Source: Salinibacter altiplanensis
GTDB lineage: Bacteria; Bacteroidota; Rhodothermia; Rhodothermales; Salinibacteraceae
Direction: 5' to 3'
NCBI RefSeq assembly: GCF_002894645.1
Contig: NZ_NCQY01000030.1
Location: forward strand, 140,750-204,749
DNA length: 64,000 nt
Shown: positions 1-64,000 of the stretch, in pieces
How positions within the stretch are numbered: the first letter of the stretch is position 1
Layout of the letters: the number at the start of each line of letters is the position of its first letter
Position numbers and translations under genes: made by a program
The notes under the pieces: model-generated
Told to the model about the DNA's origin: nothing
The model's database searches: none
The model's input: the letters and a program-made list of their open reading frames with translations, nothing else

Positions 1-1
1 C

Positions 2-508
2 TCGTGCTTCCACGTAGAGAAAACCGAGGGGATTGCCCGTGTTCTGGAGATGATCGCGTACTTGTTCCGTGAGAACCCCCCGAACCGCGACCGGCTGATC
101 GACCTGAACGCGATGGAGCTGCTCATCCAGATGCTCCAAACCGCCTCGCGTCCCCTCCTGATCGGCGAGTTTCCCCGCAACACGTCCGCCGGTGGGTTGG
201 CCGCAGCGGTGCAGTACATCCAAGACAACCTGGACCGGCACATTTCAATCGATGAGCTGGTGGAAGAGGCCTGCATGAGCAAGTCCAGCTTCTATCGGCA
301 CTTCAGCGACGAATTCGACATGTCTCCGCTGGAGTACATCACAAGGGAACGGGTCGTTCGGGCCCGAGAGTTGTTGGCGGACGCGGAGAACACCGTGACC
401 AACGTAAGCCATGCCCTGGGCTTCAGTAGCACGAGCCATTTCATCGACATGTTTAAAGAACATGAGGGCGTTACCCCGAAGCAATATCAGATGGATCTCC
501 TAGGTTAA
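2..508 (+). CDS. AraC-family transcriptional regulator, C-terminal part (5' end outside window)
   Basis: The reading frame is open from the first bases of the window, so the gene starts upstream and only its last 168 codons are seen. The final ~100 residues form the two helix-turn-helix motifs of the AraC/XylS DNA-binding domain: an 'IDELVEEACMSKSSFYRHF' first helix pair, then 'NVSHALGFSSTSHFIDMFKEHEG', ending in 'TPKQYQ', the typical terminal signature. The part before it is probably the end of an effector-binding domain that I cannot name. It acts as a cytoplasmic DNA-binding regulator; target and effector cannot be read from this fragment. The gpsA gene 83 bases downstream is on the same strand, but there is no evidence of co-regulation. 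Confidence 0.9.
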   Translation, partial: SCFHVEKTEGIARVLEMIAYLFRENPPNRDRLIDLNAMELLIQMLQTASRPLLIGEFPRNTSAGGLAAAVQYIQDNLDRHISIDELVEEACMSKSSFYRHFSDEFDMSPLEYITRERVVRARELLADAENTVTNVSHALGFSSTSHFIDMFKEHEGVTPKQYQMDLLG

Positions 509-523
509 CCTTTACGTCTAGCA

Positions 524-535
524 GGAAGCGCTTCC
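524..535. promoter_or_regulatory. Perfect 12-bp palindrome upstream of gpsA (LacI-type operator look)
   Basis: GGAAGCGCTTCC is a perfect palindrome lying between the AraC-type gene and gpsA, 56 bases before the gpsA start codon. The GCGC core with flanking A/T resembles LacI-family operators such as GAAAGCGCTTTC. This is resemblance only; no regulator is tied to it. One LacI-type gene occurs at 35747-36790, far away. Confidence 0.3.
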
Positions 536-591
536 GCGGTCCGTTGTGATCGAGGGGCCTTCACCCCATCTCACCCGTCATTTCCTGATCT

Positions 592-1617
592 ATGTCCTCC
601 ATTACGCTGTTCGGTGCCGGAAGCTGGGGCACGGCCCTGTCCGTGCATCTCGCCTCGGCGGGGCGCGACGTCGTGCTGTGGGCGCGCCGCCCGGAAGTGG
701 CCGAAGAAATTCGTCGTACCTCCCACAACCCCACCTACCTGCCCGAGCTCCTCATTCCGTCCTCTGTATACATCACTACCGACTTGAAGACGGCTGCGGG
801 GGCCTCCGATCTCTGGGGCATGGCCGTGCCGTCTCAGCAGCTTCGAGCGCGGGCCGAGCACCTCCGTCCGCACGTGCACGAGGACGTGCAACTCGTGGCT
901 CTGTCAAAGGGCATCGAGAACGAGACGTTGCTCACGATGTCGCAGGTTCTCGACGATGTGTTCGAGTCGGTGCCGTCGAGCCAGATCGGGGCGTTGTACG
1001 GGCCTAGTCACGCGGAGGAGGTTGCCGAAGGGCGTCCCACGGCTGTTGTGGCGGCTGCACCGGACAAGGAAGAGGCCCGGCGCATCCAGAAGGTGTTCAT
1101 GACTGAGCGCCTGCGCGTATACATGAACACCGATGTGCTCGGGGTCGAAATTGGAGGCTCCGCCAAAAACGTGCTTGCGATCGCGGCGGGGATTGCCGAC
1201 GGGGTCAGCTACGGTGACAACGCCAAGGCAGCACTCATCACGCGTGGGCTGGCTGAGATCCGGCGCCTGGGCCAAGCACTGGGGGCCGATCCGCAGACCT
1301 TCTCGGGCCTGGCGGGCATCGGCGACCTTGTCGTGACGTGCATGAGCGAGCACAGCCGCAACCGGTACCTGGGGGAGCAGATCAGCACGGGAAAGAGCCT
1401 CGATAAGGTGCTCAACGAAATGGCGATGGTGGCCGAGGGGGTGCGAACGACGCGCTCCGTCTACAACCTGGCAAAGCATCATGGGGTTGAGATGCCCATC
1501 ACGGAAGCGGTGCACGCCATACTGTTCGACGACAAGAGTCCCCGAAAAATGGTAAAGCGCCTCATGACCCGATCGGCCAAGCACGAAAACTGGCTGCCGA
1601 CCACCCTGGAGCAGTAG
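592..1617 (+). CDS. gpsA: NAD(P)H-dependent glycerol-3-phosphate dehydrogenase, copy 1
   Basis: Reduces dihydroxyacetone phosphate to sn-glycerol-3-phosphate in the cytoplasm, supplying the phospholipid backbone. The 341-residue product has the usual family length. It begins with the Rossmann motif GAGSWG at residues 8-13, carries 'LSKGIEN' near 105, the catalytic-lysine segment 'EIGGSAKNVLAIAAG' with Lys near 192, and the 'GLAGIGDLVVTCMSEHSRN' signature. The ATG at 592 is chosen because the Rossmann motif follows at once. fbp follows 60 bases downstream on the same strand. A second, clearly paralogous gpsA sits at 9649-10683 directly after plsY, so this copy may be the ancestral or a specialised one; the sequence alone does not say which is the main enzyme. 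Confidence 0.95.
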   Translation: MSSITLFGAGSWGTALSVHLASAGRDVVLWARRPEVAEEIRRTSHNPTYLPELLIPSSVYITTDLKTAAGASDLWGMAVPSQQLRARAEHLRPHVHEDVQLVALSKGIENETLLTMSQVLDDVFESVPSSQIGALYGPSHAEEVAEGRPTAVVAAAPDKEEARRIQKVFMTERLRVYMNTDVLGVEIGGSAKNVLAIAAGIADGVSYGDNAKAALITRGLAEIRRLGQALGADPQTFSGLAGIGDLVVTCMSEHSRNRYLGEQISTGKSLDKVLNEMAMVAEGVRTTRSVYNLAKHHGVEMPITEAVHAILFDDKSPRKMVKRLMTRSAKHENWLPTTLEQ

Positions 1618-1677
1618 GGCGTCGCGTCAGGGGGGGCGTTTCTAGGTTCACTTCTTTTTTGACAGACCGTTCGTTCC

Positions 1678-2748
1678 ATGTCGCACGCACTGTCGGACGC
1701 CCCAGCGTCGTCTGGTGCCCTGGCGTCGGTCATGACGCTTGAGCAGTTCATTCTCGACCGCCGTGACCGCTTTCCACAGTCCACGAGGGCGTTTGCGCGG
1801 CTTCTGCGCGATGTGAGCGTGGCGGCCAAGATCATTAACCACAACATTCGTCGGGCGGGCATCCTCGACGTCATGGGGGAAACCGGTACCGTGAACGTGC
1901 AGGACGAGAAGCAGAAGAAGCTCGACGAAATTGCCGACCGGGAGCTCGAGCGTGCCCTCCGCCGCGGCGGTGAATGTTGCCTGATTGGCTCGGAGGAGCA
2001 GCCGGAAACGGTGTCGCTTTCGCCGCACGGGAATTTTCAGGAGCGCTTTGCGGTGTTCTTTGACCCGCTCGACGGATCGAGCAACACGGACGTCAACGCG
2101 TCGGTGGGGACGATCTTTAGCGTCTATACCCTTCCTGAAGACATCGACGAGGAAGACTCCCTCGACGTCACCCTTCGACCCGGGGCTGAGCAGGTGGCGG
2201 CCGGGTACGTGGCCTACGGCTCGTCTACCATGTTTGTCTTCACGACCGGGAATGGGGTCAATGGCTTCACCCTGGATCCCGGCATCGGAGAATTTTTGCT
2301 GACGCATCCGGATCTCCAGATTCCGCAAGAGCGGGCCATGTACTCGATCAACGAGGCGGATATTGAGGACTTTTCCCCGAAGCTTCGTGCCTTTCTGCAG
2401 TGGCTGAAGACAAAGGACCCGGACACCGGAGCACGCATCCGGGCCCGCTACATCGGCTCGTTTGTGTCCGACTTCCACCGGAATTTACTGACGGGCGGGC
2501 TCTACATGTATCCCGCGCGGACGAACTACCCAAACGGGAAGCTGCGCCTGATGTACGAAGCCAACCCCATGGCTTTTCTCGTAGAGCAGGCTGGGGGACG
2601 GGCCTCCACCGGCCACCAACGTGTCCTCGATCTTCAACCCGAGGGGGTGCATCAGCGCACCCCGCTGTTCATTGGGAGCGCACCGCTGGTGGAGGCGGCG
2701 GAGGCCTACCTGCAGGACCGAGAAGAAGAGGTTCCCCGTGTGGCCTGA
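1678..2748 (+). CDS. fbp: Class I fructose-1,6-bisphosphatase
   Basis: Hydrolyses fructose-1,6-bisphosphate to fructose-6-phosphate, the committed step of gluconeogenesis. The 356-residue protein contains the metal-binding acids in 'GSEEQ' (about 104-108) and the class I signature 'FFDPLDGSSN' (metal and phosphate site, about 127-136). Near the C terminus 'GKLRLMYEANPMAFLVEQAGG' is the substrate-binding segment with the conserved Lys and Glu. The ~20 residues before 'TLEQFI' are longer than in many homologues, so the start could be the internal ATG at 1732 (Met-19). The gene lies between gpsA and an unknown gene on the same strand. Central-carbon neighbours fit gluconeogenic growth. Confidence 0.95.
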   Translation: MSHALSDAPASSGALASVMTLEQFILDRRDRFPQSTRAFARLLRDVSVAAKIINHNIRRAGILDVMGETGTVNVQDEKQKKLDEIADRELERALRRGGECCLIGSEEQPETVSLSPHGNFQERFAVFFDPLDGSSNTDVNASVGTIFSVYTLPEDIDEEDSLDVTLRPGAEQVAAGYVAYGSSTMFVFTTGNGVNGFTLDPGIGEFLLTHPDLQIPQERAMYSINEADIEDFSPKLRAFLQWLKTKDPDTGARIRARYIGSFVSDFHRNLLTGGLYMYPARTNYPNGKLRLMYEANPMAFLVEQAGGRASTGHQRVLDLQPEGVHQRTPLFIGSAPLVEAAEAYLQDREEEVPRVA

Positions 2749-2811
2749 ACGTTGCCCAAGACGGGGCGTACGGACAAAATGCGCCCATCTTACGACCGTG
2801 CTCCGCCTCGC

Positions 2812-3597
2812 ATGTCCAACGAGCCGCCTGCCCCGGCGATTGACCCGCCGCAGAAGCCCCTCGACGCCATGCATACTCCCGAGGACCTCGACCGCTCCTT
2901 CGAGGGGTGGTCCGAAGACGTCTTCAGGATGCTAGATCGGCTCCGCGCCGAGCCGCACATCAACCAGTACAAGGCGGAGAAGCCGGGCGTCACGGAGTTC
3001 CTGAAGGATCCCTTTCGGCGCTATCGGGACGACTTGGTGGTCAACTGGGTCCTCCCAAACCGTCTTGGATTCGAGACCGAGAAGTACGTTTTCAGCCGCC
3101 TGCTCAAAAATGACTTTGGCGCCGGGGGCTGCAACGACAACCTATGGATGTCCTTCTACCGGCCGGAGACGCGCCGCCTCGAAGATGTTCAGATCACCCA
3201 CCGCGTGTCCCCGGATGGATTCGCAGTGGGAATTTATGTGGGGGCTCACGCCACAGACCTCTTGACGCAGGCGACGTCGCGAATCCACGACGCCCCCGGG
3301 ATGTACCTTGACCTTGTAAACCCGTTATTGCAAAATAAAAACTGGCGGTTTCATACGCACGGCAGGGCGGGCGGAAGCAAGACGAAGACCGTGTTCGACG
3401 CCCCACTGGACCAAGTCCCGGACAGTGTGGAGGGGGCCGATGGGATCCACGTGCGTCACTACATTGGCCGCGAGGAGACGCTCCACCTCGGCGCGGAATT
3501 GGTCGACCGTGCGCTCGATCTGATCCTCGACGTGTGGCCGATCTATCGGTTTTACTTGGCAGAGGGAATGGGAAGAGGGAGCCCTGCTGAGAAGTAG
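2812..3597 (+). CDS. Conserved-looking protein of unknown function
   Basis: A 261-residue protein I do not recognise. It is acidic, soluble-looking, has no signal peptide or membrane span, and runs from 'FEGWSEDVFRMLDRL' through 'KNDFGAGGCNDNLWMSFYR' to a C-terminal 'ILDVWPIYRFYLAEGM'. The opening 'F.GW.E..F.ML..L' has a faint look of the DUF2461 family, but I would not name it on that. The open frame continues upstream to 2752 without a clear start; ATG 2812 or ATG 2869 are both possible. Residues 171-175 are encoded by an unusually AT-rich run (3321-3335) that is an exact copy of a 15-mer in the next gene, read in a different frame. Confidence 0.7.
   Translation: MSNEPPAPAIDPPQKPLDAMHTPEDLDRSFEGWSEDVFRMLDRLRAEPHINQYKAEKPGVTEFLKDPFRRYRDDLVVNWVLPNRLGFETEKYVFSRLLKNDFGAGGCNDNLWMSFYRPETRRLEDVQITHRVSPDGFAVGIYVGAHATDLLTQATSRIHDAPGMYLDLVNPLLQNKNWRFHTHGRAGGSKTKTVFDAPLDQVPDSVEGADGIHVRHYIGREETLHLGAELVDRALDLILDVWPIYRFYLAEGMGRGSPAEK
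3321..3335 (+). repeat. TTATTG-word copy 1 (inside the unknown gene)
   Basis: CCCGTTATTGCAAAA. It is identical over 15 bases to 4046-4060 in the next gene. Here it is read CCG-TTA-TTG-CAA-AAT (Pro-Leu-Leu-Gln-Asn), a string of AT-rich codons in a GC-rich gene. The same core recurs between genes elsewhere in the window. Confidence 0.7.
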
Positions 3598-3675
3598 GGG
3601 GAGGTTTGGGTTGTACATTGCCTAGTTGTGTACCGCGCACCCGTTCATCCCCCGTGCGCTACGCGAAATTCGTTC

Positions 3676-3687
3676 TTCCATTGGCAA
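3676..3687 (+). promoter_or_regulatory. TTCCATTGGCAA site upstream of the enoyl-CoA hydratase
   Basis: The 12-mer TTCCATTGGCAA lies 61 bases before the enoyl-CoA hydratase start. The same 12-mer occurs at 27187-27198 upstream of the rhodopsin gene, where it forms one arm of an inverted repeat. A shared regulator is an inference. Confidence 0.35.
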
Positions 3688-3748
3688 TCGTCCGGTTCTG
3701 CTTCGTACGTTCTGGCCGAAACGTGCCACCGCCAATTCAACGCCCCCT

Positions 3749-4543
3749 ATGTCCACCCTCCTCCAGGTCACCACCGACGGTCCCGTTCGCACTCTCTGTC
3801 TGAACCGACCGAACAAGCGCAACGCCCTGAACGCAGAGCTCGTGACGGCTCTGCTGTCTGCGCTGGACGAGGCGGAGCAGGAAGAGTCTGTCCGGGTCAT
3901 CGTTCTTACCGGGGCTGGCTCGGCCTTTTCCGCCGGGGCGGATTTGTCTTCGCTCCGGGCCATGCGCGACGCCGGGCTCAGGGAAAACCAGGAGGACTCT
4001 CGCCACCTCGCGGAGCTCTTTCGACGGGTCTATCAGCACCCAATGCCCGTTATTGCAAAAACAAACGGGCACGCTATTGGAGGCGGGTGTGGACTCGCGG
4101 CCGTCTGTGACTTTGCATACGTGTCGAGGGATGCAAAGCTCGGGTTTACGGAGGTGCGCATCGGGTTTGTGCCGGCCATCGTGATGGTCTTTTTGCGGCG
4201 CAAGCTGGGGGAGACGCAGACCCGAGATTTGCTGCTTCGGGGACGTTTGGTGGAGGCGCTTGAGGCGGTGGAGATGGGGCTCGTGACCCGAGCTGTTCCC
4301 GGGGAAGAGCTGGACGGGGCGGTGGACGACCTTGCCCACGAGCTGGCGCGGGAAACGAGCGGCTCAGCGGTGGCCCTGACGAAACAGATGCTTGCGCGAG
4401 TGCCGGGCATGGGACTCGATGAGGCGCTCGATTATGCTGCCCAGATGAACGCCTTCGCCCGCGGTACAGACGACTGCCAGGCCGGCATCGAGGCCTTCCT
4501 CAACGACGAGGCTCCTCCCTGGACACAGGCAGCCCAAGACTGA
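3749..4543 (+). CDS. Enoyl-CoA hydratase/isomerase family protein
   Basis: A 264-residue crotonase-fold protein, probably hydrating 2-enoyl-CoA or acting on a related acyl-CoA. The CoA-binding 'LNRPNKRNALNAEL' lies at about 17-30, 'SAGADLSSL' forms the first oxyanion-hole segment, and 'KTNGHAIGGGCGLAAVCDFAYVS' the second. The glutamate region 'LGFTEVRIGFVPAIV' follows, with Glu in 'FTEVRIGF' at the usual catalytic place. The ATG at 3749 begins directly before the first strand; the 41 codons upstream in the same frame are Arg- and Pro-rich and unlike the acidic proteome. Exact substrate is not predictable. It stands alone between an unknown gene and aconitase, not in a visible beta-oxidation operon. 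Confidence 0.9.
   Translation: MSTLLQVTTDGPVRTLCLNRPNKRNALNAELVTALLSALDEAEQEESVRVIVLTGAGSAFSAGADLSSLRAMRDAGLRENQEDSRHLAELFRRVYQHPMPVIAKTNGHAIGGGCGLAAVCDFAYVSRDAKLGFTEVRIGFVPAIVMVFLRRKLGETQTRDLLLRGRLVEALEAVEMGLVTRAVPGEELDGAVDDLAHELARETSGSAVALTKQMLARVPGMGLDEALDYAAQMNAFARGTDDCQAGIEAFLNDEAPPWTQAAQD
4046..4060 (+). repeat. TTATTG-word copy 2 (inside enoyl-CoA hydratase)
   Basis: CCCGTTATTGCAAAA, identical to 3321-3335 but read CCC-GTT-ATT-GCA-AAA (Pro-Val-Ile-Ala-Lys), a different frame from copy 1. The shared 15 bases therefore cannot reflect shared protein sequence. The peptide is the conserved 'PVIAKTNGHAIGGG' oxyanion region, so its amino acids are constrained, but the AT-ending codons are unusual for this genome. 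Confidence 0.7.
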
Positions 4544-4723
4544 GGAACGGGCCATGGGGCGACAGGTACGTATTCGTCCGTCCGGTTGCTATCTTGGGGC
4601 AGGCACACAATTTTTTTATGCGCAGGGGTACGAACTTCAGGGTGGAGGCATTACCTTCGGTAGGTAGAAGGGGTTGACCCACCGATCCGTGACCACTTTG
4701 CTTGACCACTACTGCTTAGACTT

Positions 4724-6700
4724 ATGGGTAAAAATGTTGCAGAAAAGCTCATTGACAGCCACCTCGCCAGCGGAAGCTTTGATGGCCTAGAGGTGGGGGA
4801 GGAAATTGAGCTCGAGATGGACCAGACCCTCACCCAAGACGCCACCGGCACGATGGTGATGCTGGAGTTTGAGGCGATGGGAATCCCTCGTGTCCAGACC
4901 GAGCTTTCGGCCCAGTACGTTGACCACAACCTCATTCAGTCCGACTTTAAAAATCCGGACGATCATCTCTTCCTCCGCAGTGCGTGCAAAAAGTTCGGCG
5001 CGTGGTACAGCCGTCCGGGCAATGGCGTAAGCCACCCGGTGCACCAGGAGCGATTTGGAAAGCCCGGCAGGACGCTCATTGGATCGGACAGCCACTCGCC
5101 CGCCGCCGGAGCCATCGGTATGCTCGCCATCGGAGCTGGGGGGCTCGACGTTGCCATGGCCATGGCCGGTAAGCCGTACACCATCAACATGCCGGAGGTC
5201 TGGGGCGTGAAGCTGACTGGCGAGCTGCCCGACTGGGTGAGTGCGAAGGATGTCATTCTGACCATGCTGGAGCGGCACGACGTGGACGGGGGCGTGGGGC
5301 AGATCATTGAGTACTACGGTCCAGGGCTCGACAGCCTCAGCTGCATGGACCGTCACGTAATCGCCAACATGGGAACGGAGCTGGGCGCGACCAGCACCGT
5401 CTTCCCTTCCGACGATGAGGTCCGAGCCTTTCTCCGTCGTCAGGGCCGCGAAGACGCCTTTCAGGAGATCAAGGCCGACGCGGACGCCACGTACGACGAG
5501 CACGAGGAAATCGACCTTTCGAAGGTGGAACCGAAAATCGCAAAGCCCAGTAGTCCGGGCAATGTGGTGTCGGTCCGAGAGGTCGAAGGCAAAGAGATCT
5601 ATCAAAGCTATGTTGGATCGTCGGCCAATCCTGGCTTCCGTGACTTCGCCAGCGCCGCTGAGATTGTAGACGACCACCAGGTGCACGACCGGGTGTCGTT
5701 CGACGTGAATCCGACCTCGCGGCAGATCCTGGAGAACCTGATGAACTCGGGGCATCTCCAGATGCTCACCCGCGCGGGTGCTCGCATCCACCAGGCGGGT
5801 TGCAACGGATGCATCGGCATGGGGCAGGCCCCCGCCACCGGCCAGATCTCGGTGCGCACGGTCCCACGCAACTTCCCAGGCCGCTCCGGCACGAAGGAGG
5901 ATGCAGTGCACCTCGTGAGTCCCGAGACGGCCGCTGCCTCGGCGCTCACGGGCAAGATTACCGACCCGCGTGACCTGGCGGACCTCTACGACATGGAGTA
6001 CCCGGACGCGGAGACGCCGGATCAAATCCGCGTCAACACCGACCAGCTCGTCGAGCCCCTCTCCGCGGAGGAGGCAAAAGACGTGGAGCTTGAGAAGGGG
6101 CCGAATGTTGTCTCGCTCCCCGAGTTCGAGCCGCTCCAGGATTCGTTCGACCTGCCGGTGCTTCTGAAGGTGGGCGACGATATTTCCACCGACGAAATTA
6201 TGCCGGCCGGCTCGCGCATTCTGCCATACCGCTCCAATATTCCGAAGATCTCGGAGTTCGTCTTCACCCAGGTCGACGAGAGCTTCTTTGACCGCGCCAT
6301 GGAGCACCAGGACAACGGCTTCGCCGTGGTTGGGGGCACGAACTACGGGCAGGGCTCCAGCCGAGAGCACGCTGCCATCGCGCCGCGGTGGCTCGGCACC
6401 CGCGTCAAGATCGCCAAGAGCTACGCCCGGATTCACCGGCAGAATCTGGCGAACTTTGGCATCCTGCCGCTCCTGTTCAAGGACGACGAGTCGTATGACA
6501 GCATCGAGCAGGGCGACACGCTGCAGTTCCGCGATCTGCGGGACCAGGTACAGTCTGGGACGGACGTGGAGCTCGCGAACGCCGACAAGGAGGAAACCTA
6601 CACTGTGGAGCACGACCTGTCCGACCGAGAGCTCCAGATGGTGCTCGAAGGCAGCCAGATTAGCGTCGTGAAGAAAGAGTTTGCCGGGGTCGAGGCGTAA
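4724..6700 (+). CDS. Aconitate hydratase (single-chain, ~650-residue type)
   Basis: Isomerises citrate to isocitrate in the TCA cycle. The 658-residue chain has the aconitase catalytic domains followed after a linker by the swivel domain ('DDISTDEIMPAGSRILPYRSN', then 'VVGGTNYGQGSSREHAA', an active-site Arg loop). 'LIGSDSHSPAAGAIGMLAIGAGG' is the HS-type substrate loop. Two cluster cysteines are visible as Cys-360 and Cys-363 in 'QAGCNGCIGMGQAPATG'. The place of the third ligand, normally GSCTN, reads Gly-Ser-Ser-Ala-Asn at 298-302, so that cysteine is absent; as I recall this is shared by the Aquifex/clostridial-type aconitases. A strong hairpin follows the stop codon. The gene is monocistronic in appearance. 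Confidence 0.9.
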   Translation: MGKNVAEKLIDSHLASGSFDGLEVGEEIELEMDQTLTQDATGTMVMLEFEAMGIPRVQTELSAQYVDHNLIQSDFKNPDDHLFLRSACKKFGAWYSRPGNGVSHPVHQERFGKPGRTLIGSDSHSPAAGAIGMLAIGAGGLDVAMAMAGKPYTINMPEVWGVKLTGELPDWVSAKDVILTMLERHDVDGGVGQIIEYYGPGLDSLSCMDRHVIANMGTELGATSTVFPSDDEVRAFLRRQGREDAFQEIKADADATYDEHEEIDLSKVEPKIAKPSSPGNVVSVREVEGKEIYQSYVGSSANPGFRDFASAAEIVDDHQVHDRVSFDVNPTSRQILENLMNSGHLQMLTRAGARIHQAGCNGCIGMGQAPATGQISVRTVPRNFPGRSGTKEDAVHLVSPETAAASALTGKITDPRDLADLYDMEYPDAETPDQIRVNTDQLVEPLSAEEAKDVELEKGPNVVSLPEFEPLQDSFDLPVLLKVGDDISTDEIMPAGSRILPYRSNIPKISEFVFTQVDESFFDRAMEHQDNGFAVVGGTNYGQGSSREHAAIAPRWLGTRVKIAKSYARIHRQNLANFGILPLLFKDDESYDSIEQGDTLQFRDLRDQVQSGTDVELANADKEETYTVEHDLSDRELQMVLEGSQISVVKKEFAGVEA

Positions 6701-6725
6701 CGCCCTTTTGGCCTGGCTTTGAGAC

Positions 6726-6757
6726 GAACGGGGAAGCCCGCGGTGGCTTCCCCGTTC
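6726..6757 (+). terminator. Hairpin after aconitase
   Basis: A perfect 13-bp stem (GAACGGGGAAGCC pairing with GGCTTCCCCGTTC) with a 6-base loop starts 25 bases after the aconitase stop. No T run follows, so it is either a GC-rich terminator or an mRNA-stabilising 3' hairpin. Confidence 0.55.
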
Positions 6758-6810
6758 CGTATTCGGGGGGCCGTTCGTAGCTTTTGGGCTGATGGGATTC
6801 TCGGTCTCGA

Positions 6811-7623
6811 ATGGGTGACGACACGCACACATCGGACTTGCCCCGCCCATTCCATGACGACTGGTCCCGCCGTCACCGACCCGCGGCGCGGGCGCTCTGG
6901 CACTGGCACTCGGCCCTCGTAGCCCCAACCGTCCCCCAAGACCGAGACCCTGAGTCCTTCTTCGACGAAGAGCGCGCACGGGCCGAGGCGGGCACGTTGC
7001 TCTGCGGGGTGCCCGACGAGACGGCCTCGGCCGCCTACGAGGCGTGCGAGATGCACAGCCTGCCTCTCGACTGGCTCGGGGCGCAGGTCGAAGCGGCTCG
7101 ACTCCTCGCGGGAGAGACGCGCTTCGAGCAGGCCGACCAGCTGGACACGTTCGTTCGGCTCTGGGCCGTGCCACACGCCCGCCTTCTCGCGCACCTGGCG
7201 GACGTGACCAACTCGGTGCAGATTGGCTGGGTCGACGAATTGGCCCGCGGGTTTTTCCATCTGGGGCACCTGTTGCGGTTGCCCGTCGACCTGGAGCACG
7301 GGTGCCTCTTTGTGCCCCTAGAAGAACTCCGCCAGTACGATGTGTCGGTGGAGCGACTCCGAACGGGCCCGGTCAGCGAGGGCGCTCGTCGGTTGCTCTG
7401 GAAGCAGTGCGTTCGGGTGCGCGACGCCCTGCAGCGCGGACGGGCCCTGGCCGATGACCTTGGGATTCGTCAGCGCTACGCCCTTCTTCGATACTGGCAC
7501 GGGGCCCTTGCCCTACTGGACGAGCTCGACCGGCGCGACTACGACCTCTGGTCGGCCCCTATCGAACTGTCGCGGGTCCGCCGGTTGGAGGTGTATCTGC
7601 TTATGCTCTTTGGCCGCCGGTAG
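6811..7623 (+). CDS. Divergent squalene/phytoene synthase-like protein
   Basis: A 270-residue, mostly helical, acidic protein. 'SLPLDWLGAQVEAARLL', 'VTNSVQIGWVDELARGFFHLG' and 'HGCLFVPLEELRQYDVS' lie in the same order and spacing as the 'TNILRDV-ED-RGR-YLP...L..YG' portion of trans-isoprenyl-diphosphate head-to-head synthases. Both Asp-rich Mg-binding motifs are degenerate: I see no DxxxD in the N-terminal third, and the second reads VQIGWVDEL. It may be a non-catalytic or altered-substrate member of the family, or unrelated helical protein; the assignment is by pattern only. purM follows 42 bases downstream on the same strand. If functional, a link to carotenoid or hopanoid synthesis would be expected, but no such genes adjoin it. 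Confidence 0.45.
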   Translation: MGDDTHTSDLPRPFHDDWSRRHRPAARALWHWHSALVAPTVPQDRDPESFFDEERARAEAGTLLCGVPDETASAAYEACEMHSLPLDWLGAQVEAARLLAGETRFEQADQLDTFVRLWAVPHARLLAHLADVTNSVQIGWVDELARGFFHLGHLLRLPVDLEHGCLFVPLEELRQYDVSVERLRTGPVSEGARRLLWKQCVRVRDALQRGRALADDLGIRQRYALLRYWHGALALLDELDRRDYDLWSAPIELSRVRRLEVYLLMLFGRR

Positions 7624-7665
7624 GGGGCGGTCCACCATTTTTCCCCAATCACAGCACGGACGATC

Positions 7666-8679
7666 ATGACGACCTATAAAGAGGCAGGTGTTGATGTCGA
7701 GGCCGGTGAAGAGACGGTCGATCGCATTCGGTCAAGTGTCCAGGATACATTTACCCCCGGTGTGTTGGCGGACATTGGGGCCTTCGGGTCGCTTTTCGAA
7801 CCGGACCTGGAGGGGATGGACGCGCCGGTGCTCGTTTCGTCCATCGACGGGGTCGGCACCAAGCTGAAGGTGGCGTCGCGTGCCGGGCGCTACGATACCG
7901 TGGGGCAGGACCTGGTGAACCACTGTGTGAACGATGTGGCTGCGTGCGGAGCCCGGCCGTTGTACTTCCTGGATTACTATGGGGTGGGGACCCTGGAGCC
8001 CGACACGGCGGAGGCGGTCGTGGGGGGCTTCGCGACGGCCTGTGACGAAACCGAGTGTGCACTGGTGGGGGGCGAGATTGCAGAGATGCCGGATGTGTAC
8101 GGCGAGGGGGATTTCGATCTCGTGGGAACGGTCGTTGGGCTGGTGGACAAGGGAAAGATCGTCACGGGCGAAGAGGTAGGCCCCGGAGACGTGCTGCTCG
8201 GGCTGCCGTCGACGGGCATCCACACCAATGGCTACACCTTGGCCCGGAGTGTCCTCTTCGACGCGTACACCGTGAATGATTGTCCCTCCGAACTGGGAGG
8301 GAGATCGGTGGGAGAGGCACTGCTTCGTGTCCATCGCTCGTACCTGCGCCCGATCCGCTCCCTCGTGGAGTCCGGCTTGGCCAAGGGGCTCGCCCACATT
8401 ACCGGCGGCGGGCTTCCGAACAACCTCGGGCGAGTGGTGCCGGAGGGGAGCACAGCGGTGGTCGACTACGACGCCTGGGACCGCCCGTCCATCTTCTCGT
8501 TGATCCAAGAGCTCGGGGACGTGCCGGAGGCCGACATGCGACAGACCTTCAACCTTGGGGTGGGTTTGGTGGCTGTGGTGCGGGCAGATGACGCCGCCGA
8601 CGCTGTCGGGCAGCTCAAGTCCATGGGCGAATCACCGATTCGGATCGGTCGAATCGAAGCCGCGGCGGAGTCGTCCTAG
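7666..8679 (+). CDS. purM: Phosphoribosylformylglycinamidine cyclo-ligase (AIR synthetase)
   Basis: Closes the imidazole ring of FGAM to AIR, step five of de novo purine synthesis, using ATP in the cytoplasm. The 337-residue protein has the PurM-fold signatures: 'SSIDGVGTKLKVA' near residue 60, 'NHCVNDVAACGARPLYFLDYYG', 'GGEIAEMPDVYGEGDFDLVGTVVG' (ATP-binding) and 'LPSTGIHTNGYTLAR', then 'HITGGGLPNNLGRV' and a C-terminal 'TFNLGVGLV'. Length and motif order are normal. Other purine genes in the window (purC 36904, guaB 20967) are not linked to it, so the pathway is dispersed. plsY begins 165 bases further on. Confidence 0.96.
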   Translation: MTTYKEAGVDVEAGEETVDRIRSSVQDTFTPGVLADIGAFGSLFEPDLEGMDAPVLVSSIDGVGTKLKVASRAGRYDTVGQDLVNHCVNDVAACGARPLYFLDYYGVGTLEPDTAEAVVGGFATACDETECALVGGEIAEMPDVYGEGDFDLVGTVVGLVDKGKIVTGEEVGPGDVLLGLPSTGIHTNGYTLARSVLFDAYTVNDCPSELGGRSVGEALLRVHRSYLRPIRSLVESGLAKGLAHITGGGLPNNLGRVVPEGSTAVVDYDAWDRPSIFSLIQELGDVPEADMRQTFNLGVGLVAVVRADDAADAVGQLKSMGESPIRIGRIEAAAESS

Positions 8680-8844
8680 TCGCCTTGGGAGGCGCCACCG
8701 CGCCGTCCGGGCCGGCTTCACCGGAACACTTGGCGCCAAAAACGAGGTACGATAGGCACTAAATTACGGAGGCGCACCGACGCCGATGTCGTCCTGGATG
8801 CGCGTCCCGTTCTCAATTCGCTCAACCGCCATCGGGGTGTCAAC

Positions 8845-9534
8845 ATGTGGTCGCTGATTGTCATCCTGCTTATCAGCTATTTTCTCGGGTCCGTTCCCGG
8901 AGCATTGTGGTCCAGCAAGGCCCTGCACGGGGTCGACATCCGCAATCACGGCAGCCACAACTGTGGGGCCACCAATGCCTTTCGCGTGGTGGGCTGGCAG
9001 GCCGGCGCGCTGGCGACGGTCGTAGACTTCGGAAAAGGCTTCCTCGCGGCGGGGGTCGTGGCGTCGGTGATTCGCATTGACCCGATTCCGACGGGCCTGT
9101 CCCTGTTCGGATGGGACTCGTTCGTGGTCTTGGGGCTGCTTGCCGGAATCGGAGCGGTGATCGGTCACATGTATCCCATCTTTGCGCGGTTTGAGGGAGG
9201 AAAGGGCGTGAACACCGCGGCCGGGATGCTCTTTGCGCTCACGCCCCTCACGATGGCAATCACACTCGCGGTCTTTGTGACGATCCTGCTCACCTCGCGG
9301 TACGTGTCGCTGTCCTCCATCACCGCTGCCGTCGCGTTCCCGACCGTTGTGGCCCTTCGTCGCTTCGGGTTGGGGGCGGACCTCGATCCGAGCCTGTTCG
9401 TCTTCGGAGGGCTTCTTGCCCTGGCCATCGTCGTGGCGCACCGGTCCAACATTCGGCGCCTTCTGAACGGCTCCGAGAGTCAGATTAGCTCCTTCGAGCC
9501 GGCCCAGGGCATGCTGGGGCGTGGAGAGCTCTAG
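8845..9534 (+). CDS. plsY: Glycerol-3-phosphate acyltransferase PlsY
   Basis: Integral inner-membrane enzyme that transfers the acyl group from acyl-phosphate to glycerol-3-phosphate, the first step of phosphatidate synthesis. The 229-residue protein has about five hydrophobic spans and the PlsY loop motifs 'GSHNCGATNAFRVVG' (GxxNxGATN-type, about 36-50) and 'FEGGKGVNTAAG' (GGKG phosphate loop, near 117). Start ATG 8845 precedes the first span 'LIVILLISYFLG'. The C-terminal ~25 residues after the last span are hydrophilic. A gpsA gene follows 114 bases downstream on the same strand, so acceptor supply and first acylation are encoded together. Confidence 0.95.
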   Translation: MWSLIVILLISYFLGSVPGALWSSKALHGVDIRNHGSHNCGATNAFRVVGWQAGALATVVDFGKGFLAAGVVASVIRIDPIPTGLSLFGWDSFVVLGLLAGIGAVIGHMYPIFARFEGGKGVNTAAGMLFALTPLTMAITLAVFVTILLTSRYVSLSSITAAVAFPTVVALRRFGLGADLDPSLFVFGGLLALAIVVAHRSNIRRLLNGSESQISSFEPAQGMLGRGEL

Positions 9535-9648
9535 CGGGCGCGCTGCGTTCCTGCCGGGCTCTCTACGGTGAGAAGATCGCCATCGGGACTTGCTGCCCGG
9601 CCCGGGCTTCGCCCCAGTGTCCATGTCTTTGCATTCAGACGTCTTCCC

Positions 9649-10683
9649 ATGTCGACTTCGATTACGCTCTTCGGGGCCGGAAGCTGGGGAACGGCCCTTG
9701 CCGTGCACCTGGCTGCCGCGGGGCGCGACGTGACCCTCTGGGCCCGTCGCGAAGAGGCGGTCGAGCAGATGCGGACAACTCGCCGCAACCCGACGTACCT
9801 CTCGGACATTGAGATTCCGTCGTCCGTGGATGTGACCTCGGACCTTGAGGCCGCCGCGAGCGCCTCGTCCCTCTGGGCCGTGGCGGTGCCCTCGCAGAGC
9901 CTGCGCAGCGTGGCCACCCGAATTGCGCCGCTCACCCGTCCCGGGACGACCGTGGTTTCGTTGGCCAAAGGAATTGAAAACGATACCCTGCGAACGATGT
10001 CGCAGGTCTTGGCCGAAGAGCTGACAGGGATAGAGGCTCAGCAAATTGGAGTGCTTTACGGGCCCAGCCACGCGGAGGAAGTGGCCGCAAGTCAGCCGAC
10101 TACGCTCGTCGCGTCCGCCCCCACCGAGCCGCGCGCAGAATGGGTCCAGGACGCCTTCATGACCGAGCGGCTTCGGGTCTACGTAAATACCGACGTGGTG
10201 GGGGTTGAGATTGGAGGCTCCGCGAAGAACGTCCTCGCGATTGCGGCGGGCATGGGGGATGGAGTGGGGTACGGGGACAACGCCAAGGCGGCCCTCGTTA
10301 CCCGTGGCCTCGCCGAGATGCGGCGTCTCGGGGTCGCGATGGGGGCCAAGCCTCAAACCTTTGCTGGGCTGGCGGGCATCGGTGACCTGCTCGTGACCTG
10401 CATGAGTCAGCACAGTCGCAACCGGCACCTGGGGGAGCAGATTGGAACCGGCAAGACGCTCGACGAGATTGAGTCGACGATGGACATGGTGGCGGAAGGG
10501 GTTCGCACGACCCAATCGGTCCGGGGGCTGGCCGAGCACTACGACGTCGAGATGCCCGTCACAGAGGCGGTGCATCGCGTTCTGTTTGAAGACCAGCGTC
10601 CCGAAGACATGGTCGACGAACTCATGACACGCTCGGCCAAACGGGAGCATGGGCTGTCACGTAGCCCCCAGGGGGCCTCTTGA
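9649..10683 (+). CDS. gpsA: NAD(P)H-dependent glycerol-3-phosphate dehydrogenase, copy 2
   Basis: Same reaction as the enzyme at 592-1617. The 344-residue product opens with 'TLFGAGSWGTALAVHLAAAGRDVTLWARR', has 'SLAKGIEN', 'YGPSHAEEVA', the catalytic-Lys segment 'EIGGSAKNVLAIAAG' near 193 and 'GLAGIGDLLVTCMSQHSRN'. It is alignable end to end with copy 1 and clearly arose by duplication within this lineage or a close relative. The ATG at 9649 is chosen over the upstream open frame from 9568 because the latter adds a Pro/Arg-rich tail before the Rossmann fold. Position right after plsY suggests this copy feeds phospholipid synthesis. All catalytic motifs are intact in both copies. Confidence 0.94.
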   Translation: MSTSITLFGAGSWGTALAVHLAAAGRDVTLWARREEAVEQMRTTRRNPTYLSDIEIPSSVDVTSDLEAAASASSLWAVAVPSQSLRSVATRIAPLTRPGTTVVSLAKGIENDTLRTMSQVLAEELTGIEAQQIGVLYGPSHAEEVAASQPTTLVASAPTEPRAEWVQDAFMTERLRVYVNTDVVGVEIGGSAKNVLAIAAGMGDGVGYGDNAKAALVTRGLAEMRRLGVAMGAKPQTFAGLAGIGDLLVTCMSQHSRNRHLGEQIGTGKTLDEIESTMDMVAEGVRTTQSVRGLAEHYDVEMPVTEAVHRVLFEDQRPEDMVDELMTRSAKREHGLSRSPQGAS

Positions 10684-10845
10684 CTCTTCTGATCCTGGCC
10701 GTGTCGAACCGTTGTGCAAATTTTGAGCGATTGGTGCGGTCAGAAGATGGGGGGCATCAACTCTGGTCTCTCGTCCCGTTCACGGATGCACTGGCCTGAT
10801 CCCAACCCCGACTGTACCTACTCATAGTTCGTCTGCACAACTGGT

Positions 10846-11496
10846 ATGACGCGTCGGGAACTGGAACAGCTCGTCGATTTGGGGGAGGGCATCAGTGTCG
10901 AGTTCAAGCGTCGGGCCCCCCGGCCTCAGCGCATTGCGAAAGAGGTAGTCGCGCTGGCCAATACCAATGGCGGACGCATCGTACTCGGGGTGAACGACGA
11001 CGGGACCATCACGGGCGTCGAACATACATCTGAACAAGAGTTCCTTTTCCGCCAGGCCGTGACCGCCCACTCCCGGCCTGTTGTAGAGTATCGAACCGAG
11101 CGGATTGTCGTGGAGCCCCGGTGCGACGTGCTCGTCGTCACGATCCCGGAGAGCAGCACCAAGCCTCACGTGGTGGTGGAGGACGAAGAGACCCCCGCCG
11201 AAGAGGGGCGGACGTACGTGCGGGTGGAGGCGAGTAGCGTCGCGGCCAGTCCCGAGACCATCCAGGAGCTTCGCGAGCAGGAAGACCAGGCGGGAGTAAC
11301 CTTCGAATTTGGGGAGACGGAGTCACTACTCATGCGGTACCTGGATGACTATGGCCGCATTTCTGTGTCACAGCTGGCTCAGCTGGCCGACATCCCGCGG
11401 GAACGGGCATCTCAGACGCTGCTCCGTCTCACAGAGGCCGACCTTCTGCATCTTCATCCCAATGAGGACGGCGATTACTTCACCCTTAACTACTGA
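10846..11496 (+). CDS. AlbA_2 (Schlafen-type) domain protein with C-terminal winged helix
   Basis: A 216-residue soluble protein. The first ~120 residues match the AlbA_2/divergent AAA_4 nucleic-acid-binding domain: 'EGISVEFKRRAP' at 14-25 (the E-FK signature), 'IAKEVVALANTNGGRIVLGVNDDGTITGV' and a strand-rich middle ending 'TYVRVEASSVAAS'. Residues ~158-212 ('ESLLMRYLDDYGRISVSQLAQLADIPRERASQTLLRLTEADLLHLH') form a winged helix. This layout is typical of transcriptional regulators of this superfamily. It stands alone: 162 bases of unannotated sequence precede it and 330 bases follow. Target genes are unknown. Confidence 0.85.
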   Translation: MTRRELEQLVDLGEGISVEFKRRAPRPQRIAKEVVALANTNGGRIVLGVNDDGTITGVEHTSEQEFLFRQAVTAHSRPVVEYRTERIVVEPRCDVLVVTIPESSTKPHVVVEDEETPAEEGRTYVRVEASSVAASPETIQELREQEDQAGVTFEFGETESLLMRYLDDYGRISVSQLAQLADIPRERASQTLLRLTEADLLHLHPNEDGDYFTLNY

Positions 11497-11560
11497 TTGT
11501 AAGACATCCAGCGGTGCGCCACTCTAGACAAGGCACTGTCCCTGAATTCCTTCTAAAAGG

Positions 11561-11573
11561 TTCCGTTATTGCA
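11561..11573 (+). repeat. TTATTG-word copy 3
   Basis: TTCCGTTATTGCA, an exact 13-base match to the reverse complement of 43031-43043 upstream of the GntR-type gene. Located in the AT-rich centre of the intergenic region before parC. Confidence 0.65.
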
Positions 11574-11807
11574 TAGAAAAATGATGTTTTTAGAGATGAA
11601 CAAGAGGGCCTCCCTTGCACGCTTCCCCACGTGTCCTTTGGAGAAGCGATTGGCGGATGAACGCTCGTCTGCGTGCTGATCATCTGCGCAGTGAGGCCTG
11701 TTAGCTCCGGTGGCCCGATGGAAAACGCTCAAATCTTCCGAAACGCCAGTCAGTGGGAGTTGTATCTCCGAAAACGTGTGAGTAAACTATGTGTGCGCCG
11801 TCAACAT

Positions 11808-11818
11808 CCGTTATTGAA
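11808..11818 (+). repeat. TTATTG-word copy 4, adjacent to the parC start
   Basis: CCGTTATTGAA, one mismatch in the last positions to the consensus CCGTTATTGCA. It lies within the ribosome-binding distance of the start codon at 11827, so it would be in the 5' leader or cover the transcription start. Confidence 0.5.
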
Positions 11819-11826
11819 CGCCGCTG

Positions 11827-14160
11827 ATGCCTGTTACCGAGACCATTCCACTTCACGAGACCGCCCGCGAGCGGTACCTGAACTACGCCTTGTCCGTCAT
11901 CACCAGCCGGGCACTGCCGGACATCCGCGACGGCCTGAAGCCGGTGCAGCGACGCATCCTCTTTGCGATGTTCGACAGTTTGAATCTGTATCCGTCTAAG
12001 CGCCACCGCAAGAGCGCGACGGTTGTGGGAGAGACGATGGGAAAGTACCACCCCCACGGCGACAAGGCCATCTACGACGCCATGGTGCGCATGGCCCAGT
12101 CGTTCTCTCTGCGGGCGCCGCTGGTCGATGGGCACGGCAACTTTGGCTCGCTCGACGGCGACAGTGCGGCGGCGATGCGCTACACGGAGGCCAAGCTGCA
12201 GCCCCTGGCCATGGAGATGCTGGAGGGGCTCCGCGACGAGACGGTCGACTACCGCGACAACTTTGACGGTTCCTTGGAGGAGCCGGTCGTGCTCCCCGCC
12301 CGCGTCCCCAATCTCTTGGTGAATGGAGCAAGTGGCATCGCGGTGGGAATGGCCACCAACATTCCGCCCCATAATCTCGGCGAGGTGGTCGACGCGGCCC
12401 TCCACATGATCGAGGCGCCCGACGTGACGACCTCGACGCTCGTCCGCGAGCACATTCAGGGGCCGGACTTTCCCACGGGGGAACGCATCCTGAACACGCA
12501 GGACGAACTCGCAGAGATCTACGAGACGGGCTCCGGGACGATCGAGATGCGCGGGGCCTACCGGACGAAGGGGAAGACCCGCGCCATTATCGAGTCGGTG
12601 CCCTATGGCGTAGACAAGAGCAAGATCGTCGAGGAGATTGCTGACCATATCGCCGAGGAGAACGTTCCGCAGCTGTCGAATGTGCGCGACGAGTCGACCG
12701 ACGATGTGCGCATTGTGCTGGAGCTCAAGCGTGGCTCCGATACAGAGGCGGCGATGGCCTACCTCTTCAAGCACACGAAGCTCCAGAAACGATTCCACGT
12801 CAACCTCACCTGCCTCGTGCCGACCGAGAGCACGGACGTGAAGGCCCCGAAGCAGGTAGACCTCCGCGCCATTCTTCGGTACTTCCTCGACTTTCGACTG
12901 GACGTCGTGACCCGGCGTCTACAGAACGAACTGGAGGACCTGGAGGCGCGGATCCACATCCTAGAGGGCTTCGAGACGATCTTCGACGCCCTGGACGAGG
13001 CCATCGAGATCATCCGAGCCTCAAAGAACAAGGCCGATGCCGCCCAGCGGCTCATGCATCGCTTCCAACTCGACGAGGAGCAGACCGACGCGATTCTGGA
13101 GACGCAGCTCTACAAGCTCTCGCAGATGGAGGTTGAGGCGATTCGGGACGAACTGGGGGAGAAGCGGGCCCGGGCGGAGGAGATCCGTCGCCTGCTCGAC
13201 GACGAAGATGCACGCTGGGGCATCGTTCAAGACGAGCTTCAAGACATTCGTGACGAGTACACGGACGAGCGCCGCAGTACCATTGCCGGCCCGGAGGCGA
13301 CCATGGAGTATACCGAAGAAGACTACATCGTCGACGAGGACGTCCACGTCATTGTCACGCGGGACGGCTGGGTGAAGCGGCAGGGCACGTATTCGGACTT
13401 GGAGGCCATCCGCACCCGAGACGGGGACGAGGTGGGCTGGGCCCTGGCCGGGTCGACCCGCGCCACCGTCGGCTTCTTTACGAACTACGGCACGTGCTAT
13501 ACCACCCGCATCACGGAAATTCCGAGCACGACTGGGTACGGCGACCCGGTCCAAAAGCTGTTCTCGTTCGACGACGGGGAGCACGTGGTCGGCGTCATCA
13601 GTTTCGAGGGCCGGGCACTTCCGGACCCGGTGCCGCCCGAGCCGAGTGAACAGGGGGATCTCTTCGATCCGGACGACCCCGAGGCACCGGATCAACCCTA
13701 TGTCGTCGCCATCAGCAAGGGCGGGCAAGCCACCCGCTTCACCCTGGATGGCTACCTGGAGCCCTCGATTAGTACGGGCCGCAAGTACATGCGACTGGAA
13801 GACGGGGACGAGGTGGCCCGTGTCCACTGTGCCCGTGGCGACGAGAACATCTGCCTTGCCTCGCACGACGGGCGGGCGCTGGTCTTTCCTGTGCATCAGG
13901 TCTCGGTCTACAAGGGCCCTGCTAAAGGCGTGCGTGCCATCCGTCTTGAGGACAACGACCGTGTGCTCGACTTCAGCCTCAGCACCCGGGCTCGGGAGGG
14001 GCTCAGGGTAGAGACGAACAACGGGCGGGACGAGATCGTGCGCACAACGAAGTTTGACGTCACGAATCGGGGGGGCAAAGGCACGCTCGTGATCAAGCGG
14101 GGCTACTTCGCGGAGGTGTTTCCGAAGCCTGTGGAGGTGTCCCTGAGTGAGGCCGCATAG
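11827..14160 (+). CDS. parC: Type IIA DNA topoisomerase subunit A (ParC-like, possibly GyrA)
   Basis: Breaks and rejoins DNA as the A subunit of topoisomerase IV or gyrase. In the 777-residue protein, '[21 protein letters not shown]' opens the winged-helix domain and the catalytic Tyr is Tyr-119 in '[10 protein letters not shown]'. A coiled-coil tower with '[17 protein letters not shown]' follows, then a beta-pinwheel C-terminal domain. The first blade ('[17 protein letters not shown]') lacks the QRRGGKG gyrase box. A partial RGGKG occurs only near the C terminus ('[15 protein letters not shown]'), so topoisomerase IV is favoured but not certain. The residue at the quinolone-resistance Ser position is Lys-80 ('[17 protein letters not shown]'), with Asp-84 retained. 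The B-subunit gene follows after 56 bases. Confidence 0.92.
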
Positions 14161-14213
14161 ACGTAGGAATCACGATTACGAGAGACCCGCTCACGAAGCA
14201 CGACGAATTCTAG

Positions 14214-16148
<1,935 letters not shown>

Positions 16149-16514
16149 TCTTCCCTCATGGTGTGCTGGGGACGGGCGATGTGCTTGGAGGAATGGCCTG
16201 TCGAATGCGCCCCGGCATAACGAGCGTGTCAGAGGCTGGAGATTGGACGCCGCGGCTGACCCTACGTAGCATCAGGGTGCCTCGTACCTGTTTTGAGAGC
16301 ACGTGGCGAAATCCAGTTCCTACATATAGAGTACGAGAGAAAATACGCGGGGAGGGAACACAGAAATGAATGTGGACGTGACCGCCACAGAGCCATCTCG
16401 ACATTCCGAATCTGTGAAGCCCAGTGGAAAGCCGCCCGTGTGGCGTTGGGCCACAGGAATCTGCTGAACTTCTTTCGCTGTGCAAGGTACTGTTGTAGCG
16501 GAAATTGAAACAAT
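16149..16514. other. Intergenic region between parE and tRNA-Lys
   Basis: 366 bases. Apart from the possible 33-codon ORF listed separately, I see no gene, hairpin or repeat. It probably carries the tRNA promoter in its last part. Confidence 0.5.
16366..16467 (+). CDS. Possible 33-residue small protein upstream of tRNA-Lys
   Basis: ATG preceded by a good Shine-Dalgarno-like GGAGGG eight bases upstream, which is unusual in this window. It opens a 33-codon ORF (MNVDVTATEPSRHSES...). The first half is acidic and hydrophilic like the rest of the proteome; the end is Trp/Pro-rich. It is too short for recognition and could be chance. The tRNA-Lys gene begins 47 bases after its stop. Confidence 0.25.
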   Translation: MNVDVTATEPSRHSESVKPSGKPPVWRWATGIC

Positions 16515-16588
16515 AGGCTCGTAGCTCAACCTGGTAGAGCAACGGACTCTTAATCCGTGAGCTGAGGGTTCGAATCCCTCCGGGCCTA
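16515..16588 (+). tRNA. tRNA-Lys(CTT)
   Basis: A full cloverleaf can be drawn. Acceptor stem AGGCTCG/CGGGCCT (one G-U pair), D stem GCTC/GAGC, anticodon stem ACGGA/TCCGT with loop CTCTTAA (anticodon CTT, lysine AAG), T stem GAGGG/CCCTC with loop TTCGAAT, and discriminator A at 16588. The 3' CCA is not encoded (CCT follows). A hairpin 42 bases downstream is a likely terminator. Confidence 0.95.
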
Positions 16589-16889
16589 CCTCCAAGTGAA
16601 CGTTGAACCGGTCCCATGATGGAGCCCCTGCCGTCTCGAACAGCGTCGAGACGGCTTTCGTGTTGGGACCTGGTCGCGTGTGTTTAAGCCTCTCTGGCCT
16701 TTCGCCCGTCCTTGACGCCGGGTGTTTTGAGTGCGAGATGAAAGTTGCGATCTTTCAGAGGGATCGGCAAGGTGCCTCAATGTCCGCCGATTTTTGACTC
16801 TGTCCATCAATGTTACGGCTTCATGAGACCAATTTCGGCCTGAAGCTCGTGGCACACACACAATACTCTTCCAACCAACCCGAAATCGC
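16589..16889. other. Gene-free stretch after tRNA-Lys
   Basis: 301 bases holding only the terminator-like hairpin at 16631-16654. No ORF here has the acidic composition expected of this proteome. Confidence 0.5.
16631..16654 (+). terminator. Terminator hairpin after tRNA-Lys
   Basis: Perfect 9-bp stem CCGTCTCGA/TCGAGACGG with a 6-base loop, followed by CTTTCGTGTT. Placement just after the tRNA supports termination, though the T run is weak. Confidence 0.6.
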
Positions 16890-17237
16890 ATGCGCAACCG
16901 GTCTGCTCGAGCCCACACCGATGAAAAATTCAGTAGCAGCAAGGACAAATCCCTGCGAGAGTATGGTGGCTTTTACACCGGGATGGCAACTACCTTCGCC
17001 GGGGCACTCCAAACCTCCCGCGATGCTGTCGTTGAGGCGGTAGATGGTTCGGATCCCGTTGACACGTTTATTTCGGTCAATGGCAACAGGGGAACGGACG
17101 CACCCGGTGGGAGCACCAATCGAATTAAGTCTGACGAGCACGACCTGACAGGTGTAGACCGGGTGTTTATTGCCGTTACGAAGGAGCAGTTCGAGGTGCT
17201 CGCGGACCGAGTTGGGGCCGATGTAAATATCGAGTAG
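16890..17237 (+). CDS. Small hypothetical protein
   Basis: A 115-residue ORF whose last two-thirds is acidic and soluble-looking ('SDEHDLTGVDRVFIAVTKEQFEVLADRVGADVNIE'), matching the halophile composition of neighbouring proteins. The first ~30 residues are basic, so an internal ATG at 16983 is an alternative start. I recognise no domain. It lies in a gene-poor segment next to a tRNA, where strain-specific genes are common. Confidence 0.5.
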   Translation: MRNRSARAHTDEKFSSSKDKSLREYGGFYTGMATTFAGALQTSRDAVVEAVDGSDPVDTFISVNGNRGTDAPGGSTNRIKSDEHDLTGVDRVFIAVTKEQFEVLADRVGADVNIE

Positions 17238-17717
17238 GAGGCCCTACGAAAGATAAATCTGCGAGGCGAACTGAGACTGCCAAGGGCAATTCCCGCCCGA
17301 CGCTCGCCTGCTGCGTTCAAGAGCTCTGTTCCGCGGTGTCTCTCGCCGGGGTTGTACTGAGGTCTCCCTGTATGGTGTGTTCTTAACGCCACCTTGCAGC
17401 TACACTGAGTCTCCGTCTCGATAGTTGTTCTGGCCGGAGGGGGGCAGTGCCTCTCAAACACAGTGCCCCTTCAGACCACGGTTGTCCGATAAGAGGCTTC
17501 TCGTGGGTTGCTTTGCTGACTGGTCTGCGATTGGGACAAGACGAGTCTCCTTCTTGCTTTGTCTGCATAAGAAGCTCGAATCCGCAGCCTGAGCCAATCT
17601 GGCCCTTGCTTGTGGGTCGGAGAAGCGTCGGAAGACAAAAAGCTTTCACTGGGTGTTGGGAAAAGGCCCCGATCACCAGTGCATCGGCCTTTTCCTTTCT
17701 GGTTTGCAGCAAATGTG

Positions 17718-17942
17718 TCAGGAACCACGGTCTTCCTCGTGGCAAAGCTCGTTTAGCATGGTCGCCCACTGGTGGAGACGATGAATCTGTCCGCGTTCGA
17801 CACCCTGATCGAGTGCGCGCTGGATGCTCTCCTGAGCAGCGGACTCAGGCGAGTTGGTGACATCCAAATCAGGCGTCTTATTGGTTGCTTCCATGTCGGC
17901 GTTGAAATCGATGAATGGGGATCGAGGTTGCTCACTGTGCAC
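17718..17942 (-). CDS. Possible small acidic protein or gene remnant
   Basis: A 74-residue ORF (MHSEQPRSPFIDFNADME...QWATMLNELCHEEDRGS) with the hydrophilic, acidic, helix-forming character of the surrounding proteome, unlike the competing plus-strand ORF. No domain is recognised. It could be the surviving end of a larger decayed gene. Confidence 0.3.
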   Translation of the reverse strand: MHSEQPRSPFIDFNADMEATNKTPDLDVTNSPESAAQESIQRALDQGVERGQIHRLHQWATMLNELCHEEDRGS

Positions 17943-18237
17943 AATGACATATTCTCACCTTCCCTAATTCTCTGGACCCGTGACGAGTTGTGATCCCAGC
18001 GTCACGTAAACGCTTCCTCCGAAGAGACTTCATCTTGGGGGTGTCGCATTCACATATCCATCACTTCCAGGGTCTTCCTCTGTTGGGCATCAGAGGCTTT
18101 TGACTGCTTGTGTGCGGCGGGGCAATGCTCCAAAAGTGGGCGGGCAACGCCTGCTTTGAGAAAACGAGTACGGGTCAAGAGCTTGCTGCACGACAAAAAT
18201 TCAAAGGGCCAGTGCCCTGCGTCAATCACAGGCAAGA

Positions 18238-18425
18238 CGGGTCATTCTGACGGAGCCTGCGACGAAAGAATCTCTTCGAAGAGCGCGGAATCTGCAGAAA
18301 AAGGCACGTCGTCCCGGGGCTTGTCTCCGCTGATGCCAAAGAGGTCCTTCGACGTTGCTCCGTTCCGCTCGAAGACTGCCCCGCTCGCTTTTTCTCTTCT
18401 GGCAGACCCTAAGGAAAACAGGGGT
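18238..18425. repeat. Degenerate REP-like dispersed repeat
   Basis: The left end GGTCATTCTGACGGAGCCTG followed by CGAAAGAATCTC resembles the widespread 'GTCATTCTGAGCGnAGCGAAGAATCTC' element. About 110 bases on, AGAGGTCCTTCGACGTTGCTC and CCGCTCGAAGACTG resemble the other end of the same element ('AGGTCCTTCGnCTnCGCTC'). The two ends face each other as in REP/MITE-like repeats. The copy is imperfect. Confidence 0.4.
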
Positions 18426-18440
18426 GAGCACTTTTGATAT

Positions 18441-18453
18441 CTGTTATTGCAAA
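18441..18453 (+). repeat. TTATTG-word copy 5
   Basis: CTGTTATTGCAAA, one mismatch from CCGTTATTGCAAA, in an AT-rich patch within the gene-poor region about 450 bases upstream of the bacilliredoxin gene. Confidence 0.55.
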
Positions 18454-18899
18454 GAGCATATTTAATCGTTTACCGTTAGCAGCTCTGTGTACGAGGTAGA
18501 GCTCCGACAACCGGGCACACCTCCACTCGGTCTTCCGACCAATCGGGTCTTTGCTACCTCGGTGCTAGGTAGATCAGCATAAGTATGTTAACCGGAAGTC
18601 GATTCTGAGCGACCGACGAATAAAAGAAGGAGGGAGTCAAAGGGGCTTGCAGGGTCATCTTCCGGGAACCTCTTCGGACCAAGCGGAAGCCACCTGCAGA
18701 GGCCGGTTCTGACAGTGTGCGAAGAGATTCACTCCAGGTTAACTGGCTCACAACGTCGAGCTTCAAAGTCAAGATCAAGCCTGTTCAGTCGGCCTTTCGA
18801 AGGGATCAACCGTTGGGACTGGTCGTAGCACGTGACTAGTGTATCCTCCGGGCCGCCGCTGGAGGCTCGTGTCGTTCCTGCAACGAATAAGTGCTTTCC

Positions 18900-19412
18900 A
18901 TGCCGTATCCGAAGCAGATGGTTCAGCCGATGCGTCAAGAGCTGACCCAGTTGGGCGTCGAGGAGTTGCGTACGCCCGATGAGGTCGATGCTGCCTTTGA
19001 TCAGGCCGACGATGAGACGCTGCTGCTCGTGATCAACTCAGTCTGTGGCTGTGCTGCGGGCAACGCCCGGCCGGCTGTGTCCAAGGCGAAGGAGGCGACA
19101 GAGCAGCACCCAGACCACTACGTTACGGTGTTCGCCGGCCAAGACCTTGAGGCGACGGAGCGGGCCCGGGAGTACCTCCCAGGGATTCCTCCGTCTTCCC
19201 CGTTCTTTGCCCTCTTCCGAGAGGGTCAGCCCGTATATGTGGTGGAACGGAAGCACATCGAGGGCCGAAACGCCGAGGTCATTGCACAGGATCTGCTGGA
19301 GGCATTTGACGCATATTGTGGCGAGGAAGTCCCTCCCGCAGACGCCCCTTCGCGTCCCGACCCGTCTAGCTCCGGAGACGGACTTCCCTCCACCTTTCAA
19401 TCTATTACCTAG
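18900..19412 (+). CDS. BrxA/BrxB-family bacilliredoxin
   Basis: Thioredoxin-fold protein thought to remove low-molecular-weight thiols such as bacillithiol from protein cysteines. The 170-residue product has the family's diagnostic Cys-Gly-Cys, Cys-49 and Cys-51 in 'NSVCGCAAGNARP'. It also has 'HPDHYVTVFAGQDLEATERAREYLPGIPPSSPFFALFREG' and 'HIEGRNAEVIAQDLLEAFD', all typical of DUF1094 proteins. The ATG at 18900 is preferred to the GTG three codons earlier, since family members begin MPYP. The C-terminal ~30 residues are Pro/Ser-rich. scpB follows 66 bases downstream. Its presence suggests bacillithiol use, as in other Bacteroidota relatives. Confidence 0.9.
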   Translation: MPYPKQMVQPMRQELTQLGVEELRTPDEVDAAFDQADDETLLLVINSVCGCAAGNARPAVSKAKEATEQHPDHYVTVFAGQDLEATERAREYLPGIPPSSPFFALFREGQPVYVVERKHIEGRNAEVIAQDLLEAFDAYCGEEVPPADAPSRPDPSSSGDGLPSTFQSIT

Positions 19413-19478
19413 GCACACGAACCGGAACGTGTCAGGGAAAGGACGGAGCGCTCTGTTTGGTCGATTTGCCGCCCCCCT

Positions 19479-20150
19479 ATGCCCGACGACCACACGCTCG
19501 AAGAGGCAGCAGAGGCGATTCTCTTCGCTGCCGATGAACCCGTGTCGGCGTCCCACATCGCCAGGATCATGGCCGACGTAACGGGGCACTCAGAGCCGTC
19601 GGAAGACGATATCGATGCGGCGATCGACCGGCTCAATGCGGCCTACGAAGAGCACGGACGCACCTTTGTGGTAGAGGCGTGGGCAGGAGGGTACCGGATG
19701 GTCACTCGTGCCTCCTTCTCTTCATTTGCAAAGGCCTTTTACGTGGAGGAGCAGGAGACGAACCTCTCGCGCTCCCTCATGGAAACCCTTGCGGTTATTG
19801 CCTACCGCCAGCCGGCCACGCGGCCAGAGGTAGACTTCGTGCGCGGTGTGAACTCGGACTACGCGATCCGGAAGCTGTTAAAGATGGATCTCGCGAGTGT
19901 GGAGGGACGAGCTGACTCTGTGGGACGGCCGCTTCTTTACGGCACCACCGACCGTTTCCTCGAGCAGTTTGGGCTCGATGCCCTCGACGACCTTCCCACC
20001 CTCCGAGAGGTCGAAGACCTGCTCGACGACCCGGCCTTCGACGACGAACGGGCCAAGCTTTTGCAACTTGATCGGGAAGAAGGCATCTCGGTCGATATGA
20101 TAGACGCCGAGGGCATTGATGCCTCCGACGACGAAGACTCGTCCGGATAG
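19479..20150 (+). CDS. scpB: Segregation and condensation protein B
   Basis: Kleisin-associated winged-helix protein of the bacterial SMC-ScpAB condensin. The 223-residue product has 'LEEAAEAILFAADEPVS' at the start of the first winged helix and the highly conserved 'SRSLMETLAVIAYRQPATRPEVDFVRGVNSDYAIRKLL' of the second (about 89-127), then 'GRPLLYGTTDRFLEQFGLDALDDLP'. The C-terminal ~35 residues are an Asp/Glu-rich tail. scpA is not adjacent here. rluB follows 44 bases on, the common scpB-rluB order in bacteria. Confidence 0.95.
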   Translation: MPDDHTLEEAAEAILFAADEPVSASHIARIMADVTGHSEPSEDDIDAAIDRLNAAYEEHGRTFVVEAWAGGYRMVTRASFSSFAKAFYVEEQETNLSRSLMETLAVIAYRQPATRPEVDFVRGVNSDYAIRKLLKMDLASVEGRADSVGRPLLYGTTDRFLEQFGLDALDDLPTLREVEDLLDDPAFDDERAKLLQLDREEGISVDMIDAEGIDASDDEDSSG

Positions 20151-20194
20151 GCCCGCCCCGGCACGCCGATTTACCGTGAATCAGTCTCTGTGTC

Positions 20195-22493
<2,299 letters not shown>

Positions 22494-22541
22494 GAGCAGT
22501 CCTTTTCACGTCTCTGGGTTCATCTTCTTGGTCTGCCTCAA

Positions 22542-23612
22542 ATGCCTAGTCGCATCTCTCGTGTTCGTGACCGCCTCCATGGCCTTGAGGTGGACGCTGC
22601 CCTCCTCACATTCCTGCCGAATGTTCGATGGGCCTGTGGGTTTACAGGGTCCAGTGGCCTCCTGATTGTTGGTTCTGAATCGGCGTCGTTCGTGACGGAT
22701 GGGCGCTATACAGATCAGGCCCAGGCCGAGGTGGAAGGCGCCGATGTCTACATTGCACAGAAAGGGCTCTCGGAGTGCGTGGTGGAGGAAAGACTACTAG
22801 AGCCGTTTTCGCGTGTGGCCTTTCAGGCAGATCACGTCAGCGTTGCTCGCCGAGATGCCCTTGTAGAAGACCACGAGGACGTACAGTGGATCCCGGAGAC
22901 GAGTCTGCTAACTCGCCTCGTCGCATCCAAAACTCAGCGCGAGGTCTCTCGTGTTCAGGCGGCGCAGGCAATCACCGACGAGGTGTTTCGCGAGGTTGTC
23001 GACCTCATCGAGCCAGGGATGACGGAGCGGGAAGTTGGGGCAGAAATTGTCTACCGCCACCGAGCGAAGGGGGCCGAGTCGATGTCGTTTGACCCCATCG
23101 TGGCCTCGGGACCCAACGGCGCCCGACCTCACGCCCACCCCACAGGCCGGACGCTGCGAGAGGGAGAGATGATTGTGATCGACATGGGGGGGGTTCGGGA
23201 GGGATACGCCTCCGACATGACAAGAACGGTGGCCCTGGGTGATCCGGGCGACCCGGCGAGGCACGGATACAATGCGGTACTGTCGGCTCAAAATGCCGCG
23301 CTTGACGCTGCACAGGCGGGCATGACAGGAAAAGAACTGGATGCGGTGGCCCGAGCGTCTCTCGAAGAGGCCGGACTGGCAGAATATTTCACGCATGGGC
23401 TTGGCCATGGGCTCGGGCTTGAGGTGCACGAATGGCCCCGTGTCTCGCACACAGCGGACGACGAACTCCCGTCTGGGGCGTGTGTGACGATCGAGCCCGG
23501 CGTATACGTCCCCGAGCAGCAGTATGGCGTTCGGATCGAGGACATTGTTGTTCTTCGAGAAAACGGCTGTGAGAACCTGACTCAGACCCCGAAAGAACTG
23601 TTGATCCTGTAG
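22542..23612 (+). CDS. M24-family Xaa-Pro aminopeptidase
   Basis: Cytoplasmic metallopeptidase that removes N-terminal residues before proline. The 356-residue protein has a creatinase-type N-terminal domain ('MPSRISRVRDRLHGLEVDAALLTFLPNVRWACGFTGSSG') and a pita-bread catalytic domain. Metal ligands are visible: Asp in 'IVIDMGGVREGY', Asp in 'ASDMTRTVALG', His in 'HGLGHGLGLEVHE', Glu in 'VTIEPGVYVPEQ' and Glu in 'GVRIEDIVVL'. The family includes prolidases, so dipeptidase activity is possible. guaB lies 48 bases upstream. Confidence 0.93.
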   Translation: MPSRISRVRDRLHGLEVDAALLTFLPNVRWACGFTGSSGLLIVGSESASFVTDGRYTDQAQAEVEGADVYIAQKGLSECVVEERLLEPFSRVAFQADHVSVARRDALVEDHEDVQWIPETSLLTRLVASKTQREVSRVQAAQAITDEVFREVVDLIEPGMTEREVGAEIVYRHRAKGAESMSFDPIVASGPNGARPHAHPTGRTLREGEMIVIDMGGVREGYASDMTRTVALGDPGDPARHGYNAVLSAQNAALDAAQAGMTGKELDAVARASLEEAGLAEYFTHGLGHGLGLEVHEWPRVSHTADDELPSGACVTIEPGVYVPEQQYGVRIEDIVVLRENGCENLTQTPKELLIL

Positions 23613-23622
23613 GAAATATACT

Positions 23623-23633
23623 CCTGTTATTGG
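23623..23633 (+). repeat. TTATTG-word copy 6 (weak)
   Basis: CCTGTTATTGG, matching the core (C/T)GTTATTG but lacking the CAAA end. It lies 11 bases after the peptidase stop, between two same-strand genes. Confidence 0.35.
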
Positions 23634-23773
23634 GGGTGGAAAACAAGAGAGCACACCGCTGATGAGCAACAGGTGCTGGGAACGTAGGGGGGGCGTAACG
23701 TTCAGCAGTAGAAACACCATTAACCCCTGGGGCAGGGCCTCTTCTTTTCACTCCCTGGGCTACCCTAGGTACG

Positions 23774-25087
23774 ATGTCGGGCACTCATCGGGGCCGTTTC
23801 ACCTCCTGGACCCTCCTGTTTACCGGCATTGTTCTTCTGTCGGGGCCTCTGTGGGCCGCGTTTGAGTCCACCTGGCCCGTCTTGGTTGGGGCCTCGTTCC
23901 TCGGAAGTGCGGGCTTGTGTTTGCTCTGGCGCCGTGATGCCCCGTCGATGCGAGAGGTCTTGTGGGGTGCGCTGATTCTTCGGGTGGCCTACCTTCCAGT
24001 CGGGCCGGGATTGACCGACGACCTGTTCCGCTACATCTGGGACGGCTGGCTTCAATGGGAAGGCATCAACCCGTACAGGTACGTCCCGTCAGACCCTGCT
24101 CTTACTTCTTTTCAGGACACGACGCTCTACGAGAAACTCAACTCGCAGTCCTACTACAGCGTTTACCCTCCACTCTCGCAGCTTGTCTTTGCCCTCGGGG
24201 GGCTGTTCTACGACGGGAGCTGGACGACGTCGTACTACGTTCTGAAGGTCCTGATCATGGCAGTGGAGTTTGGAGGTGTCGTCCTGCTTGCACGCCTGAC
24301 GAGTGCCCGCAATGTGCTTCTGTATGCCTGGAATCCTCTGGTTCTCATCGAGACGGCGGGGCAGGGCCACACCGAGGCGCTCCTGGTCCTGTTGCTGCTA
24401 ACGGCGGTATGGGCGGTTCGACAGCACTGCGGAGCATGTGCATCGTTGGCCATTGCAGGGGCCGGACTCGTCAAGATCTACCCATTTGCACTGGGGCCGT
24501 TCTTGCTGCGGCGCTTCGGGTGGCGGGCCGTGTGGCCCGGAGGGCTTCTGGTGGTAGGGCTGAGCCTTCCGTACGCGGCCCCGTATGCTCTTCCGCACAT
24601 CAAGGCATCGGTCGACTTGTTTGCGAAGCTGTTTGAGTTTAATGCCGGGCCGTACTACGCGACCAAGCATGCCCTCTGGGCCTGGACGGGAGCGGACTGG
24701 AGCAAGACGATAGGGCCGCTTTTCCGGAGACTTTTCTTGATCTCCCTGCCGGTGTTGTACGGACTGGACGCGTGGTACAAATGGTCGTTTCGCCGTGCGT
24801 GTCTCCTTGTCATCGGTGCGCTGTTCGTCCTCAGTACAACCGTGCATCCGTGGTATCTTCTGCCTGTGATCGCGCTCGGGGTCGCGGGCCCACGGCCGTC
24901 ATGGCACTGGCTCTGGCTGGGGACCTGCTCGATCGGAACGTACCTCTTCTACGTGGACGGGCCCTATTGGGTATGGATTTGGATGGGGTGGGGTGGGGCC
25001 GCCGTCATCGCTTCGGTCCGCCAGTATACAGTGGGCGTCCACCACCATGTGCTAGAGAACTACCGGGCCGAGTCCGCTGCGGAGTGA
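23774..25087 (+). CDS. Polytopic membrane glycosyltransferase (GT87/mannosyltransferase-like)
   Basis: A 437-residue integral membrane protein with roughly ten hydrophobic spans. The first periplasmic loop carries 'TDDLFRYIWDGWLQWEGINPYRYVPSDPAL', the Asp-containing motif of polyprenyl-phosphate-dependent GT-C enzymes (MptA/PimE/DUF2029 type). 'YPPLSQLVFALGG' and 'WNPLVLIETAGQGHTEALLVLLLL' follow as in that group. Likely transfers a hexose from a lipid carrier to a lipid or polymer; donor and acceptor are unknown. Its 3' end overlaps convergent miaA by 28 bases. It lies 2 kb from the carotenoid genes, but a role in carotenoid glycosylation would be speculation. Confidence 0.75.
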   Translation: MSGTHRGRFTSWTLLFTGIVLLSGPLWAAFESTWPVLVGASFLGSAGLCLLWRRDAPSMREVLWGALILRVAYLPVGPGLTDDLFRYIWDGWLQWEGINPYRYVPSDPALTSFQDTTLYEKLNSQSYYSVYPPLSQLVFALGGLFYDGSWTTSYYVLKVLIMAVEFGGVVLLARLTSARNVLLYAWNPLVLIETAGQGHTEALLVLLLLTAVWAVRQHCGACASLAIAGAGLVKIYPFALGPFLLRRFGWRAVWPGGLLVVGLSLPYAAPYALPHIKASVDLFAKLFEFNAGPYYATKHALWAWTGADWSKTIGPLFRRLFLISLPVLYGLDAWYKWSFRRACLLVIGALFVLSTTVHPWYLLPVIALGVAGPRPSWHWLWLGTCSIGTYLFYVDGPYWVWIWMGWGGAAVIASVRQYTVGVHHHVLENYRAESAAE

Positions 25088-26031
25088 TCGGAGTTCAACG
25101 CCGTTGCCAGGATCGACACGAGTTCCTCGGCACCCGTCTCGGGCGCGGATCGCCAGTGGTACTCGTCGTACCGGCGAAACCATGTAAGCTGACGTTTCGC
25201 GTAGCGGCGTGTGTTCCGCTTTACGAGTCGCACCATCTCGTCGTAGTCGATTTCGCCATTGAGGTGCTGTATGGGCTCCCGGTAGCCAATCGTGCTTAGT
25301 GGAGGCTCATCCAACTGCACCCCATCGATGTCCATGACGTTGCGAACTTCCTCCAGAAGCCCCGCGTCGAGCATCCGCTCGACACGCCGGTTGGTGCGGT
25401 CGTACAGCTTTTCCCGATCGCGGTTGAGGACGACCGTGACGTAGTCGAACGGCGGCTCTGGCTGGGTCTCGTAATAGTGAGAGAGCGTCCGACCGGTGCC
25501 GTGGTATACCTCGAGGGCACGAATCACCTTCTGGGTCTTGGTCGGATCTGTCTCGGCCGCCTGCTTCGGGTCTATCTCTTCAAGCTCTTCGTAGAGCGCG
25601 TCTCGGCCCTCCGACTCCAGCCGCCGATTCAGTCGCTCGCGGACCTCTGCGTCCACGTCCGGAATGTCTGCCAGGCCGTACTGGAGGGCATGCAGATACA
25701 GCGTCGCTCCCCCCACGACGAGGGGGCGGCGGCCTCGTGCAAGGATGTCTCGAATCCGCTCGTTGGCCGCTTCCGCGTACGCCCCGGCCGAGAATGGTTC
25801 GTGGAGGGACCGTTCTCCGATAAAGTGATGGGGCACGCGGCGGCGGGCCTCAGGAACTGGCTTTGCCGTCCCAATCGTCAATTCCTCGTACACCTGTCGG
25901 CTGTCGACCGAGACGATCTCGGCGTTGAGTTGCTCGGCGACATCGAGGCTTAGCTCCGTCTTGCCGACGGCCGTGGGCCCGGCAATGGTGAGAATGGGAT
26001 CGGAGGAATCGGGCGCAGGCAGAGACGCCAT
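25060..26031 (-). CDS. miaA: tRNA dimethylallyltransferase
   Basis: Adds a dimethylallyl group to N6 of A37 in tRNAs reading UNN codons. The 323-residue product has the P-loop 'IAGPTAVGKTELSLDVAEQL', 'EIVSVDSRQVYEELTIGTAKP', 'RRVPHHFIGE', 'VVGGATLYLHALQYGL' and 'NTRRYAKRQLTWFRR', all MiaA signatures in order. The frame is open up to 26088, but the ATG at 26031 places the P-loop near the N terminus as usual. Convergent with, and overlapping, the preceding glycosyltransferase gene. Confidence 0.95.
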   Translation of the reverse strand: MASLPAPDSSDPILTIAGPTAVGKTELSLDVAEQLNAEIVSVDSRQVYEELTIGTAKPVPEARRRVPHHFIGERSLHEPFSAGAYAEAANERIRDILARGRRPLVVGGATLYLHALQYGLADIPDVDAEVRERLNRRLESEGRDALYEELEEIDPKQAAETDPTKTQKVIRALEVYHGTGRTLSHYYETQPEPPFDYVTVVLNRDREKLYDRTNRRVERMLDAGLLEEVRNVMDIDGVQLDEPPLSTIGYREPIQHLNGEIDYDEMVRLVKRNTRRYAKRQLTWFRRYDEYHWRSAPETGAEELVSILATALNSDHSAADSAR

Positions 26032-26163
26032 CTCTCTGAGGGTCAGGTCGGTAGAGCGGGCGAAGGATTCCTCAATACCTGCGTCCAAGAAATGGTTTCG
26101 GGGTAGGAATGTGAGACGCCGTTTTGGAGGGCGGTCCTCTCGTCAACGAGTATCTGGAGTACA

Positions 26164-26201
26164 CAAAAAAACCCCGCCGTCGGAAGATCCCGACGGCGGG
26201 G
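26164..26201 (-). terminator. Intrinsic terminator of the rhodopsin gene
   Basis: Read on the minus strand, a perfect 12-bp GC-rich stem (CCCCGCCGTCGG/CCGACGGCGGGG on the plus strand, 26172-26183 with 26190-26201) with a 6-base loop is followed by a run of seven T. It sits 44 bases past the rhodopsin stop. The rhodopsin transcript should end here, before miaA. Confidence 0.9.
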
Positions 26202-26244
26202 AAGATCCAATCTCCTTGACAACAGTCAAAGGACGAGACCGATG

Positions 26245-27072
26245 CTATGCGCTGGCCGTGGCCGGCTCCACCATCTCATTGACGTTGAAGCCTTCCTCTT
26301 CGGACTTGGCCTTGGCGATGTTGTAGATGATCACACCGTATCCGGCCTTCGCAAGAACGTCCGCGATCGTGTATCCAACCTGAAGCGCCACGATGGTTCC
26401 CGGTGTGCTGCTCGGGAACGCCTCCGGAAAGGCCATCGGGATCATGTAGGCAATGGGGTAAAAGCCCCATGTGGCCAACAGCAGCAGACGGGCGTTGCCC
26501 AAGAGGGTGGCTACGCGGCTGCTCTGTCGCTGGATCGTGTCGCCCAACTGGGTGAAGAGGACATACAGAATGTACACGAAGGGGAGGGTGCTGAAGAAGC
26601 CCCAGAGCCCACGGGTGCCGAAGAGGCTGGCGTCACCGCTCACCTCTCCAGGGTATCCGAGCACGATCATCAGTGCCGCCGCGAACCCGAGCTTCGCAGC
26701 CAGCGGGCCTCGCTCATTCTTCGGCAGGCCCATCACGAGCACGAGTTCAACGGTGAGAAGGGGCACGGTAAGGAGCCAGTCTACGTATCGGTAGGCGTCG
26801 TTGAAGAGCTCACCGGTCGGCTCGTACATTCCGGCAGCCGCGTTGAGGGCATATGCGCCTTCCCAGCTATTGAAGATCCGGAAGTAGTGGTAGCCGGCAA
26901 TGAATACCACCAGCGCCGAGACCATCATCGAAATCCGATACTTCGGCGCCAGGTTGTTGCGGGCCATGACAAAGAACACGAAAGACGCCGTCATGGTCGC
27001 GACGGTGAAAGAGAACATGTTGTACACCAGGTTATATTGGCCCGGTGTCAGGGTGGGAAGCTCTTGTAGCAT
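26245..27072 (-). CDS. xop: Xanthorhodopsin-type light-driven proton pump
   Basis: Seven-helix retinal protein that pumps protons outward on green-light absorption. The 275-residue sequence closely matches Salinibacter xanthorhodopsin as I recall it. The retinal Schiff-base Lys is Lys-242 ('ADVLAKAGYG'), the counterion Asp-98 ('YRYVDWLLTVP') with partner His-62, and the proton donor Glu-109 ('LLTVELVLV'). Leu-106 is the green-tuning residue. Gly-158 ('TRGLWGFF') corresponds to xanthorhodopsin Gly-156, which leaves room for the 4-keto ring of the salinixanthin antenna. The extracellular B-C loop ('NAAAGMYEP') seems two residues longer than in S. ruber. crtYcd lies upstream on the same strand across 228 bases with two inverted repeats; a strong terminator follows. 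Confidence 0.97.
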   Translation of the reverse strand: MLQELPTLTPGQYNLVYNMFSFTVATMTASFVFFVMARNNLAPKYRISMMVSALVVFIAGYHYFRIFNSWEGAYALNAAAGMYEPTGELFNDAYRYVDWLLTVPLLTVELVLVMGLPKNERGPLAAKLGFAAALMIVLGYPGEVSGDASLFGTRGLWGFFSTLPFVYILYVLFTQLGDTIQRQSSRVATLLGNARLLLLATWGFYPIAYMIPMAFPEAFPSSTPGTIVALQVGYTIADVLAKAGYGVIIYNIAKAKSEEEGFNVNEMVEPATASA

Positions 27073-27155
27073 GGGTAGATTTGGGTTGTTTGGGTGATAG
27101 TGTGAGTGAGCCCGAACGGCCCGCTGGGGACGCTCGGAATCATCTCAATTGCCTC

Positions 27156-27197
27156 TGCCAATGGAAAGCTGGGCGTACGCTCATTTTTCCATTGGCA
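27156..27197. promoter_or_regulatory. 12-bp perfect inverted repeat upstream of the rhodopsin gene
   Basis: TGCCAATGGAAA (27156-27167) and TTTCCATTGGCA (27186-27197) are perfect inverted copies separated by 18 bases whose middle is the palindrome GCGTACGC. The site begins 84 bases upstream of the rhodopsin start codon. Centre-to-centre spacing of 30 bases (about three helical turns) would put two bound protein units on one face of DNA. The same TTCCATTGGCAA word occurs at 3676-3687. Confidence 0.6.
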
Positions 27198-27268
27198 AGT
27201 ACATATGCGGTGTTCATGCATCAGTATAACTGTGAGGCCTCGCGACCGCCAACAAAAACATACGGGAC

Positions 27269-27295
27269 AACTTCTCAAATTGTGAGGGAGAAGTT
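27269..27295. promoter_or_regulatory. 8-bp inverted repeat just after crtYcd
   Basis: AACTTCTC (27269-27276) and GAGAAGTT (27288-27295) flank 11 bases and end 5 bases from the crtYcd stop. On the minus strand a T-rich stretch (ATGTTTTTG) follows some 10 bases later. It may be a weak terminator or attenuator between crtYcd and the rhodopsin gene. Confidence 0.4.
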
Positions 27296-27300
27296 ACATG

Positions 27301-28056
27301 TTAGGGTATGGATAGGCGTGTTTCCTTCTCTGGGGCAAACGCTTTGTGAGACCCGTATAGAAACAGGAGAATCCCTTGCACAACCAAGAGATTGGTGAAC
27401 AGAAAGAACAACGCTTCTTCGAGGGGAAGCCCAAGGAACGAAGCGCCAACCGTGTACTCGGGCGCGATGGTCCAAATTTTGGACCGAATGGCCACGGTGT
27501 CTGCTCCCCAGAGATAGAGGGTCGGAAGACCTGTCGTGACGAATACGCTGCTGCGGAGGGCCCAGAGCGTCTCTCCATCGTAGAGCCACATCCCTGCCAG
27601 AATGGGAGGGGCCCAAACCAGAATGAGGGCCAGGTATAGCGTCGACGGCCGCCCGTCCATCAGGAAGAACGCCCCAAGTCCAGTGAGTCCCGCGAACACT
27701 GCGGCCCCCGTCCAAGACGCCCATGAGGAATGCGCTTTGGGGACGGGGGGAGATCGATGTAGGTACTGGTAGAGAAACAAACCAGTCAGAAACGGCTGAA
27801 GCACAAAAAACATGTACTCCTCGACAGGCACGTACCCGATGGTTCCCACGACCCGGTTTGCCCCGTACCACCAGACTTCTTGGGCAACGAGGTAGTTGTC
27901 CCAGGGGGTTGTGTACGTGAGTGCGATCAAGCAAACGACCGGGATTGCTAGATCCACACGAAGGTCATTTCCCATCTGCCTCGGGCGCCGATGCAGGGCC
28001 ATCATGCCCAGGATCGGCGGTACCAGAAAGACCAGATGGAAGGAAAGGTAGCTCAT
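27301..28056 (-). CDS. crtYcd: Lycopene cyclase, fused CrtYc-CrtYd type
   Basis: Membrane enzyme forming beta-ionone rings on lycopene. The 251-residue protein has about seven hydrophobic spans and is an internal duplication. Each half carries the cyclase motif, '[11 protein letters not shown]' at 77-87 and '[18 protein letters not shown]' at 211-228, as in archaeal and some bacterial fused heterodimeric cyclases. Cyclising one end of lycopene would give the monocyclic gamma-carotene skeleton of salinixanthin. The crtO stop lies 32 bases upstream of its start on the same strand, so the two are probably one operon. Confidence 0.9.
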
Positions 28057-28088
28057 TTCGTCGCGGTCTTTGTTATCGTGATGGAATG

Positions 28089-29621
28089 TTATGCCACGCT
28101 GTCAAGCACAACACGTGCGGCGTTTCGCCCCGATGCGCCCATGATTCCCCCGCCAGGGTGCGTACTTGCCCCCGTTAGAAACAGGTCGTCCACGGGGCCC
28201 TGGTAGTTTGACGATCCAAACAGGGGGCGTGCCGAGAACATCTGGTCGATGCTCATCTCCAGGTGCATCACATTCCCCCGGTACAGCCCCAAGTGATCCT
28301 CAAGCCATTCCGGATGCTGAAACAACTGGCCCACAATGGACTCGCGCGTTCCCGGGGCGTAGCGCTCAAACTGTGTGAGCAATGTGTCGGCCACGCCCTC
28401 GGCAATGTCCGGCCACGTATCCCCACTGGCTAGTTCGTAGGGGAAATATTGTCCCCAGAGCCAGAGCACTTCTCCTCCCGGCGGGGCCAGCGTGTCATCC
28501 GCGGCGGAGAACGTCATGGCGATCAGGGGCGGATCCTGTGCCGGCCGACCGGCCAAGTGATCCCCGTATGCCGCTCGCAGTTGCGTCATGTCCCGACACA
28601 GCAACTGCAGTCCCGTCCGTGCCTTTTGATTGTTGGAGGCTGCCGAATAGGAGACGGGCTCATCAAGCGCCAGACGCATCATGGCCCCAAATCCGTTTCC
28701 AATCCGGAGCCCATCGGCCTCGTCGGGACGGTGTTGGGCGGGGAGGAGGTGGTCGAAGGTCTCTTTCGCGTGGGTGGCCGAACACACAGTCCGACTGGTA
28801 TAGGAGGTCCCATTGACCCGGATGCCCTCGGCTCGTTCATGGTTGACGAGAATTTTCTCGACGGGTGCGTCGGTGTAGATGTCGCCTCCGTGGGCTTCGA
28901 TGTGGCGTCGAAGCGCCTGGGTAAGCTCTCCAGAGCCGCCCTGGGGGCGTGCCACCCCGCCCTCGTGGTACAACGGGTGCCAAAGCGCGAAGGGACCCGT
29001 CAAGGGATCCGTTGGCGGGGGGCCCGACTGGGCCGCCATCCAGGCAATGGCCGTTCGCAGCTTCTCTTCTTCGAAGTATGAGCCGAGCACCTCCTGGTAC
29101 GGACGGAGAATGTGCCGAAGTTCTTCCTGCCAGGGAAGCGGAGAGCTTGCCCCACGTATCAGGTGCTTGCCCAGCTCCAGGGGACTGGGGGAGGTCAAAA
29201 ATATGTCCCGCATGGTGCGGGCAAATCCAATCCAGTCCGTTACAAACTTGCGGTAGGCCTCTCCCTCACCGGGAAAGAGCCGCTCCAGATGATCGACGGT
29301 GCGGTCTAGGTCTCGGTAAAAGTAGATCACGTCGCCGTCCGGGAAGGGGGCGACGAACATGGGGTCGAGCTCAATGTAGGTCAGACCGTATTGCTCAAGC
29401 TCGAGCTCATCGACAATGGGAGTCTGGCGGATAAGGATGTGGGCGCTGCCTCCCAGGTCGATCTGGTACCCGGGGAACAGTTCTTTGGTGGACACTGCCC
29501 CTCCAACCATCCCGCGTTCCTCAAAGACAGCGACCCGATAACCAGCCTGTGCCACGTACGCACTTGCAATCAATCCGTTGTGCCCTGCTCCGATCGTAAC
29601 CAGGTCGTAGTCGGTGGACAT
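28089..29621 (-). CDS. crtO: CrtO-type carotenoid ketolase (FAD-dependent)
   Basis: A 510-residue flavoprotein of the phytoene desaturase superfamily. It starts with the dinucleotide-binding '[39 protein letters not shown]' and ends with '[22 protein letters not shown]', the C-terminal FAD signature. The protein is of CrtO length, and the cluster context (lycopene cyclase and a ketocarotenoid-binding rhodopsin) supports 4-ketolation of the beta-ring. Desaturase-like relatives cannot be fully excluded by eye. It is first in a likely operon with crtYcd; the 197 bases upstream separate it from a divergent small membrane-protein gene. Confidence 0.82.
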
Positions 29622-29818
29622 AAATATGTCTTGCTAAGGGGGGAGTGAGATACTACAACAACAAACCACTCAGACACGTCATTTTCACGGTGCAGAGAGA
29701 TAAATTCCGAAACTGTTGTCTCGTTTGTCCGTGGACATCAAAGCGTAGTGAAGGTCTTGTACCACGTGACGATTGGCGTCCGCTCACGGCCTTGCCCCTT
29801 AGTCTCTCCTCGCCGGCC

Positions 29819-30049
29819 ATGAACTGGATCTACCAGGTTCTTAGCTTCTTCGTTGCCTTCGGTCCGATTATCCTCGGGACGCTGCTCTGGCATTTCATCT
29901 GGAGTGACGACTCGGGCTCGTCGGGCGGGCCGCCGGGCGGGCCGCGATGGCACCCAGCCCCCCCACCGCCATCCTTCTCTGGGGACCGGCGCCCTCAGCA
30001 CGATCGCCCCATTCGTGCCCCTGACTACCCAGAGCGAACGTCTGCCTAG
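29819..30049 (+). CDS. Small membrane protein with Pro/Gly-rich tail
   Basis: A 76-residue protein with one N-terminal hydrophobic helix ('YQVLSFFVAFGPIILGTLLWHFIW', about 4-27). An acidic turn and a Gly/Pro-rich cytoplasmic or periplasmic tail ('SDDSGSSGGPPGGPRWHPAPPPPSF') follow. The ATG at 29819 is chosen because the helix follows directly. kynB starts 13 bases after its stop, so the two are probably co-transcribed. I recognise no family. Confidence 0.65.
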   Translation: MNWIYQVLSFFVAFGPIILGTLLWHFIWSDDSGSSGGPPGGPRWHPAPPPPSFSGDRRPQHDRPIRAPDYPERTSA

Positions 30050-30062
30050 GCCCATCCGTCCG

Positions 30063-30701
30063 ATGACTCTCATCGACATCTCTCAGAGCGTTTCCCCCGC
30101 AACGGCCGTGTGGCCCGGCGACCAGCAGGTCGAATGGACCTGGACCGCTCGCCTTGGGGAGGAGGATGCATCCGTCAACTTGGGCTCTATTCAACTGAGT
30201 ACACACACTGGCACCCACGTGGACGCGCCGTTTCACATTGACGATCACGGCGCAACGACCGATGATCTTCCCCTCGACGCATTCGTCGGGCCTGTCCAGG
30301 TTGTCGAGGTCGAAGAAAGCGCTTCCTCGATCCGCCCCAGTCACGTTGATCAGTTGTGCGAGGACGCGGCAGAGCGCGTTCTCTTCAAGACTTTCCCCGG
30401 TGCTTCTCCAAGTGGTAACTGGCCCGATGCTGTGGTGCCAATCGACCCAGACACCATCCGGTTTCTTTCGGACGGGGGAACAGTGCTTGTTGGCACGGAC
30501 GCGCCGTCTGTGGACCCACTCGATAGCACAGATCTGCCCGCCCACCACGCGTTGATGAATACCGGGATTGTGAATCTCGAAGGCCTTGCCCTTGCGGACG
30601 TGCCGCCGGGACAGTATCGTTTGATTGCACTCCCTCTCAAAATTGCTGAGGGCGATGCCGCTCCTGTTCGGGCCGTGCTCCGTCGGCCGACCGCTCAATA
30701 G
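30063..30701 (+). CDS. kynB: Kynurenine formamidase / cyclase-family hydrolase
   Basis: Metal-dependent hydrolase of the cyclase superfamily, expected to deformylate N-formylkynurenine. The 212-residue protein has the metal-site signature 'STHTGTHVDAPFHIDDHG' (HxGTHxDxPxH, about 42-59), 'LIDISQSVSPATAVWPGDQ' at the N terminus, 'LVGTDAPSVDPLDS' and 'HHALMNTGIVNLEGLAL'. No kynurenine-pathway partner lies nearby, so the natural substrate is uncertain. It overlaps no gene; the baeRF-type gene starts 69 bases later. Confidence 0.85.
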   Translation: MTLIDISQSVSPATAVWPGDQQVEWTWTARLGEEDASVNLGSIQLSTHTGTHVDAPFHIDDHGATTDDLPLDAFVGPVQVVEVEESASSIRPSHVDQLCEDAAERVLFKTFPGASPSGNWPDAVVPIDPDTIRFLSDGGTVLVGTDAPSVDPLDSTDLPAHHALMNTGIVNLEGLALADVPPGQYRLIALPLKIAEGDAAPVRAVLRRPTAQ

Positions 30702-30770
30702 CGTGTGGCGACGGCCTCTCGGCTCCCCTGCAACTCTTCAGCCTGCTATCCATCACTTCCAACTGCACCT

Positions 30771-31985
30771 ATGGACCTCTTCAACCGCGGTGAACTGAAA
30801 CGCCTGGCTCAGCTGGACGGTGATCTCTGCATTTCGCTGTACATGCCAACGCATCGTTTCCGCTCCGACTGGTCCCAGAATACAACTCGGTTCAAAAACC
30901 TCTTGCGGGATGTTCGGGATCAGCTCCGCGAGCAGGAATACCGCGAGTCTGCCATCGACGACATTCTGGGCGAGGCCCGCCAATTGCTTGATCGCCCCGG
31001 GTTCTGGCGTGGGCTGAGTGAGGGTCTCGCCGCCTTCTTGACGACGGACACGTCCGAGTTCTACCGCCTTCCGCTCCCGTTCGATGAGGTTGCAATTGTT
31101 GAGGACCGCTTCCACCTGAAGCCTCTCTTCCCAATGATTGCGTCGAACAATCAATACTACCTGCTGGCGCTGAGTCAGAACGACGTTCGTCTCTATCAAG
31201 GAACGCATCAGGCCATCAGTGAAGTGGAAGCGGCCGAAATCCCCTCCGATATCGTGTCGGCCGTGCAGCAGTACGATGCTCCTCCTGAGCAGGGGACGCA
31301 GTCTCACACCGAGGCGACACCGACCTCTCCGGATGGGAGCGATGCCAGTCACATGCGCCACGGACACGGATCGTCCGAGGATCAGAGCCGCGAGCCGAAA
31401 GATCAGCTGAAGCGGTTTTTCCGGCGCATCGACGAGAGCGTTACGGATTACATTGGAGGAGAGAACGCGCCCCTTGTTCTCGCTGGTGTGTCTGAGTACC
31501 TACCGCTCTACAAGGGCGTGAACAGCTTCCCCCACCTCGTTGAAAGCGATATCGTCGCGGGAAATCCGGAGCAGTTGGACCCGGAGGACCTGCACCATGA
31601 GGCCTGGTCGGTGGTCGAGTCGGTCCTGGAGTCGGTCCAGCAAGAAGAACTTGACCGCTTCGAGGATTTGTACTACGAGAATGCCGACCTTGCCTCCGAT
31701 GACTTCCATGAAATCATTCCCGCCTGCGCATATGGTCGCGTGGATGCGCTCTTCGTTCCTCGGGGCCAGTATCGATGGGGACGCTTCGATCCCGAGAGCA
31801 ACACAGTGCGCGTTCATGACTCACAGGAACCCGGGGACGGGGATCTTTTGAATTATGCCGCTCTCAAATCGTATTTGAGTGGAGCTGCGGTACACGTCCT
31901 TTCGCCCGAGGAAATGCCGGGCGGCCGCAGCGTAGCGGCAGTTTTTCGGTACGAGGCGGATGTTACCGCCACCGAGACCAACTGA
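30771..31985 (+). CDS. baeRF family 3 protein (bacterial archaeo-eukaryotic release-factor-like)
   Basis: A 404-residue acidic, cytoplasmic protein. The N-terminal 'LCISLYMPTHRFRSDWSQNTTRFKNLLRDVRDQL' is the signature of the baeRF3 family, predicted relatives of eRF1/aRF1 and possibly ribosome-associated. The C-terminal domain ('YGRVDALFVPRGQYRWGRFDPESN...DLLNYAALKSYLSGAAVHVLSPEEMPGGRSVAAVFRY') resembles the Pelota/L7Ae-like end of these proteins. A low-complexity Ser/His/Gln linker lies near 185-215. Function in bacteria is unproven; a stress or ribosome role is proposed in the literature I recall. Confidence 0.8.
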   Translation: MDLFNRGELKRLAQLDGDLCISLYMPTHRFRSDWSQNTTRFKNLLRDVRDQLREQEYRESAIDDILGEARQLLDRPGFWRGLSEGLAAFLTTDTSEFYRLPLPFDEVAIVEDRFHLKPLFPMIASNNQYYLLALSQNDVRLYQGTHQAISEVEAAEIPSDIVSAVQQYDAPPEQGTQSHTEATPTSPDGSDASHMRHGHGSSEDQSREPKDQLKRFFRRIDESVTDYIGGENAPLVLAGVSEYLPLYKGVNSFPHLVESDIVAGNPEQLDPEDLHHEAWSVVESVLESVQQEELDRFEDLYYENADLASDDFHEIIPACAYGRVDALFVPRGQYRWGRFDPESNTVRVHDSQEPGDGDLLNYAALKSYLSGAAVHVLSPEEMPGGRSVAAVFRYEADVTATETN

Positions 31986-32083
31986 CGGCTGCCTCGGCCG
32001 TGTGCCCGATCCTGAGACTCACTCCTGAAAAGCACTCCGTTCTGAAACCCGAGGAGCATAGCTTACCAGCTGCATAGACTAAC

Positions 32084-32099
32084 GATAAAATGTTTTATC
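32084..32099. promoter_or_regulatory. Inverted repeat upstream of the first recombinase
   Basis: GATAAAA-TG-TTTTATC, perfect 7-bp arms around 2 bases, ends 10 bases before the start codon of the recombinase at 32110. The site is AT-rich against a GC-rich background. It could be an autoregulatory operator or part of a recombination site. Confidence 0.45.
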
Positions 32100-32109
32100 A
32101 CGAATACTG

Positions 32110-33024
32110 ATGGACCCGGATCTCGTAGACTCATTTTTGAACGGCCTGTCGTCTCACCAGACGCGCCGGGCGTATCGGACGGACCTGCGCAAATTCTTCC
32201 CGGAGAAGCAAAGGGTGGCTACAGAGCTTGTTCAATCCGTCGAGGTTGACGACATCCGTGCCTTCATTCACACAATGCGTGCTCTCGGTCACGCTGAAGG
32301 AACGCAACGGCGACGACTCGCTGCACTCCGCTCGTTTTTCGATTGGGCAATTGCAGAAAACATCCATGACCGCAACCCGGCCCGGCATCCTGAAGTCCAG
32401 CCCATGCCGTCTACGAAAGGAACCTCGTCCACGCGCGCACTCACAAAATTAGAGGTGCGAGACCTGCTGGAGGCTGCCGGAGCGTCGAATCGGGCGGGGC
32501 TCCGGAATCAGGCGCTCATCCTGACAATTGTGTACGCGGCGCTGCGACGAAGCGAGATTGCAGGCCTCATGGTCGAGGATCTCCGGCCGCTCGGCCGCTA
32601 CTGGATCCTCGACCTTGGCGACACCAACACGGAGAGTGCGTACGTTCGGATCCCGGACCAGGTCGCCCGTGTGATCGAAAGTGTACAAGATCAATACGAA
32701 ATCTCCTCCGGACCGCTCTGGCGATCAGTAAGCCATCGGACCCACGGCGAGCCGTTGTCCCCGGATGCGATATACGCAATTGTCCGCAGTGCTGGAAAAG
32801 CCGCCGGTGTGGGGGCCATTGCGATTGACACACTGCGGCGCACTGGGCTACGCCTTGCGTCGGATGGCGGCGCGGACCTTCCACAAATTCAAGCCCATGG
32901 CCGATTCGGGGATCCAGCGTCGGCGGCCCGTATTCACAACGCAGATGGTGTAGACGGAACGCTTCAAAACAGTGCGGCGGTGCACATCCGCATCGACGCA
33001 TCGGAGGTGTTGGTAGGTGCCTGA
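32110..33024 (+). CDS. Tyrosine recombinase-like protein lacking the nucleophile
   Basis: A 304-residue protein with the two-domain layout of XerC/D: an N-terminal SAM-like core-binding domain (about 5-90) and a catalytic domain. The first active-site Arg is kept (Arg-146 or Arg-147 in 'YAALRRSEIAGLMVEDL'). The usual HxLRHT reads Asp-Thr-Leu-Arg-Arg-Thr (240-245), keeping only Arg-243. The LGH box reads 'HGRFGDP', and the nucleophilic Tyr position aligns with His-276 ('AARIHNADG'). It should not cleave DNA by the normal chemistry. A catalytically intact relative follows 310 bases downstream on the same strand. It may be a DNA-binding partner or a decaying enzyme, though the frame is uninterrupted. 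Confidence 0.8.
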   Translation: MDPDLVDSFLNGLSSHQTRRAYRTDLRKFFPEKQRVATELVQSVEVDDIRAFIHTMRALGHAEGTQRRRLAALRSFFDWAIAENIHDRNPARHPEVQPMPSTKGTSSTRALTKLEVRDLLEAAGASNRAGLRNQALILTIVYAALRRSEIAGLMVEDLRPLGRYWILDLGDTNTESAYVRIPDQVARVIESVQDQYEISSGPLWRSVSHRTHGEPLSPDAIYAIVRSAGKAAGVGAIAIDTLRRTGLRLASDGGADLPQIQAHGRFGDPASAARIHNADGVDGTLQNSAAVHIRIDASEVLVGA

Positions 33025-33334
33025 CCGGCCCAGTCGGCCTCTGGCCTGCCATTTAGAACAACGGGATCTAATATGCGTTATGTTGCGTTTTTTAGGATCG
33101 TCGATTTAGTTGCCTCAAGGGCTCCAAAGCAGTTGCCGGCAAGCCTCGAGAAGGGCTCCGCATGTGCGTGGTGTGCAAAAGCAGCCTAGCCGCTCTATGT
33201 TATCCAGTGCCTTTCGCTCTTTTCGGGATCTCCGGCAATTACAGAAAAAATACCCCGCAAAGGCTCCACACTCTGGCCGAAAGGTCGGTCCAGTGTTGTT
33301 CGTCGCTCACGTCTCACAAACTGTTGCTCGGTCC
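33025..33334. other. Spacer between the two recombinase genes
   Basis: 310 bases, AT-rich near 33050-33105 (CTAATATGCGTTATGTTGCG). The frame of the second recombinase stays open back to a TTG at 33110, but the extra 75 residues would be strongly basic, unlike this proteome. I treat it as non-coding. No clear direct repeats or attachment-site pair were seen. Confidence 0.45.
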
Positions 33335-34417
33335 ATGCCTAGTTCGGAACCGCGGTCAGAACCTCAACTTACGCAAGGCTCGGGCCGGGAGCGTTCCGTG
33401 CCGGGTGTCTCGCAGAGGGACGACAAACGCCTTCCATACAATGCCCCCTCCGATGAACAATGTTCGGTTGAGTCCGACGAGGTGCTCGTCCAGCGCTGGC
33501 TCGCCGAGAAAAGCGCTCGGACGCAGGAGGAGTACGCCCGCGACCTCGAACAATTCGTCGAGTTCGTAGACCTTCCGCTCCGGTACGTCACGCTCGGTCA
33601 CCTACAAGAATACCGTGAGTACCTAAAAGACGGGTACGCACGGTCTTCGCAGAAGCGAAAATTGTCGGCGATCAAGAGTCTTTTCACATTCGGGACGAAG
33701 CTTCGTTACTTTGCCCACAACGTCGGGGCGGCCCTCTCCACCCCGTCCGTCCGCAACGATCGCGCCGAGCGGATTCTCTCGGAGGCGGACCTATGGGCCC
33801 TCCTGCGCGACGAGCGCGACCTGCGCAACCACGTCCTGCTCCGTCTCTTCTATGCGTCCGGGGGTCGCATCTCGGACGTGGAAGATCTTCGGTGGCGCGA
33901 CTTGAAAGACCGGCCGGACCTGAACGGGCCGGACGAGCGGCCCGGGGGCCAGGTCACATTCTTCGGGAAAGGCGGCAAGACCCGCGCCGTTACCTTGTAC
34001 AGCAAGGTGTGGAGCCTGATTGTCCGCCTGCGAGAAAACGAACAGTCTGAAGGCTACGGAGCCACAGACGACCCCGTCTTCCGATCACAAAAAGGCGGAT
34101 GCCTCTCGCGATCCCAGATCTGGCGGATTGTGAAAAAGGCGGCCGTGCGGGCCGGCGTCAAGCTTACTGAAAAAACTGCGTCGGACGGGTCTGCCAAACG
34201 AGACGAGAATGGAGGCCCGATCATGACGTCCAAGGTGTCGCCCCACTGGTTCCGACACGCCCATGCATCGCATGCACTACAGAAAGGAGCGGACCTGGAG
34301 CTCGTCCGCGAAACCCTGGGGCACGAGAGCATCGAGACGACCAAGACGTACCTTCATGCCCAACCGGGGAAATCGTCTTCGTACTACGTCGATGAGGCAC
34401 CGGACTTTAACGGATAG
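33335..34417 (+). CDS. Tyrosine recombinase (XerC/XerD-like integrase), intact active site
   Basis: A 360-residue site-specific recombinase. The catalytic residues are complete: Arg-178 ('YASGGRISDVEDLRW'), a beta-hairpin Lys in 'TFFGKGGKTRAVTL', His-304 and Arg-307 in 'PHWFRHAHASHALQKGADL', His in 'ETLGHESIETT' and the nucleophile Tyr-339 in 'TKTYLHAQPG'. The N-terminal ~75 residues before the core-binding domain ('DEVLVQRWLAEKSARTQEEYARDLEQFVEF') are polar and low in complexity. ATG 33335 is preferred over an upstream TTG. It pairs with the degenerate recombinase upstream. It could be the chromosomal dimer-resolution enzyme or a mobile-element integrase; no element boundaries are visible. 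Confidence 0.88.
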   Translation: MPSSEPRSEPQLTQGSGRERSVPGVSQRDDKRLPYNAPSDEQCSVESDEVLVQRWLAEKSARTQEEYARDLEQFVEFVDLPLRYVTLGHLQEYREYLKDGYARSSQKRKLSAIKSLFTFGTKLRYFAHNVGAALSTPSVRNDRAERILSEADLWALLRDERDLRNHVLLRLFYASGGRISDVEDLRWRDLKDRPDLNGPDERPGGQVTFFGKGGKTRAVTLYSKVWSLIVRLRENEQSEGYGATDDPVFRSQKGGCLSRSQIWRIVKKAAVRAGVKLTEKTASDGSAKRDENGGPIMTSKVSPHWFRHAHASHALQKGADLELVRETLGHESIETTKTYLHAQPGKSSSYYVDEAPDFNG

Positions 34418-34751
34418 GGACACTTTTTGCCGTTGCACAAGGGGGGCTTGATCGATGAGGATTGCTCATTGACCCACCTCTTCCAACAACGTGCCAACCA
34501 TACATCACCTCAGACGGCTGTTCGCATCCTGACCCCCACACTCAGCTCGACACGTGAATCGTGAGACCAGCAGGTTCTTTGAGGCCCGTGACGAACCTCA
34601 TGAATTATGATGGAAGGCATGATTTTTATCAACGACTTTTGGAAAAACTGAGTCCGTCCCCTAAACGTTCGGGATCAGTAGTGGTAGGGAAAACATCTTT
34701 CTGAAGAAGAAGACCCAAGTCGAATCGCATTCTGATACGCAACCACGGCGC
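34418..34751. other. Intergenic region after the recombinases
   Basis: 334 bases. The middle (34590-34660) is AT-richer than average. No hairpin, repeat or ORF of credible composition was found. It separates the recombinases from the ThiD-like gene and presumably contains that gene's promoter. Confidence 0.45.
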
Positions 34752-35597
34752 ATGCACTTCCATCCCATCGTTGTTGGGGCCCTCTACCCTGGAATTACCC
34801 GCGGTCTGAGTGCCGATCTACTTGCTGCCCAGGCACTTTCTGGCACCGCGTACCCGGTCTGCACCTCCCACGTGGTCGCCGGAGACGGGCTGGTCACCGA
34901 CGTACTCGATGTCCCAACGGACACGGTGTCGGCACAACTGGAACACATATTTGAAACCCGACGTCCCTCCAGCGCGAAGGTCGGCATCATCGGCGCCACG
35001 CCAACCGTGGATCGCGTCTTCGACCATCTCCGCTCGCTGGAAGGACCTGTGGTGTACGACCTCACCGTGAGCGGCCCCAGTGGGGAAGACATTTTGGAAC
35101 AACAGGGACTGGAGGCGATCATCGAGCACCTCAGCGAACCCGACCTCGTCACAATCCGCCGCACAGATGCCGCCTTGGTGGCTGGCATGGAGATTCCCAG
35201 CCTGGACGACGCCCAAGTGGCCGCCCAGCGGATTGCTCAACAGGGGGCGGATCATGTCCTCGTGCGGTGCGGGAAACTCCCCACCCATTTCTATGAACAA
35301 GAGGGGTCGCCTCCGGACTACGCGCTCGACTTGTTCTTTGACGGCGACGATTTTGCTCTTTTCGAAGCCCCCTACCTTGACAATCTTGAGTCGCACCACG
35401 GTGCCTCGAGCGGGCTTCTACTTCCCCTGCTTCACCACCTGCAGGCTGGGGTGGACTTGGAACCCGCTTTGCAGAAAGCGAAGGGGCGGGTCTCAGAAGC
35501 ACTCCGGGCCCGTCAACAAGACGAAGGGGGAAACCCGGATGCTACCTTTTTTGCGACTCTGCAAGAAGAGCCCACCACGGCTGAGGTGCAAGACTGA
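34752..35597 (+). CDS. ThiD-like (hydroxymethylpyrimidine kinase-like) PfkB-fold protein
   Basis: A 281-residue protein resembling HMP/HMP-P kinase. 'GITRGLSADLLAAQALSGTAYPVCTSHVVAG' matches the ThiD N-terminal substrate strand, 'AKVGIIGATPTVDRVFDHL' the next, and 'AAQRIAQQGADHVLVRCGKLP' the KGGH region. The two hallmark sites are altered: the N-terminal D(P)SGGAG segment is absent, and the C-terminal anion-hole GTGC reads Gly-Ala-Ser-Ser (about 215-218, 'HHGASSGLLLPLL'). It may have another substrate or no kinase activity. No thiamine genes or TPP riboswitch lie nearby. Confidence 0.55.
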   Translation: MHFHPIVVGALYPGITRGLSADLLAAQALSGTAYPVCTSHVVAGDGLVTDVLDVPTDTVSAQLEHIFETRRPSSAKVGIIGATPTVDRVFDHLRSLEGPVVYDLTVSGPSGEDILEQQGLEAIIEHLSEPDLVTIRRTDAALVAGMEIPSLDDAQVAAQRIAQQGADHVLVRCGKLPTHFYEQEGSPPDYALDLFFDGDDFALFEAPYLDNLESHHGASSGLLLPLLHHLQAGVDLEPALQKAKGRVSEALRARQQDEGGNPDATFFATLQEEPTTAEVQD

Positions 35598-35746
35598 AGG
35601 ACCATCCTGTAGAGAGAGACCACTCTCCGGCCGAGTTTCCCCCAACGACCCAAAAAGGCTTTTGCGCCTCCCCGGCGTTGCAGTGTTGGCGCGCACTGGC
35701 CAAACGCTCCCGGCCTCTTTTCTCCTTCCAACCTGGTACCAGCTTC

Positions 35747-36790
35747 ATGCCCAAAGACGCGAAAGACGACCCGAGCCGGCCCAAGGCCACCATCTACGAT
35801 GTAGCCGATCATGCTGGGGTAGCCATCTCAACCGTTTCTCGGGTGCTGAATGATTCCGAGGACGTCGCCGACCAAACCCGAGACAAAGTGGTGCGTGCAA
35901 TTCAAGAGCTGCAGTTCCGGCCGAATCGGACCGCAAAGTCTCTGGCCCAGCGCTCGACCCGAACAATTGCCGTTGCGCTTCCCACGTTTACAACCCCTTT
36001 TCACAATGAGTTACTGAAAGGGGTTCGTGATCGTCTCGACCATGAGGATGTGGACCTACTCCTCTGCGACCTAGAATGGGAAGCCCCAAAGCGCTCCCTC
36101 CGGAGCTTTCTGGAGGGAGGGGCCATGGACGGGCTCCTTCTTGTCGGCGTCACTCCGGACGAGGAGCTCGCCGATGAATTGAGGATGCTCGGGGGATCAG
36201 TGGTCCTCGTGGGAGCTGAACTGAACGACTTCGATTCGTTTTACTGGGAAGACCAGACCGGCGCCGAGCTTGCGGTCAATCACCTCATCGACCAGGAGTA
36301 CGATCGCATTGGGGCCATCACGACTCCTCACAAGAACCGCGTTCGGAACGAGCGGATCGCGGGATACCGACAGGCCCTGGAGGAGGCGGGAATCGAATTT
36401 GATCCGGAGCTCGTGGTGCACGGACACACCCGCAAGCACGACGGATTCAGTGAAGAGTCCGGCTACGAAGCCATGCAAGACCTCCTGAGCCTCGACGAAC
36501 CTGTTGACGCTGCCTTCGCAAGCAGCGATGTTCAGGCGATCGGGGCGTGGCAGGCCCTGCGAGAAGAGGGACTCGAAGCGCCCGACGACTTCGCATTCGT
36601 GGGATACGACGACATCAAGGTGAGTCGCTTCATTGGCCTGAGCAGCGTTGCCCAAAACATGCACAAGGTGGGGAATGAGGGCACCGACCTTCTTCTGGAC
36701 CGGCTTGAAAAGCAAGGGCCTGAACAGTACGCATCTCGCCTGGTGGAGCCGGAGCTTCACGTCCGAAAGTCAAGCCAACAACCTCGGTAG
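35747..36790 (+). CDS. LacI-family transcriptional regulator
   Basis: A 347-residue repressor-type protein. 'ATIYDVADHAGVAISTVSRVLNDSEDVADQTRDKVVRAI' (about 14-52) is the LacI helix-turn-helix and hinge start. The periplasmic-binding-protein-like sensor domain follows ('TRTIAVALPTFTTPFHNELLKGVRD', 'AVNHLIDQEYDRIGAITTP', 'AFASSDVQAIGAWQALREEGLEAPDDFAFVGYDDIKVSRF'). Start ATG 35747 precedes the DNA-binding domain; the upstream frame is basic. Sugar or purine effector is not predictable. The next gene, purC, is 113 bases away on the same strand. LacI-type PurR exists in some bacteria, but linkage here is only positional. Confidence 0.93.
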   Translation: MPKDAKDDPSRPKATIYDVADHAGVAISTVSRVLNDSEDVADQTRDKVVRAIQELQFRPNRTAKSLAQRSTRTIAVALPTFTTPFHNELLKGVRDRLDHEDVDLLLCDLEWEAPKRSLRSFLEGGAMDGLLLVGVTPDEELADELRMLGGSVVLVGAELNDFDSFYWEDQTGAELAVNHLIDQEYDRIGAITTPHKNRVRNERIAGYRQALEEAGIEFDPELVVHGHTRKHDGFSEESGYEAMQDLLSLDEPVDAAFASSDVQAIGAWQALREEGLEAPDDFAFVGYDDIKVSRFIGLSSVAQNMHKVGNEGTDLLLDRLEKQGPEQYASRLVEPELHVRKSSQQPR

Positions 36791-36903
36791 CGTTCCCCCG
36801 GCCTCCTCCCCATCGTTCGGCCTGTCGGAGCGTGCCGGTGGGTTTGTGACAAGGCGTTTTCTCATCTCGATTTTATTCTCCAAGTGCGGCGGAGCACCGA
36901 TTT

Positions 36904-37878
36904 ATGGACCCCCATGTGATTGAGGATCAGCTCGACCATACCATCGAACGAACTCACTTCGACGATCTCGGACGGCCCTACCACGGGAAGGTTCGGGACA
37001 GCTATCGACAAGGAGATCGGCGCATCCTGGTCACGACCGACCGGATCTCTGCCTTCGACCACGTTCTTCCCCAGACCATTCCGTTCAAGGGACAGATTCT
37101 CAACCAGACGGCTGCGTATTTCTTCGAGGCGACGGAAGACCTTGTCCCCAACCACGTCCTCTCTGTCCCGGACCCCAATGTGACAGTCGCGAAGGAGTGC
37201 ACGCCCATTCCCATCGAGTTCGTCGTCCGGGGATACCTGGCGGGACACGCCTGGCGGGAGTACGACCGGGGAGCACGCACCCTCTGCGGCCAAGAGTTGC
37301 CAGAGGGACTCCGCGAGAGCGAACAGCTGCCCGAGCCGATCCTCACTCCCACCACCAAGGCCGAAGAGGGACACGATCAGGACATCACCCGAGAGGAGGC
37401 ACTTTCGGGCACGGACCTCGACGCTGCCACCTACGATCAGCTCGCAGAGTGGGCCCGGGCGCTGTACCAAAAAGGCCACGAGATGGCCAGCGAGCAGGAG
37501 CTTCTTCTCGTCGACACGAAGTATGAGTTTGGACGCACCCCTGAGGGGAATCTCATGTTGATCGACGAGGTCCACACGCCCGACTCATCCCGATACTACT
37601 ACGCGAGCGGATATGAAGACCGCCTTGCGCAAGGAGAGCCACAGCGACAGCTCTCCAAGGAGTTCGTCCGGGAATGGCTCATGGATCAGGGCTTTCAGGG
37701 ACGGGCCGGGGACGAGATGCCCGCCCTTCCCCGTGCCTTTCGAGCAAAGGTGACCCGGCGCTACGTGGAGCTGTTCGAAAAGGTTACCGGCCAGACATTT
37801 GAACCGGACACCCATTCCAACCCCAAGGAGCGCATCCGCACCGCTCTGGACGACCACGCCACTCAGGAATCACACTGA
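36904..37878 (+). CDS. purC: Phosphoribosylaminoimidazole-succinocarboxamide synthase
   Basis: ATP-dependent ligase joining CAIR and aspartate to SAICAR in purine synthesis. The 324-residue product has 'GKVRDSYRQGDRRILVTTDRISAFDHVLPQTIPFKGQILNQ' (ATP site), 'PNHVLSVPDPN', the SAICAR signature 'PIPIEFVVRGYLAGHAWREYDRG', 'EQELLLVDTKYEFGRTPEGNLMLIDEVHTPDSSRYY' and a C-terminal 'RRYVELFEKVTGQ'. It is of the longer (~300-residue) class. Its 3' end overlaps the convergent nitrilase gene by 16 bases. Confidence 0.96.
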   Translation: MDPHVIEDQLDHTIERTHFDDLGRPYHGKVRDSYRQGDRRILVTTDRISAFDHVLPQTIPFKGQILNQTAAYFFEATEDLVPNHVLSVPDPNVTVAKECTPIPIEFVVRGYLAGHAWREYDRGARTLCGQELPEGLRESEQLPEPILTPTTKAEEGHDQDITREEALSGTDLDAATYDQLAEWARALYQKGHEMASEQELLLVDTKYEFGRTPEGNLMLIDEVHTPDSSRYYYASGYEDRLAQGEPQRQLSKEFVREWLMDQGFQGRAGDEMPALPRAFRAKVTRRYVELFEKVTGQTFEPDTHSNPKERIRTALDDHATQESH

Positions 37879-38708
37879 CCGGCCGACTTCGTCCCCCGTT
37901 CCGACTGTGTAGCGTACACATCAGGTCGCCGGTCTCCAAGTACATCATTGTGATCGTTGATGCGGCGGTCTCGGGCCTCGTGGGGATCAAGCTCGACCTC
38001 CTCCACCACGTCTTCTGATTCACCGGCCCGATTCAAAATGGCCCCGGAGGGGCCGCATATCTCACTCATTCCGATAAATTGAAGAGAGTCCTCCCCCTTG
38101 GTTTCACTCCCGTATCGATTGGCCGTGATGGTGAACACGTGATTCTCGCGGGCCCGGACCGGCATGGAATCGGGACAGTGTGGAAGAACCAGGTTGGACG
38201 GGTGGGCAATCACATCGGCTCCCTTCATGGCAAGTGTCCGGGCCGCTTCCGGAAAATACCAGTCGAAGCATACCATAATGCCCAAACGGTACGGCTTTCC
38301 CTCCGAGGTCTCTTCGGCAAAGACTCGAAGCCCCAGATCCCCGGGCTCAAACAAGGTCGTCTCCTCGTAAAAGAGATGGACTTTCCGATACGTATCTACC
38401 TCACCGCCGGGACGAACGACCACTGCACTGTTGTAGAAGCGGTCGCCTTCACGCTCAGCCACTCCCGCCACGAGCACGGCCTCCAACGACTCGGCCCAGG
38501 ACTGTAACGCAGAGACAGACTGGCCATTGGGAATGGGCTCGGCGACCTCTCGGAGGTCGTCCTTGGACTGAAAAAAATATCCGGACGTGAAGAGCTCAGG
38601 CAAGACAATCAGGTCCGCCTCAACAGAGTGAAGCTGTGACTCCACTGCAGCAAGGTTCTGATCCACCTCAAGATATTTCGGGGCAAATTGGAGGTAAGCA
38701 GCTCTCAC
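37863..38708 (-). CDS. Carbon-nitrogen hydrolase (nitrilase superfamily)
   Basis: Cytoplasmic amidase-type enzyme of 281 residues. The Glu-Lys-Cys triad is visible: Glu in 'DLIVLPELFTSGYFF' (about 38), Lys in 'TYRKVHLFYEE' and Cys in 'GIMVCFDWYFPEAARTLAMKGADVIAHPSN'. This is the order and spacing of the superfamily, which includes omega-amidase, N-carbamoylputrescine amidohydrolase and beta-ureidopropionase. I cannot assign a substrate. It overlaps the end of purC on the opposite strand. The 118 bases upstream carry a TTATTG inverted pair. Confidence 0.88.
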   Translation of the reverse strand: MRAAYLQFAPKYLEVDQNLAAVESQLHSVEADLIVLPELFTSGYFFQSKDDLREVAEPIPNGQSVSALQSWAESLEAVLVAGVAEREGDRFYNSAVVVRPGGEVDTYRKVHLFYEETTLFEPGDLGLRVFAEETSEGKPYRLGIMVCFDWYFPEAARTLAMKGADVIAHPSNLVLPHCPDSMPVRARENHVFTITANRYGSETKGEDSLQFIGMSEICGPSGAILNRAGESEDVVEEVELDPHEARDRRINDHNDVLGDRRPDVYATQSERGTKSAGQCDS

Positions 38709-38784
38709 GGGGACTGAGCTTTATGGGATGGATGTTCGCTACTGAGGTGCCCTGCCTTTCCAAGCCTCTATACCAAAATTTTTA

Positions 38785-38804
38785 TTATTGAATTCCAATA
38801 ACGG
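38785..38804. repeat. TTATTG-word copy 7, inverted pair upstream of the nitrilase
   Basis: TTATTG-AATTC-CAATAA: two inverted TTATTG hexamers around 5 bases. The right half, read on the minus strand (ACCGTTATTGGAATT), matches the CCGTTATTG core. It lies 77-96 bases upstream of the minus-strand nitrilase start, downstream of the peroxiredoxin stop codon. Confidence 0.5.
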
Positions 38805-38826
38805 TAACTAAGACGAAGTACCCGGA

Positions 38827-39315
38827 CTACGATCCATTTAACCCTTGAACGGTCCGCTTCAGGGCATCGAAGTCCGGCTGCTGGCCCGCATCGTCGAGGA
38901 TTTCAGCGTGCCGAATCGTACCGGATTGATCGACGACAAAGGCCGACCGTTTGGCGATGCGGTCCAGCCCCATGTCGGTGAAGTTGTGATCGTACTTCGC
39001 CCCGTAATCCGCACAGACGTCTGCGTTGTGGTCGCTCAAGAGAGGGAACTCAAGCTGTTGCGTGGAGCGAAACTCCGAGAGGACGGCCGGGGAATCCGTC
39101 GAGATTCCAGCGACGTGCGCTGGTTCAAATGAGCCCAGATCATTGTTCACCGTGTTCAGTTCTGTCGTACACACACGGGTAAACGCGCCAGGAAAAAACA
39201 GAAGGACAACGGGCTGATCGAGGTGGTCAGACAGTTCCCAGGGTTGTGCTTCGTCCGTATGGAGCGTGAAGTTGGGAGCACGGTCTCCTTCGGAGAGCGA
39301 GTCGGTCGTGGTCAT
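38827..39315 (-). CDS. Peroxiredoxin (AhpC/TSA, AhpE-like)
   Basis: Thiol peroxidase of 162 residues reducing H2O2 or organic peroxides. The peroxidatic site is 'FFPGAFTRVCTTELNTV' (PxxxTxxC, Cys about 49), and 'HNADVCADYGAKYD' contains a second cysteine that could resolve. 'KRSAFVVDQSGTIRHAEIL' is the usual C-terminal strand. ATG 39315 is chosen over the GTG three codons before it. It follows the LolC/E-type permease gene by 52 bases on the same strand and may be co-transcribed with it. Confidence 0.92.
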   Translation of the reverse strand: MTTTDSLSEGDRAPNFTLHTDEAQPWELSDHLDQPVVLLFFPGAFTRVCTTELNTVNNDLGSFEPAHVAGISTDSPAVLSEFRSTQQLEFPLLSDHNADVCADYGAKYDHNFTDMGLDRIAKRSAFVVDQSGTIRHAEILDDAGQQPDFDALKRTVQGLNGS

Positions 39316-39367
39316 GAGGTACACAGGATTGTTGAAAAAGGATCGCTCAAGGTCCAGATGCGCCTGT

Positions 39368-40594
39368 TTATTCGAAGCGGATGGCCTTTACGGGTTCAAC
39401 CCGCGCCGCGACTCGGGCCGGAATGTAGGCGGACGCTCCACACAGCAAGATCGTCACCACCGCCACCAACAAAAAGTCAAGCGGGTTGAGTCCGATGGGT
39501 GCCGTGGTCATGTAGTATGCCTCGGCTGGGAGCGAGACCAGTCCAAAGTGCTTTTGCAGAAGGGCGAAGCCAAGGGCCAGGGTCGTTCCGATACTCGTCC
39601 CAATGCCCCCAATCAAAAGACCCAGGACGAGAAATAGCCGCTTCAGCGTGCGCCCCGACGTGCCGAGGCTTTTCAGGACGCCAATCTCGCGGGTCTTCTC
39701 AAGGATGAGCATCAGCAGCGTCCCAATGATGTTAAAGGCAGCGACAATGACAATTACCCCAATCACGAGCGGAATGATGCTCTGCTGCAGATCGACCCAG
39801 GCAAAAAGGCCCGCATACTGCTGGTAGATGGTACGGGCAGACACCGGAAAACCAAACTGGTTCTCGATCTGGGCCGCCAACGAATCAATGCGGGAGGGAT
39901 CCGAGACTGTGACGTTGAGGCGACTCACCGACGGGGAAGAGAGAGCTCCTAGCTGTCGCGCGGTGGAGGCGTCGCCAAAGACGTATACGTCATCGATGTC
40001 TTGAAGTGACGTGTCATAAATGCCACGAACTCGGAACTGTGTGACACGGGGCCGTTGTCCTCCCACGGACCTCTCATTTTCTCTCTGCTGAAGGGCAAAC
40101 GCCGTCACGAGGTCTCCAACCTCCAGGCCGAGTCGAGCGGCCATCTCCTGCCCCACGACGAGCCCCGGATCCCCGCCGTCGGTCAACTCGACGGCGGGGT
40201 CACCAACTGTGACTCGTTGTTCCAGGTGGGTAGGAAGCCGGTCCATTCCCAGCAGCACCGCCCCGTCAATCTCGTTCTTCGAGTGGCGGAGCAGCACCGG
40301 CTGCTCCACCACGGGCGACACTGCGGAAATGCCCCTCATCTCACGGAGCTGGGCCCGAAGAGAGGTCCCCTGGTCCAGGGGCTCGTCCTGCACGTAGCTG
40401 GACACCTGTATGTGGGCCCCAAACCCAACAATTTTCTCTTCGATCTCTTCACTAAATCCCCGAACGATCGCGAGGGCAAGGAGAAGTGCCGCGACCCCGA
40501 GGGCAACCCCTGCAACGGCCACGTAGACGACGAACCGGAGAAAACTCCGCCCCTCCTTTCGTCCTTCGGCCCCCCATAGGTACCGGAGAGACAT
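39368..40594 (-). CDS. LolC/LolE-type ABC transporter permease
   Basis: Inner-membrane permease with the MacB/FtsX fold, probably part of the lipoprotein-release machinery. The 408-residue protein has an N-terminal span ('FVVYVAVAGVALGVAALLLALAIVRGF'), a large periplasmic domain (about 45-260) and three C-terminal spans. These include 'IIPLVIGVIVIVAAFNIIGTLLMLILEKTREIGVLKSLGTSGRTL', the FtsX-domain signature with the coupling 'KTREIGVLK', and it ends 'PARVAARVEPVKAIRFE'. ATG 40594 (MSLRYLWGAEGRKEGRSFLR) fits family starts. The ATPase (LolD) is not adjacent. Divergent from pruA across 203 bases. Confidence 0.9.
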   Translation of the reverse strand: MSLRYLWGAEGRKEGRSFLRFVVYVAVAGVALGVAALLLALAIVRGFSEEIEEKIVGFGAHIQVSSYVQDEPLDQGTSLRAQLREMRGISAVSPVVEQPVLLRHSKNEIDGAVLLGMDRLPTHLEQRVTVGDPAVELTDGGDPGLVVGQEMAARLGLEVGDLVTAFALQQRENERSVGGQRPRVTQFRVRGIYDTSLQDIDDVYVFGDASTARQLGALSSPSVSRLNVTVSDPSRIDSLAAQIENQFGFPVSARTIYQQYAGLFAWVDLQQSIIPLVIGVIVIVAAFNIIGTLLMLILEKTREIGVLKSLGTSGRTLKRLFLVLGLLIGGIGTSIGTTLALGFALLQKHFGLVSLPAEAYYMTTAPIGLNPLDFLLVAVVTILLCGASAYIPARVAARVEPVKAIRFE

Positions 40595-40797
40595 GAAGCG
40601 CTCAAAACGGGCAGGCACGAACCGAAAGCACGAAGTGTGAGAGACAATAGCAAAGCAGTGGATCGGATCCGCTTTCGCTACAGGACTGCCGGAAAGAAGA
40701 TCCGACCGACGACGTCCAACGAACATGCTCAGTTCTCCACCCGTACCTGGGTTGTAGATTACGTCTCCTACACAATCCCTCTCTACGCTCCCTGCCC

Positions 40798-42483
40798 ATG
40801 AACAACGCTTATCCTGAAAGTCCCACTCCCGAGAATGAACCGGTTCGCTCCTACGCCCCTGGGTCAGCCGAACGGCGATCCGTTCAGGAGCGACTCGAGG
40901 AGTTGCGGAATCAGACCATCGACATTCCGGCATTCATTGGCGGAACCCCCACCTACACGCCCTCGACCTCCGAGGTCGTTCCGCCCCACGATCATCAGCA
41001 TACGCTCGGGCACGTGCATCAGTCCGGAAGTGACGCCGTCGACGACGCGATCGACGCAGCCCTGGCGGCGAAGGCCGAGTGGGCCGCCATGGACTTTTCG
41101 GACCGGGCTGCCATCTTTCTTCGTGCCGCCGACCTGATTGCGGGCCCCTACCGGGACACCCTCAACGCGGCCACCATGTTGGGACAGGGAAAGAGCATTC
41201 ACCAGGCGGAGATCGACGCGGCCTGCGAGCTTATCGACTTTCTTCGGTTCAACGTTCACTACGCGGAGCAAATTTACCGCAACCAGCCAAATGACTCGGA
41301 GGGCATCTGGAACCAGATGCAGTACCGGCCGCTCGAAGGCTTCGTGCTGGCCGTGACGCCCTTCAACTTCACCGCCATCCAGGGAAACCTTCCAGCAGCC
41401 CCGGCCCTCATGGGCAACACGGTCCTGTGGAAACCTGCCTCTCGATCGGTGTACTCGGCATTTTTCTTCTACAAGATTCTGGAAGAGGCGGGGCTGCCTC
41501 CCGGCGTAATCAACATGCTCCCCGCCGATGACGGCGCGGCAGTAGGAGATCCCGCCCTCCAATCTGAGCACTTTGCAGGCCTCCACTTCACTGGATCGGT
41601 CGGGACGTTTGACCACCTCTGGTCCACGATCGGAGACAACCTGGACACCTATCGTACCTATCCGACCATCGTCGGGGAAACAGGGGGCAAAGACTTTATT
41701 GTTGCCCATCCGTCTGCTCACGTCGAGCAACTTGCCACTGCCGTTGTACGCGGGTCGTTCGAGTATCAGGGACAGAAGTGCTCTGCGGCCTCTCGCCTCT
41801 ACATGCCCGAGTCGATCTGGCCGGACGTCCGACACGAAATTACAACACAGCTGGACGAGGTGAACGTCGGTCCGCCCGAGGACTTCACGAACTTCTTGAA
41901 CGCGGTCATCGATCAACGGGCGTTCAACAAAATCGTGGGATACATCGAACAGGCCCGTGAGTCCGACGACGCCGAAATTATTTACGGCGGAGACTCCGAC
42001 GACTCGACGGGGTACTTCATCGAACCCACCCTCATCCGCGCCCACGCCCCGAAAGAGACGACCATGTGTGAGGAGATCTTCGGCCCCGTAACAACGGTGT
42101 ACGTGTACCCGGATGAGGAATTCGCCTCTACCCTCTCCCTCGTGGACGAGACCTCGCCCTACGGACTGACGGGATCGATTTTTGCCCGGGACCGTGCGGC
42201 CATCACGCTGGCAGAGGACGTTCTCGAACAAGCTGCCGGCAACTTCTACATCAACGACAAGCCGACAGGAGCAGTGGTGGGCGAGCAGCCGTTTGGCGGA
42301 GCCCGGCGCTCGGGCACCAACGACAAGGCCGGATCTGCCTACAATCTCATGCGGTGGGTCTCCCCCCGGGCCATCAAGGAAAATCTCACCCCGCCGACCC
42401 ACCACGGATACGCCTGGAATCAGCCCGACGCTACAGAAGCAGCAGAAGCTCCACACGGGGCCGGAGACGGAGCGGTTGCGTAG
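40798..42483 (+). CDS. pruA: 1-pyrroline-5-carboxylate (glutamate semialdehyde) dehydrogenase
   Basis: Oxidises glutamate-gamma-semialdehyde to glutamate with NAD in proline catabolism. The 561-residue length matches the single-domain mitochondrial-like (ALDH4) type. 'VTPFNFTAIQGNLPAAPALMGNTVLWKPA' is the NAD-binding entry, 'GETGGKDFIV' holds the general-base Glu region, and the catalytic Cys is Cys-328 in 'YQGQKCSAASRLY'. 'FYINDKPTGAVVGEQPFGGARRSGTNDKAG' is the P5CDH anchor loop. A proline dehydrogenase gene is not in this window. A small membrane protein and a GntR regulator follow on the same strand. Confidence 0.96.
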   Translation: MNNAYPESPTPENEPVRSYAPGSAERRSVQERLEELRNQTIDIPAFIGGTPTYTPSTSEVVPPHDHQHTLGHVHQSGSDAVDDAIDAALAAKAEWAAMDFSDRAAIFLRAADLIAGPYRDTLNAATMLGQGKSIHQAEIDAACELIDFLRFNVHYAEQIYRNQPNDSEGIWNQMQYRPLEGFVLAVTPFNFTAIQGNLPAAPALMGNTVLWKPASRSVYSAFFFYKILEEAGLPPGVINMLPADDGAAVGDPALQSEHFAGLHFTGSVGTFDHLWSTIGDNLDTYRTYPTIVGETGGKDFIVAHPSAHVEQLATAVVRGSFEYQGQKCSAASRLYMPESIWPDVRHEITTQLDEVNVGPPEDFTNFLNAVIDQRAFNKIVGYIEQARESDDAEIIYGGDSDDSTGYFIEPTLIRAHAPKETTMCEEIFGPVTTVYVYPDEEFASTLSLVDETSPYGLTGSIFARDRAAITLAEDVLEQAAGNFYINDKPTGAVVGEQPFGGARRSGTNDKAGSAYNLMRWVSPRAIKENLTPPTHHGYAWNQPDATEAAEAPHGAGDGAVA

Positions 42484-42540
42484 GAAACCCGGGCGGCGAG
42501 AACACTGCAGACTGTCCTCTCTTTTCATGGGATCGTCCCG

Positions 42541-43002
42541 ATGGACGAGGCTACCGTTTTCGAGAGTAGTCACCATCCCGAGGGGAACTCGTGGGGGCGG
42601 GTCTACACACGGTTCCTCCCCCGTCCCCTCGGGGTGTGTACCCTGCCGTTGATGGTGGGCGCCACCACCTCCGCTCTCCTCGAACAGCCCATCTGGGCGT
42701 ATCTCGTGTGGGGACTTCCCGCAGCCATTGCCCTGGCGACAGTATGGACGCACTTTTCTTTGAACCGCACCCTGGCCGAGGTAAGTTTTCGCCCTGGCCA
42801 GGCAGCCATTCGGAGCGTCTACGACGTCCTCGTTGATCAACCTCGGGACTGGACGCCCATTTTCAACGTCCGCACGACATCCTTCGACGTAGAACTTGCA
42901 ATCGGCCGGACGACATACCTGCTTCAGGCCACTCAGTGGCCCAAGTTCCAAGCCCTCCGCAATGCAGCCCAAGAATCGCTCTGTGGGTCCTCGCTTTCTT
43001 AG
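42541..43002 (+). CDS. Small membrane protein of unknown function
   Basis: A 153-residue protein with two closely spaced hydrophobic spans ('LGVCTLPLMVGATTSALL' and 'IWAYLVWGLPAAIALATVWTHF', about 31-75). A soluble C-terminal half ('TLAEVSFRPGQAAIRSVYDVLVDQPRDWTPIFNVRTTSFDVELAIGRTTYLLQ') follows, looking like a PH- or strand-rich domain. It lies 57 bases after pruA and 50 bases before the GntR gene, all on the plus strand. I do not recognise the family. Confidence 0.7.
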   Translation: MDEATVFESSHHPEGNSWGRVYTRFLPRPLGVCTLPLMVGATTSALLEQPIWAYLVWGLPAAIALATVWTHFSLNRTLAEVSFRPGQAAIRSVYDVLVDQPRDWTPIFNVRTTSFDVELAIGRTTYLLQATQWPKFQALRNAAQESLCGSSLS

Positions 43003-43030
43003 CGAAAAAACGTGATTCGCTTAATTCATT

Positions 43031-43043
43031 TGCAATAACGGAA
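43031..43043 (-). repeat. TTATTG-word copy 8, just upstream of the GntR gene
   Basis: Minus-strand TTCCGTTATTGCA, continuing CAAATG: an exact 13-base match to 11561-11573. It ends 9 bases before the GntR start codon at 43053, a place where an autoregulatory site could sit. Confidence 0.65.
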
Positions 43044-43052
43044 TTAAACGTG

Positions 43053-43982
43053 ATGTCGACCTTGGAGATCGACCACGGCGCAACTGTATCCGTACGGGAA
43101 CAGCTCGTCAACCAGCTCCGCTATCTCATCGCGTCTGGGCACTACAACACCAACGACACACTTCCCTCAACCCGCTCGTTGGGCGACCAGCTCGACATCT
43201 CGTTTCACACGGTCCGGAAAGCATACCAGGAGCTGGAAGAGGAGGGTCTTCTCAACTCACAGGTCGGAAGTGGATACACCGTTAAAGAGCGGACCCCTCT
43301 GCCCAAGAGTGAGCGGATGGAGCGCGGGGCCAAAGTGGTGAACAATACGCTGCAGCAGCTGGTGGGACTGGGTCTAAGCGACGTGGAAATCGAATCGCTC
43401 TTTCAAGAGCAGGCCACTCTGCTCGACCACGCCGGTCTGGAACGCAAGCTGATTGCCGTGGGCCCTCACGACGAACTGAACCGCATGTGCGCCGACCAGC
43501 TGGGCACCGCCCTTCAGAAGACCGTTCTCCCAATCTCACTCTCTCGGGTCGAACGCCACAAGGACGCGGACTTTGCCTTCTCCCCGTACCCTCATCTGAA
43601 AGAGGTGCTGGAAACCCTCTCCCGCACCGATACGATGGGATTCTCGACCCATCTTTCCCCCACCGTTCTCGAAACGGTGGCCCGTCTCCACAACCGGGAG
43701 ACGCTCGGACTGGTGACGCGCCGCCAGGAGACCATTCCCCCGCTTTCCGAAGAGCTCCGATCGCACACGGCGTACGACGGACAGGTGATCGCCGCGTCGA
43801 TTGATCGCGAAGCGGACCACCTGCAGAGCTTCGTTCGGGAGACGGACCTGCTGCTCGCAACCCCGGCGAGCCAACGTCGCCTTCGCCCCTATCTAGACGA
43901 ATCTGTCCACGACTTCGAGGAACTGAAGCTACTGGTCAGCAAAGATTCCACGCAGGCCATCGCCGATGCAGTGCCGGCGTAG
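43053..43982 (+). CDS. GntR-family transcriptional regulator (YtrA-like)
   Basis: A 309-residue regulator. The N-terminal ~75 residues are a GntR winged helix ('SVREQLVNQLRYLIASGHYNTNDTLPSTRSLGDQLDISFHTVRKAYQELEEEGLLNSQVGSGYTV') without the long aminotransferase or FCD domain. The remaining ~230 residues are helical and then alpha/beta ('KLIAVGPHDELNRMCADQLGTALQ', 'DLLLATPASQRRLRPYL'). They look like a sensor domain I cannot name. ATG 43053 is chosen since the HTH follows directly. Its gene ends 7 bases from the convergent phosphodiesterase gene. A TTATTG-word copy lies right before the start codon. Confidence 0.88.
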   Translation: MSTLEIDHGATVSVREQLVNQLRYLIASGHYNTNDTLPSTRSLGDQLDISFHTVRKAYQELEEEGLLNSQVGSGYTVKERTPLPKSERMERGAKVVNNTLQQLVGLGLSDVEIESLFQEQATLLDHAGLERKLIAVGPHDELNRMCADQLGTALQKTVLPISLSRVERHKDADFAFSPYPHLKEVLETLSRTDTMGFSTHLSPTVLETVARLHNRETLGLVTRRQETIPPLSEELRSHTAYDGQVIAASIDREADHLQSFVRETDLLLATPASQRRLRPYLDESVHDFEELKLLVSKDSTQAIADAVPA

Positions 43983-43989
43983 CCGCCCT

Positions 43990-46617
43990 CTACTGCTCTT
44001 CTGACGACGCCTCTTCATCCTCAGATTCAGTGGCGGCGGGGCCCTTCGTGACAGGAGCACTCCCCCTCCCGTTCGGGGTCGCCGGCATCCTTCCACCGGC
44101 CGAAGAGGGGGACGAGTGAGGGGACGCATCCGCAAGCTGAGGCCGGGGTTCTTTCCGTGAACGCTCCGCCGACGACGCCTCCGGTTCAATCCAGCCCCCC
44201 CACGCGTCTTGGCTGTAGACGATGGACACGTTCATGTACGGCTGCTCCGCCCGGAGGGACACCACCTCGAAGTCCGGTTCGGCGGATGTGTCTTCCTGGT
44301 CGGGGTACTTCACCCGCACGTGGTAGATGCCGAGCAGCATCTTTAGGAACGTATCTTTGATCCGGCGGAGGTCTCGGAACGTGAGGTCCGTATTGTCGAG
44401 CTGCCCATCATCGATGCGCTCGCTGAAGAGAAGATCGATGAGGTTTTCGAGGCGACGAGGCGAGGGGTCCTCGAGGCTCCGGCTCGCCGCCTCCACGGAA
44501 TCGGCCAGCATCAGAATGCCAGTTTCTTTCGAGTCCGGCTTGGGCCCAGGGTAGCGAAACTCGGACTCGAGAACAGATTGGTCCGTGTCCGCCGCTTGGC
44601 TAAGGGCCTTCTGGTAGAAATATTCGATGCGTGCCGTCCCGTGGTGCATCGGGATGAACTTATGCACCTGTGCCGGCAGTCCGTCGTCCGTCCCCATCTC
44701 GAGTCCCTCCTTCACGTGGCTGGCAATGATGAGGGCACTCATGCGAGGCTTCAACTCGTCGTGCGGGTTCGACATGGTGCGCTGGTTTTCCACGAAATAC
44801 TCCGGCTTCTTCATTTTGCCGATGTCGTGGTAGAGCGCCCCCACCCGGGTCAGTAGTGCATGCGCCCCAATCCGGTCGGCGGCCGCCTCGGCGAGGTTTG
44901 CAACCTGAAGCGTGTGGTTAAACGAGCCGGGGGCGCGGAGGCTCAGCTCTTTGAGCAGTGGGCGGTTTGTGTCGGACAACTCCAGCAGCGTCAGGTCCGT
45001 CGTGATGTCGAAGGTGCGCTCCAGCGCCCAGAGGAACAGCGAGGAGGTGATCGTAATGGCGGAAGCGATCGCCGCGTAGGCCAGATCGGGAACCACGCGT
45101 TCGAAGGAAAGGTCAAGATACAGCCAGGTCGCAAGAAGGACGAGCGTATACCCTACGAAGGCCAGTCCGCCACTCACGAAGAACTGCCCCCGATTTTTTA
45201 TGTCTCGGACGCTGAAGATGCCGAACGCCCCGGCGAAAAAAGCGGCGCTCGTGTATTCGAGATCAAGCCCGAGCATTTGTCCTCCGGTCAGGGCCAGGAC
45301 CAGCGTTCCAATGAGGGCAATTCGAGAATTGAAGACAATGGTCAACAGAACCGACGCAAGCGGGACGGGCACCACGTACAGGGACCAGGGGCTTCGTATC
45401 GCGATCCCGTAGAGAGCAATGATGAGTGCAAGAACCACCGACATCAGAATCAGGTCCCGGTTTTTGGACCAGATGTTGGGTCGGAGGAGGTAGAGGTAGA
45501 AAAAGAGGAACCCGAAGCCGAGCAGGGTAAAGAGCCCCTCCCCCCCTAGCTGCTTGAGCACGATGCTGGACCCAAGCTGATCGCTTTTCGCCCGTTCGAG
45601 GGAGGTCAGTTTGCGCTTGATTTCTTGCGTCACTCGCTGCCCAGTGCGAACGATTGGCTCTCCCTTGTCCACACCTCCTTGAATGGCAGTCACCTTCTTG
45701 GCACGCCGCTCGCGTTCCTGCATTGTGTCCTCACGCAGGTATTGAAGCGAGGGAACGAAGATCGCCCGAAAGAATGATGAGGCGATTCGGGAGTGCTCTC
45801 GGTTCGCGGAGAATTGCTCACGAAGCTGGCGCTCGGCGTAGTCGAACGCTTCGTTGAGGCCGTAAAGATTGTTCTTGTCCGCCCTACGCTGCGTCTGATC
45901 TCGCTGGTTCCGGACAATGATCCTGTCGGTCCGCACAGAGTCTCGGGGCCGGTTCATGACACCGAGACTGAGAAGCTGCCCCCCCACCTCAAACGCCGCG
46001 TCGATCAGACGTCCGTACAGACGGGACGACGTCTGATCGGAGGGCCGCCGAGAGGCAGAGCGAAGGTCTTGCACCTCGTCCGCGTGCTGGGAGGCCAGGT
46101 ACTCCCACTCGGAGGCGCTCAGCGTCACCTGAGCATTTCGGCGGCGCCGTACGTACTCCAGCGAATCCTGGCGGGCAGTCTCCGATTCTCCCTGCTGTCG
46201 ATGATAGCGATAGCTCGCGTAGGTCCCCAGGATGCGATTCAGTTGGCGGCGTAGCGTGTCGCGGTTTTGCACGAGTTGCCGCGACGCTCCCTGAACCTCT
46301 TGAAAATAAGGAGGGGTATTGTCCCGAACGGTGTCCCGCCGGGCCTCCACACGCTCGGGGTCGAGGTAGACGGGAAATTTGAACGGAGCACTGAGGGTTG
46401 ACTGGCTCCATGTGTCGCCCACCTCAACCGTATACTCGTAGAAGTCTCCGCGTGGGAACGCCGCGACGGTCAAGGCCACGAGCCCCAGAAACAGCCCTCC
46501 ACGCAGGGCCCACCCGCGCCAGGCCGCGGTGGCCTCAGAGTCATCCCCCGTTTCGAGATCATCCCCCACGGGTTGAGGCGCCCGCCGGCTCCAACCAAGC
46601 AACTCAAGAAGTCTCAT
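43990..46617 (-). CDS. 7TM-HD domain phosphodiesterase (PgpH-like, probable c-di-AMP hydrolase)
   Basis: A large 875-residue membrane protein. After one N-terminal span comes a ~300-residue extracytoplasmic 7TMR-HDED domain. A block of seven spans follows ('LFTLLGFGFLFFYLYLL' onward), then a cytoplasmic HD domain with the metal motif 'LYHDIGKMKKPEYFVENQ' and 'MSALIIASHVKEGLEMG', 'KFIPMHHGTARIEYFYQKA'. PgpH-type proteins hydrolyse cyclic di-AMP and affect osmotic balance, which would matter in a halophile; the activity is inferred from family. The last ~90 residues are a Ser/Pro/Glu-rich tail. It follows the RodZ-like gene by 126 bases on the same strand. Confidence 0.9.
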   Translation of the reverse strand: MRLLELLGWSRRAPQPVGDDLETGDDSEATAAWRGWALRGGLFLGLVALTVAAFPRGDFYEYTVEVGDTWSQSTLSAPFKFPVYLDPERVEARRDTVRDNTPPYFQEVQGASRQLVQNRDTLRRQLNRILGTYASYRYHRQQGESETARQDSLEYVRRRRNAQVTLSASEWEYLASQHADEVQDLRSASRRPSDQTSSRLYGRLIDAAFEVGGQLLSLGVMNRPRDSVRTDRIIVRNQRDQTQRRADKNNLYGLNEAFDYAERQLREQFSANREHSRIASSFFRAIFVPSLQYLREDTMQERERRAKKVTAIQGGVDKGEPIVRTGQRVTQEIKRKLTSLERAKSDQLGSSIVLKQLGGEGLFTLLGFGFLFFYLYLLRPNIWSKNRDLILMSVVLALIIALYGIAIRSPWSLYVVPVPLASVLLTIVFNSRIALIGTLVLALTGGQMLGLDLEYTSAAFFAGAFGIFSVRDIKNRGQFFVSGGLAFVGYTLVLLATWLYLDLSFERVVPDLAYAAIASAITITSSLFLWALERTFDITTDLTLLELSDTNRPLLKELSLRAPGSFNHTLQVANLAEAAADRIGAHALLTRVGALYHDIGKMKKPEYFVENQRTMSNPHDELKPRMSALIIASHVKEGLEMGTDDGLPAQVHKFIPMHHGTARIEYFYQKALSQAADTDQSVLESEFRYPGPKPDSKETGILMLADSVEAASRSLEDPSPRRLENLIDLLFSERIDDGQLDNTDLTFRDLRRIKDTFLKMLLGIYHVRVKYPDQEDTSAEPDFEVVSLRAEQPYMNVSIVYSQDAWGGWIEPEASSAERSRKEPRPQLADASPHSSPSSAGGRMPATPNGRGSAPVTKGPAATESEDEEASSEEQ

Positions 46618-46743
46618 AGTGGACCATGAAACCAGTAGAACGAGTGCCGTGGGTCCTCAAAAGTCCGGGAACCAGGACGCGGCCGAGCAAACCCCAAATG
46701 CAGGGGAAACACGGAGGATCCCCTCACATGTGCAAGAGGATCG

Positions 46744-48072
46744 CTACGGCTCTGGGTCGGACGGTCCTACGGACAGGGTGTCTGAGGCTGGAGTGGCCTC
46801 TCTCAGCTCGATGGTATCGGGAGCGTTCGGAACCGAGCCGGGAGTGCCACGGAGCGTATCTGCAAACTGCTCGGCCGTGTCCCGGCGAATGATGACACGC
46901 CCTTGATCATCGGTCGAGGTGATGGGGTACCGGTATCCTTCAAGAAGAAGCTGCAGGCTGTCGAGCTGATTCTGCAGCGTCACCCGTTCCCTGAACGGAA
47001 ACACGCGGGCCTCTCCCGCCTCAATCCAGTACGGGCGCCGGAGGTTGTCGTCCTGCTGGACCCGAAGCTCACGAACGTCCGCGGTTGCACGGACCGTGAC
47101 GTAGAGGGTATCCCCGAGCGTGATTTCGGCCGGGGCCCGCCGGGACCTCTGCTGTACCGATGCCATGGTGTCGGCCGGAGTCTCGGCAGACGGAGGATCA
47201 GCCTGGGAGGCCGAGGCGGCTTCTACGGGTTCACTCCCCGATGAGGCTGGGGAAGCCCCTTCGTCTTGGACGAAGTAGTTTGCCAGCCCCCCTGCCAGCG
47301 CGAGAAAAAGGAGGATTCCCACGGTCGCAAGGAGTTTGCCCCGATGGGTCGAGACGAAGGCCTTCGAACCTTCGGAAGGGCGGGCGGTCTGTGACGGCCC
47401 GTTTCCCTTTGTCGGACGGGGGGAGCTCCCACTCGTCTCTTCTTTCTCCGGCAGATCCGAAAAGTGCTTGGGGACCTCCTCTGTTTCATGAGGCGGCGAC
47501 TGTTCCTCGCGGGGCGAAGGAGCGGGCTCTTCTTGATCACTGAGGGCATCGACCGGCGGCTCCGACGAAGAATCTTCAGAAGAATCAAGCGTCGACCCGG
47601 CCGTTGCATCTTGAGGAGAGGGGCCTGAAGGGCTCTCTCCAGCTTCGGGTGCGTCCTCCGACGCTGGGGGAAGATCGGCCGTGTCGGCTCTCTCGTCCCC
47701 TTCCTCTTCGGAGGCATCCGGCACAGGGGCGTCCGTGTCGTCTGACTCCCCCTCTGCCGACGGCGGTGCGTCAAGAAACGCGGCTGCAAGCTGGTCGTCG
47801 TACGCGTCCGAAAGGGCAGACTCAAGGTGGCCCACGACTGTTTCCGCAGGCAGCCCAACGGCCTTGGCGTAGGCACGGACGAATGCCTTCAGGTACACCT
47901 CATTCATCCGTGCTTCCTCGTGCAGGACACCGTTTTCGAAGGACTTCAGGTGAGAGGCATGAACCTGCATTTCCCCTCGGACCGCAGCGAGCGACACGCC
48001 CCGGTCCTCACGAATATGGCGCAGGTCGCGCGCAAGTCGCTGCAGGGCAGGAGTGTCCAGATCATCGGGCAT
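46744..48072 (-). CDS. rodZ: RodZ-like HTH and membrane-anchored cell-shape protein
   Basis: A 442-residue bitopic protein. An N-terminal HTH_25-type domain ('LARDLRHIREDRGVSLAAVRGEMQVHASHLKSFENG...MNEVYLKAFVRAYAKAVGL', about 11-76) leads into a long Asp/Glu/Ser/Pro-rich disordered cytoplasmic region (~90-245). One span ('LLATVGILLFLALAGGLANYF', about 246-266) and a periplasmic beta domain ('ITLGDTLYVTVRATADVRELRVQQDD...EARVFPFRERVTLQNQLDSLQLLLEG') like DUF4115 follow. This is RodZ architecture, linking MreB filaments to the wall machinery. The highly acidic linker is longer than in E. coli, fitting a halophile. The tRNA-Pro gene lies upstream. Confidence 0.88.
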   Translation of the reverse strand: MPDDLDTPALQRLARDLRHIREDRGVSLAAVRGEMQVHASHLKSFENGVLHEEARMNEVYLKAFVRAYAKAVGLPAETVVGHLESALSDAYDDQLAAAFLDAPPSAEGESDDTDAPVPDASEEEGDERADTADLPPASEDAPEAGESPSGPSPQDATAGSTLDSSEDSSSEPPVDALSDQEEPAPSPREEQSPPHETEEVPKHFSDLPEKEETSGSSPRPTKGNGPSQTARPSEGSKAFVSTHRGKLLATVGILLFLALAGGLANYFVQDEGASPASSGSEPVEAASASQADPPSAETPADTMASVQQRSRRAPAEITLGDTLYVTVRATADVRELRVQQDDNLRRPYWIEAGEARVFPFRERVTLQNQLDSLQLLLEGYRYPITSTDDQGRVIIRRDTAEQFADTLRGTPGSVPNAPDTIELREATPASDTLSVGPSDPEP

Positions 48073-48167
48073 GGTGACAGAGAGAGTCGGTGGGAGGTCC
48101 CGGGCCCAACGTCAGTCCCCATCGAACGGAGGCCTGCCGACGGAGCCAATCGGCAAACCTGCAAAGC

Positions 48168-48205
48168 AAAAGGCCGTTCCGCCGGCGCAATCCGGGGAAA
48201 CGGCC
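48168..48205 (-). terminator. Terminator after tRNA-Pro
   Basis: On the minus strand GGCCGTT and AACGGCC form a 7-bp stem around a 20-base loop that can pair internally (CCGG/CCGG), followed by TTTTGC. It begins 16 bases after the tRNA 3' end. Confidence 0.55.
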
Positions 48206-48220
48206 CTAAAGAGCAAAGAG

Positions 48221-48294
48221 TCGGGACGGCCGGATTTGAACCGGCGACCTCATGTACCCCATACATGTGCGCTACCGAGCTGCGCCACGTCCCG
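48221..48294 (-). tRNA. tRNA-Pro(GGG)
   Basis: Minus-strand cloverleaf with acceptor stem CGGGACG/CGTCCCG and the C1-G72 pair typical of proline tRNAs, D stem GCGC/GCGC, and anticodon stem CATGT/ACATG with loop ATGGGGT (anticodon GGG, codon CCC). T stem GCCGG/CCGGC with loop TTCAAAT, and discriminator A. CCA is not encoded. CCC is a common proline codon in this GC-rich sequence. Confidence 0.95.
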
Positions 48295-48344
48295 TGTGTA
48301 AATGTACGACTTCATATGACACAAACCGCTGTGGGTTCGCATCG

Positions 48345-48365
48345 TGGGCCCCAAATAGGGGCCCA
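48345..48365 (-). terminator. Hairpin downstream of the hydrolase-OsmC gene
   Basis: Perfect 8-bp stem TGGGCCCC/GGGGCCCA with loop AAATA, 54 bases past the hydrolase-OsmC stop on the minus strand and before tRNA-Pro. There is no T run, so its terminator role is tentative. Confidence 0.45.
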
Positions 48366-48418
48366 TTCCCTGTGAGTTCTCAACGAAGGCCGCTCGATGA
48401 GAGTTCGGCCCGATGAGG

Positions 48419-49645
48419 CTAGCTCTCATCGGATCCCTCCAGAGAACGGAGTGAAGACTGAACATCGACTTCACCATGTAGCGTCCGGTGAACGGGACAC
48501 TTGTTGGCAATCTCAAGGAGCCGCTCACGTTGGTCCTCGCTGAGAGGGCCCTGAACCTCAATTTCCCGTTTGACGCGGTCCACTTTTCCCTGCTCCGTCT
48601 CGCAGTGATCGCAGTCGTCCGCGTGAACCTTGTCGTGGGACAGGCGGACAATTGCCTCGTCGAGCGGCCACTCTTTACGGTCGGCGTACATGCGGAGCGT
48701 CATTCCCGTACAGCTGCCGAGTGCCGACAGCAGGAAGCCGTACGGGGTAGGGCCGTCGTCGTCTCCCCCCACGTCCTCGGGCTCGTCCCCAACCAAGGAA
48801 TGAGAACCCGCTTGAATTTCGGTGCGGTACCCGTTTCCTGTGCGCGTCACCACGTCTTCGTCCAGCGGCTCGGGCTCAGAGCGGGACGGGTCGACATACT
48901 TTTTGGCCCAGGCCCCCAGGACCACCCCCAAATACTCGGCGTCCGACCGGTCCGTAAGAAGGTGATTCGCATTGTCGAGAGAGACGAAGCTCTTTGGGTG
49001 CTTGGCCGCCTGAAAAATCTTGGCGGCGTTGTCCACTCCGACGGTCCGGTCGACCGGCGAGTGGAAGATTAGCAGGGCCCGGTCGAGGCTCTGAATGGTG
49101 TCCTCCATCTTCGTCGCGGCCAGGTCATCGAGGAATTGCTTCCGGATCGTGAAGGTCCGCCCCGCCAGCCGGACGCGCGCTTCCCCTTTCTCTTTGATAT
49201 CCGCCACCGCGTCCTGGAGGTGTTGGGTGACATGTTCAGGATCGTACGGAGCCCCAATGGTGGACACAGCCTGCACGGAGTCAAGCCGCCGAGTGGCCTG
49301 GAGCACCGCCGCGCCGCCCAGCGAGTGTCCCACTAGGATGCGCGGGGCCTCATAGTGGTCGGCAAGGTAATCGGCCGCCGCAATCAGATCCTCCACGTCG
49401 GAGGAGAAATTGGTGTCCGCAAAGTCTCCCTCGCTGTCCCCGAGCCCAGTGAAGTCAAACCGGAGGACGGCAATGCCACGGCGGGTCAGCGCCCGGCTGA
49501 TGGCCCCGACGGCTTGCAGATCCTTAGAGCATGTAAAGCAGTGCGCGAAGAGAGCAAACGCACAAGGCGACTGGCCCTCGGGCCGGTCAAGCCGAGCGGC
49601 CAGGGCATTTCCATCATCATTTTCAAATCGAAGCTTCTCGGACAT
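48419..49645 (-). CDS. Bifunctional alpha/beta hydrolase - OsmC fusion protein
   Basis: A 408-residue protein joining two enzymes. Residues 1-~255 are an alpha/beta hydrolase ('FALFAHCFTCSKDLQAVGAISRALTRRGIAVLRFDFTGLGDSEG', nucleophile Ser in 'ILVGHSLGGAAVLQA', Asp near 'FHSPVDRTVGVDNA', His in 'LDNANHLLTD'). Residues ~270-400 are an OsmC/Ohr peroxidase with its two cysteines in 'LSALGSCTGMTLRMYADRKEWPL' and 'NKCPVHRTLHGEV'. This fusion is known in several bacterial groups; it is thought to handle peroxidised or acylated substrates. ATG 49645 is preferred over a TTG five codons before. The NRDE gene is 46 bases upstream on the same strand. Confidence 0.93.
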   Translation of the reverse strand: MSEKLRFENDDGNALAARLDRPEGQSPCAFALFAHCFTCSKDLQAVGAISRALTRRGIAVLRFDFTGLGDSEGDFADTNFSSDVEDLIAAADYLADHYEAPRILVGHSLGGAAVLQATRRLDSVQAVSTIGAPYDPEHVTQHLQDAVADIKEKGEARVRLAGRTFTIRKQFLDDLAATKMEDTIQSLDRALLIFHSPVDRTVGVDNAAKIFQAAKHPKSFVSLDNANHLLTDRSDAEYLGVVLGAWAKKYVDPSRSEPEPLDEDVVTRTGNGYRTEIQAGSHSLVGDEPEDVGGDDDGPTPYGFLLSALGSCTGMTLRMYADRKEWPLDEAIVRLSHDKVHADDCDHCETEQGKVDRVKREIEVQGPLSEDQRERLLEIANKCPVHRTLHGEVDVQSSLRSLEGSDES

Positions 49646-49691
49646 AGGGGGAGGGGACAATCTTTTTCAGAACGAACGGGGAGAAAAGAAC

Positions 49692-50471
49692 CTAGGGCGT
49701 CGTGCGAGATCTCAGGCTGAGCGAAAAGTCACGTGTTTCGGTGGGGACTCCGTGGTCAAAGCTTCGCTCGAGAAACATGACCTGTCCGCTGCGATGAACG
49801 AGAAGGACGGTCGAGGCGCGGGTGCCGTACGCCTCGTCCCCATCGATAAACGGCGGCGAGAGCATCCGTTCCGTTTTCAGTCCCACGCCCGTGCTGGGGA
49901 GCCTGTCGTCCGGGGCGGGTTCACGGTCGTCCAGGATATCGAAGAGGACGTCGGCAGAACGGCCTCCCTCATCACAGAACGCCTCCAGCCGCGAGGTGCC
50001 CCGCTCCACCTTCGGCCACGGGGCGTCGAGCCGAGCGTTGCTCATGCCGTGAATTCCGGAGGGCACTGCCCGAGGGATGCCGTCCCGATTTGTAAAGTAG
50101 CGTGTGCTCTCGGGCGTTCCAACGAGCAGGTTAAACCCGTTGTACCGGTCCGCCTCCGCTTTCACATTTTCAAGGTACGCATCCGGAGCGGGCTCGTCTC
50201 GCAGGTAGTCCGCCACGAGCCTTCCCCGGGACGGGGCGTCGTTCGAGGAGGGCCGCTCGTCTCGCACGTTGGTCACCGTCGCCCAGTGCCCCCGCCGCGT
50301 GATGCCCAGCCACGTCCCCCCTTCCTTCAGGTCGCGCCCAGCCAGCACGTGCGGCGCATCGTCCCAGAACCCAGCCGGAGCCGTCGGGCGCTGGTAAAAC
50401 TCATCCCGGTTTCCCGCGAAGATGAGGGGGTACTCTGGATGCACGTCGTTTGCGAAGAGGATCAGGCACAT
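49692..50471 (-). CDS. NRDE/TANGO2-family protein
   Basis: A 259-residue cytoplasmic protein starting 'MCLILFANDVHPEYPLIFAGNRDEFYQRPTAPAGFW', with the family-defining Asn-Arg-Asp-Glu at 21-24 and a potentially N-terminal catalytic Cys-2. 'LAGRDLKEGGTWLGITRRGHWATVTNVRD' and 'SRGRLVADYL' follow as expected. TANGO2 relatives have been linked to haem or lipid handling in eukaryotes; bacterial function is unsettled. ATG 50471 gives the exact family start, and the upstream open frame is discarded. It follows the methyltransferase gene by 61 bases on the same strand. Confidence 0.9.
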   Translation of the reverse strand: MCLILFANDVHPEYPLIFAGNRDEFYQRPTAPAGFWDDAPHVLAGRDLKEGGTWLGITRRGHWATVTNVRDERPSSNDAPSRGRLVADYLRDEPAPDAYLENVKAEADRYNGFNLLVGTPESTRYFTNRDGIPRAVPSGIHGMSNARLDAPWPKVERGTSRLEAFCDEGGRSADVLFDILDDREPAPDDRLPSTGVGLKTERMLSPPFIDGDEAYGTRASTVLLVHRSGQVMFLERSFDHGVPTETRDFSLSLRSRTTP

Positions 50472-50532
50472 GGCGCGTCCGTGAGGTAAACCGGTGAGAA
50501 GACAGGACTGCTGCGGCAGATTCGTCCGGCGT

Positions 50533-51114
50533 CTACGTGTCGCCTCGCTTCTCCACCGCAAATAGACGCGGGGGGTCGTTGCTCCAATTCGAGAACTGGT
50601 AGGACAGAGCCCGGAACCGATTCTGCGGCAGCGCCGACACCCAGGCCTCGACGGCCCGGGCCTCCGCCTCCCCCCCGTCGTGTCCGGTGTAGACGACCAC
50701 CGTGAGGACGCCACCATGCCGGAGCTCTTTTGCACCGGCCTCAAGGGCCTGACGAGTGGTCTCGGGCCGTGTGGTCACCGTATGATCGCCCCCGGGTAGG
50801 TAGCCCAGGTTGAACATGATGGCATCCACCTCTCCCCGTTCCGTCCCGCCCAGTTCGTGGGCGAGGGTCTGGTGGCCCGCGTGCACCAGGCGGACGGTCC
50901 CCTCCAGGCCCTCTGCCTCCAGGCGTCGCCGCGCCGCAGTCAGGGCGGCCTCCTGGACGTCAAACCCCACGACGGTTCCAGACGGCCCCACCGCCCGTGC
51001 CAGAAATGCAGTGTCGTGCCCGTTTCCGACCGTGGCGTCCACCGCAAGCCCTCCCTCGTCGATCGCACGCCCGGCGAGGGTGTGTGCATAGTCCAAAATC
51101 GACGAAATGACCAT
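50533..51114 (-). CDS. Class I SAM-dependent methyltransferase (YtqB-like, rRNA methylase family)
   Basis: A 193-residue methyltransferase. 'LAGRAIDEGGLAVDATVGNGHDTAFLARAVGPSGTVVGFDVQEAALTAARRRL' contains the SAM-binding motif I (DATVGNGxDT, about 24-35) and the acidic loop of motif II. 'VDAIMFNLGYLPGGDHTVTT' is the family's motif IV (FNLGYLPGGD), diagnostic of YtqB/PF06962 proteins. Members have been reported to act on tRNA or rRNA wobble positions; I leave the substrate open. Divergent from aroB across 160 bases. Confidence 0.9.
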   Translation of the reverse strand: MVISSILDYAHTLAGRAIDEGGLAVDATVGNGHDTAFLARAVGPSGTVVGFDVQEAALTAARRRLEAEGLEGTVRLVHAGHQTLAHELGGTERGEVDAIMFNLGYLPGGDHTVTTRPETTRQALEAGAKELRHGGVLTVVVYTGHDGGEAEARAVEAWVSALPQNRFRALSYQFSNWSNDPPRLFAVEKRGDT

Positions 51115-51274
51115 GTGGGCTGGGGGTATGCTACAGGCTTTGCGAGTACCCGGGACACGAAAGGCCCTCGAAACGGTGCGATCAGACTCCTCGAATTTTG
51201 CGGAGACAAGGAATCTAACGCCTCATCAGTCCGTGGGGACCTGTACGTAAATCGTGCTGAGACTTTCCGCCTCT

Positions 51275-52357
51275 ATGTCCGTCTTTGTTGACCTCGACGC
51301 GCGAAGCTATACCGTCCATTTCAATTCCCTTGCTACTGTGCCGTCGCTACTAGAGGACACCGGACTCTCGCCGGGGCGGTGTCTTCTCGTCACCGACGAA
51401 AATGTAGCCCGTCACTACAAAACGCCACTTGTCAGGGGCCTTTCCAACGCGGGATGGACGGTGCGTTCCATTGTCCTTCCCCCCGGGGAGCAGACCAAGT
51501 CGGCCTCGTGCCTTCACCGCCTCTACGAAAACGCTCTCACCTGGGGCATCGACCGGCAGACCCCGGTGCTCGCCCTTGGGGGCGGCGTTATTGGGGATCT
51601 CGCAGGATTCGCCGCAGCGACCCTCCTGCGCGGACTGCCCCTCGTGCAGTTGCCCACCTCCCTCCTCGCCCAAGTCGATGCATCGGTGGGGGGCAAGACG
51701 GCCATCAACCACGAAACCGGAAAAAACCTGATTGGCGCTTTTTATCAGCCCGACGTCGTCTGTGCCGACCCACATACGCTCGACACCCTGCCGATGCGAG
51801 AATACACCAGCGGAATGGCGGAGGTGATCAAACATGCCCTGATCCGTGCCCCTGCACTCTTCGAGACCCTGGAGGAGCACCTGGTTTCTGTAATGAGCCG
51901 AAAAGATCGAGAAACCATTTCGGCCGTGATTGAAAGCGCCGTGAGCGTGAAGGCCAACGTCGTCAGCGCCGACGAGCGGGAAGAGGGACAACGTGCCATT
52001 CTGAACTTTGGGCATACCTTCGCTCATGCCCTCGAACGGGTGGCGGGGTACGGCACGTTTACCCATGGGGAGGCCGTCGCGCTCGGCATGCGAGCAGGTC
52101 TCTACCTCTCCCATCAGCGTCACCCCGAGGCACTCCCCCGAGAGCGGCTGGACCACGTGCTCCGTGCGGTGCCGATTGAGTCCGATCCCTCCACGCTGTC
52201 GTTCTCCGACCTGTACGCGGCAATGTCGGCGGACAAGAAAAATGAGGGCGACACCATTCGCTTCGTGCTCCTTGAACAGTTGGGGGAGGCGTACGTGACC
52301 GGCAGTGTGACAGAGGCCGACGCCCGTCACGCATGGCGGTTTGCCTGTTCAGACTGA
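51275..52357 (+). CDS. aroB: 3-dehydroquinate synthase
   Basis: Converts DAHP to 3-dehydroquinate, step two of the shikimate pathway. The 360-residue protein shows the NAD-binding 'LGGGVIGDLAGFAAATLLRGLPLVQLPTSLLAQVDASVGGKTAIN' and the metal ligands Glu in 'SGMAEVIKHALI', His in 'NFGHTFAHALE' and His in 'THGEAVALGM'. 'DKKNEGDTIRFVLLEQLGEA' is the C-terminal signature. ATG 51275 matches the family start. TamB-like gene follows 91 bases later on the same strand; other aro genes are not present. Confidence 0.96.
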   Translation: MSVFVDLDARSYTVHFNSLATVPSLLEDTGLSPGRCLLVTDENVARHYKTPLVRGLSNAGWTVRSIVLPPGEQTKSASCLHRLYENALTWGIDRQTPVLALGGGVIGDLAGFAAATLLRGLPLVQLPTSLLAQVDASVGGKTAINHETGKNLIGAFYQPDVVCADPHTLDTLPMREYTSGMAEVIKHALIRAPALFETLEEHLVSVMSRKDRETISAVIESAVSVKANVVSADEREEGQRAILNFGHTFAHALERVAGYGTFTHGEAVALGMRAGLYLSHQRHPEALPRERLDHVLRAVPIESDPSTLSFSDLYAAMSADKKNEGDTIRFVLLEQLGEAYVTGSVTEADARHAWRFACSD

Positions 52358-52448
52358 ACCGCCCTCTCCCGCTCCGCCGGGGCAACGCGCCAGTGCCCGG
52401 CGGTCGCCTCGGTAGCACCTTCCCTCTTCTCCGGCCCGGCCCGTCCTC

Positions 52449-55400
52449 GTGCCCAACTCACCGTCCCGTCGCTCACTGACCGAACCGCTTTGGCGGGCCC
52501 TCCGCGTGGCACTGGGGGCGATGCTGGTGGGAGCCGTCCTCGTCGTAGGCCTCACGCGGACGGAGGTCGGCCGCGATCAGATCCGTCAGCAAGTCGAGGC
52601 TCAGTTCAACCAACAATTCCGGGGGACCCTTTCGGTCGACTCTTTGAGCGGCACCCTTCTCACCACCATTGAGGCAAGCGGGGTGCAGCTCTACGATCCC
52701 TCTGGCACCCTCGTGGGAACCGTCGAGGCGGTTCAGGCGACGCCACAATGGGCCAACCTCTTGTCCACGGAGTTGTCCATCCAGTCCCTCACTCTCATTC
52801 GGCCTCACCTTCTTCTGCGCCGGGACTCTGCAGGGGCGTGGAATGTCGCACATGCTTTTCGTCAAGTGTCTCCCTCCTCGGGAAACACCTTCGACATAAC
52901 ATTCGCGGACATTGAGGTTCAGCAAGGCCGCGTGACCACGTCCCGGGCCGGGCCCGCCCCCGAACTTGTCCAACGAGGCTGGCTCTTCGACTACACGCAG
53001 ACGACCGTTGCGAACCTCTCGTTCAGCGCCGTTGCCCAACGGACGAGCACGAGGAGCTCCGTTGAGCTTCGCAATGCATCGTTTTCCGTGCCGGGCGAGG
53101 ACCTCCGCGCCACGTTCGTCGAGGGACGGGCCCAACGCACCTCGGACGGCTGGTCGATCACGGACCTGGATTGGTCACTGGGGACCACGCGCATTCGGGG
53201 AGAGGCTTCTGTTCAAACGACCGCGGCTGACGGAAGCTCGCCCCAAATCTCGTTGCGTCTGGACCGGAGTCGGATCGACCACGACGAAATCCGACGCCTC
53301 GTCCCCCGGCTTCCACTCGCGGACGTTGTCACCCTCGAAGGCACGTTGGGGGGCACCACGCGTCGGCTCAGTGCGGACGACGTGACGATCACCCACAATG
53401 GCTCCGTCGCCACCCTCAACGGAACCCTCCAGCGTGTTTCCGACGGGCTCGCGGTGGATCTTCGTCTTGGAGAAAGTCGGCTCGTTCCGAAGGACCTCTG
53501 GGAGGTATGGCCGTCCGCCCCACAGCTGCCTCCCGTTGCGGAGAGCCCGTTTAGCCTCACCGCATCGCTGCGGGGGACGACGGCCCCTCCAGACGCCGGT
53601 GCTCGGACGTTCGACCTTACGACGCGCCTTGCGATAGACAGTCCACACGGGGCCGTCCGGGGCTCACTGGACGTCGCCCGGTCGTCGCCGTCCGACCTCA
53701 GCTACAGTGCCTCGCTCGTGGCAGACAGTCTCAACCTTGCGCCCCTGACCGGTCGACCCGCCCTGACGAGCCGACTGTCAGGGCAGGTCGAGGGCAGCGG
53801 GGCTGGCACGCAGCTCGGCATTCTTCAGGGCTCGGTCGACGTGTCCCTCACGGACTCTGAGATTGCCGGTCGTTCGTTTGCCTCCGCCGACGGCTCACTC
53901 GCAATTGATGGGGATAGCAGCGGGGGCACCATGAGGATCCGACAGGAGAATGGAGGGCGTTTGTCTATCGAAGGAGCGACTCAATCCCTCGATCGCCACC
54001 CCGCCTACCGGGCCACGGCCACAGGCTCCAATGTCAACCTAAAATCCCTTCTGGGACCCAGTGCCCCGTCCACGCAACTCAATGCACGCTTGTCTATCAG
54101 AGGTGCCGGCAAGACGTGGCAGGCCGTCACCGGGACGGCGGCCCTCCAGGTGGACAGTTCTCGGATCAACCGTGGGGACAGTGCAGTTGCGTTGCCGCCG
54201 CACTCCGCCACCCTCCGCGTGGCCGACCGCACCGCCGACCGTCCCCGTGTCGAGCTGAGCGGCTCGGCACTCCGTCTCACGGCCGACGGCACCTCACTCG
54301 GGCCGGCTCTCTGGACGGCAGCCCGAACCTGGGGCACGAAGCTCCGGGATGCGGTTCGGCGCGAGCGCAGCAAGCCCGCTCCTTCTCGTCAACGGTCGTC
54401 CATCCAGCCGTCCCTCTACCTGCCGACCGACATTTCCCCCCAAGAATCTTCCCGGCTTCAATCTTCCCTCCAAGCCGAGGCACATGTTCGGGTCCTTCAG
54501 CCCAAGATCGTAAGTGCCTGGTGGGGGGCCTTTCCGGACGAGGCCGACAACCTTACCGCCAGGGCTCGCCTCTCTGTCGGTCCCGATAGCCTCCATACCG
54601 CAGGACGCGTCTCGGCCGATTTCATCCGGTCCGGCACCAGGACCGTGACCGACCTGAGCGCCGGATACGACGTGTCCAGTGATATTGGGGCTCCCCTTGC
54701 ACAATCAACGGTGGCGACGGCCACGGTATCGGCCACCCGGGCCGCACTGGGCGGTCCCCCCCTCACAAACGCCGCCGTTGCCCTCACCTACGGCGGCCGC
54801 ACCGGCTGGCTCCAAGCGCAAGCAGATAGCGTCGGGGTTGCCAGTTCTGTGCGGCTATCCGGGGGGCTTCACATCACGCCCAGGACCAATGAGCTACGCC
54901 TTCAGGACGTCTCGGCGACCACCAACGGCAACGAGTGGACCAATGCTTCATCTGCCTCCCTGCGGGCCTACTCGGGCGCCGTTGTTCTGACGCCACTCAC
55001 AGTACAGCAGCCCCATCCCGACACCTCTTCTCTGCAAAAACTTCGGATCGGCGGCACCGTCTCGACGCGCCCGTCGGACACTCTAACCGTGGAGGCCCAG
55101 CACGTCTATCTTCCTCCCATCTCACAGGCAATGGGACTGCCGCAACTCATCGGCGGCAACCTGAACGGCACGATGCGTTTTCACGGTGGGCTGGACGCCC
55201 CCAACCTGGAAACCGAGTTGGGGGTGCGGCGCCTCTCCTTCGACCGTCGGGTCCTGGGCTCTGCTCGCCTTCGCCTGGCGTACACGGCCCGATCTCCAGA
55301 TCTCCGCGTGAACGGGCACCTCCGCTCAGAAGCCCGAGACCTGGAGCAGCTGACGGGGCCGGACCTGGTCCCCGAGGGGGCACGAGCGGTCGAGCCCAAC

Positions 55401-57278
55401 GACGTCTCTGTGTCTGGTCGGGTGCGGCTCCCCGAATGGGCCCGTGTGGGAGATCTTGAGCGAACCTCGGCCCTCCCTCCGGAAGAAACCCTAGATCTTT
55501 CAGTGGGGGTCACACGTGCGGACCTCTTCTTCTTTCGGTACATCTTCGAGGAGCGCGTCGCGGGCATGCGCGGATTCGTCACCGGGCCGCTCCACATCGG
55601 GGGGCGAGTGCGCGACCCTGAGTTTGAGGCAGACTTCGACATCGTGAACGGGGCCGTTCAGCTGCCGGTCTTTGGGCTGTCCTACGAGGTGGAGGGGCCT
55701 GTGGCGGTGGACGAACGCGGCATCCACGCCCGCACGCTCCAGGTCCGAGACGATGAGGGCACTGCCACCGTGGACGGGAGCATTCTGTTCAATGACTACC
55801 AGTATTTCTCCTTCGACCTGTCGGCCGCACTAGACGGCATTACGGTAATCGACGTATCGCAGGCCGAGGACCTTCCGTTTTATGGCCATATCCGGGGCTC
55901 AGGCCCCTTGCATCTCAACGGCCCTCTTCCCGACGCTACCCTCTCGTCAAACACGGCACGGACGACGTCGGACAGCGAGCTCTACATCCCCGTCTCCGGG
56001 CGAACGGTGGAGGAGGACACGGGCTTCATCGTCTTCGCCGACTCCACAGGCCGCCCCCCCTCCGTATCACAGCCAACACGCCGCCCCAACATCTTGGCGG
56101 ACCGCCCGGAGGGCGTTCCCTCTTTCGTGGAGGGCCTCAACCTTGACCTCAATGTCATCGCTCCGGACGAGTCGACGGTTAACCTCGTCTTCGATCCACT
56201 GGTGGGCGATGTGGTAACGGTCGTTGGCTCCGGCCGGGTGCAGTTGCAGCGGAGGGAAGGCGATTTTTCGGTCTACGGGAGCTTCAATGCGACCGGCGGC
56301 ACCTACCTGTTCACGGCCGGGGAGGTCTTTGTGCGTCGCTTTGCCATCAGCCAAGGCACCATCACCTGGGACGGCAGCCCCACCAATGCCCAACTGGATC
56401 TGGATGCCGAGTATCGCACCCGCGCCTCTCCCTCCGGCCTGCCGGGCTTCGACGGGTACAGTGGGCGCATCCCTGTTACGGTCCAGCTGGCCATCGCCGG
56501 CCGGGTGGCCTCCCCGCAGGTGGACCTCAGCCTGTCCATGACGCGCAGCGAAGAGCGAAACCTGATCGGCTCCGAAACCCTAGACGCCGCTCTCAACCAG
56601 CCCGCTCGGACCACGGAGTACGCCACGAGCGTGCTGCTGACGAACACATTTCTCTTGACCACCGAGTCAATCACCCAGAGTGGCACTCCCCGTTCCGGCG
56701 ATGAAGGCGGTCAACTGACAACGGCGGGCAACCAACTGGCGTTCAACAGCGTGTCTCAGCTCGTATCGAGCCAGCTCAACCGATACCTCGGAGAGGCCCT
56801 CCCCAATGTGGACCTCAACTTTGGCGTGCAAGGGGAAGACCCGAGCAACCTGGACCTGATCTACGGGGTGGCCCTGCGCCTGCTCAACGAGCGCCTCATC
56901 ATTCGGGGCGAAGGGGTGTATACCAACGACGATCCGACCGGCCCGGATGCCCAGCGCGCCGAGGGCCCCCAAGGCGAGTTCATGGTGGAGGTGCGACTCA
57001 GTCCCAGCGTCAGTGCCAAGGTATTCTACCGGCGCACCGGGGACGACCTGACCCCCAGCCGCGCCCTCACGAGCAGCCGGGGGGCCGGCGTGTCGTACCA
57101 GACCCAGTTCTCAACCTGGCAGTCGCTCCTCCACAGCGTGTTCGGATGGCTGCTGCCAGACGATGATCAGCCGGACGACGAGGCCCCCACCCCGGTTGCC
57201 CAACCGTCCCTCTCTCCCCCCGACTCGACCGCCTCGGCCGAAGCACAAGAGGCGTCCCCCACAGACGAGCCTCTGTGA
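52449..57278 (+). CDS. tamB: TamB/AsmA-like translocation and assembly module protein (DUF490)
   Basis: A 1609-residue envelope protein, the largest in the window. It has one N-terminal membrane anchor ('VALGAMLVGAVLVVGLTRTEVGRDQIRQQVE', about 20-40), then a very long repetitive beta-strand region forming the lipid-groove rod of TamB/AsmA-like proteins. The C-terminal DUF490 domain (about 1250-1590) includes 'GDFSVYGSFNATGGTYLFTAGEVFVRRFAISQGTITWDGSPTNAQLDLDAEYRT'. 'LNFGVQGEDPSNLDLIYGVALRLLNERLIIRGEG' is the porin-like terminal segment. Such proteins move phospholipid or help outer-membrane protein assembly across the periplasm. The start is a GTG at 52449. The Pro/Asp/Ser tail is extended. 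No tamA/bamA gene adjoins. Confidence 0.9.
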   Translation: MPNSPSRRSLTEPLWRALRVALGAMLVGAVLVVGLTRTEVGRDQIRQQVEAQFNQQFRGTLSVDSLSGTLLTTIEASGVQLYDPSGTLVGTVEAVQATPQWANLLSTELSIQSLTLIRPHLLLRRDSAGAWNVAHAFRQVSPSSGNTFDITFADIEVQQGRVTTSRAGPAPELVQRGWLFDYTQTTVANLSFSAVAQRTSTRSSVELRNASFSVPGEDLRATFVEGRAQRTSDGWSITDLDWSLGTTRIRGEASVQTTAADGSSPQISLRLDRSRIDHDEIRRLVPRLPLADVVTLEGTLGGTTRRLSADDVTITHNGSVATLNGTLQRVSDGLAVDLRLGESRLVPKDLWEVWPSAPQLPPVAESPFSLTASLRGTTAPPDAGARTFDLTTRLAIDSPHGAVRGSLDVARSSPSDLSYSASLVADSLNLAPLTGRPALTSRLSGQVEGSGAGTQLGILQGSVDVSLTDSEIAGRSFASADGSLAIDGDSSGGTMRIRQENGGRLSIEGATQSLDRHPAYRATATGSNVNLKSLLGPSAPSTQLNARLSIRGAGKTWQAVTGTAALQVDSSRINRGDSAVALPPHSATLRVADRTADRPRVELSGSALRLTADGTSLGPALWTAARTWGTKLRDAVRRERSKPAPSRQRSSIQPSLYLPTDISPQESSRLQSSLQAEAHVRVLQPKIVSAWWGAFPDEADNLTARARLSVGPDSLHTAGRVSADFIRSGTRTVTDLSAGYDVSSDIGAPLAQSTVATATVSATRAALGGPPLTNAAVALTYGGRTGWLQAQADSVGVASSVRLSGGLHITPRTNELRLQDVSATTNGNEWTNASSASLRAYSGAVVLTPLTVQQPHPDTSSLQKLRIGGTVSTRPSDTLTVEAQHVYLPPISQAMGLPQLIGGNLNGTMRFHGGLDAPNLETELGVRRLSFDRRVLGSARLRLAYTARSPDLRVNGHLRSEARDLEQLTGPDLVPEGARAVEPNDVSVSGRVRLPEWARVGDLERTSALPPEETLDLSVGVTRADLFFFRYIFEERVAGMRGFVTGPLHIGGRVRDPEFEADFDIVNGAVQLPVFGLSYEVEGPVAVDERGIHARTLQVRDDEGTATVDGSILFNDYQYFSFDLSAALDGITVIDVSQAEDLPFYGHIRGSGPLHLNGPLPDATLSSNTARTTSDSELYIPVSGRTVEEDTGFIVFADSTGRPPSVSQPTRRPNILADRPEGVPSFVEGLNLDLNVIAPDESTVNLVFDPLVGDVVTVVGSGRVQLQRREGDFSVYGSFNATGGTYLFTAGEVFVRRFAISQGTITWDGSPTNAQLDLDAEYRTRASPSGLPGFDGYSGRIPVTVQLAIAGRVASPQVDLSLSMTRSEERNLIGSETLDAALNQPARTTEYATSVLLTNTFLLTTESITQSGTPRSGDEGGQLTTAGNQLAFNSVSQLVSSQLNRYLGEALPNVDLNFGVQGEDPSNLDLIYGVALRLLNERLIIRGEGVYTNDDPTGPDAQRAEGPQGEFMVEVRLSPSVSAKVFYRRTGDDLTPSRALTSSRGAGVSYQTQFSTWQSLLHSVFGWLLPDDDQPDDEAPTPVAQPSLSPPDSTASAEAQEASPTDEPL

Positions 57279-57372
57279 CTTTTTCGTGCGGTTCGAACGC
57301 TGACGGGCAGGCCGTCGTTGCGTTCTACGAGATTCATACTGACTCCTTTTTCTATCATAGAAATTTACCGCC

Positions 57373-59514
57373 ATTACGGAGACGCAAGTTGACAGCCTTC
57401 GACAGGACATCCTCGCCTTTCTGCAAGCTCACCCCGACGACGCCCATCGCTCCCACGAGATTGCGAAGGCGCTCGACATTGAGGACAATGAGACCTACCT
57501 CCAGTTCTGTGACGTGCTCGCAGAGATGACCGCCCGCAAACTTGTGGAGCGCGACGGCCGGAAGTACAAGGCCAAAGCCACCACGCGTCAGCACACTGGG
57601 GTTCTCCAGTGTCACGACAAGGGCTTTGGCTTCGTTCAGGCCACGGATCAAGACGAGGAGTTCTTTATCCGAGAGGCCAACATGGGAGAAGCCCTGCACG
57701 GGGATCTCGTCCGCGTGGCCGTGGCCGCCCGCGCCCCCGAAGACAAGAAGCGGGAGTGCGAAGTTCTCGAGGTTGCCGAGCGGCGCTGCACCAAGGTGGT
57801 TGGCACCTTCCGCCACCGAGGAGACTTCGCGTTCGTGGAGCCGGACGACCAGCGCATTCTGCAGGATGTGTACGTCGCCCCGGATGCATTCAGCGGTGCG
57901 GAGGACGGCGAGAAGGTGATGGTGTCCATCGAACGGTTTGACGACCGGAAGGCCTCTCCCGAGGGACAAATCCTCCGCGTCATCGGCCCGTCGGACGACC
58001 CGAACGTGCGGGTCTTGTCCCTTGCCATGAGCATGGACGTGAAGGCCGACTTCCCCGAGGAGGTGGAGGCTGAAGCCCAAGACATTCCCGTCGAGATTCC
58101 CGAGGAGGAGATCGAGCGCCGTCGCGACCTCCGCGACAAGCCGATCTTCACGATTGATCCGGACGACGCGAAGGACTTCGACGATGCCATTCACGTCGAG
58201 GAACTAAGCAATGGCCACTACGAAGTGGGCGTCCACATCGCAGACGTGAGTCACTACGTGGAGCCCGATACGGCCATCGATACAGAGGCGCTGGAGCGTG
58301 GGACGAGCGTGTACCTCGTGGACCGCACCATCCCCATGCTCCCCGAGAAGCTCTCGAACAAGGTCTGCTCCCTACGGCCCCACGAGGACAAGCTGGCCTT
58401 CTCCATTCTTATGGAGGTAACGGGGCAGGGCGACGTGGTGGACCACGAGATTTGCGAGACGGTGATCCACTCCAAGGAGCGCCTCACCTACGACCGCGCT
58501 CAAGACTACATTGAGGGCGGCTATCCCAACGACGAGATGGCGGCGGACGTGGTGCAGGCCAACCGACTCGCCAAGACCATTACCCAACGCCGAATGCAGG
58601 CGGGCGCCATCGACTTCGGCTCCGACGAGGTAAACGTAATTCTGGACGAGGACGGTACCCCGACGAACATCGTGCGGAAGGAACGCCTCCGGGCCAACCG
58701 CCTCGTTGAAGAGTTCATGCTGCTGGCGAACCGAACCGTCGCGAAGCACATCGCCGCGCCGGAGCATGTGGAACGTCACCGTTCAAACGGAACCGACGAG
58801 CCGCTCCCCTTCGTGTACCGGGTGCACGACAGCCCAGACAGCGAGAAAATTCAGCAGCTTGCCGAGTACGTTCGCGTCTTTGGTCACGAACTGCCCCTCA
58901 CCGACGGCAACGCACGCTCTTCAGACCTGGGGGCCCTCATCGATGAGGTCAAGGGAGAGTCCGAAGAACAGGTCATCGTGCGGGCGGCCCTCCGCGCCAT
59001 GTCGAAGGCTGAGTATGCCGTCGGCAACATCGGCCACTATGGCCTTGGCTTCGACTACTACTCCCACTTCACAAGCCCCATCCGACGGTATCCCGACCTG
59101 ATGGTGCACCGGCTGCTCAAGCACTACGCCAAGGGCGGGTCGCCTGCGGACATCGAGGATCTTGCGGCCCGGTGCGAACACTGCTCCGAGCAGGAACGAA
59201 ACGCCGAAGGAGCCGAGCGAGAGTCTGTAAAGCTGAAGCAGGTGGAGTACGTGAAAAACCACGTCGGTGAAAAATTCGACGGGGTCGTCAGCGGCGTGAC
59301 GAAGTTTGGGGTCTTCGTCGAGATTACCGACCTGTTGGTCGAGGGCCTCGTCCACGTCCGCGAGATGGACGACTACTACGTGTACGACGAGTCGACGTAC
59401 ACGCTTCGGGGCGAGAACAACGGCACCTCGTACCGCCCCGGCGATTCGGTGCGTGTGGAGGTGGCAAGCGCCAGCGTCGAGGACCGCGAAATCGACCTTC
59501 TGTTCGTGGACTAG
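57373..59514 (+). CDS. rnr: Ribonuclease R (probable ATT start)
   Basis: Processive 3'-5' exoribonuclease. Seen from N to C: a winged helix ('DSLRQDILAFLQAHPDDAHRSHEIAKALDIEDNETYLQFCDVLAEMTARKL', about 7-57), cold-shock RNA-binding domains, and the RNB catalytic core with 'FTIDPDDAKDFDDAIHVEEL' (metal-binding Asp cluster). 'RRYPDLMVHRLLKHYA' and a C-terminal S1 domain ('GEKFDGVVSGVTKFGVFVEITDLLVEGLVHVREM') follow. The winged helix is encoded upstream of the first canonical start (GTG 57514). Between the in-frame stop at 57358-57360 and that GTG there is no ATG, GTG or TTG. ATT at 57373, opening (M)TETQVDSL, is the most natural start; CTG 57409 is possible. Confidence 0.9.
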   Translation: MTETQVDSLRQDILAFLQAHPDDAHRSHEIAKALDIEDNETYLQFCDVLAEMTARKLVERDGRKYKAKATTRQHTGVLQCHDKGFGFVQATDQDEEFFIREANMGEALHGDLVRVAVAARAPEDKKRECEVLEVAERRCTKVVGTFRHRGDFAFVEPDDQRILQDVYVAPDAFSGAEDGEKVMVSIERFDDRKASPEGQILRVIGPSDDPNVRVLSLAMSMDVKADFPEEVEAEAQDIPVEIPEEEIERRRDLRDKPIFTIDPDDAKDFDDAIHVEELSNGHYEVGVHIADVSHYVEPDTAIDTEALERGTSVYLVDRTIPMLPEKLSNKVCSLRPHEDKLAFSILMEVTGQGDVVDHEICETVIHSKERLTYDRAQDYIEGGYPNDEMAADVVQANRLAKTITQRRMQAGAIDFGSDEVNVILDEDGTPTNIVRKERLRANRLVEEFMLLANRTVAKHIAAPEHVERHRSNGTDEPLPFVYRVHDSPDSEKIQQLAEYVRVFGHELPLTDGNARSSDLGALIDEVKGESEEQVIVRAALRAMSKAEYAVGNIGHYGLGFDYYSHFTSPIRRYPDLMVHRLLKHYAKGGSPADIEDLAARCEHCSEQERNAEGAERESVKLKQVEYVKNHVGEKFDGVVSGVTKFGVFVEITDLLVEGLVHVREMDDYYVYDESTYTLRGENNGTSYRPGDSVRVEVASASVEDREIDLLFVD

Positions 59515-59547
59515 GTCCCGGATTCTTGGGGCTCAGAACCGCTCGTG

Positions 59548-59572
59548 GGGGCGAGGATGGTGGCCTCGCCCC
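59548..59572. terminator. Hairpin between convergent rnr and the DUF1015 gene
   Basis: Perfect 9-bp stem GGGGCGAGG/CCTCGCCCC with a 7-base loop, in the 72-base gap between convergent genes. It could terminate both transcripts; there is no T run on either side. Confidence 0.45.
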
Positions 59573-59586
59573 GCACGCCCGGGCCT

Positions 59587-60861
59587 CTAGATCGCGGGCG
59601 CTCCCGACACATCGCTGGGCACGTCCTCAGCGAAGTCGTGGACCAGCAACCCGCTCCGCAGCTTGGGCTCAAACCAGGTGGACTTCGGGGGCATCAGGCT
59701 TCCCTCGTCCGACACGGCCACCAGCTCTTCGATACGAGTCGGGTACATACTAATGGCCATCTGGGCCGTCCCCGCTTCTACCCGAGCCTCCAACGCATCC
59801 GTCCCCCGAATGCCTCCGACGAAGCCGATCGTGGGGTCTCGGCGCTGGTCGGTGATGTCGAGCAGAGGCTCCAGAAGATGCTCGCTCAGGCGCGACACGT
59901 CCAGCTGGTCAACGACGCGGTTCCCATCCGGGGCCGGAAGGGAGAGTCGGTGCCAGGCCCCATCCACGTACAGGCACACCGTTCCTTTCTGGGCCGGCAC
60001 CGGATCGTCGACCTTCCGGTCTAGCTCAAAGTTGCGGGCCAGCTGCTCCAAAAAGTCAGTGGGGGAGGCGGGCAGCTCGTGGATGACCCGGTTGTAAGCC
60101 ATGATGTGCATATGACTCATGGGAAAGAGGACCGCGGTAAACATCTCGTACCCGGGCACATCCGCTTGATCGTCCGACACAGTCCCCGCTGCCTCTCGCA
60201 GCGTCGCGGCGGCTCGACTGGCCGCTTTGGATCGGTGGTGTCCGTCTGCGATGTACAGGTGCTCCACATGGTGAAATGCATCGACGAGCGGGGCCGGTGC
60301 TGAGGCTTTCCAGACCGTGTGCCGCACCCCATCGTCCGCCTCAAAGTCGTACAGCGGGTCCTGTTCCTGCACGTCCGACACGAGCCCGTGGATTGTGTCG
60401 TCGTCACGGTACGTCAACATTACGGGCTCGGCGTGGGCCTGCTGGGCGAGGATGTGCCGGGTCCGGTCGTCCTCCTTGGCCGGACGCGTCTCTTCGTGCT
60501 TTACGATGGTGCCCTCGTCGTACTCCCCGACCGAGACCCCTCCGAACACGCCGGTCTGCTCACGGCCGTCCGCCACGAGGCGATAGACGTAGACGGCGGG
60601 CTTGTTTTCCTGTACCGTGTGGTCCGCTTCTACAAACTGACGCAGGTTGGCGGCCCCCTGTTCGTAGACAGCGCCTTCGGGCGTGTCCCCCTCCGGAGGC
60701 AGGTCAATTTCGGGCCGGGCCACGTGCAAGAAACTTTGCGGTCGTCCCTCGGCTCGGTCTCGCGCCTCGGCCGCATCGACCACGTCGTAGGGCACCGACG
60801 CAATCTCCTTGAGGTGCTGAGGACGAGGGCGCACAGCCCGGAATGGATGCACAGTGGCCAT
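59587..60861 (-). CDS. DUF1015 family protein
   Basis: A 424-residue acidic cytoplasmic protein beginning 'VHPFRAVRPRPQHLKEIASVPYDVVDAAEARDRAEGRPQSFLHVARPEIDLP' and carrying the family's diagnostic 'HLYIADGHHRSKAASRAA' (about 207-224). The DGHHR box recalls the ParB/Srx-type nucleotide-binding fold. 'TVIKHEETRPAKEDDRTRHI' and 'IGFVGGIRGTDALEARV' are also typical. The biochemical role of the family is not settled. In some Bacteroidota it lies near serine-biosynthesis genes, but none is adjacent here. It is preceded by 482 bases without a gene. Confidence 0.85.
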   Translation of the reverse strand: MATVHPFRAVRPRPQHLKEIASVPYDVVDAAEARDRAEGRPQSFLHVARPEIDLPPEGDTPEGAVYEQGAANLRQFVEADHTVQENKPAVYVYRLVADGREQTGVFGGVSVGEYDEGTIVKHEETRPAKEDDRTRHILAQQAHAEPVMLTYRDDDTIHGLVSDVQEQDPLYDFEADDGVRHTVWKASAPAPLVDAFHHVEHLYIADGHHRSKAASRAAATLREAAGTVSDDQADVPGYEMFTAVLFPMSHMHIMAYNRVIHELPASPTDFLEQLARNFELDRKVDDPVPAQKGTVCLYVDGAWHRLSLPAPDGNRVVDQLDVSRLSEHLLEPLLDITDQRRDPTIGFVGGIRGTDALEARVEAGTAQMAISMYPTRIEELVAVSDEGSLMPPKSTWFEPKLRSGLLVHDFAEDVPSDVSGAPAI

Positions 60862-61343
60862 GGACGTCAGAACTTTGGTGGCGAATCAATGAGCACTGTT
60901 TTAGTATACAGCCCAGCGTGTGAAGACGCACACCCACTTCTCGGTTCTTTAGAAAGGGTTTCTCCTCCCTAGCCTCTCCACTCCTCACCTGTTTGGTACG
61001 CACAACTTTGGTGCACACGCCCCCGGCATGGCTGCCGGGCGGATCCGCATTCGCCTCATTGGAACAGTCCAGGACCACTGTGCCCTTCCCCTCCGGAGAC
61101 TCCTCTCTTCGGCCCGCATGGATTGGGCATAGGCGTTCGGCGAGTCCCCCGCAGATCCTTCTCGGTCCGAGGGACCGTTCCGGTATCTCCCTCCACGGCC
61201 CGTTCTCCGTCCAGGAGGCAGCCCGCCGAGGGGCTGCACACGTCGTATCCGGACACCATCGCCCGGGCGCCGCTCGGAGCGCACGTCCCCGCACTCGTTT
61301 TGTATCGCAGAATGCCGATGCTCGGCGTCTCTGACCACAATGT
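60862..61343. other. Intergenic region between PAP2 and the DUF1015 gene
   Basis: 482 bases. ORFs crossing it have basic, Pro/Arg/Ser-rich translations and are judged non-coding. A 7-bp hairpin (CCCGGCA/TGCCGGG, 4-base loop, 61022-61039) is the only structure seen and might end the recA-PAP2 transcript. The stretch near 60890-60990 is AT-richer and probably holds the DUF1015 promoter. Confidence 0.5.
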
Positions 61344-62096
61344 TCAAAAGGACATCCGGATGACCAGCGGCGGACCCAAAGACGATTTCGAGGAGGCCTG
61401 GAACGGGGCGGGGGTCACCGCGTGGCGGAGGTGGTGGACGAGCAGAGCGACCCCGATGCCCAGCACAGTTCCGGCCAGCACATCGCTGGGGTAGTGCACC
61501 CCGAGGTGCACCCGACTCAGTGCCACACTCGTGGCCCATAGCACACCGGGCCCCACGACATACCACCGAGGATAGGACAGCCCCCAGGACGTCACCAGCG
61601 CGGCTGAAAGTGACGCATGGCCGGACGGGAACGACAGGCGTGCGTCTTCAGAGGCCGAGGAACGATGACGATCAGTACGTGCCTCCAACGGCCGATGGAC
61701 ATACGGACGGGGGCGCTCCACCACATGCTTTATCCCCACCGCCAGCCCGTAGGTGAGCCCCTGGGTTAGTGTGAGGCGATAGGCGGCAGCCCGTACAGCA
61801 GGGTCCTGGGTGAGCACTGCTCCGCCCCACGCGAGGGGCACGGCCCCGTAGAAGACGGGACGCGCCGAGCGGTGTGCTCCCCGCAGCCCCTTGGACACCG
61901 CGGGCTGTGTCAGGCAGTACACGGACGCGAGACCGCGCACGTCGAGCGGGCGATCAGGGGACGCTGTGCAGAAACGTGGGGCAGCGGCCCCGGATGAAGG
62001 CGGCGGTGACTGCGCCTGAACTGGTTCTCCTCCCCCCGCGCACAGAAGCAAGAGGACCCCCCACACTGATCCGAAGAGGCACCGTCGGACGGCCAT
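61344..62096 (-). CDS. PAP2-family phosphatase, exported or membrane-bound
   Basis: A 250-residue protein with a signal-peptide-like N terminus ('MAVRRCLFGSVWGVLLLLCAGGGEPVQAQS', AQA-type cleavage). The full PAP2 motif set is present: 'KHVVERPRPY' (KxxxxxxRP), 'SFPSGHASLS' (PSGH) and 'SRVHLGVHYPSD' (SRxxxxxHxxxD). Several hydrophobic helices surround them. It probably dephosphorylates undecaprenyl or phosphatidyl phosphates, or acts on periplasmic phosphoesters. The start codon is 4 bases after the recA stop, so it must be translated from the recA transcript. The long upstream open frame overlapping recA is discarded. Confidence 0.88.
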   Translation of the reverse strand: MAVRRCLFGSVWGVLLLLCAGGGEPVQAQSPPPSSGAAAPRFCTASPDRPLDVRGLASVYCLTQPAVSKGLRGAHRSARPVFYGAVPLAWGGAVLTQDPAVRAAAYRLTLTQGLTYGLAVGIKHVVERPRPYVHRPLEARTDRHRSSASEDARLSFPSGHASLSAALVTSWGLSYPRWYVVGPGVLWATSVALSRVHLGVHYPSDVLAGTVLGIGVALLVHHLRHAVTPAPFQASSKSSLGPPLVIRMSF

Positions 62097-62100
62097 GGAT

Positions 62101-63177
62101 CTAGGCCTCTTCGACGGCCGCTTCAGACTCTTCATCGAGATCCCCTTCGTCGTCCTCGTCGGACTCGTCCCCCACCGTCGAGAGTCCGATTTCTCCACGG
62201 AGGGCCGACTTGATCTCTTCGCGCTGCTCCGGATTTTCTTCGAGCCACTCCTTCGTGTTTTCACGCCCCTGGGCAATGGTCTCATCCTGATACGAGTACC
62301 AGGACCCTCGCTTCTGAAGAATGTCGTACTCCGTTCCAAGGTCGATAATTTCTCCGAGCGACGAAATGCCCTCCCCGTAGATGAGGTCGAACTCCGCTTC
62401 CTTGAATGGAGGCGCCACCTTGTTCTTCTTCACCTTTACCCGAGTGCGGTTGCCCACAACATCCTGCCCATCCTTAACGGCCCCAATTCGGCGGATGTCC
62501 ATTCGGACCGACGAGTAGAACTTCAGCGCCCGCCCGCCGGAGGTGGTCTCTGGGTTCCCAAACATCACACCGATTTTCATCCGGATCTGGTTGATGAAGA
62601 TCAGGGACGTCTTGGTACGATTGATGTTGCCTGCCAGCTTGCGGAGGGCCTGGCTCATGAGACGTGCCTGCAGGCCCACATGGGTGTCTCCCATGTCTCC
62701 CTCCAGTTCGGCCTGCGGCACAAGCGCCGACACGGAGTCGATGACGATCACGTCGAGGGCTCCACTACGCACCAGGGTGTCCGTGATGTTGAGGGCCTGC
62801 TCGCCGGTGTCCGGTTGCGAAATCAGGAGCTCATCCGTGTCCACCCCAAGCTGCTCGGCGTAGTTGGGATCAAACGCATGCTCGGCATCAACGAATGCAC
62901 AGGTCCCATCGAGTTTCTGGGCCTCCGAAACGATGTGGGCTGCCAAGGTCGTTTTGCCCGACGACTCGGGCCCAAAGATCTCAATGATGCGACCGCGCGG
63001 CACCCCTCCCACCCCCAAGGCATCGTCCAGTGCGAGCGACCCCGTCGGGATCGCCTTTACCTCCTGGTTGGGATCATCACTGAGACGCATGATCGCCCCT
63101 TCACCGTGGTCCCGTTGAATCTGCTCAACGGCGAGGTCGAGGGCCTTGTCCTTCGCTTCTCCGTCTTTGTCTGACAT
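62101..63177 (-). CDS. recA: Recombinase A
   Basis: Strand-exchange ATPase of homologous recombination and SOS co-protease. The 358-residue protein shows the P-loop '[16 protein letters not shown]' (about 66-81), Walker B '[19 protein letters not shown]', '[58 protein letters not shown]' (loop L2) and a very acidic C-terminal tail ('[22 protein letters not shown]'), more acidic than in E. coli as expected for a halophile. A PAP2 phosphatase gene follows 4 bases after the stop. The 420 bases upstream are gene-free. Confidence 0.98.
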
Positions 63178-63597
63178 ATCGTACCTGACGCGACTCGATC
63201 AAAAGAGCAGGACTGGGTGTGCTACGCCCCCGACCAACACATGACTTCGTAGACACGAGAGCAACACGATTCTAACGTGCCTGAGAGGGCACACATGATT
63301 TCCAAAAAGATGAACGAAACAACCGACTGGATGGTCCCTGCCCTGAGACTCTGCACACATCATTCGAACATGTAGTGTGGCATCTGAGGGCAGGGCATCT
63401 CAACAGCTGCCTGACGGATGTGCCTTCGGCCAAGACACGGTGGGCAACGCTTCAAGGATCCGCCCAAACAGGCCGCATCGGGAGAACTACTAGGCGGGCA
63501 CAGGAGGGCTTTTGCACGAGAACCACGAGGTCACAGCGCCCTGTGCGAAGCGAGGAAGCACAGCCGGGGAGGCGAAGAACACCCCTCAAACAGCCTC
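63178..63597. other. Intergenic region upstream of recA
   Basis: 420 bases between recA and an unknown minus-strand gene, presumably holding the recA promoter. A short inverted repeat GTGCC-6-GGCAC at 63277-63292 could be a weak regulatory site. I see no recognisable LexA box of the proteobacterial or Bacillus type. Plus-strand ORFs here look non-coding. Confidence 0.45.
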
Positions 63598-64000
63598 TCA
63601 GTCCGTGAGGCGGTTGTACTGCGAGGAGTGTGAGGGATCCATTTGAACGAGAAGATTTTGGGCCTGCCCCTCCATATCGCTTCCCTCGAAAATTGCAGTC
63701 AGTTCCTGATTCTTCGTCGAGAAGAAGAGGTTCAGGGCATAGGACTGAGACAAGCGATCGTTGAGCGTCCGAAGCGTCCGAAGCACCTCCATCAGGGTGT
63801 CTCGGGCCCCCTCGGTCTCTTGCGCAAACCGGTCAAGCCCCCGTCGATGGTACTCGTAGTACACCCGGCGCAGGGGCTCGTGACGTTGTGCCTGTAGGTT
63901 CGAAAGAAGCTGCACGCGGGTCTGCTGGGTCCCCACCGAGGACCAGCCCGGATCTCCGCTTCCTTCTGCCTGGTCGGCCACCGTCTGTGCTCGGTCAAAG
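63598..64000 (-). CDS. Hypothetical protein, C-terminal part (5' end outside window)
   Basis: The frame is open to the window edge, so only the last ~133 codons are seen. The fragment is hydrophilic and strongly helical ('LLSNLQAQRHEPLRRVYYEYHRRGLDRFAQETEGARDTLMEVLRTLRTLNDRLSQSYALNLFF'), suggesting a coiled coil. It ends with a polar tail ('GQAQNLLVQMDPSHSSQYNRLTD'). I recognise no family. Composition and a clean long frame support a real gene. Confidence 0.6.
   Translation of the reverse strand, partial: FDRAQTVADQAEGSGDPGWSSVGTQQTRVQLLSNLQAQRHEPLRRVYYEYHRRGLDRFAQETEGARDTLMEVLRTLRTLNDRLSQSYALNLFFSTKNQELTAIFEGSDMEGQAQNLLVQMDPSHSSQYNRLTD

Follow-up and report, generated by a model that had tools for sequence, protein, structure and literature searches.

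Apparent succession of two recombinase and site modules at the terminus locus of Salinibacter and related genera

The locus and its two recombinase-fold genes

The window is a stretch of 64,000 nucleotides from Salinibacter altiplanensis (genome G000), in which two genes for recombinase-fold proteins, here called U (upstream) and D (downstream), stand in tandem. The names dif, Xer and those of the recombinase boxes are used in their usual sense. The features of the locus are the following:

28089..29621, minus strand: FAD-dependent oxidoreductase-like gene, a conserved neighbour found at 16 of the 19 U loci that were compared
32078..32105, no strand assigned: difU, dif-type site of the U module, 28 bp, ACTAACGATAA AATGTT TTATCACGAAT
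32110..33024, plus strand: U, Xer-fold pseudo-recombinase, 304 aa, single open frame
33061..33088, plus strand: difD, dif-type site of the D module, 28 bp, ACGGGATCTAA TATGCG TTATGTTGCGT
33335..34417, plus strand: D, catalytically complete Xer-type tyrosine recombinase, 360 aa
34752..37878, plus strand: thiD-like gene, LacI-type regulator and purC, on the other flank of the locus

U has the Pfam N-terminal SAM-like and Phage_integrase domains. An earlier, sequence-only reading had noted that it keeps Arg146/Arg147 and Arg243, and we find these residues invariant among 26 aligned relatives. Also as described there, the HxLRHT box is DTLRRT and the LGH-type box HGRF, with Asp240 at the first His position and Phe266 at that of the LGH-His. 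The turn with the catalytic Lys is gone, DTNTE standing where relatives have TKGG. His276 had been put in the place of the nucleophilic Tyr. The loss of the Tyr stands, because residues 264-304 contain none, but by the family alignment its column is occupied by Ile275 and His276 lies one residue beyond. With no Tyr after residue 263 and none at the family column, a nucleophile elsewhere in U is ruled out. Lacking the complete R-K-H-R-H/W-Y active site, the U of the window has to be classed as a pseudo-recombinase and not as a functional Xer.

The AlphaFold2 model of U has a mean pLDDT of 86 and a pTM of 0.63, and its confidence is lowest in blocks 271-290 (pLDDT 49), where the Tyr would be expected. 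Foldseek matches this model best to XerA-type structures (4a8e, 5hxy), followed by the Tn1549 and lambda integrases, Cre and XerH. Neither U nor D reaches the NCBIfam equivalog cut-offs for XerC, XerD, XerA or XerS. Against the XerD model U scores 86.4 bits and D 153.9 bits, compared with a curated cut-off of 329.6, and a complete U reaches 111.0 bits against the XerC model (cut-off 335.15).

D had been credited with the full catalytic set, and R, K, H-R-H, LGH and Y are all present. Its frame had been taken from 33110, a far upstream TTG, but in comparison with relatives the conserved part of D starts far inside that frame, and the start is probably the ATG at 33335. The inverted repeat reported at the head of the pair, GATAAAA-TG-TTTTATC, is real, but it is the core of difU, which ends 4 bp ahead of the U start codon; the second site, difD, had gone unlisted.

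U is inactivated in a single clade

We searched for U in 60 relatives and found some match at E<=0.001 in 57, many of the weak matches being other Xer proteins. Active-site residues were tabulated for 30 loci and G016; G028 and G042, read later, are both complete. Outside one clade, all 18 U homologues that were read carry the full Lys, His, Arg, His, Tyr set. Inside it, all 13 copies (G000, G001, G003-G010, G012, G016 and G018) have lost the Lys, the first His and the LGH-His and retain both Arg, and the Tyr column still holds Tyr in four (G007, G008, G009 and G018). A further contig collection gave 29 U loci, of which 27 (L175-L201) were read as one dead and 26 complete copies, several of them repeating genomes already counted; the other two are a fragment (L202) and a remote match (L203). 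Among 12 same-genus relatives, only weak U matches were found in G002 (62% complete) and G011 (83% complete). Some Rhodothermales genomes have neither U nor D clearly present, which counts against the interpretation that we prefer in the Discussion.

The frame of U had been judged maintained rather than decayed. This is borne out by the 12 full-length dead copies, all of which have intact frames; the dead U of G005 lies in two halves at two contig ends.

The surroundings of U are conserved as well. The thiD-LacI-purC run is found in most loci of the family and in part of the order, and a 426-aa gene lies upstream of U in every family locus that extends that far. This conserved neighbourhood indicates that U is a long-term resident, a gene both ancient and syntenic in the order Rhodothermales. 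Many relatives carry a block in the interval from D to the thiD-like gene (34418-34751 in the window) that is missing here and in G008; by eye its genes resemble a methyltransferase and PTPS-like, alcohol-dehydrogenase-like and RibA/B-like genes.

In a tree, dead U, complete U and D are each confined to one side of a branch, and the U and D clades each hold sequences from several families of the order. The tree rejects a local tandem duplication of U and D. The earlier description of U as a paralogue of its neighbour thus does not hold in the sense of a local duplication: the genes fall in separate clades, each goes with a site of its own kind, and U has occupied the locus for longer.

A second recombinase adjoins every dead U

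The sequence-only reading had proposed a search for the same pair in related genomes, and U and D are found together in 10 more. In G005 the pair is split over two contig ends, and in G016 D is convergent to U, which could be an old inversion. D adjoins dead U in 11 of the 13 genomes. In the other two, G001 and G012, its place is taken by a 373-aa tyrosine recombinase of a different type with a seemingly complete active site (by eye), so that a second recombinase stands next to U in 13/13. The flanks of 8 + 26 complete-U loci, some of them short and some from repeated genomes, contained no second recombinase when scanned with nine recombinase queries.

Two further observations concern these loci. 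In G012 and G001 (L054/L055) an 11-7-11 palindrome resembling the U-type site stands ahead of the substitute recombinase; by eye it reads GTGTCCGATAA CATTTCA TTATCGGACAC in G001. In G010 (L053), where the D allele is divergent and the C-terminus of U altered, an ORF lying between the two genes resembles an HNH homing endonuclease by eye.

Selection on U and exchange of D alleles

A dN/dS estimate on the upstream gene, also proposed earlier, gives an omega of 0.15-0.33 for dead U (Nei-Gojobori, nine pairs, many with dS >1). In four pairs with codon-bootstrap 95% intervals the values are 0.325 (0.21-0.48), 0.325 (0.18-0.51), 0.148 (0.10-0.21) and 0.158 (0.10-0.22), so the whole-gene interval excludes 1 in each pair tested and dead U is under purifying selection. 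By thirds, the interval for the N-terminal third in G001-G012 extends up to 1.09, which counts against our preferred interpretation. Omega is 0.02-0.11 in complete U (five pairs), 0.04-0.09 in D and 0-0.17 in the neighbours, except for a cyclase-like gene (0.08-0.32) that is as high as dead U. The intact frames and omega values disfavour a recent random decay of U, and neither random degradation in relatives nor a Tyr elsewhere, the two outcomes named earlier as contrary evidence, was found. Dead U may still be decaying slowly, since its omega is higher than that of complete U, and this too weighs against the interpretation that we prefer.

D has a different history from its surroundings. Between G003 and G010 its dS is 1.50, compared with 0.11-0.17 for seven neighbours and 0.24 for U, whereas between G000 and G003 it is 0.60 and the neighbours have 1.03-1.88. 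A dS so far out of line with the neighbours indicates that D alleles move between species. Such exchange is mobile-element-like behaviour and a point against our preferred interpretation.

The U site marks the replication terminus

Across much of the order an 11-6-11 palindrome, RNNNNYGATAA N6 TTATCRNNNNY, is found upstream of U. Our strict pattern matches in 11 of 12 genomes searched, once in nine (including G000) and twice in G009 and G042, while the reversed-pattern control gave no match in the same 12. The exception, G057, still has the core upstream of U. The match lies less than 6 kb from U in G000, G003, G009, G014, G033, G037, G042, G049 and G058. In G010 the locus itself has only degenerate copies and the sole strict match is some 43 kb away, which counts against our preferred interpretation.

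The core (at most one mismatch, starts approximate) lies within 300 bp upstream of U in 11/13 dead-U and 12/16 complete-U genomes, with the complete-U genomes G020 and G048 excluded; the shuffled expectation is <=0.015 per sequence. More distant sites accompany the complete U of G037 and G033 (about 0.7 kb), G042 (about 5 kb) and G028 (75 kb, still at the skew flip). Two core copies are found upstream of dead U in 5/13 genomes versus 0/16 for complete U. That the site has been retained, and in places doubled, next to a dead enzyme suggests, as a sequence pattern, an operator-like use. A point against our preferred interpretation is that no U site is recognisable within 300 bp of dead U in G008 and G018.

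GC skew changes from plus to minus across the U site, between 1.82 and 1.90 Mb in G003 (site at 1.874 Mb) and at 1.64-1.70 Mb in G028 (site at 1.679 Mb). G033 and G010 also flip from plus to minus, although the G010 samples cannot separate the locus from the distant match. G049 and G058 follow the same trend with more noise, samples near the site and one far G058 sample being about zero or of opposite sign. In the window the mean of G minus C per kb is +20.9 before 32 kb and -24.6 after, cumulative skew is maximal at 29,491, and an equally strong change point arose in 6 of 2000 permutations. The ancestral-type complete U thus has both an adjacent dif-type site and about one copy of it per chromosome at the skew switch. 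The FtsK gamma domain is present in 6/6 genomes tested. According to Kono et al. (2011, PMC3025954), dif is predicted in 19/19 Bacteroidetes chromosomes, and the U-type site itself may already be among those predictions.

The sequence-only reading had proposed looking for inversions or integration junctions near the locus. As the inverted repeat is part of a dif-type site at the replication terminus, the likely context is instead chromosome dimer resolution. An inversion or integration hotspot was considered and rejected, no pair of sites flanking cargo being present in the loci that we read.

Two dif-type palindromes were seen away from the chromosomal locus. In G042 a copy of the chromosomal U-type dif lies on a 125-kb second contig (L132, C2:114635), as if a plasmid had borrowed the resolution system of its host. 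In G009 a 24.6 kb contig (C9, L131) carries ACGCATGATAA CTCTAA TTATCATGCAC, about 2.6 kb from an ORF resembling another tyrosine recombinase.

D has its own site and its own terminus location

The site between U and D is a perfect 11/11 palindrome in G006, G007, G008 and G009 and imperfect in the others, and in relatives its right arm is TTATGTTGCGT or similar. In the window only 7/11 positions of the arms are complementary, with the same arms in G005, which does not favour our interpretation. A D-site pattern, so strict that it misses sites found by direct reading in several genus members, matches in 7/17 genomes at one place each (once in G000), always directly upstream of D or a D relative. 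Its control pattern gave one match, in G007, a further contrary point.

D-type sites are also found upstream of D-family genes in genomes with only weak U matches (G059, G054, G030 and G043), while the D-family genes of G050 and G040 have no recognisable upstream D-type site. In the D-only genomes G030, G054 and G043, which belong to two other families, GC skew flips across D; flanks were sampled on both sides, on contigs rather than whole chromosomes. G029, sampled on one side, and G040, whose contig is too short, are uninformative. The D module thus combines a complete active site with an adjacent 28-bp site and a terminus location independent of U. The LacI-purC pair, which belongs to the usual neighbourhood of U in other genomes, lies near the D-family gene in G040 (L143).

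Because the skew switches at both U and D sites, the order seems to possess two alternative single-recombinase terminus modules, and this clade has both, with U dead. The modules are not strictly exclusive, as G026 carries a complete U as well as a D relative with its own site on another contig.

Plasmid tyrosine recombinases of cyanobacteria, Methylorubrum and others share 31-44% identity with D in the 45 plasmid records that match it at E<=1e-40. Some have a similar palindrome just upstream, for example ACGCAAGACAA GAATCG TTATCTTGCGT in Methylorubrum pCMU02. We do not adopt a plasmid origin of D: plasmid relatives are frequent, but the upstream palindrome is weak evidence, being visible by eye in about five of the 16 D-relative records read (15 plasmids, 1 phage) and exceeding nearly all shuffles in two.

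Other recombinase-fold proteins

Another Xer-like protein, X1, was noticed in the genome of the window (G000 C12:30617-31561; L127:537-1565, L148) and in G003 (L125:605-1552), and is found once each in 54/60 relatives at E<=1e-40. In the 32 copies examined, box I (mostly GLSEIEI) and box II (HSLTHT) both lack Arg while the Lys and Tyr are kept, which argues against X1 as a normal second Xer subunit. In CTnDOT-type integrases another Arg substitutes for Arg I according to PMC8138268, so the absence of Arg I alone does not prove that X1 is dead. Furthermore, the first ~290 residues of PDB chain 9i5v_14 (401 aa, named RaiA) match the U-family profile and X1, and this similarity suggests an Xer-like domain fused to a ribosome hibernation factor.

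Discussion

In this study we describe a dead and a complete recombinase side by side at what appears to be the terminus (dif) locus of the chromosome. We consider it probable that D took over dimer resolution and that U persists as a DNA-binding pseudo-recombinase on the old dif. The succession of modules at this locus is well supported; the present role of U is predicted from its sequence. In the ancestral Rhodothermales an active U, encoded at or near its own 28-bp dif, would have resolved dimers by strand exchange. In the ancestor of the clade formed by Salinibacter/Salinivenus and two related genera, D and its own 28-bp site would have come to lie beside U and D most likely assumed dimer resolution. 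With catalysis no longer required of it, U would then have given up the Lys, its catalytic His residues and, in the majority of members, the Tyr. The fold and the two phosphate-binding Arg would have stayed, and copies of the old site can usually be recognised at the start of the gene. U most likely remains a site-specific DNA-binding protein, an autorepressor and/or a terminus organiser comparable to MrpR. Recombination at either site in vivo, resolution by D, continued binding of the old site by U and an effect of that binding are what this interpretation would predict.

The nearest tested precedent for such a role, by analogy, would be MrpR, the SPbeta prophage repressor (PMC10516654), which is reported to have a tyrosine recombinase fold, lost catalytic residues and DNA-binding repressor function. 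MrpR is a phage protein that, according to the same source, keeps the Lys and Tyr and lacks Arg I and both His positions, whereas U is chromosomal, lies at a dif-type site and has kept both Arg and lost Lys, His and, in the window, Tyr. The MrpR-like anatomy of U, with a site just before the start that is doubled in five of the 13 dead-U genomes, is consistent with the analogy.

Alternatively, dead U might be a relic under relaxed constraint since the takeover by D, without a present role and heading for eventual loss. Its omega is above that of complete U and of most neighbours, residues were lost stepwise with the Tyr column kept in four copies, two relatives have no clear site, and the structural model is least confident where the Tyr is expected. 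However, the bootstrap upper limits are no higher than 0.51 in four pairs of which all members were already dead, all full-length dead copies have intact frames, and the upstream sites are still there in 11 of 13 genomes. On balance we think this rather unlikely.

Another explanation, along the lines of the sequence-only reading, is that dead U joins D in a mixed synaptic complex, to which it contributes architecture but no cleavage. XerC and XerD cooperate at dif (PMC5357621), and the constant presence of a second recombinase beside dead U would suit such a partnership. U and D nevertheless belong to distinct clades and lie by different sites, and dead U of G001 and G012 is accompanied by another type of recombinase. 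Where U is absent, D relatives have a similar site layout, so D is probably independent of U. A mixed complex therefore appears unlikely to us.

We give still less weight to the idea that catalysis and site binding are split between an active module (U or D) and dead Xer proteins, with U restraining or licensing D. The dead Xer proteins of the clade would then be U on the old dif and the widespread X1 without both catalytic Arg, and one dif-type site would have turned into an operator or checkpoint element for the other. Least probable is that D belongs to a mobile, terminus-targeting integration cassette with the palindromes as attachment sites and another protein resolving dimers: horizontal allele exchange (D of G003-G010), relatives on plasmids and phages and the HNH-like ORF of G010 would fit, but in three genomes from two other families the skew changes sign at D and its site, and the loci read contain the gene and one site only, with no cargo block tied to D.

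The succession of modules that we favour can be compared with known single-recombinase systems. XerS/difSL of streptococci and lactococci and XerH/difH of Campylobacter and Helicobacter each consist of one tyrosine recombinase and a dif-type site (PMC5357621, PMC9765430). The Xer fold, the terminus location and the recombinase encoded by a dif-type site are common to them and to U and D. The difSL site is given there as 31 bp with an 11-bp centre, whereas the U and D sites are 11-6-11 and several are perfect palindromes, and here two modules occur together with one recombinase dead. XerL/dif of Legionellales is likewise a single-recombinase system recognised through its terminus site (PMC9765430). 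XerL of L. pneumophila lies more than 400 kb from its dif, and the cited part of that work describes no dead partner. Among the matches listed in our literature search, based on titles and the openings of abstracts, none concerned a dead Xer beside dif or dif in Rhodothermales.

Chromosome dimer resolution is nearly universal and is commonly regarded as invariable. In this order, two interchangeable recombinase/site modules seem to serve the terminus, and a single clade has kept the two together, the old enzyme being dead yet under selection. The dead-U set also provides a natural series of active-site loss, in which the Tyr outlasts the Lys and His in 4/13 copies. How a chromosome-maintenance system is replaced, and what becomes of the enzyme that has been displaced, would be directly testable here in a culturable genus that is not known to be pathogenic. 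With XerS, XerH and XerL as the systems described in the cited work (PMC5357621, PMC9765430), the locus would add two order-specific modules and one retained dead one.
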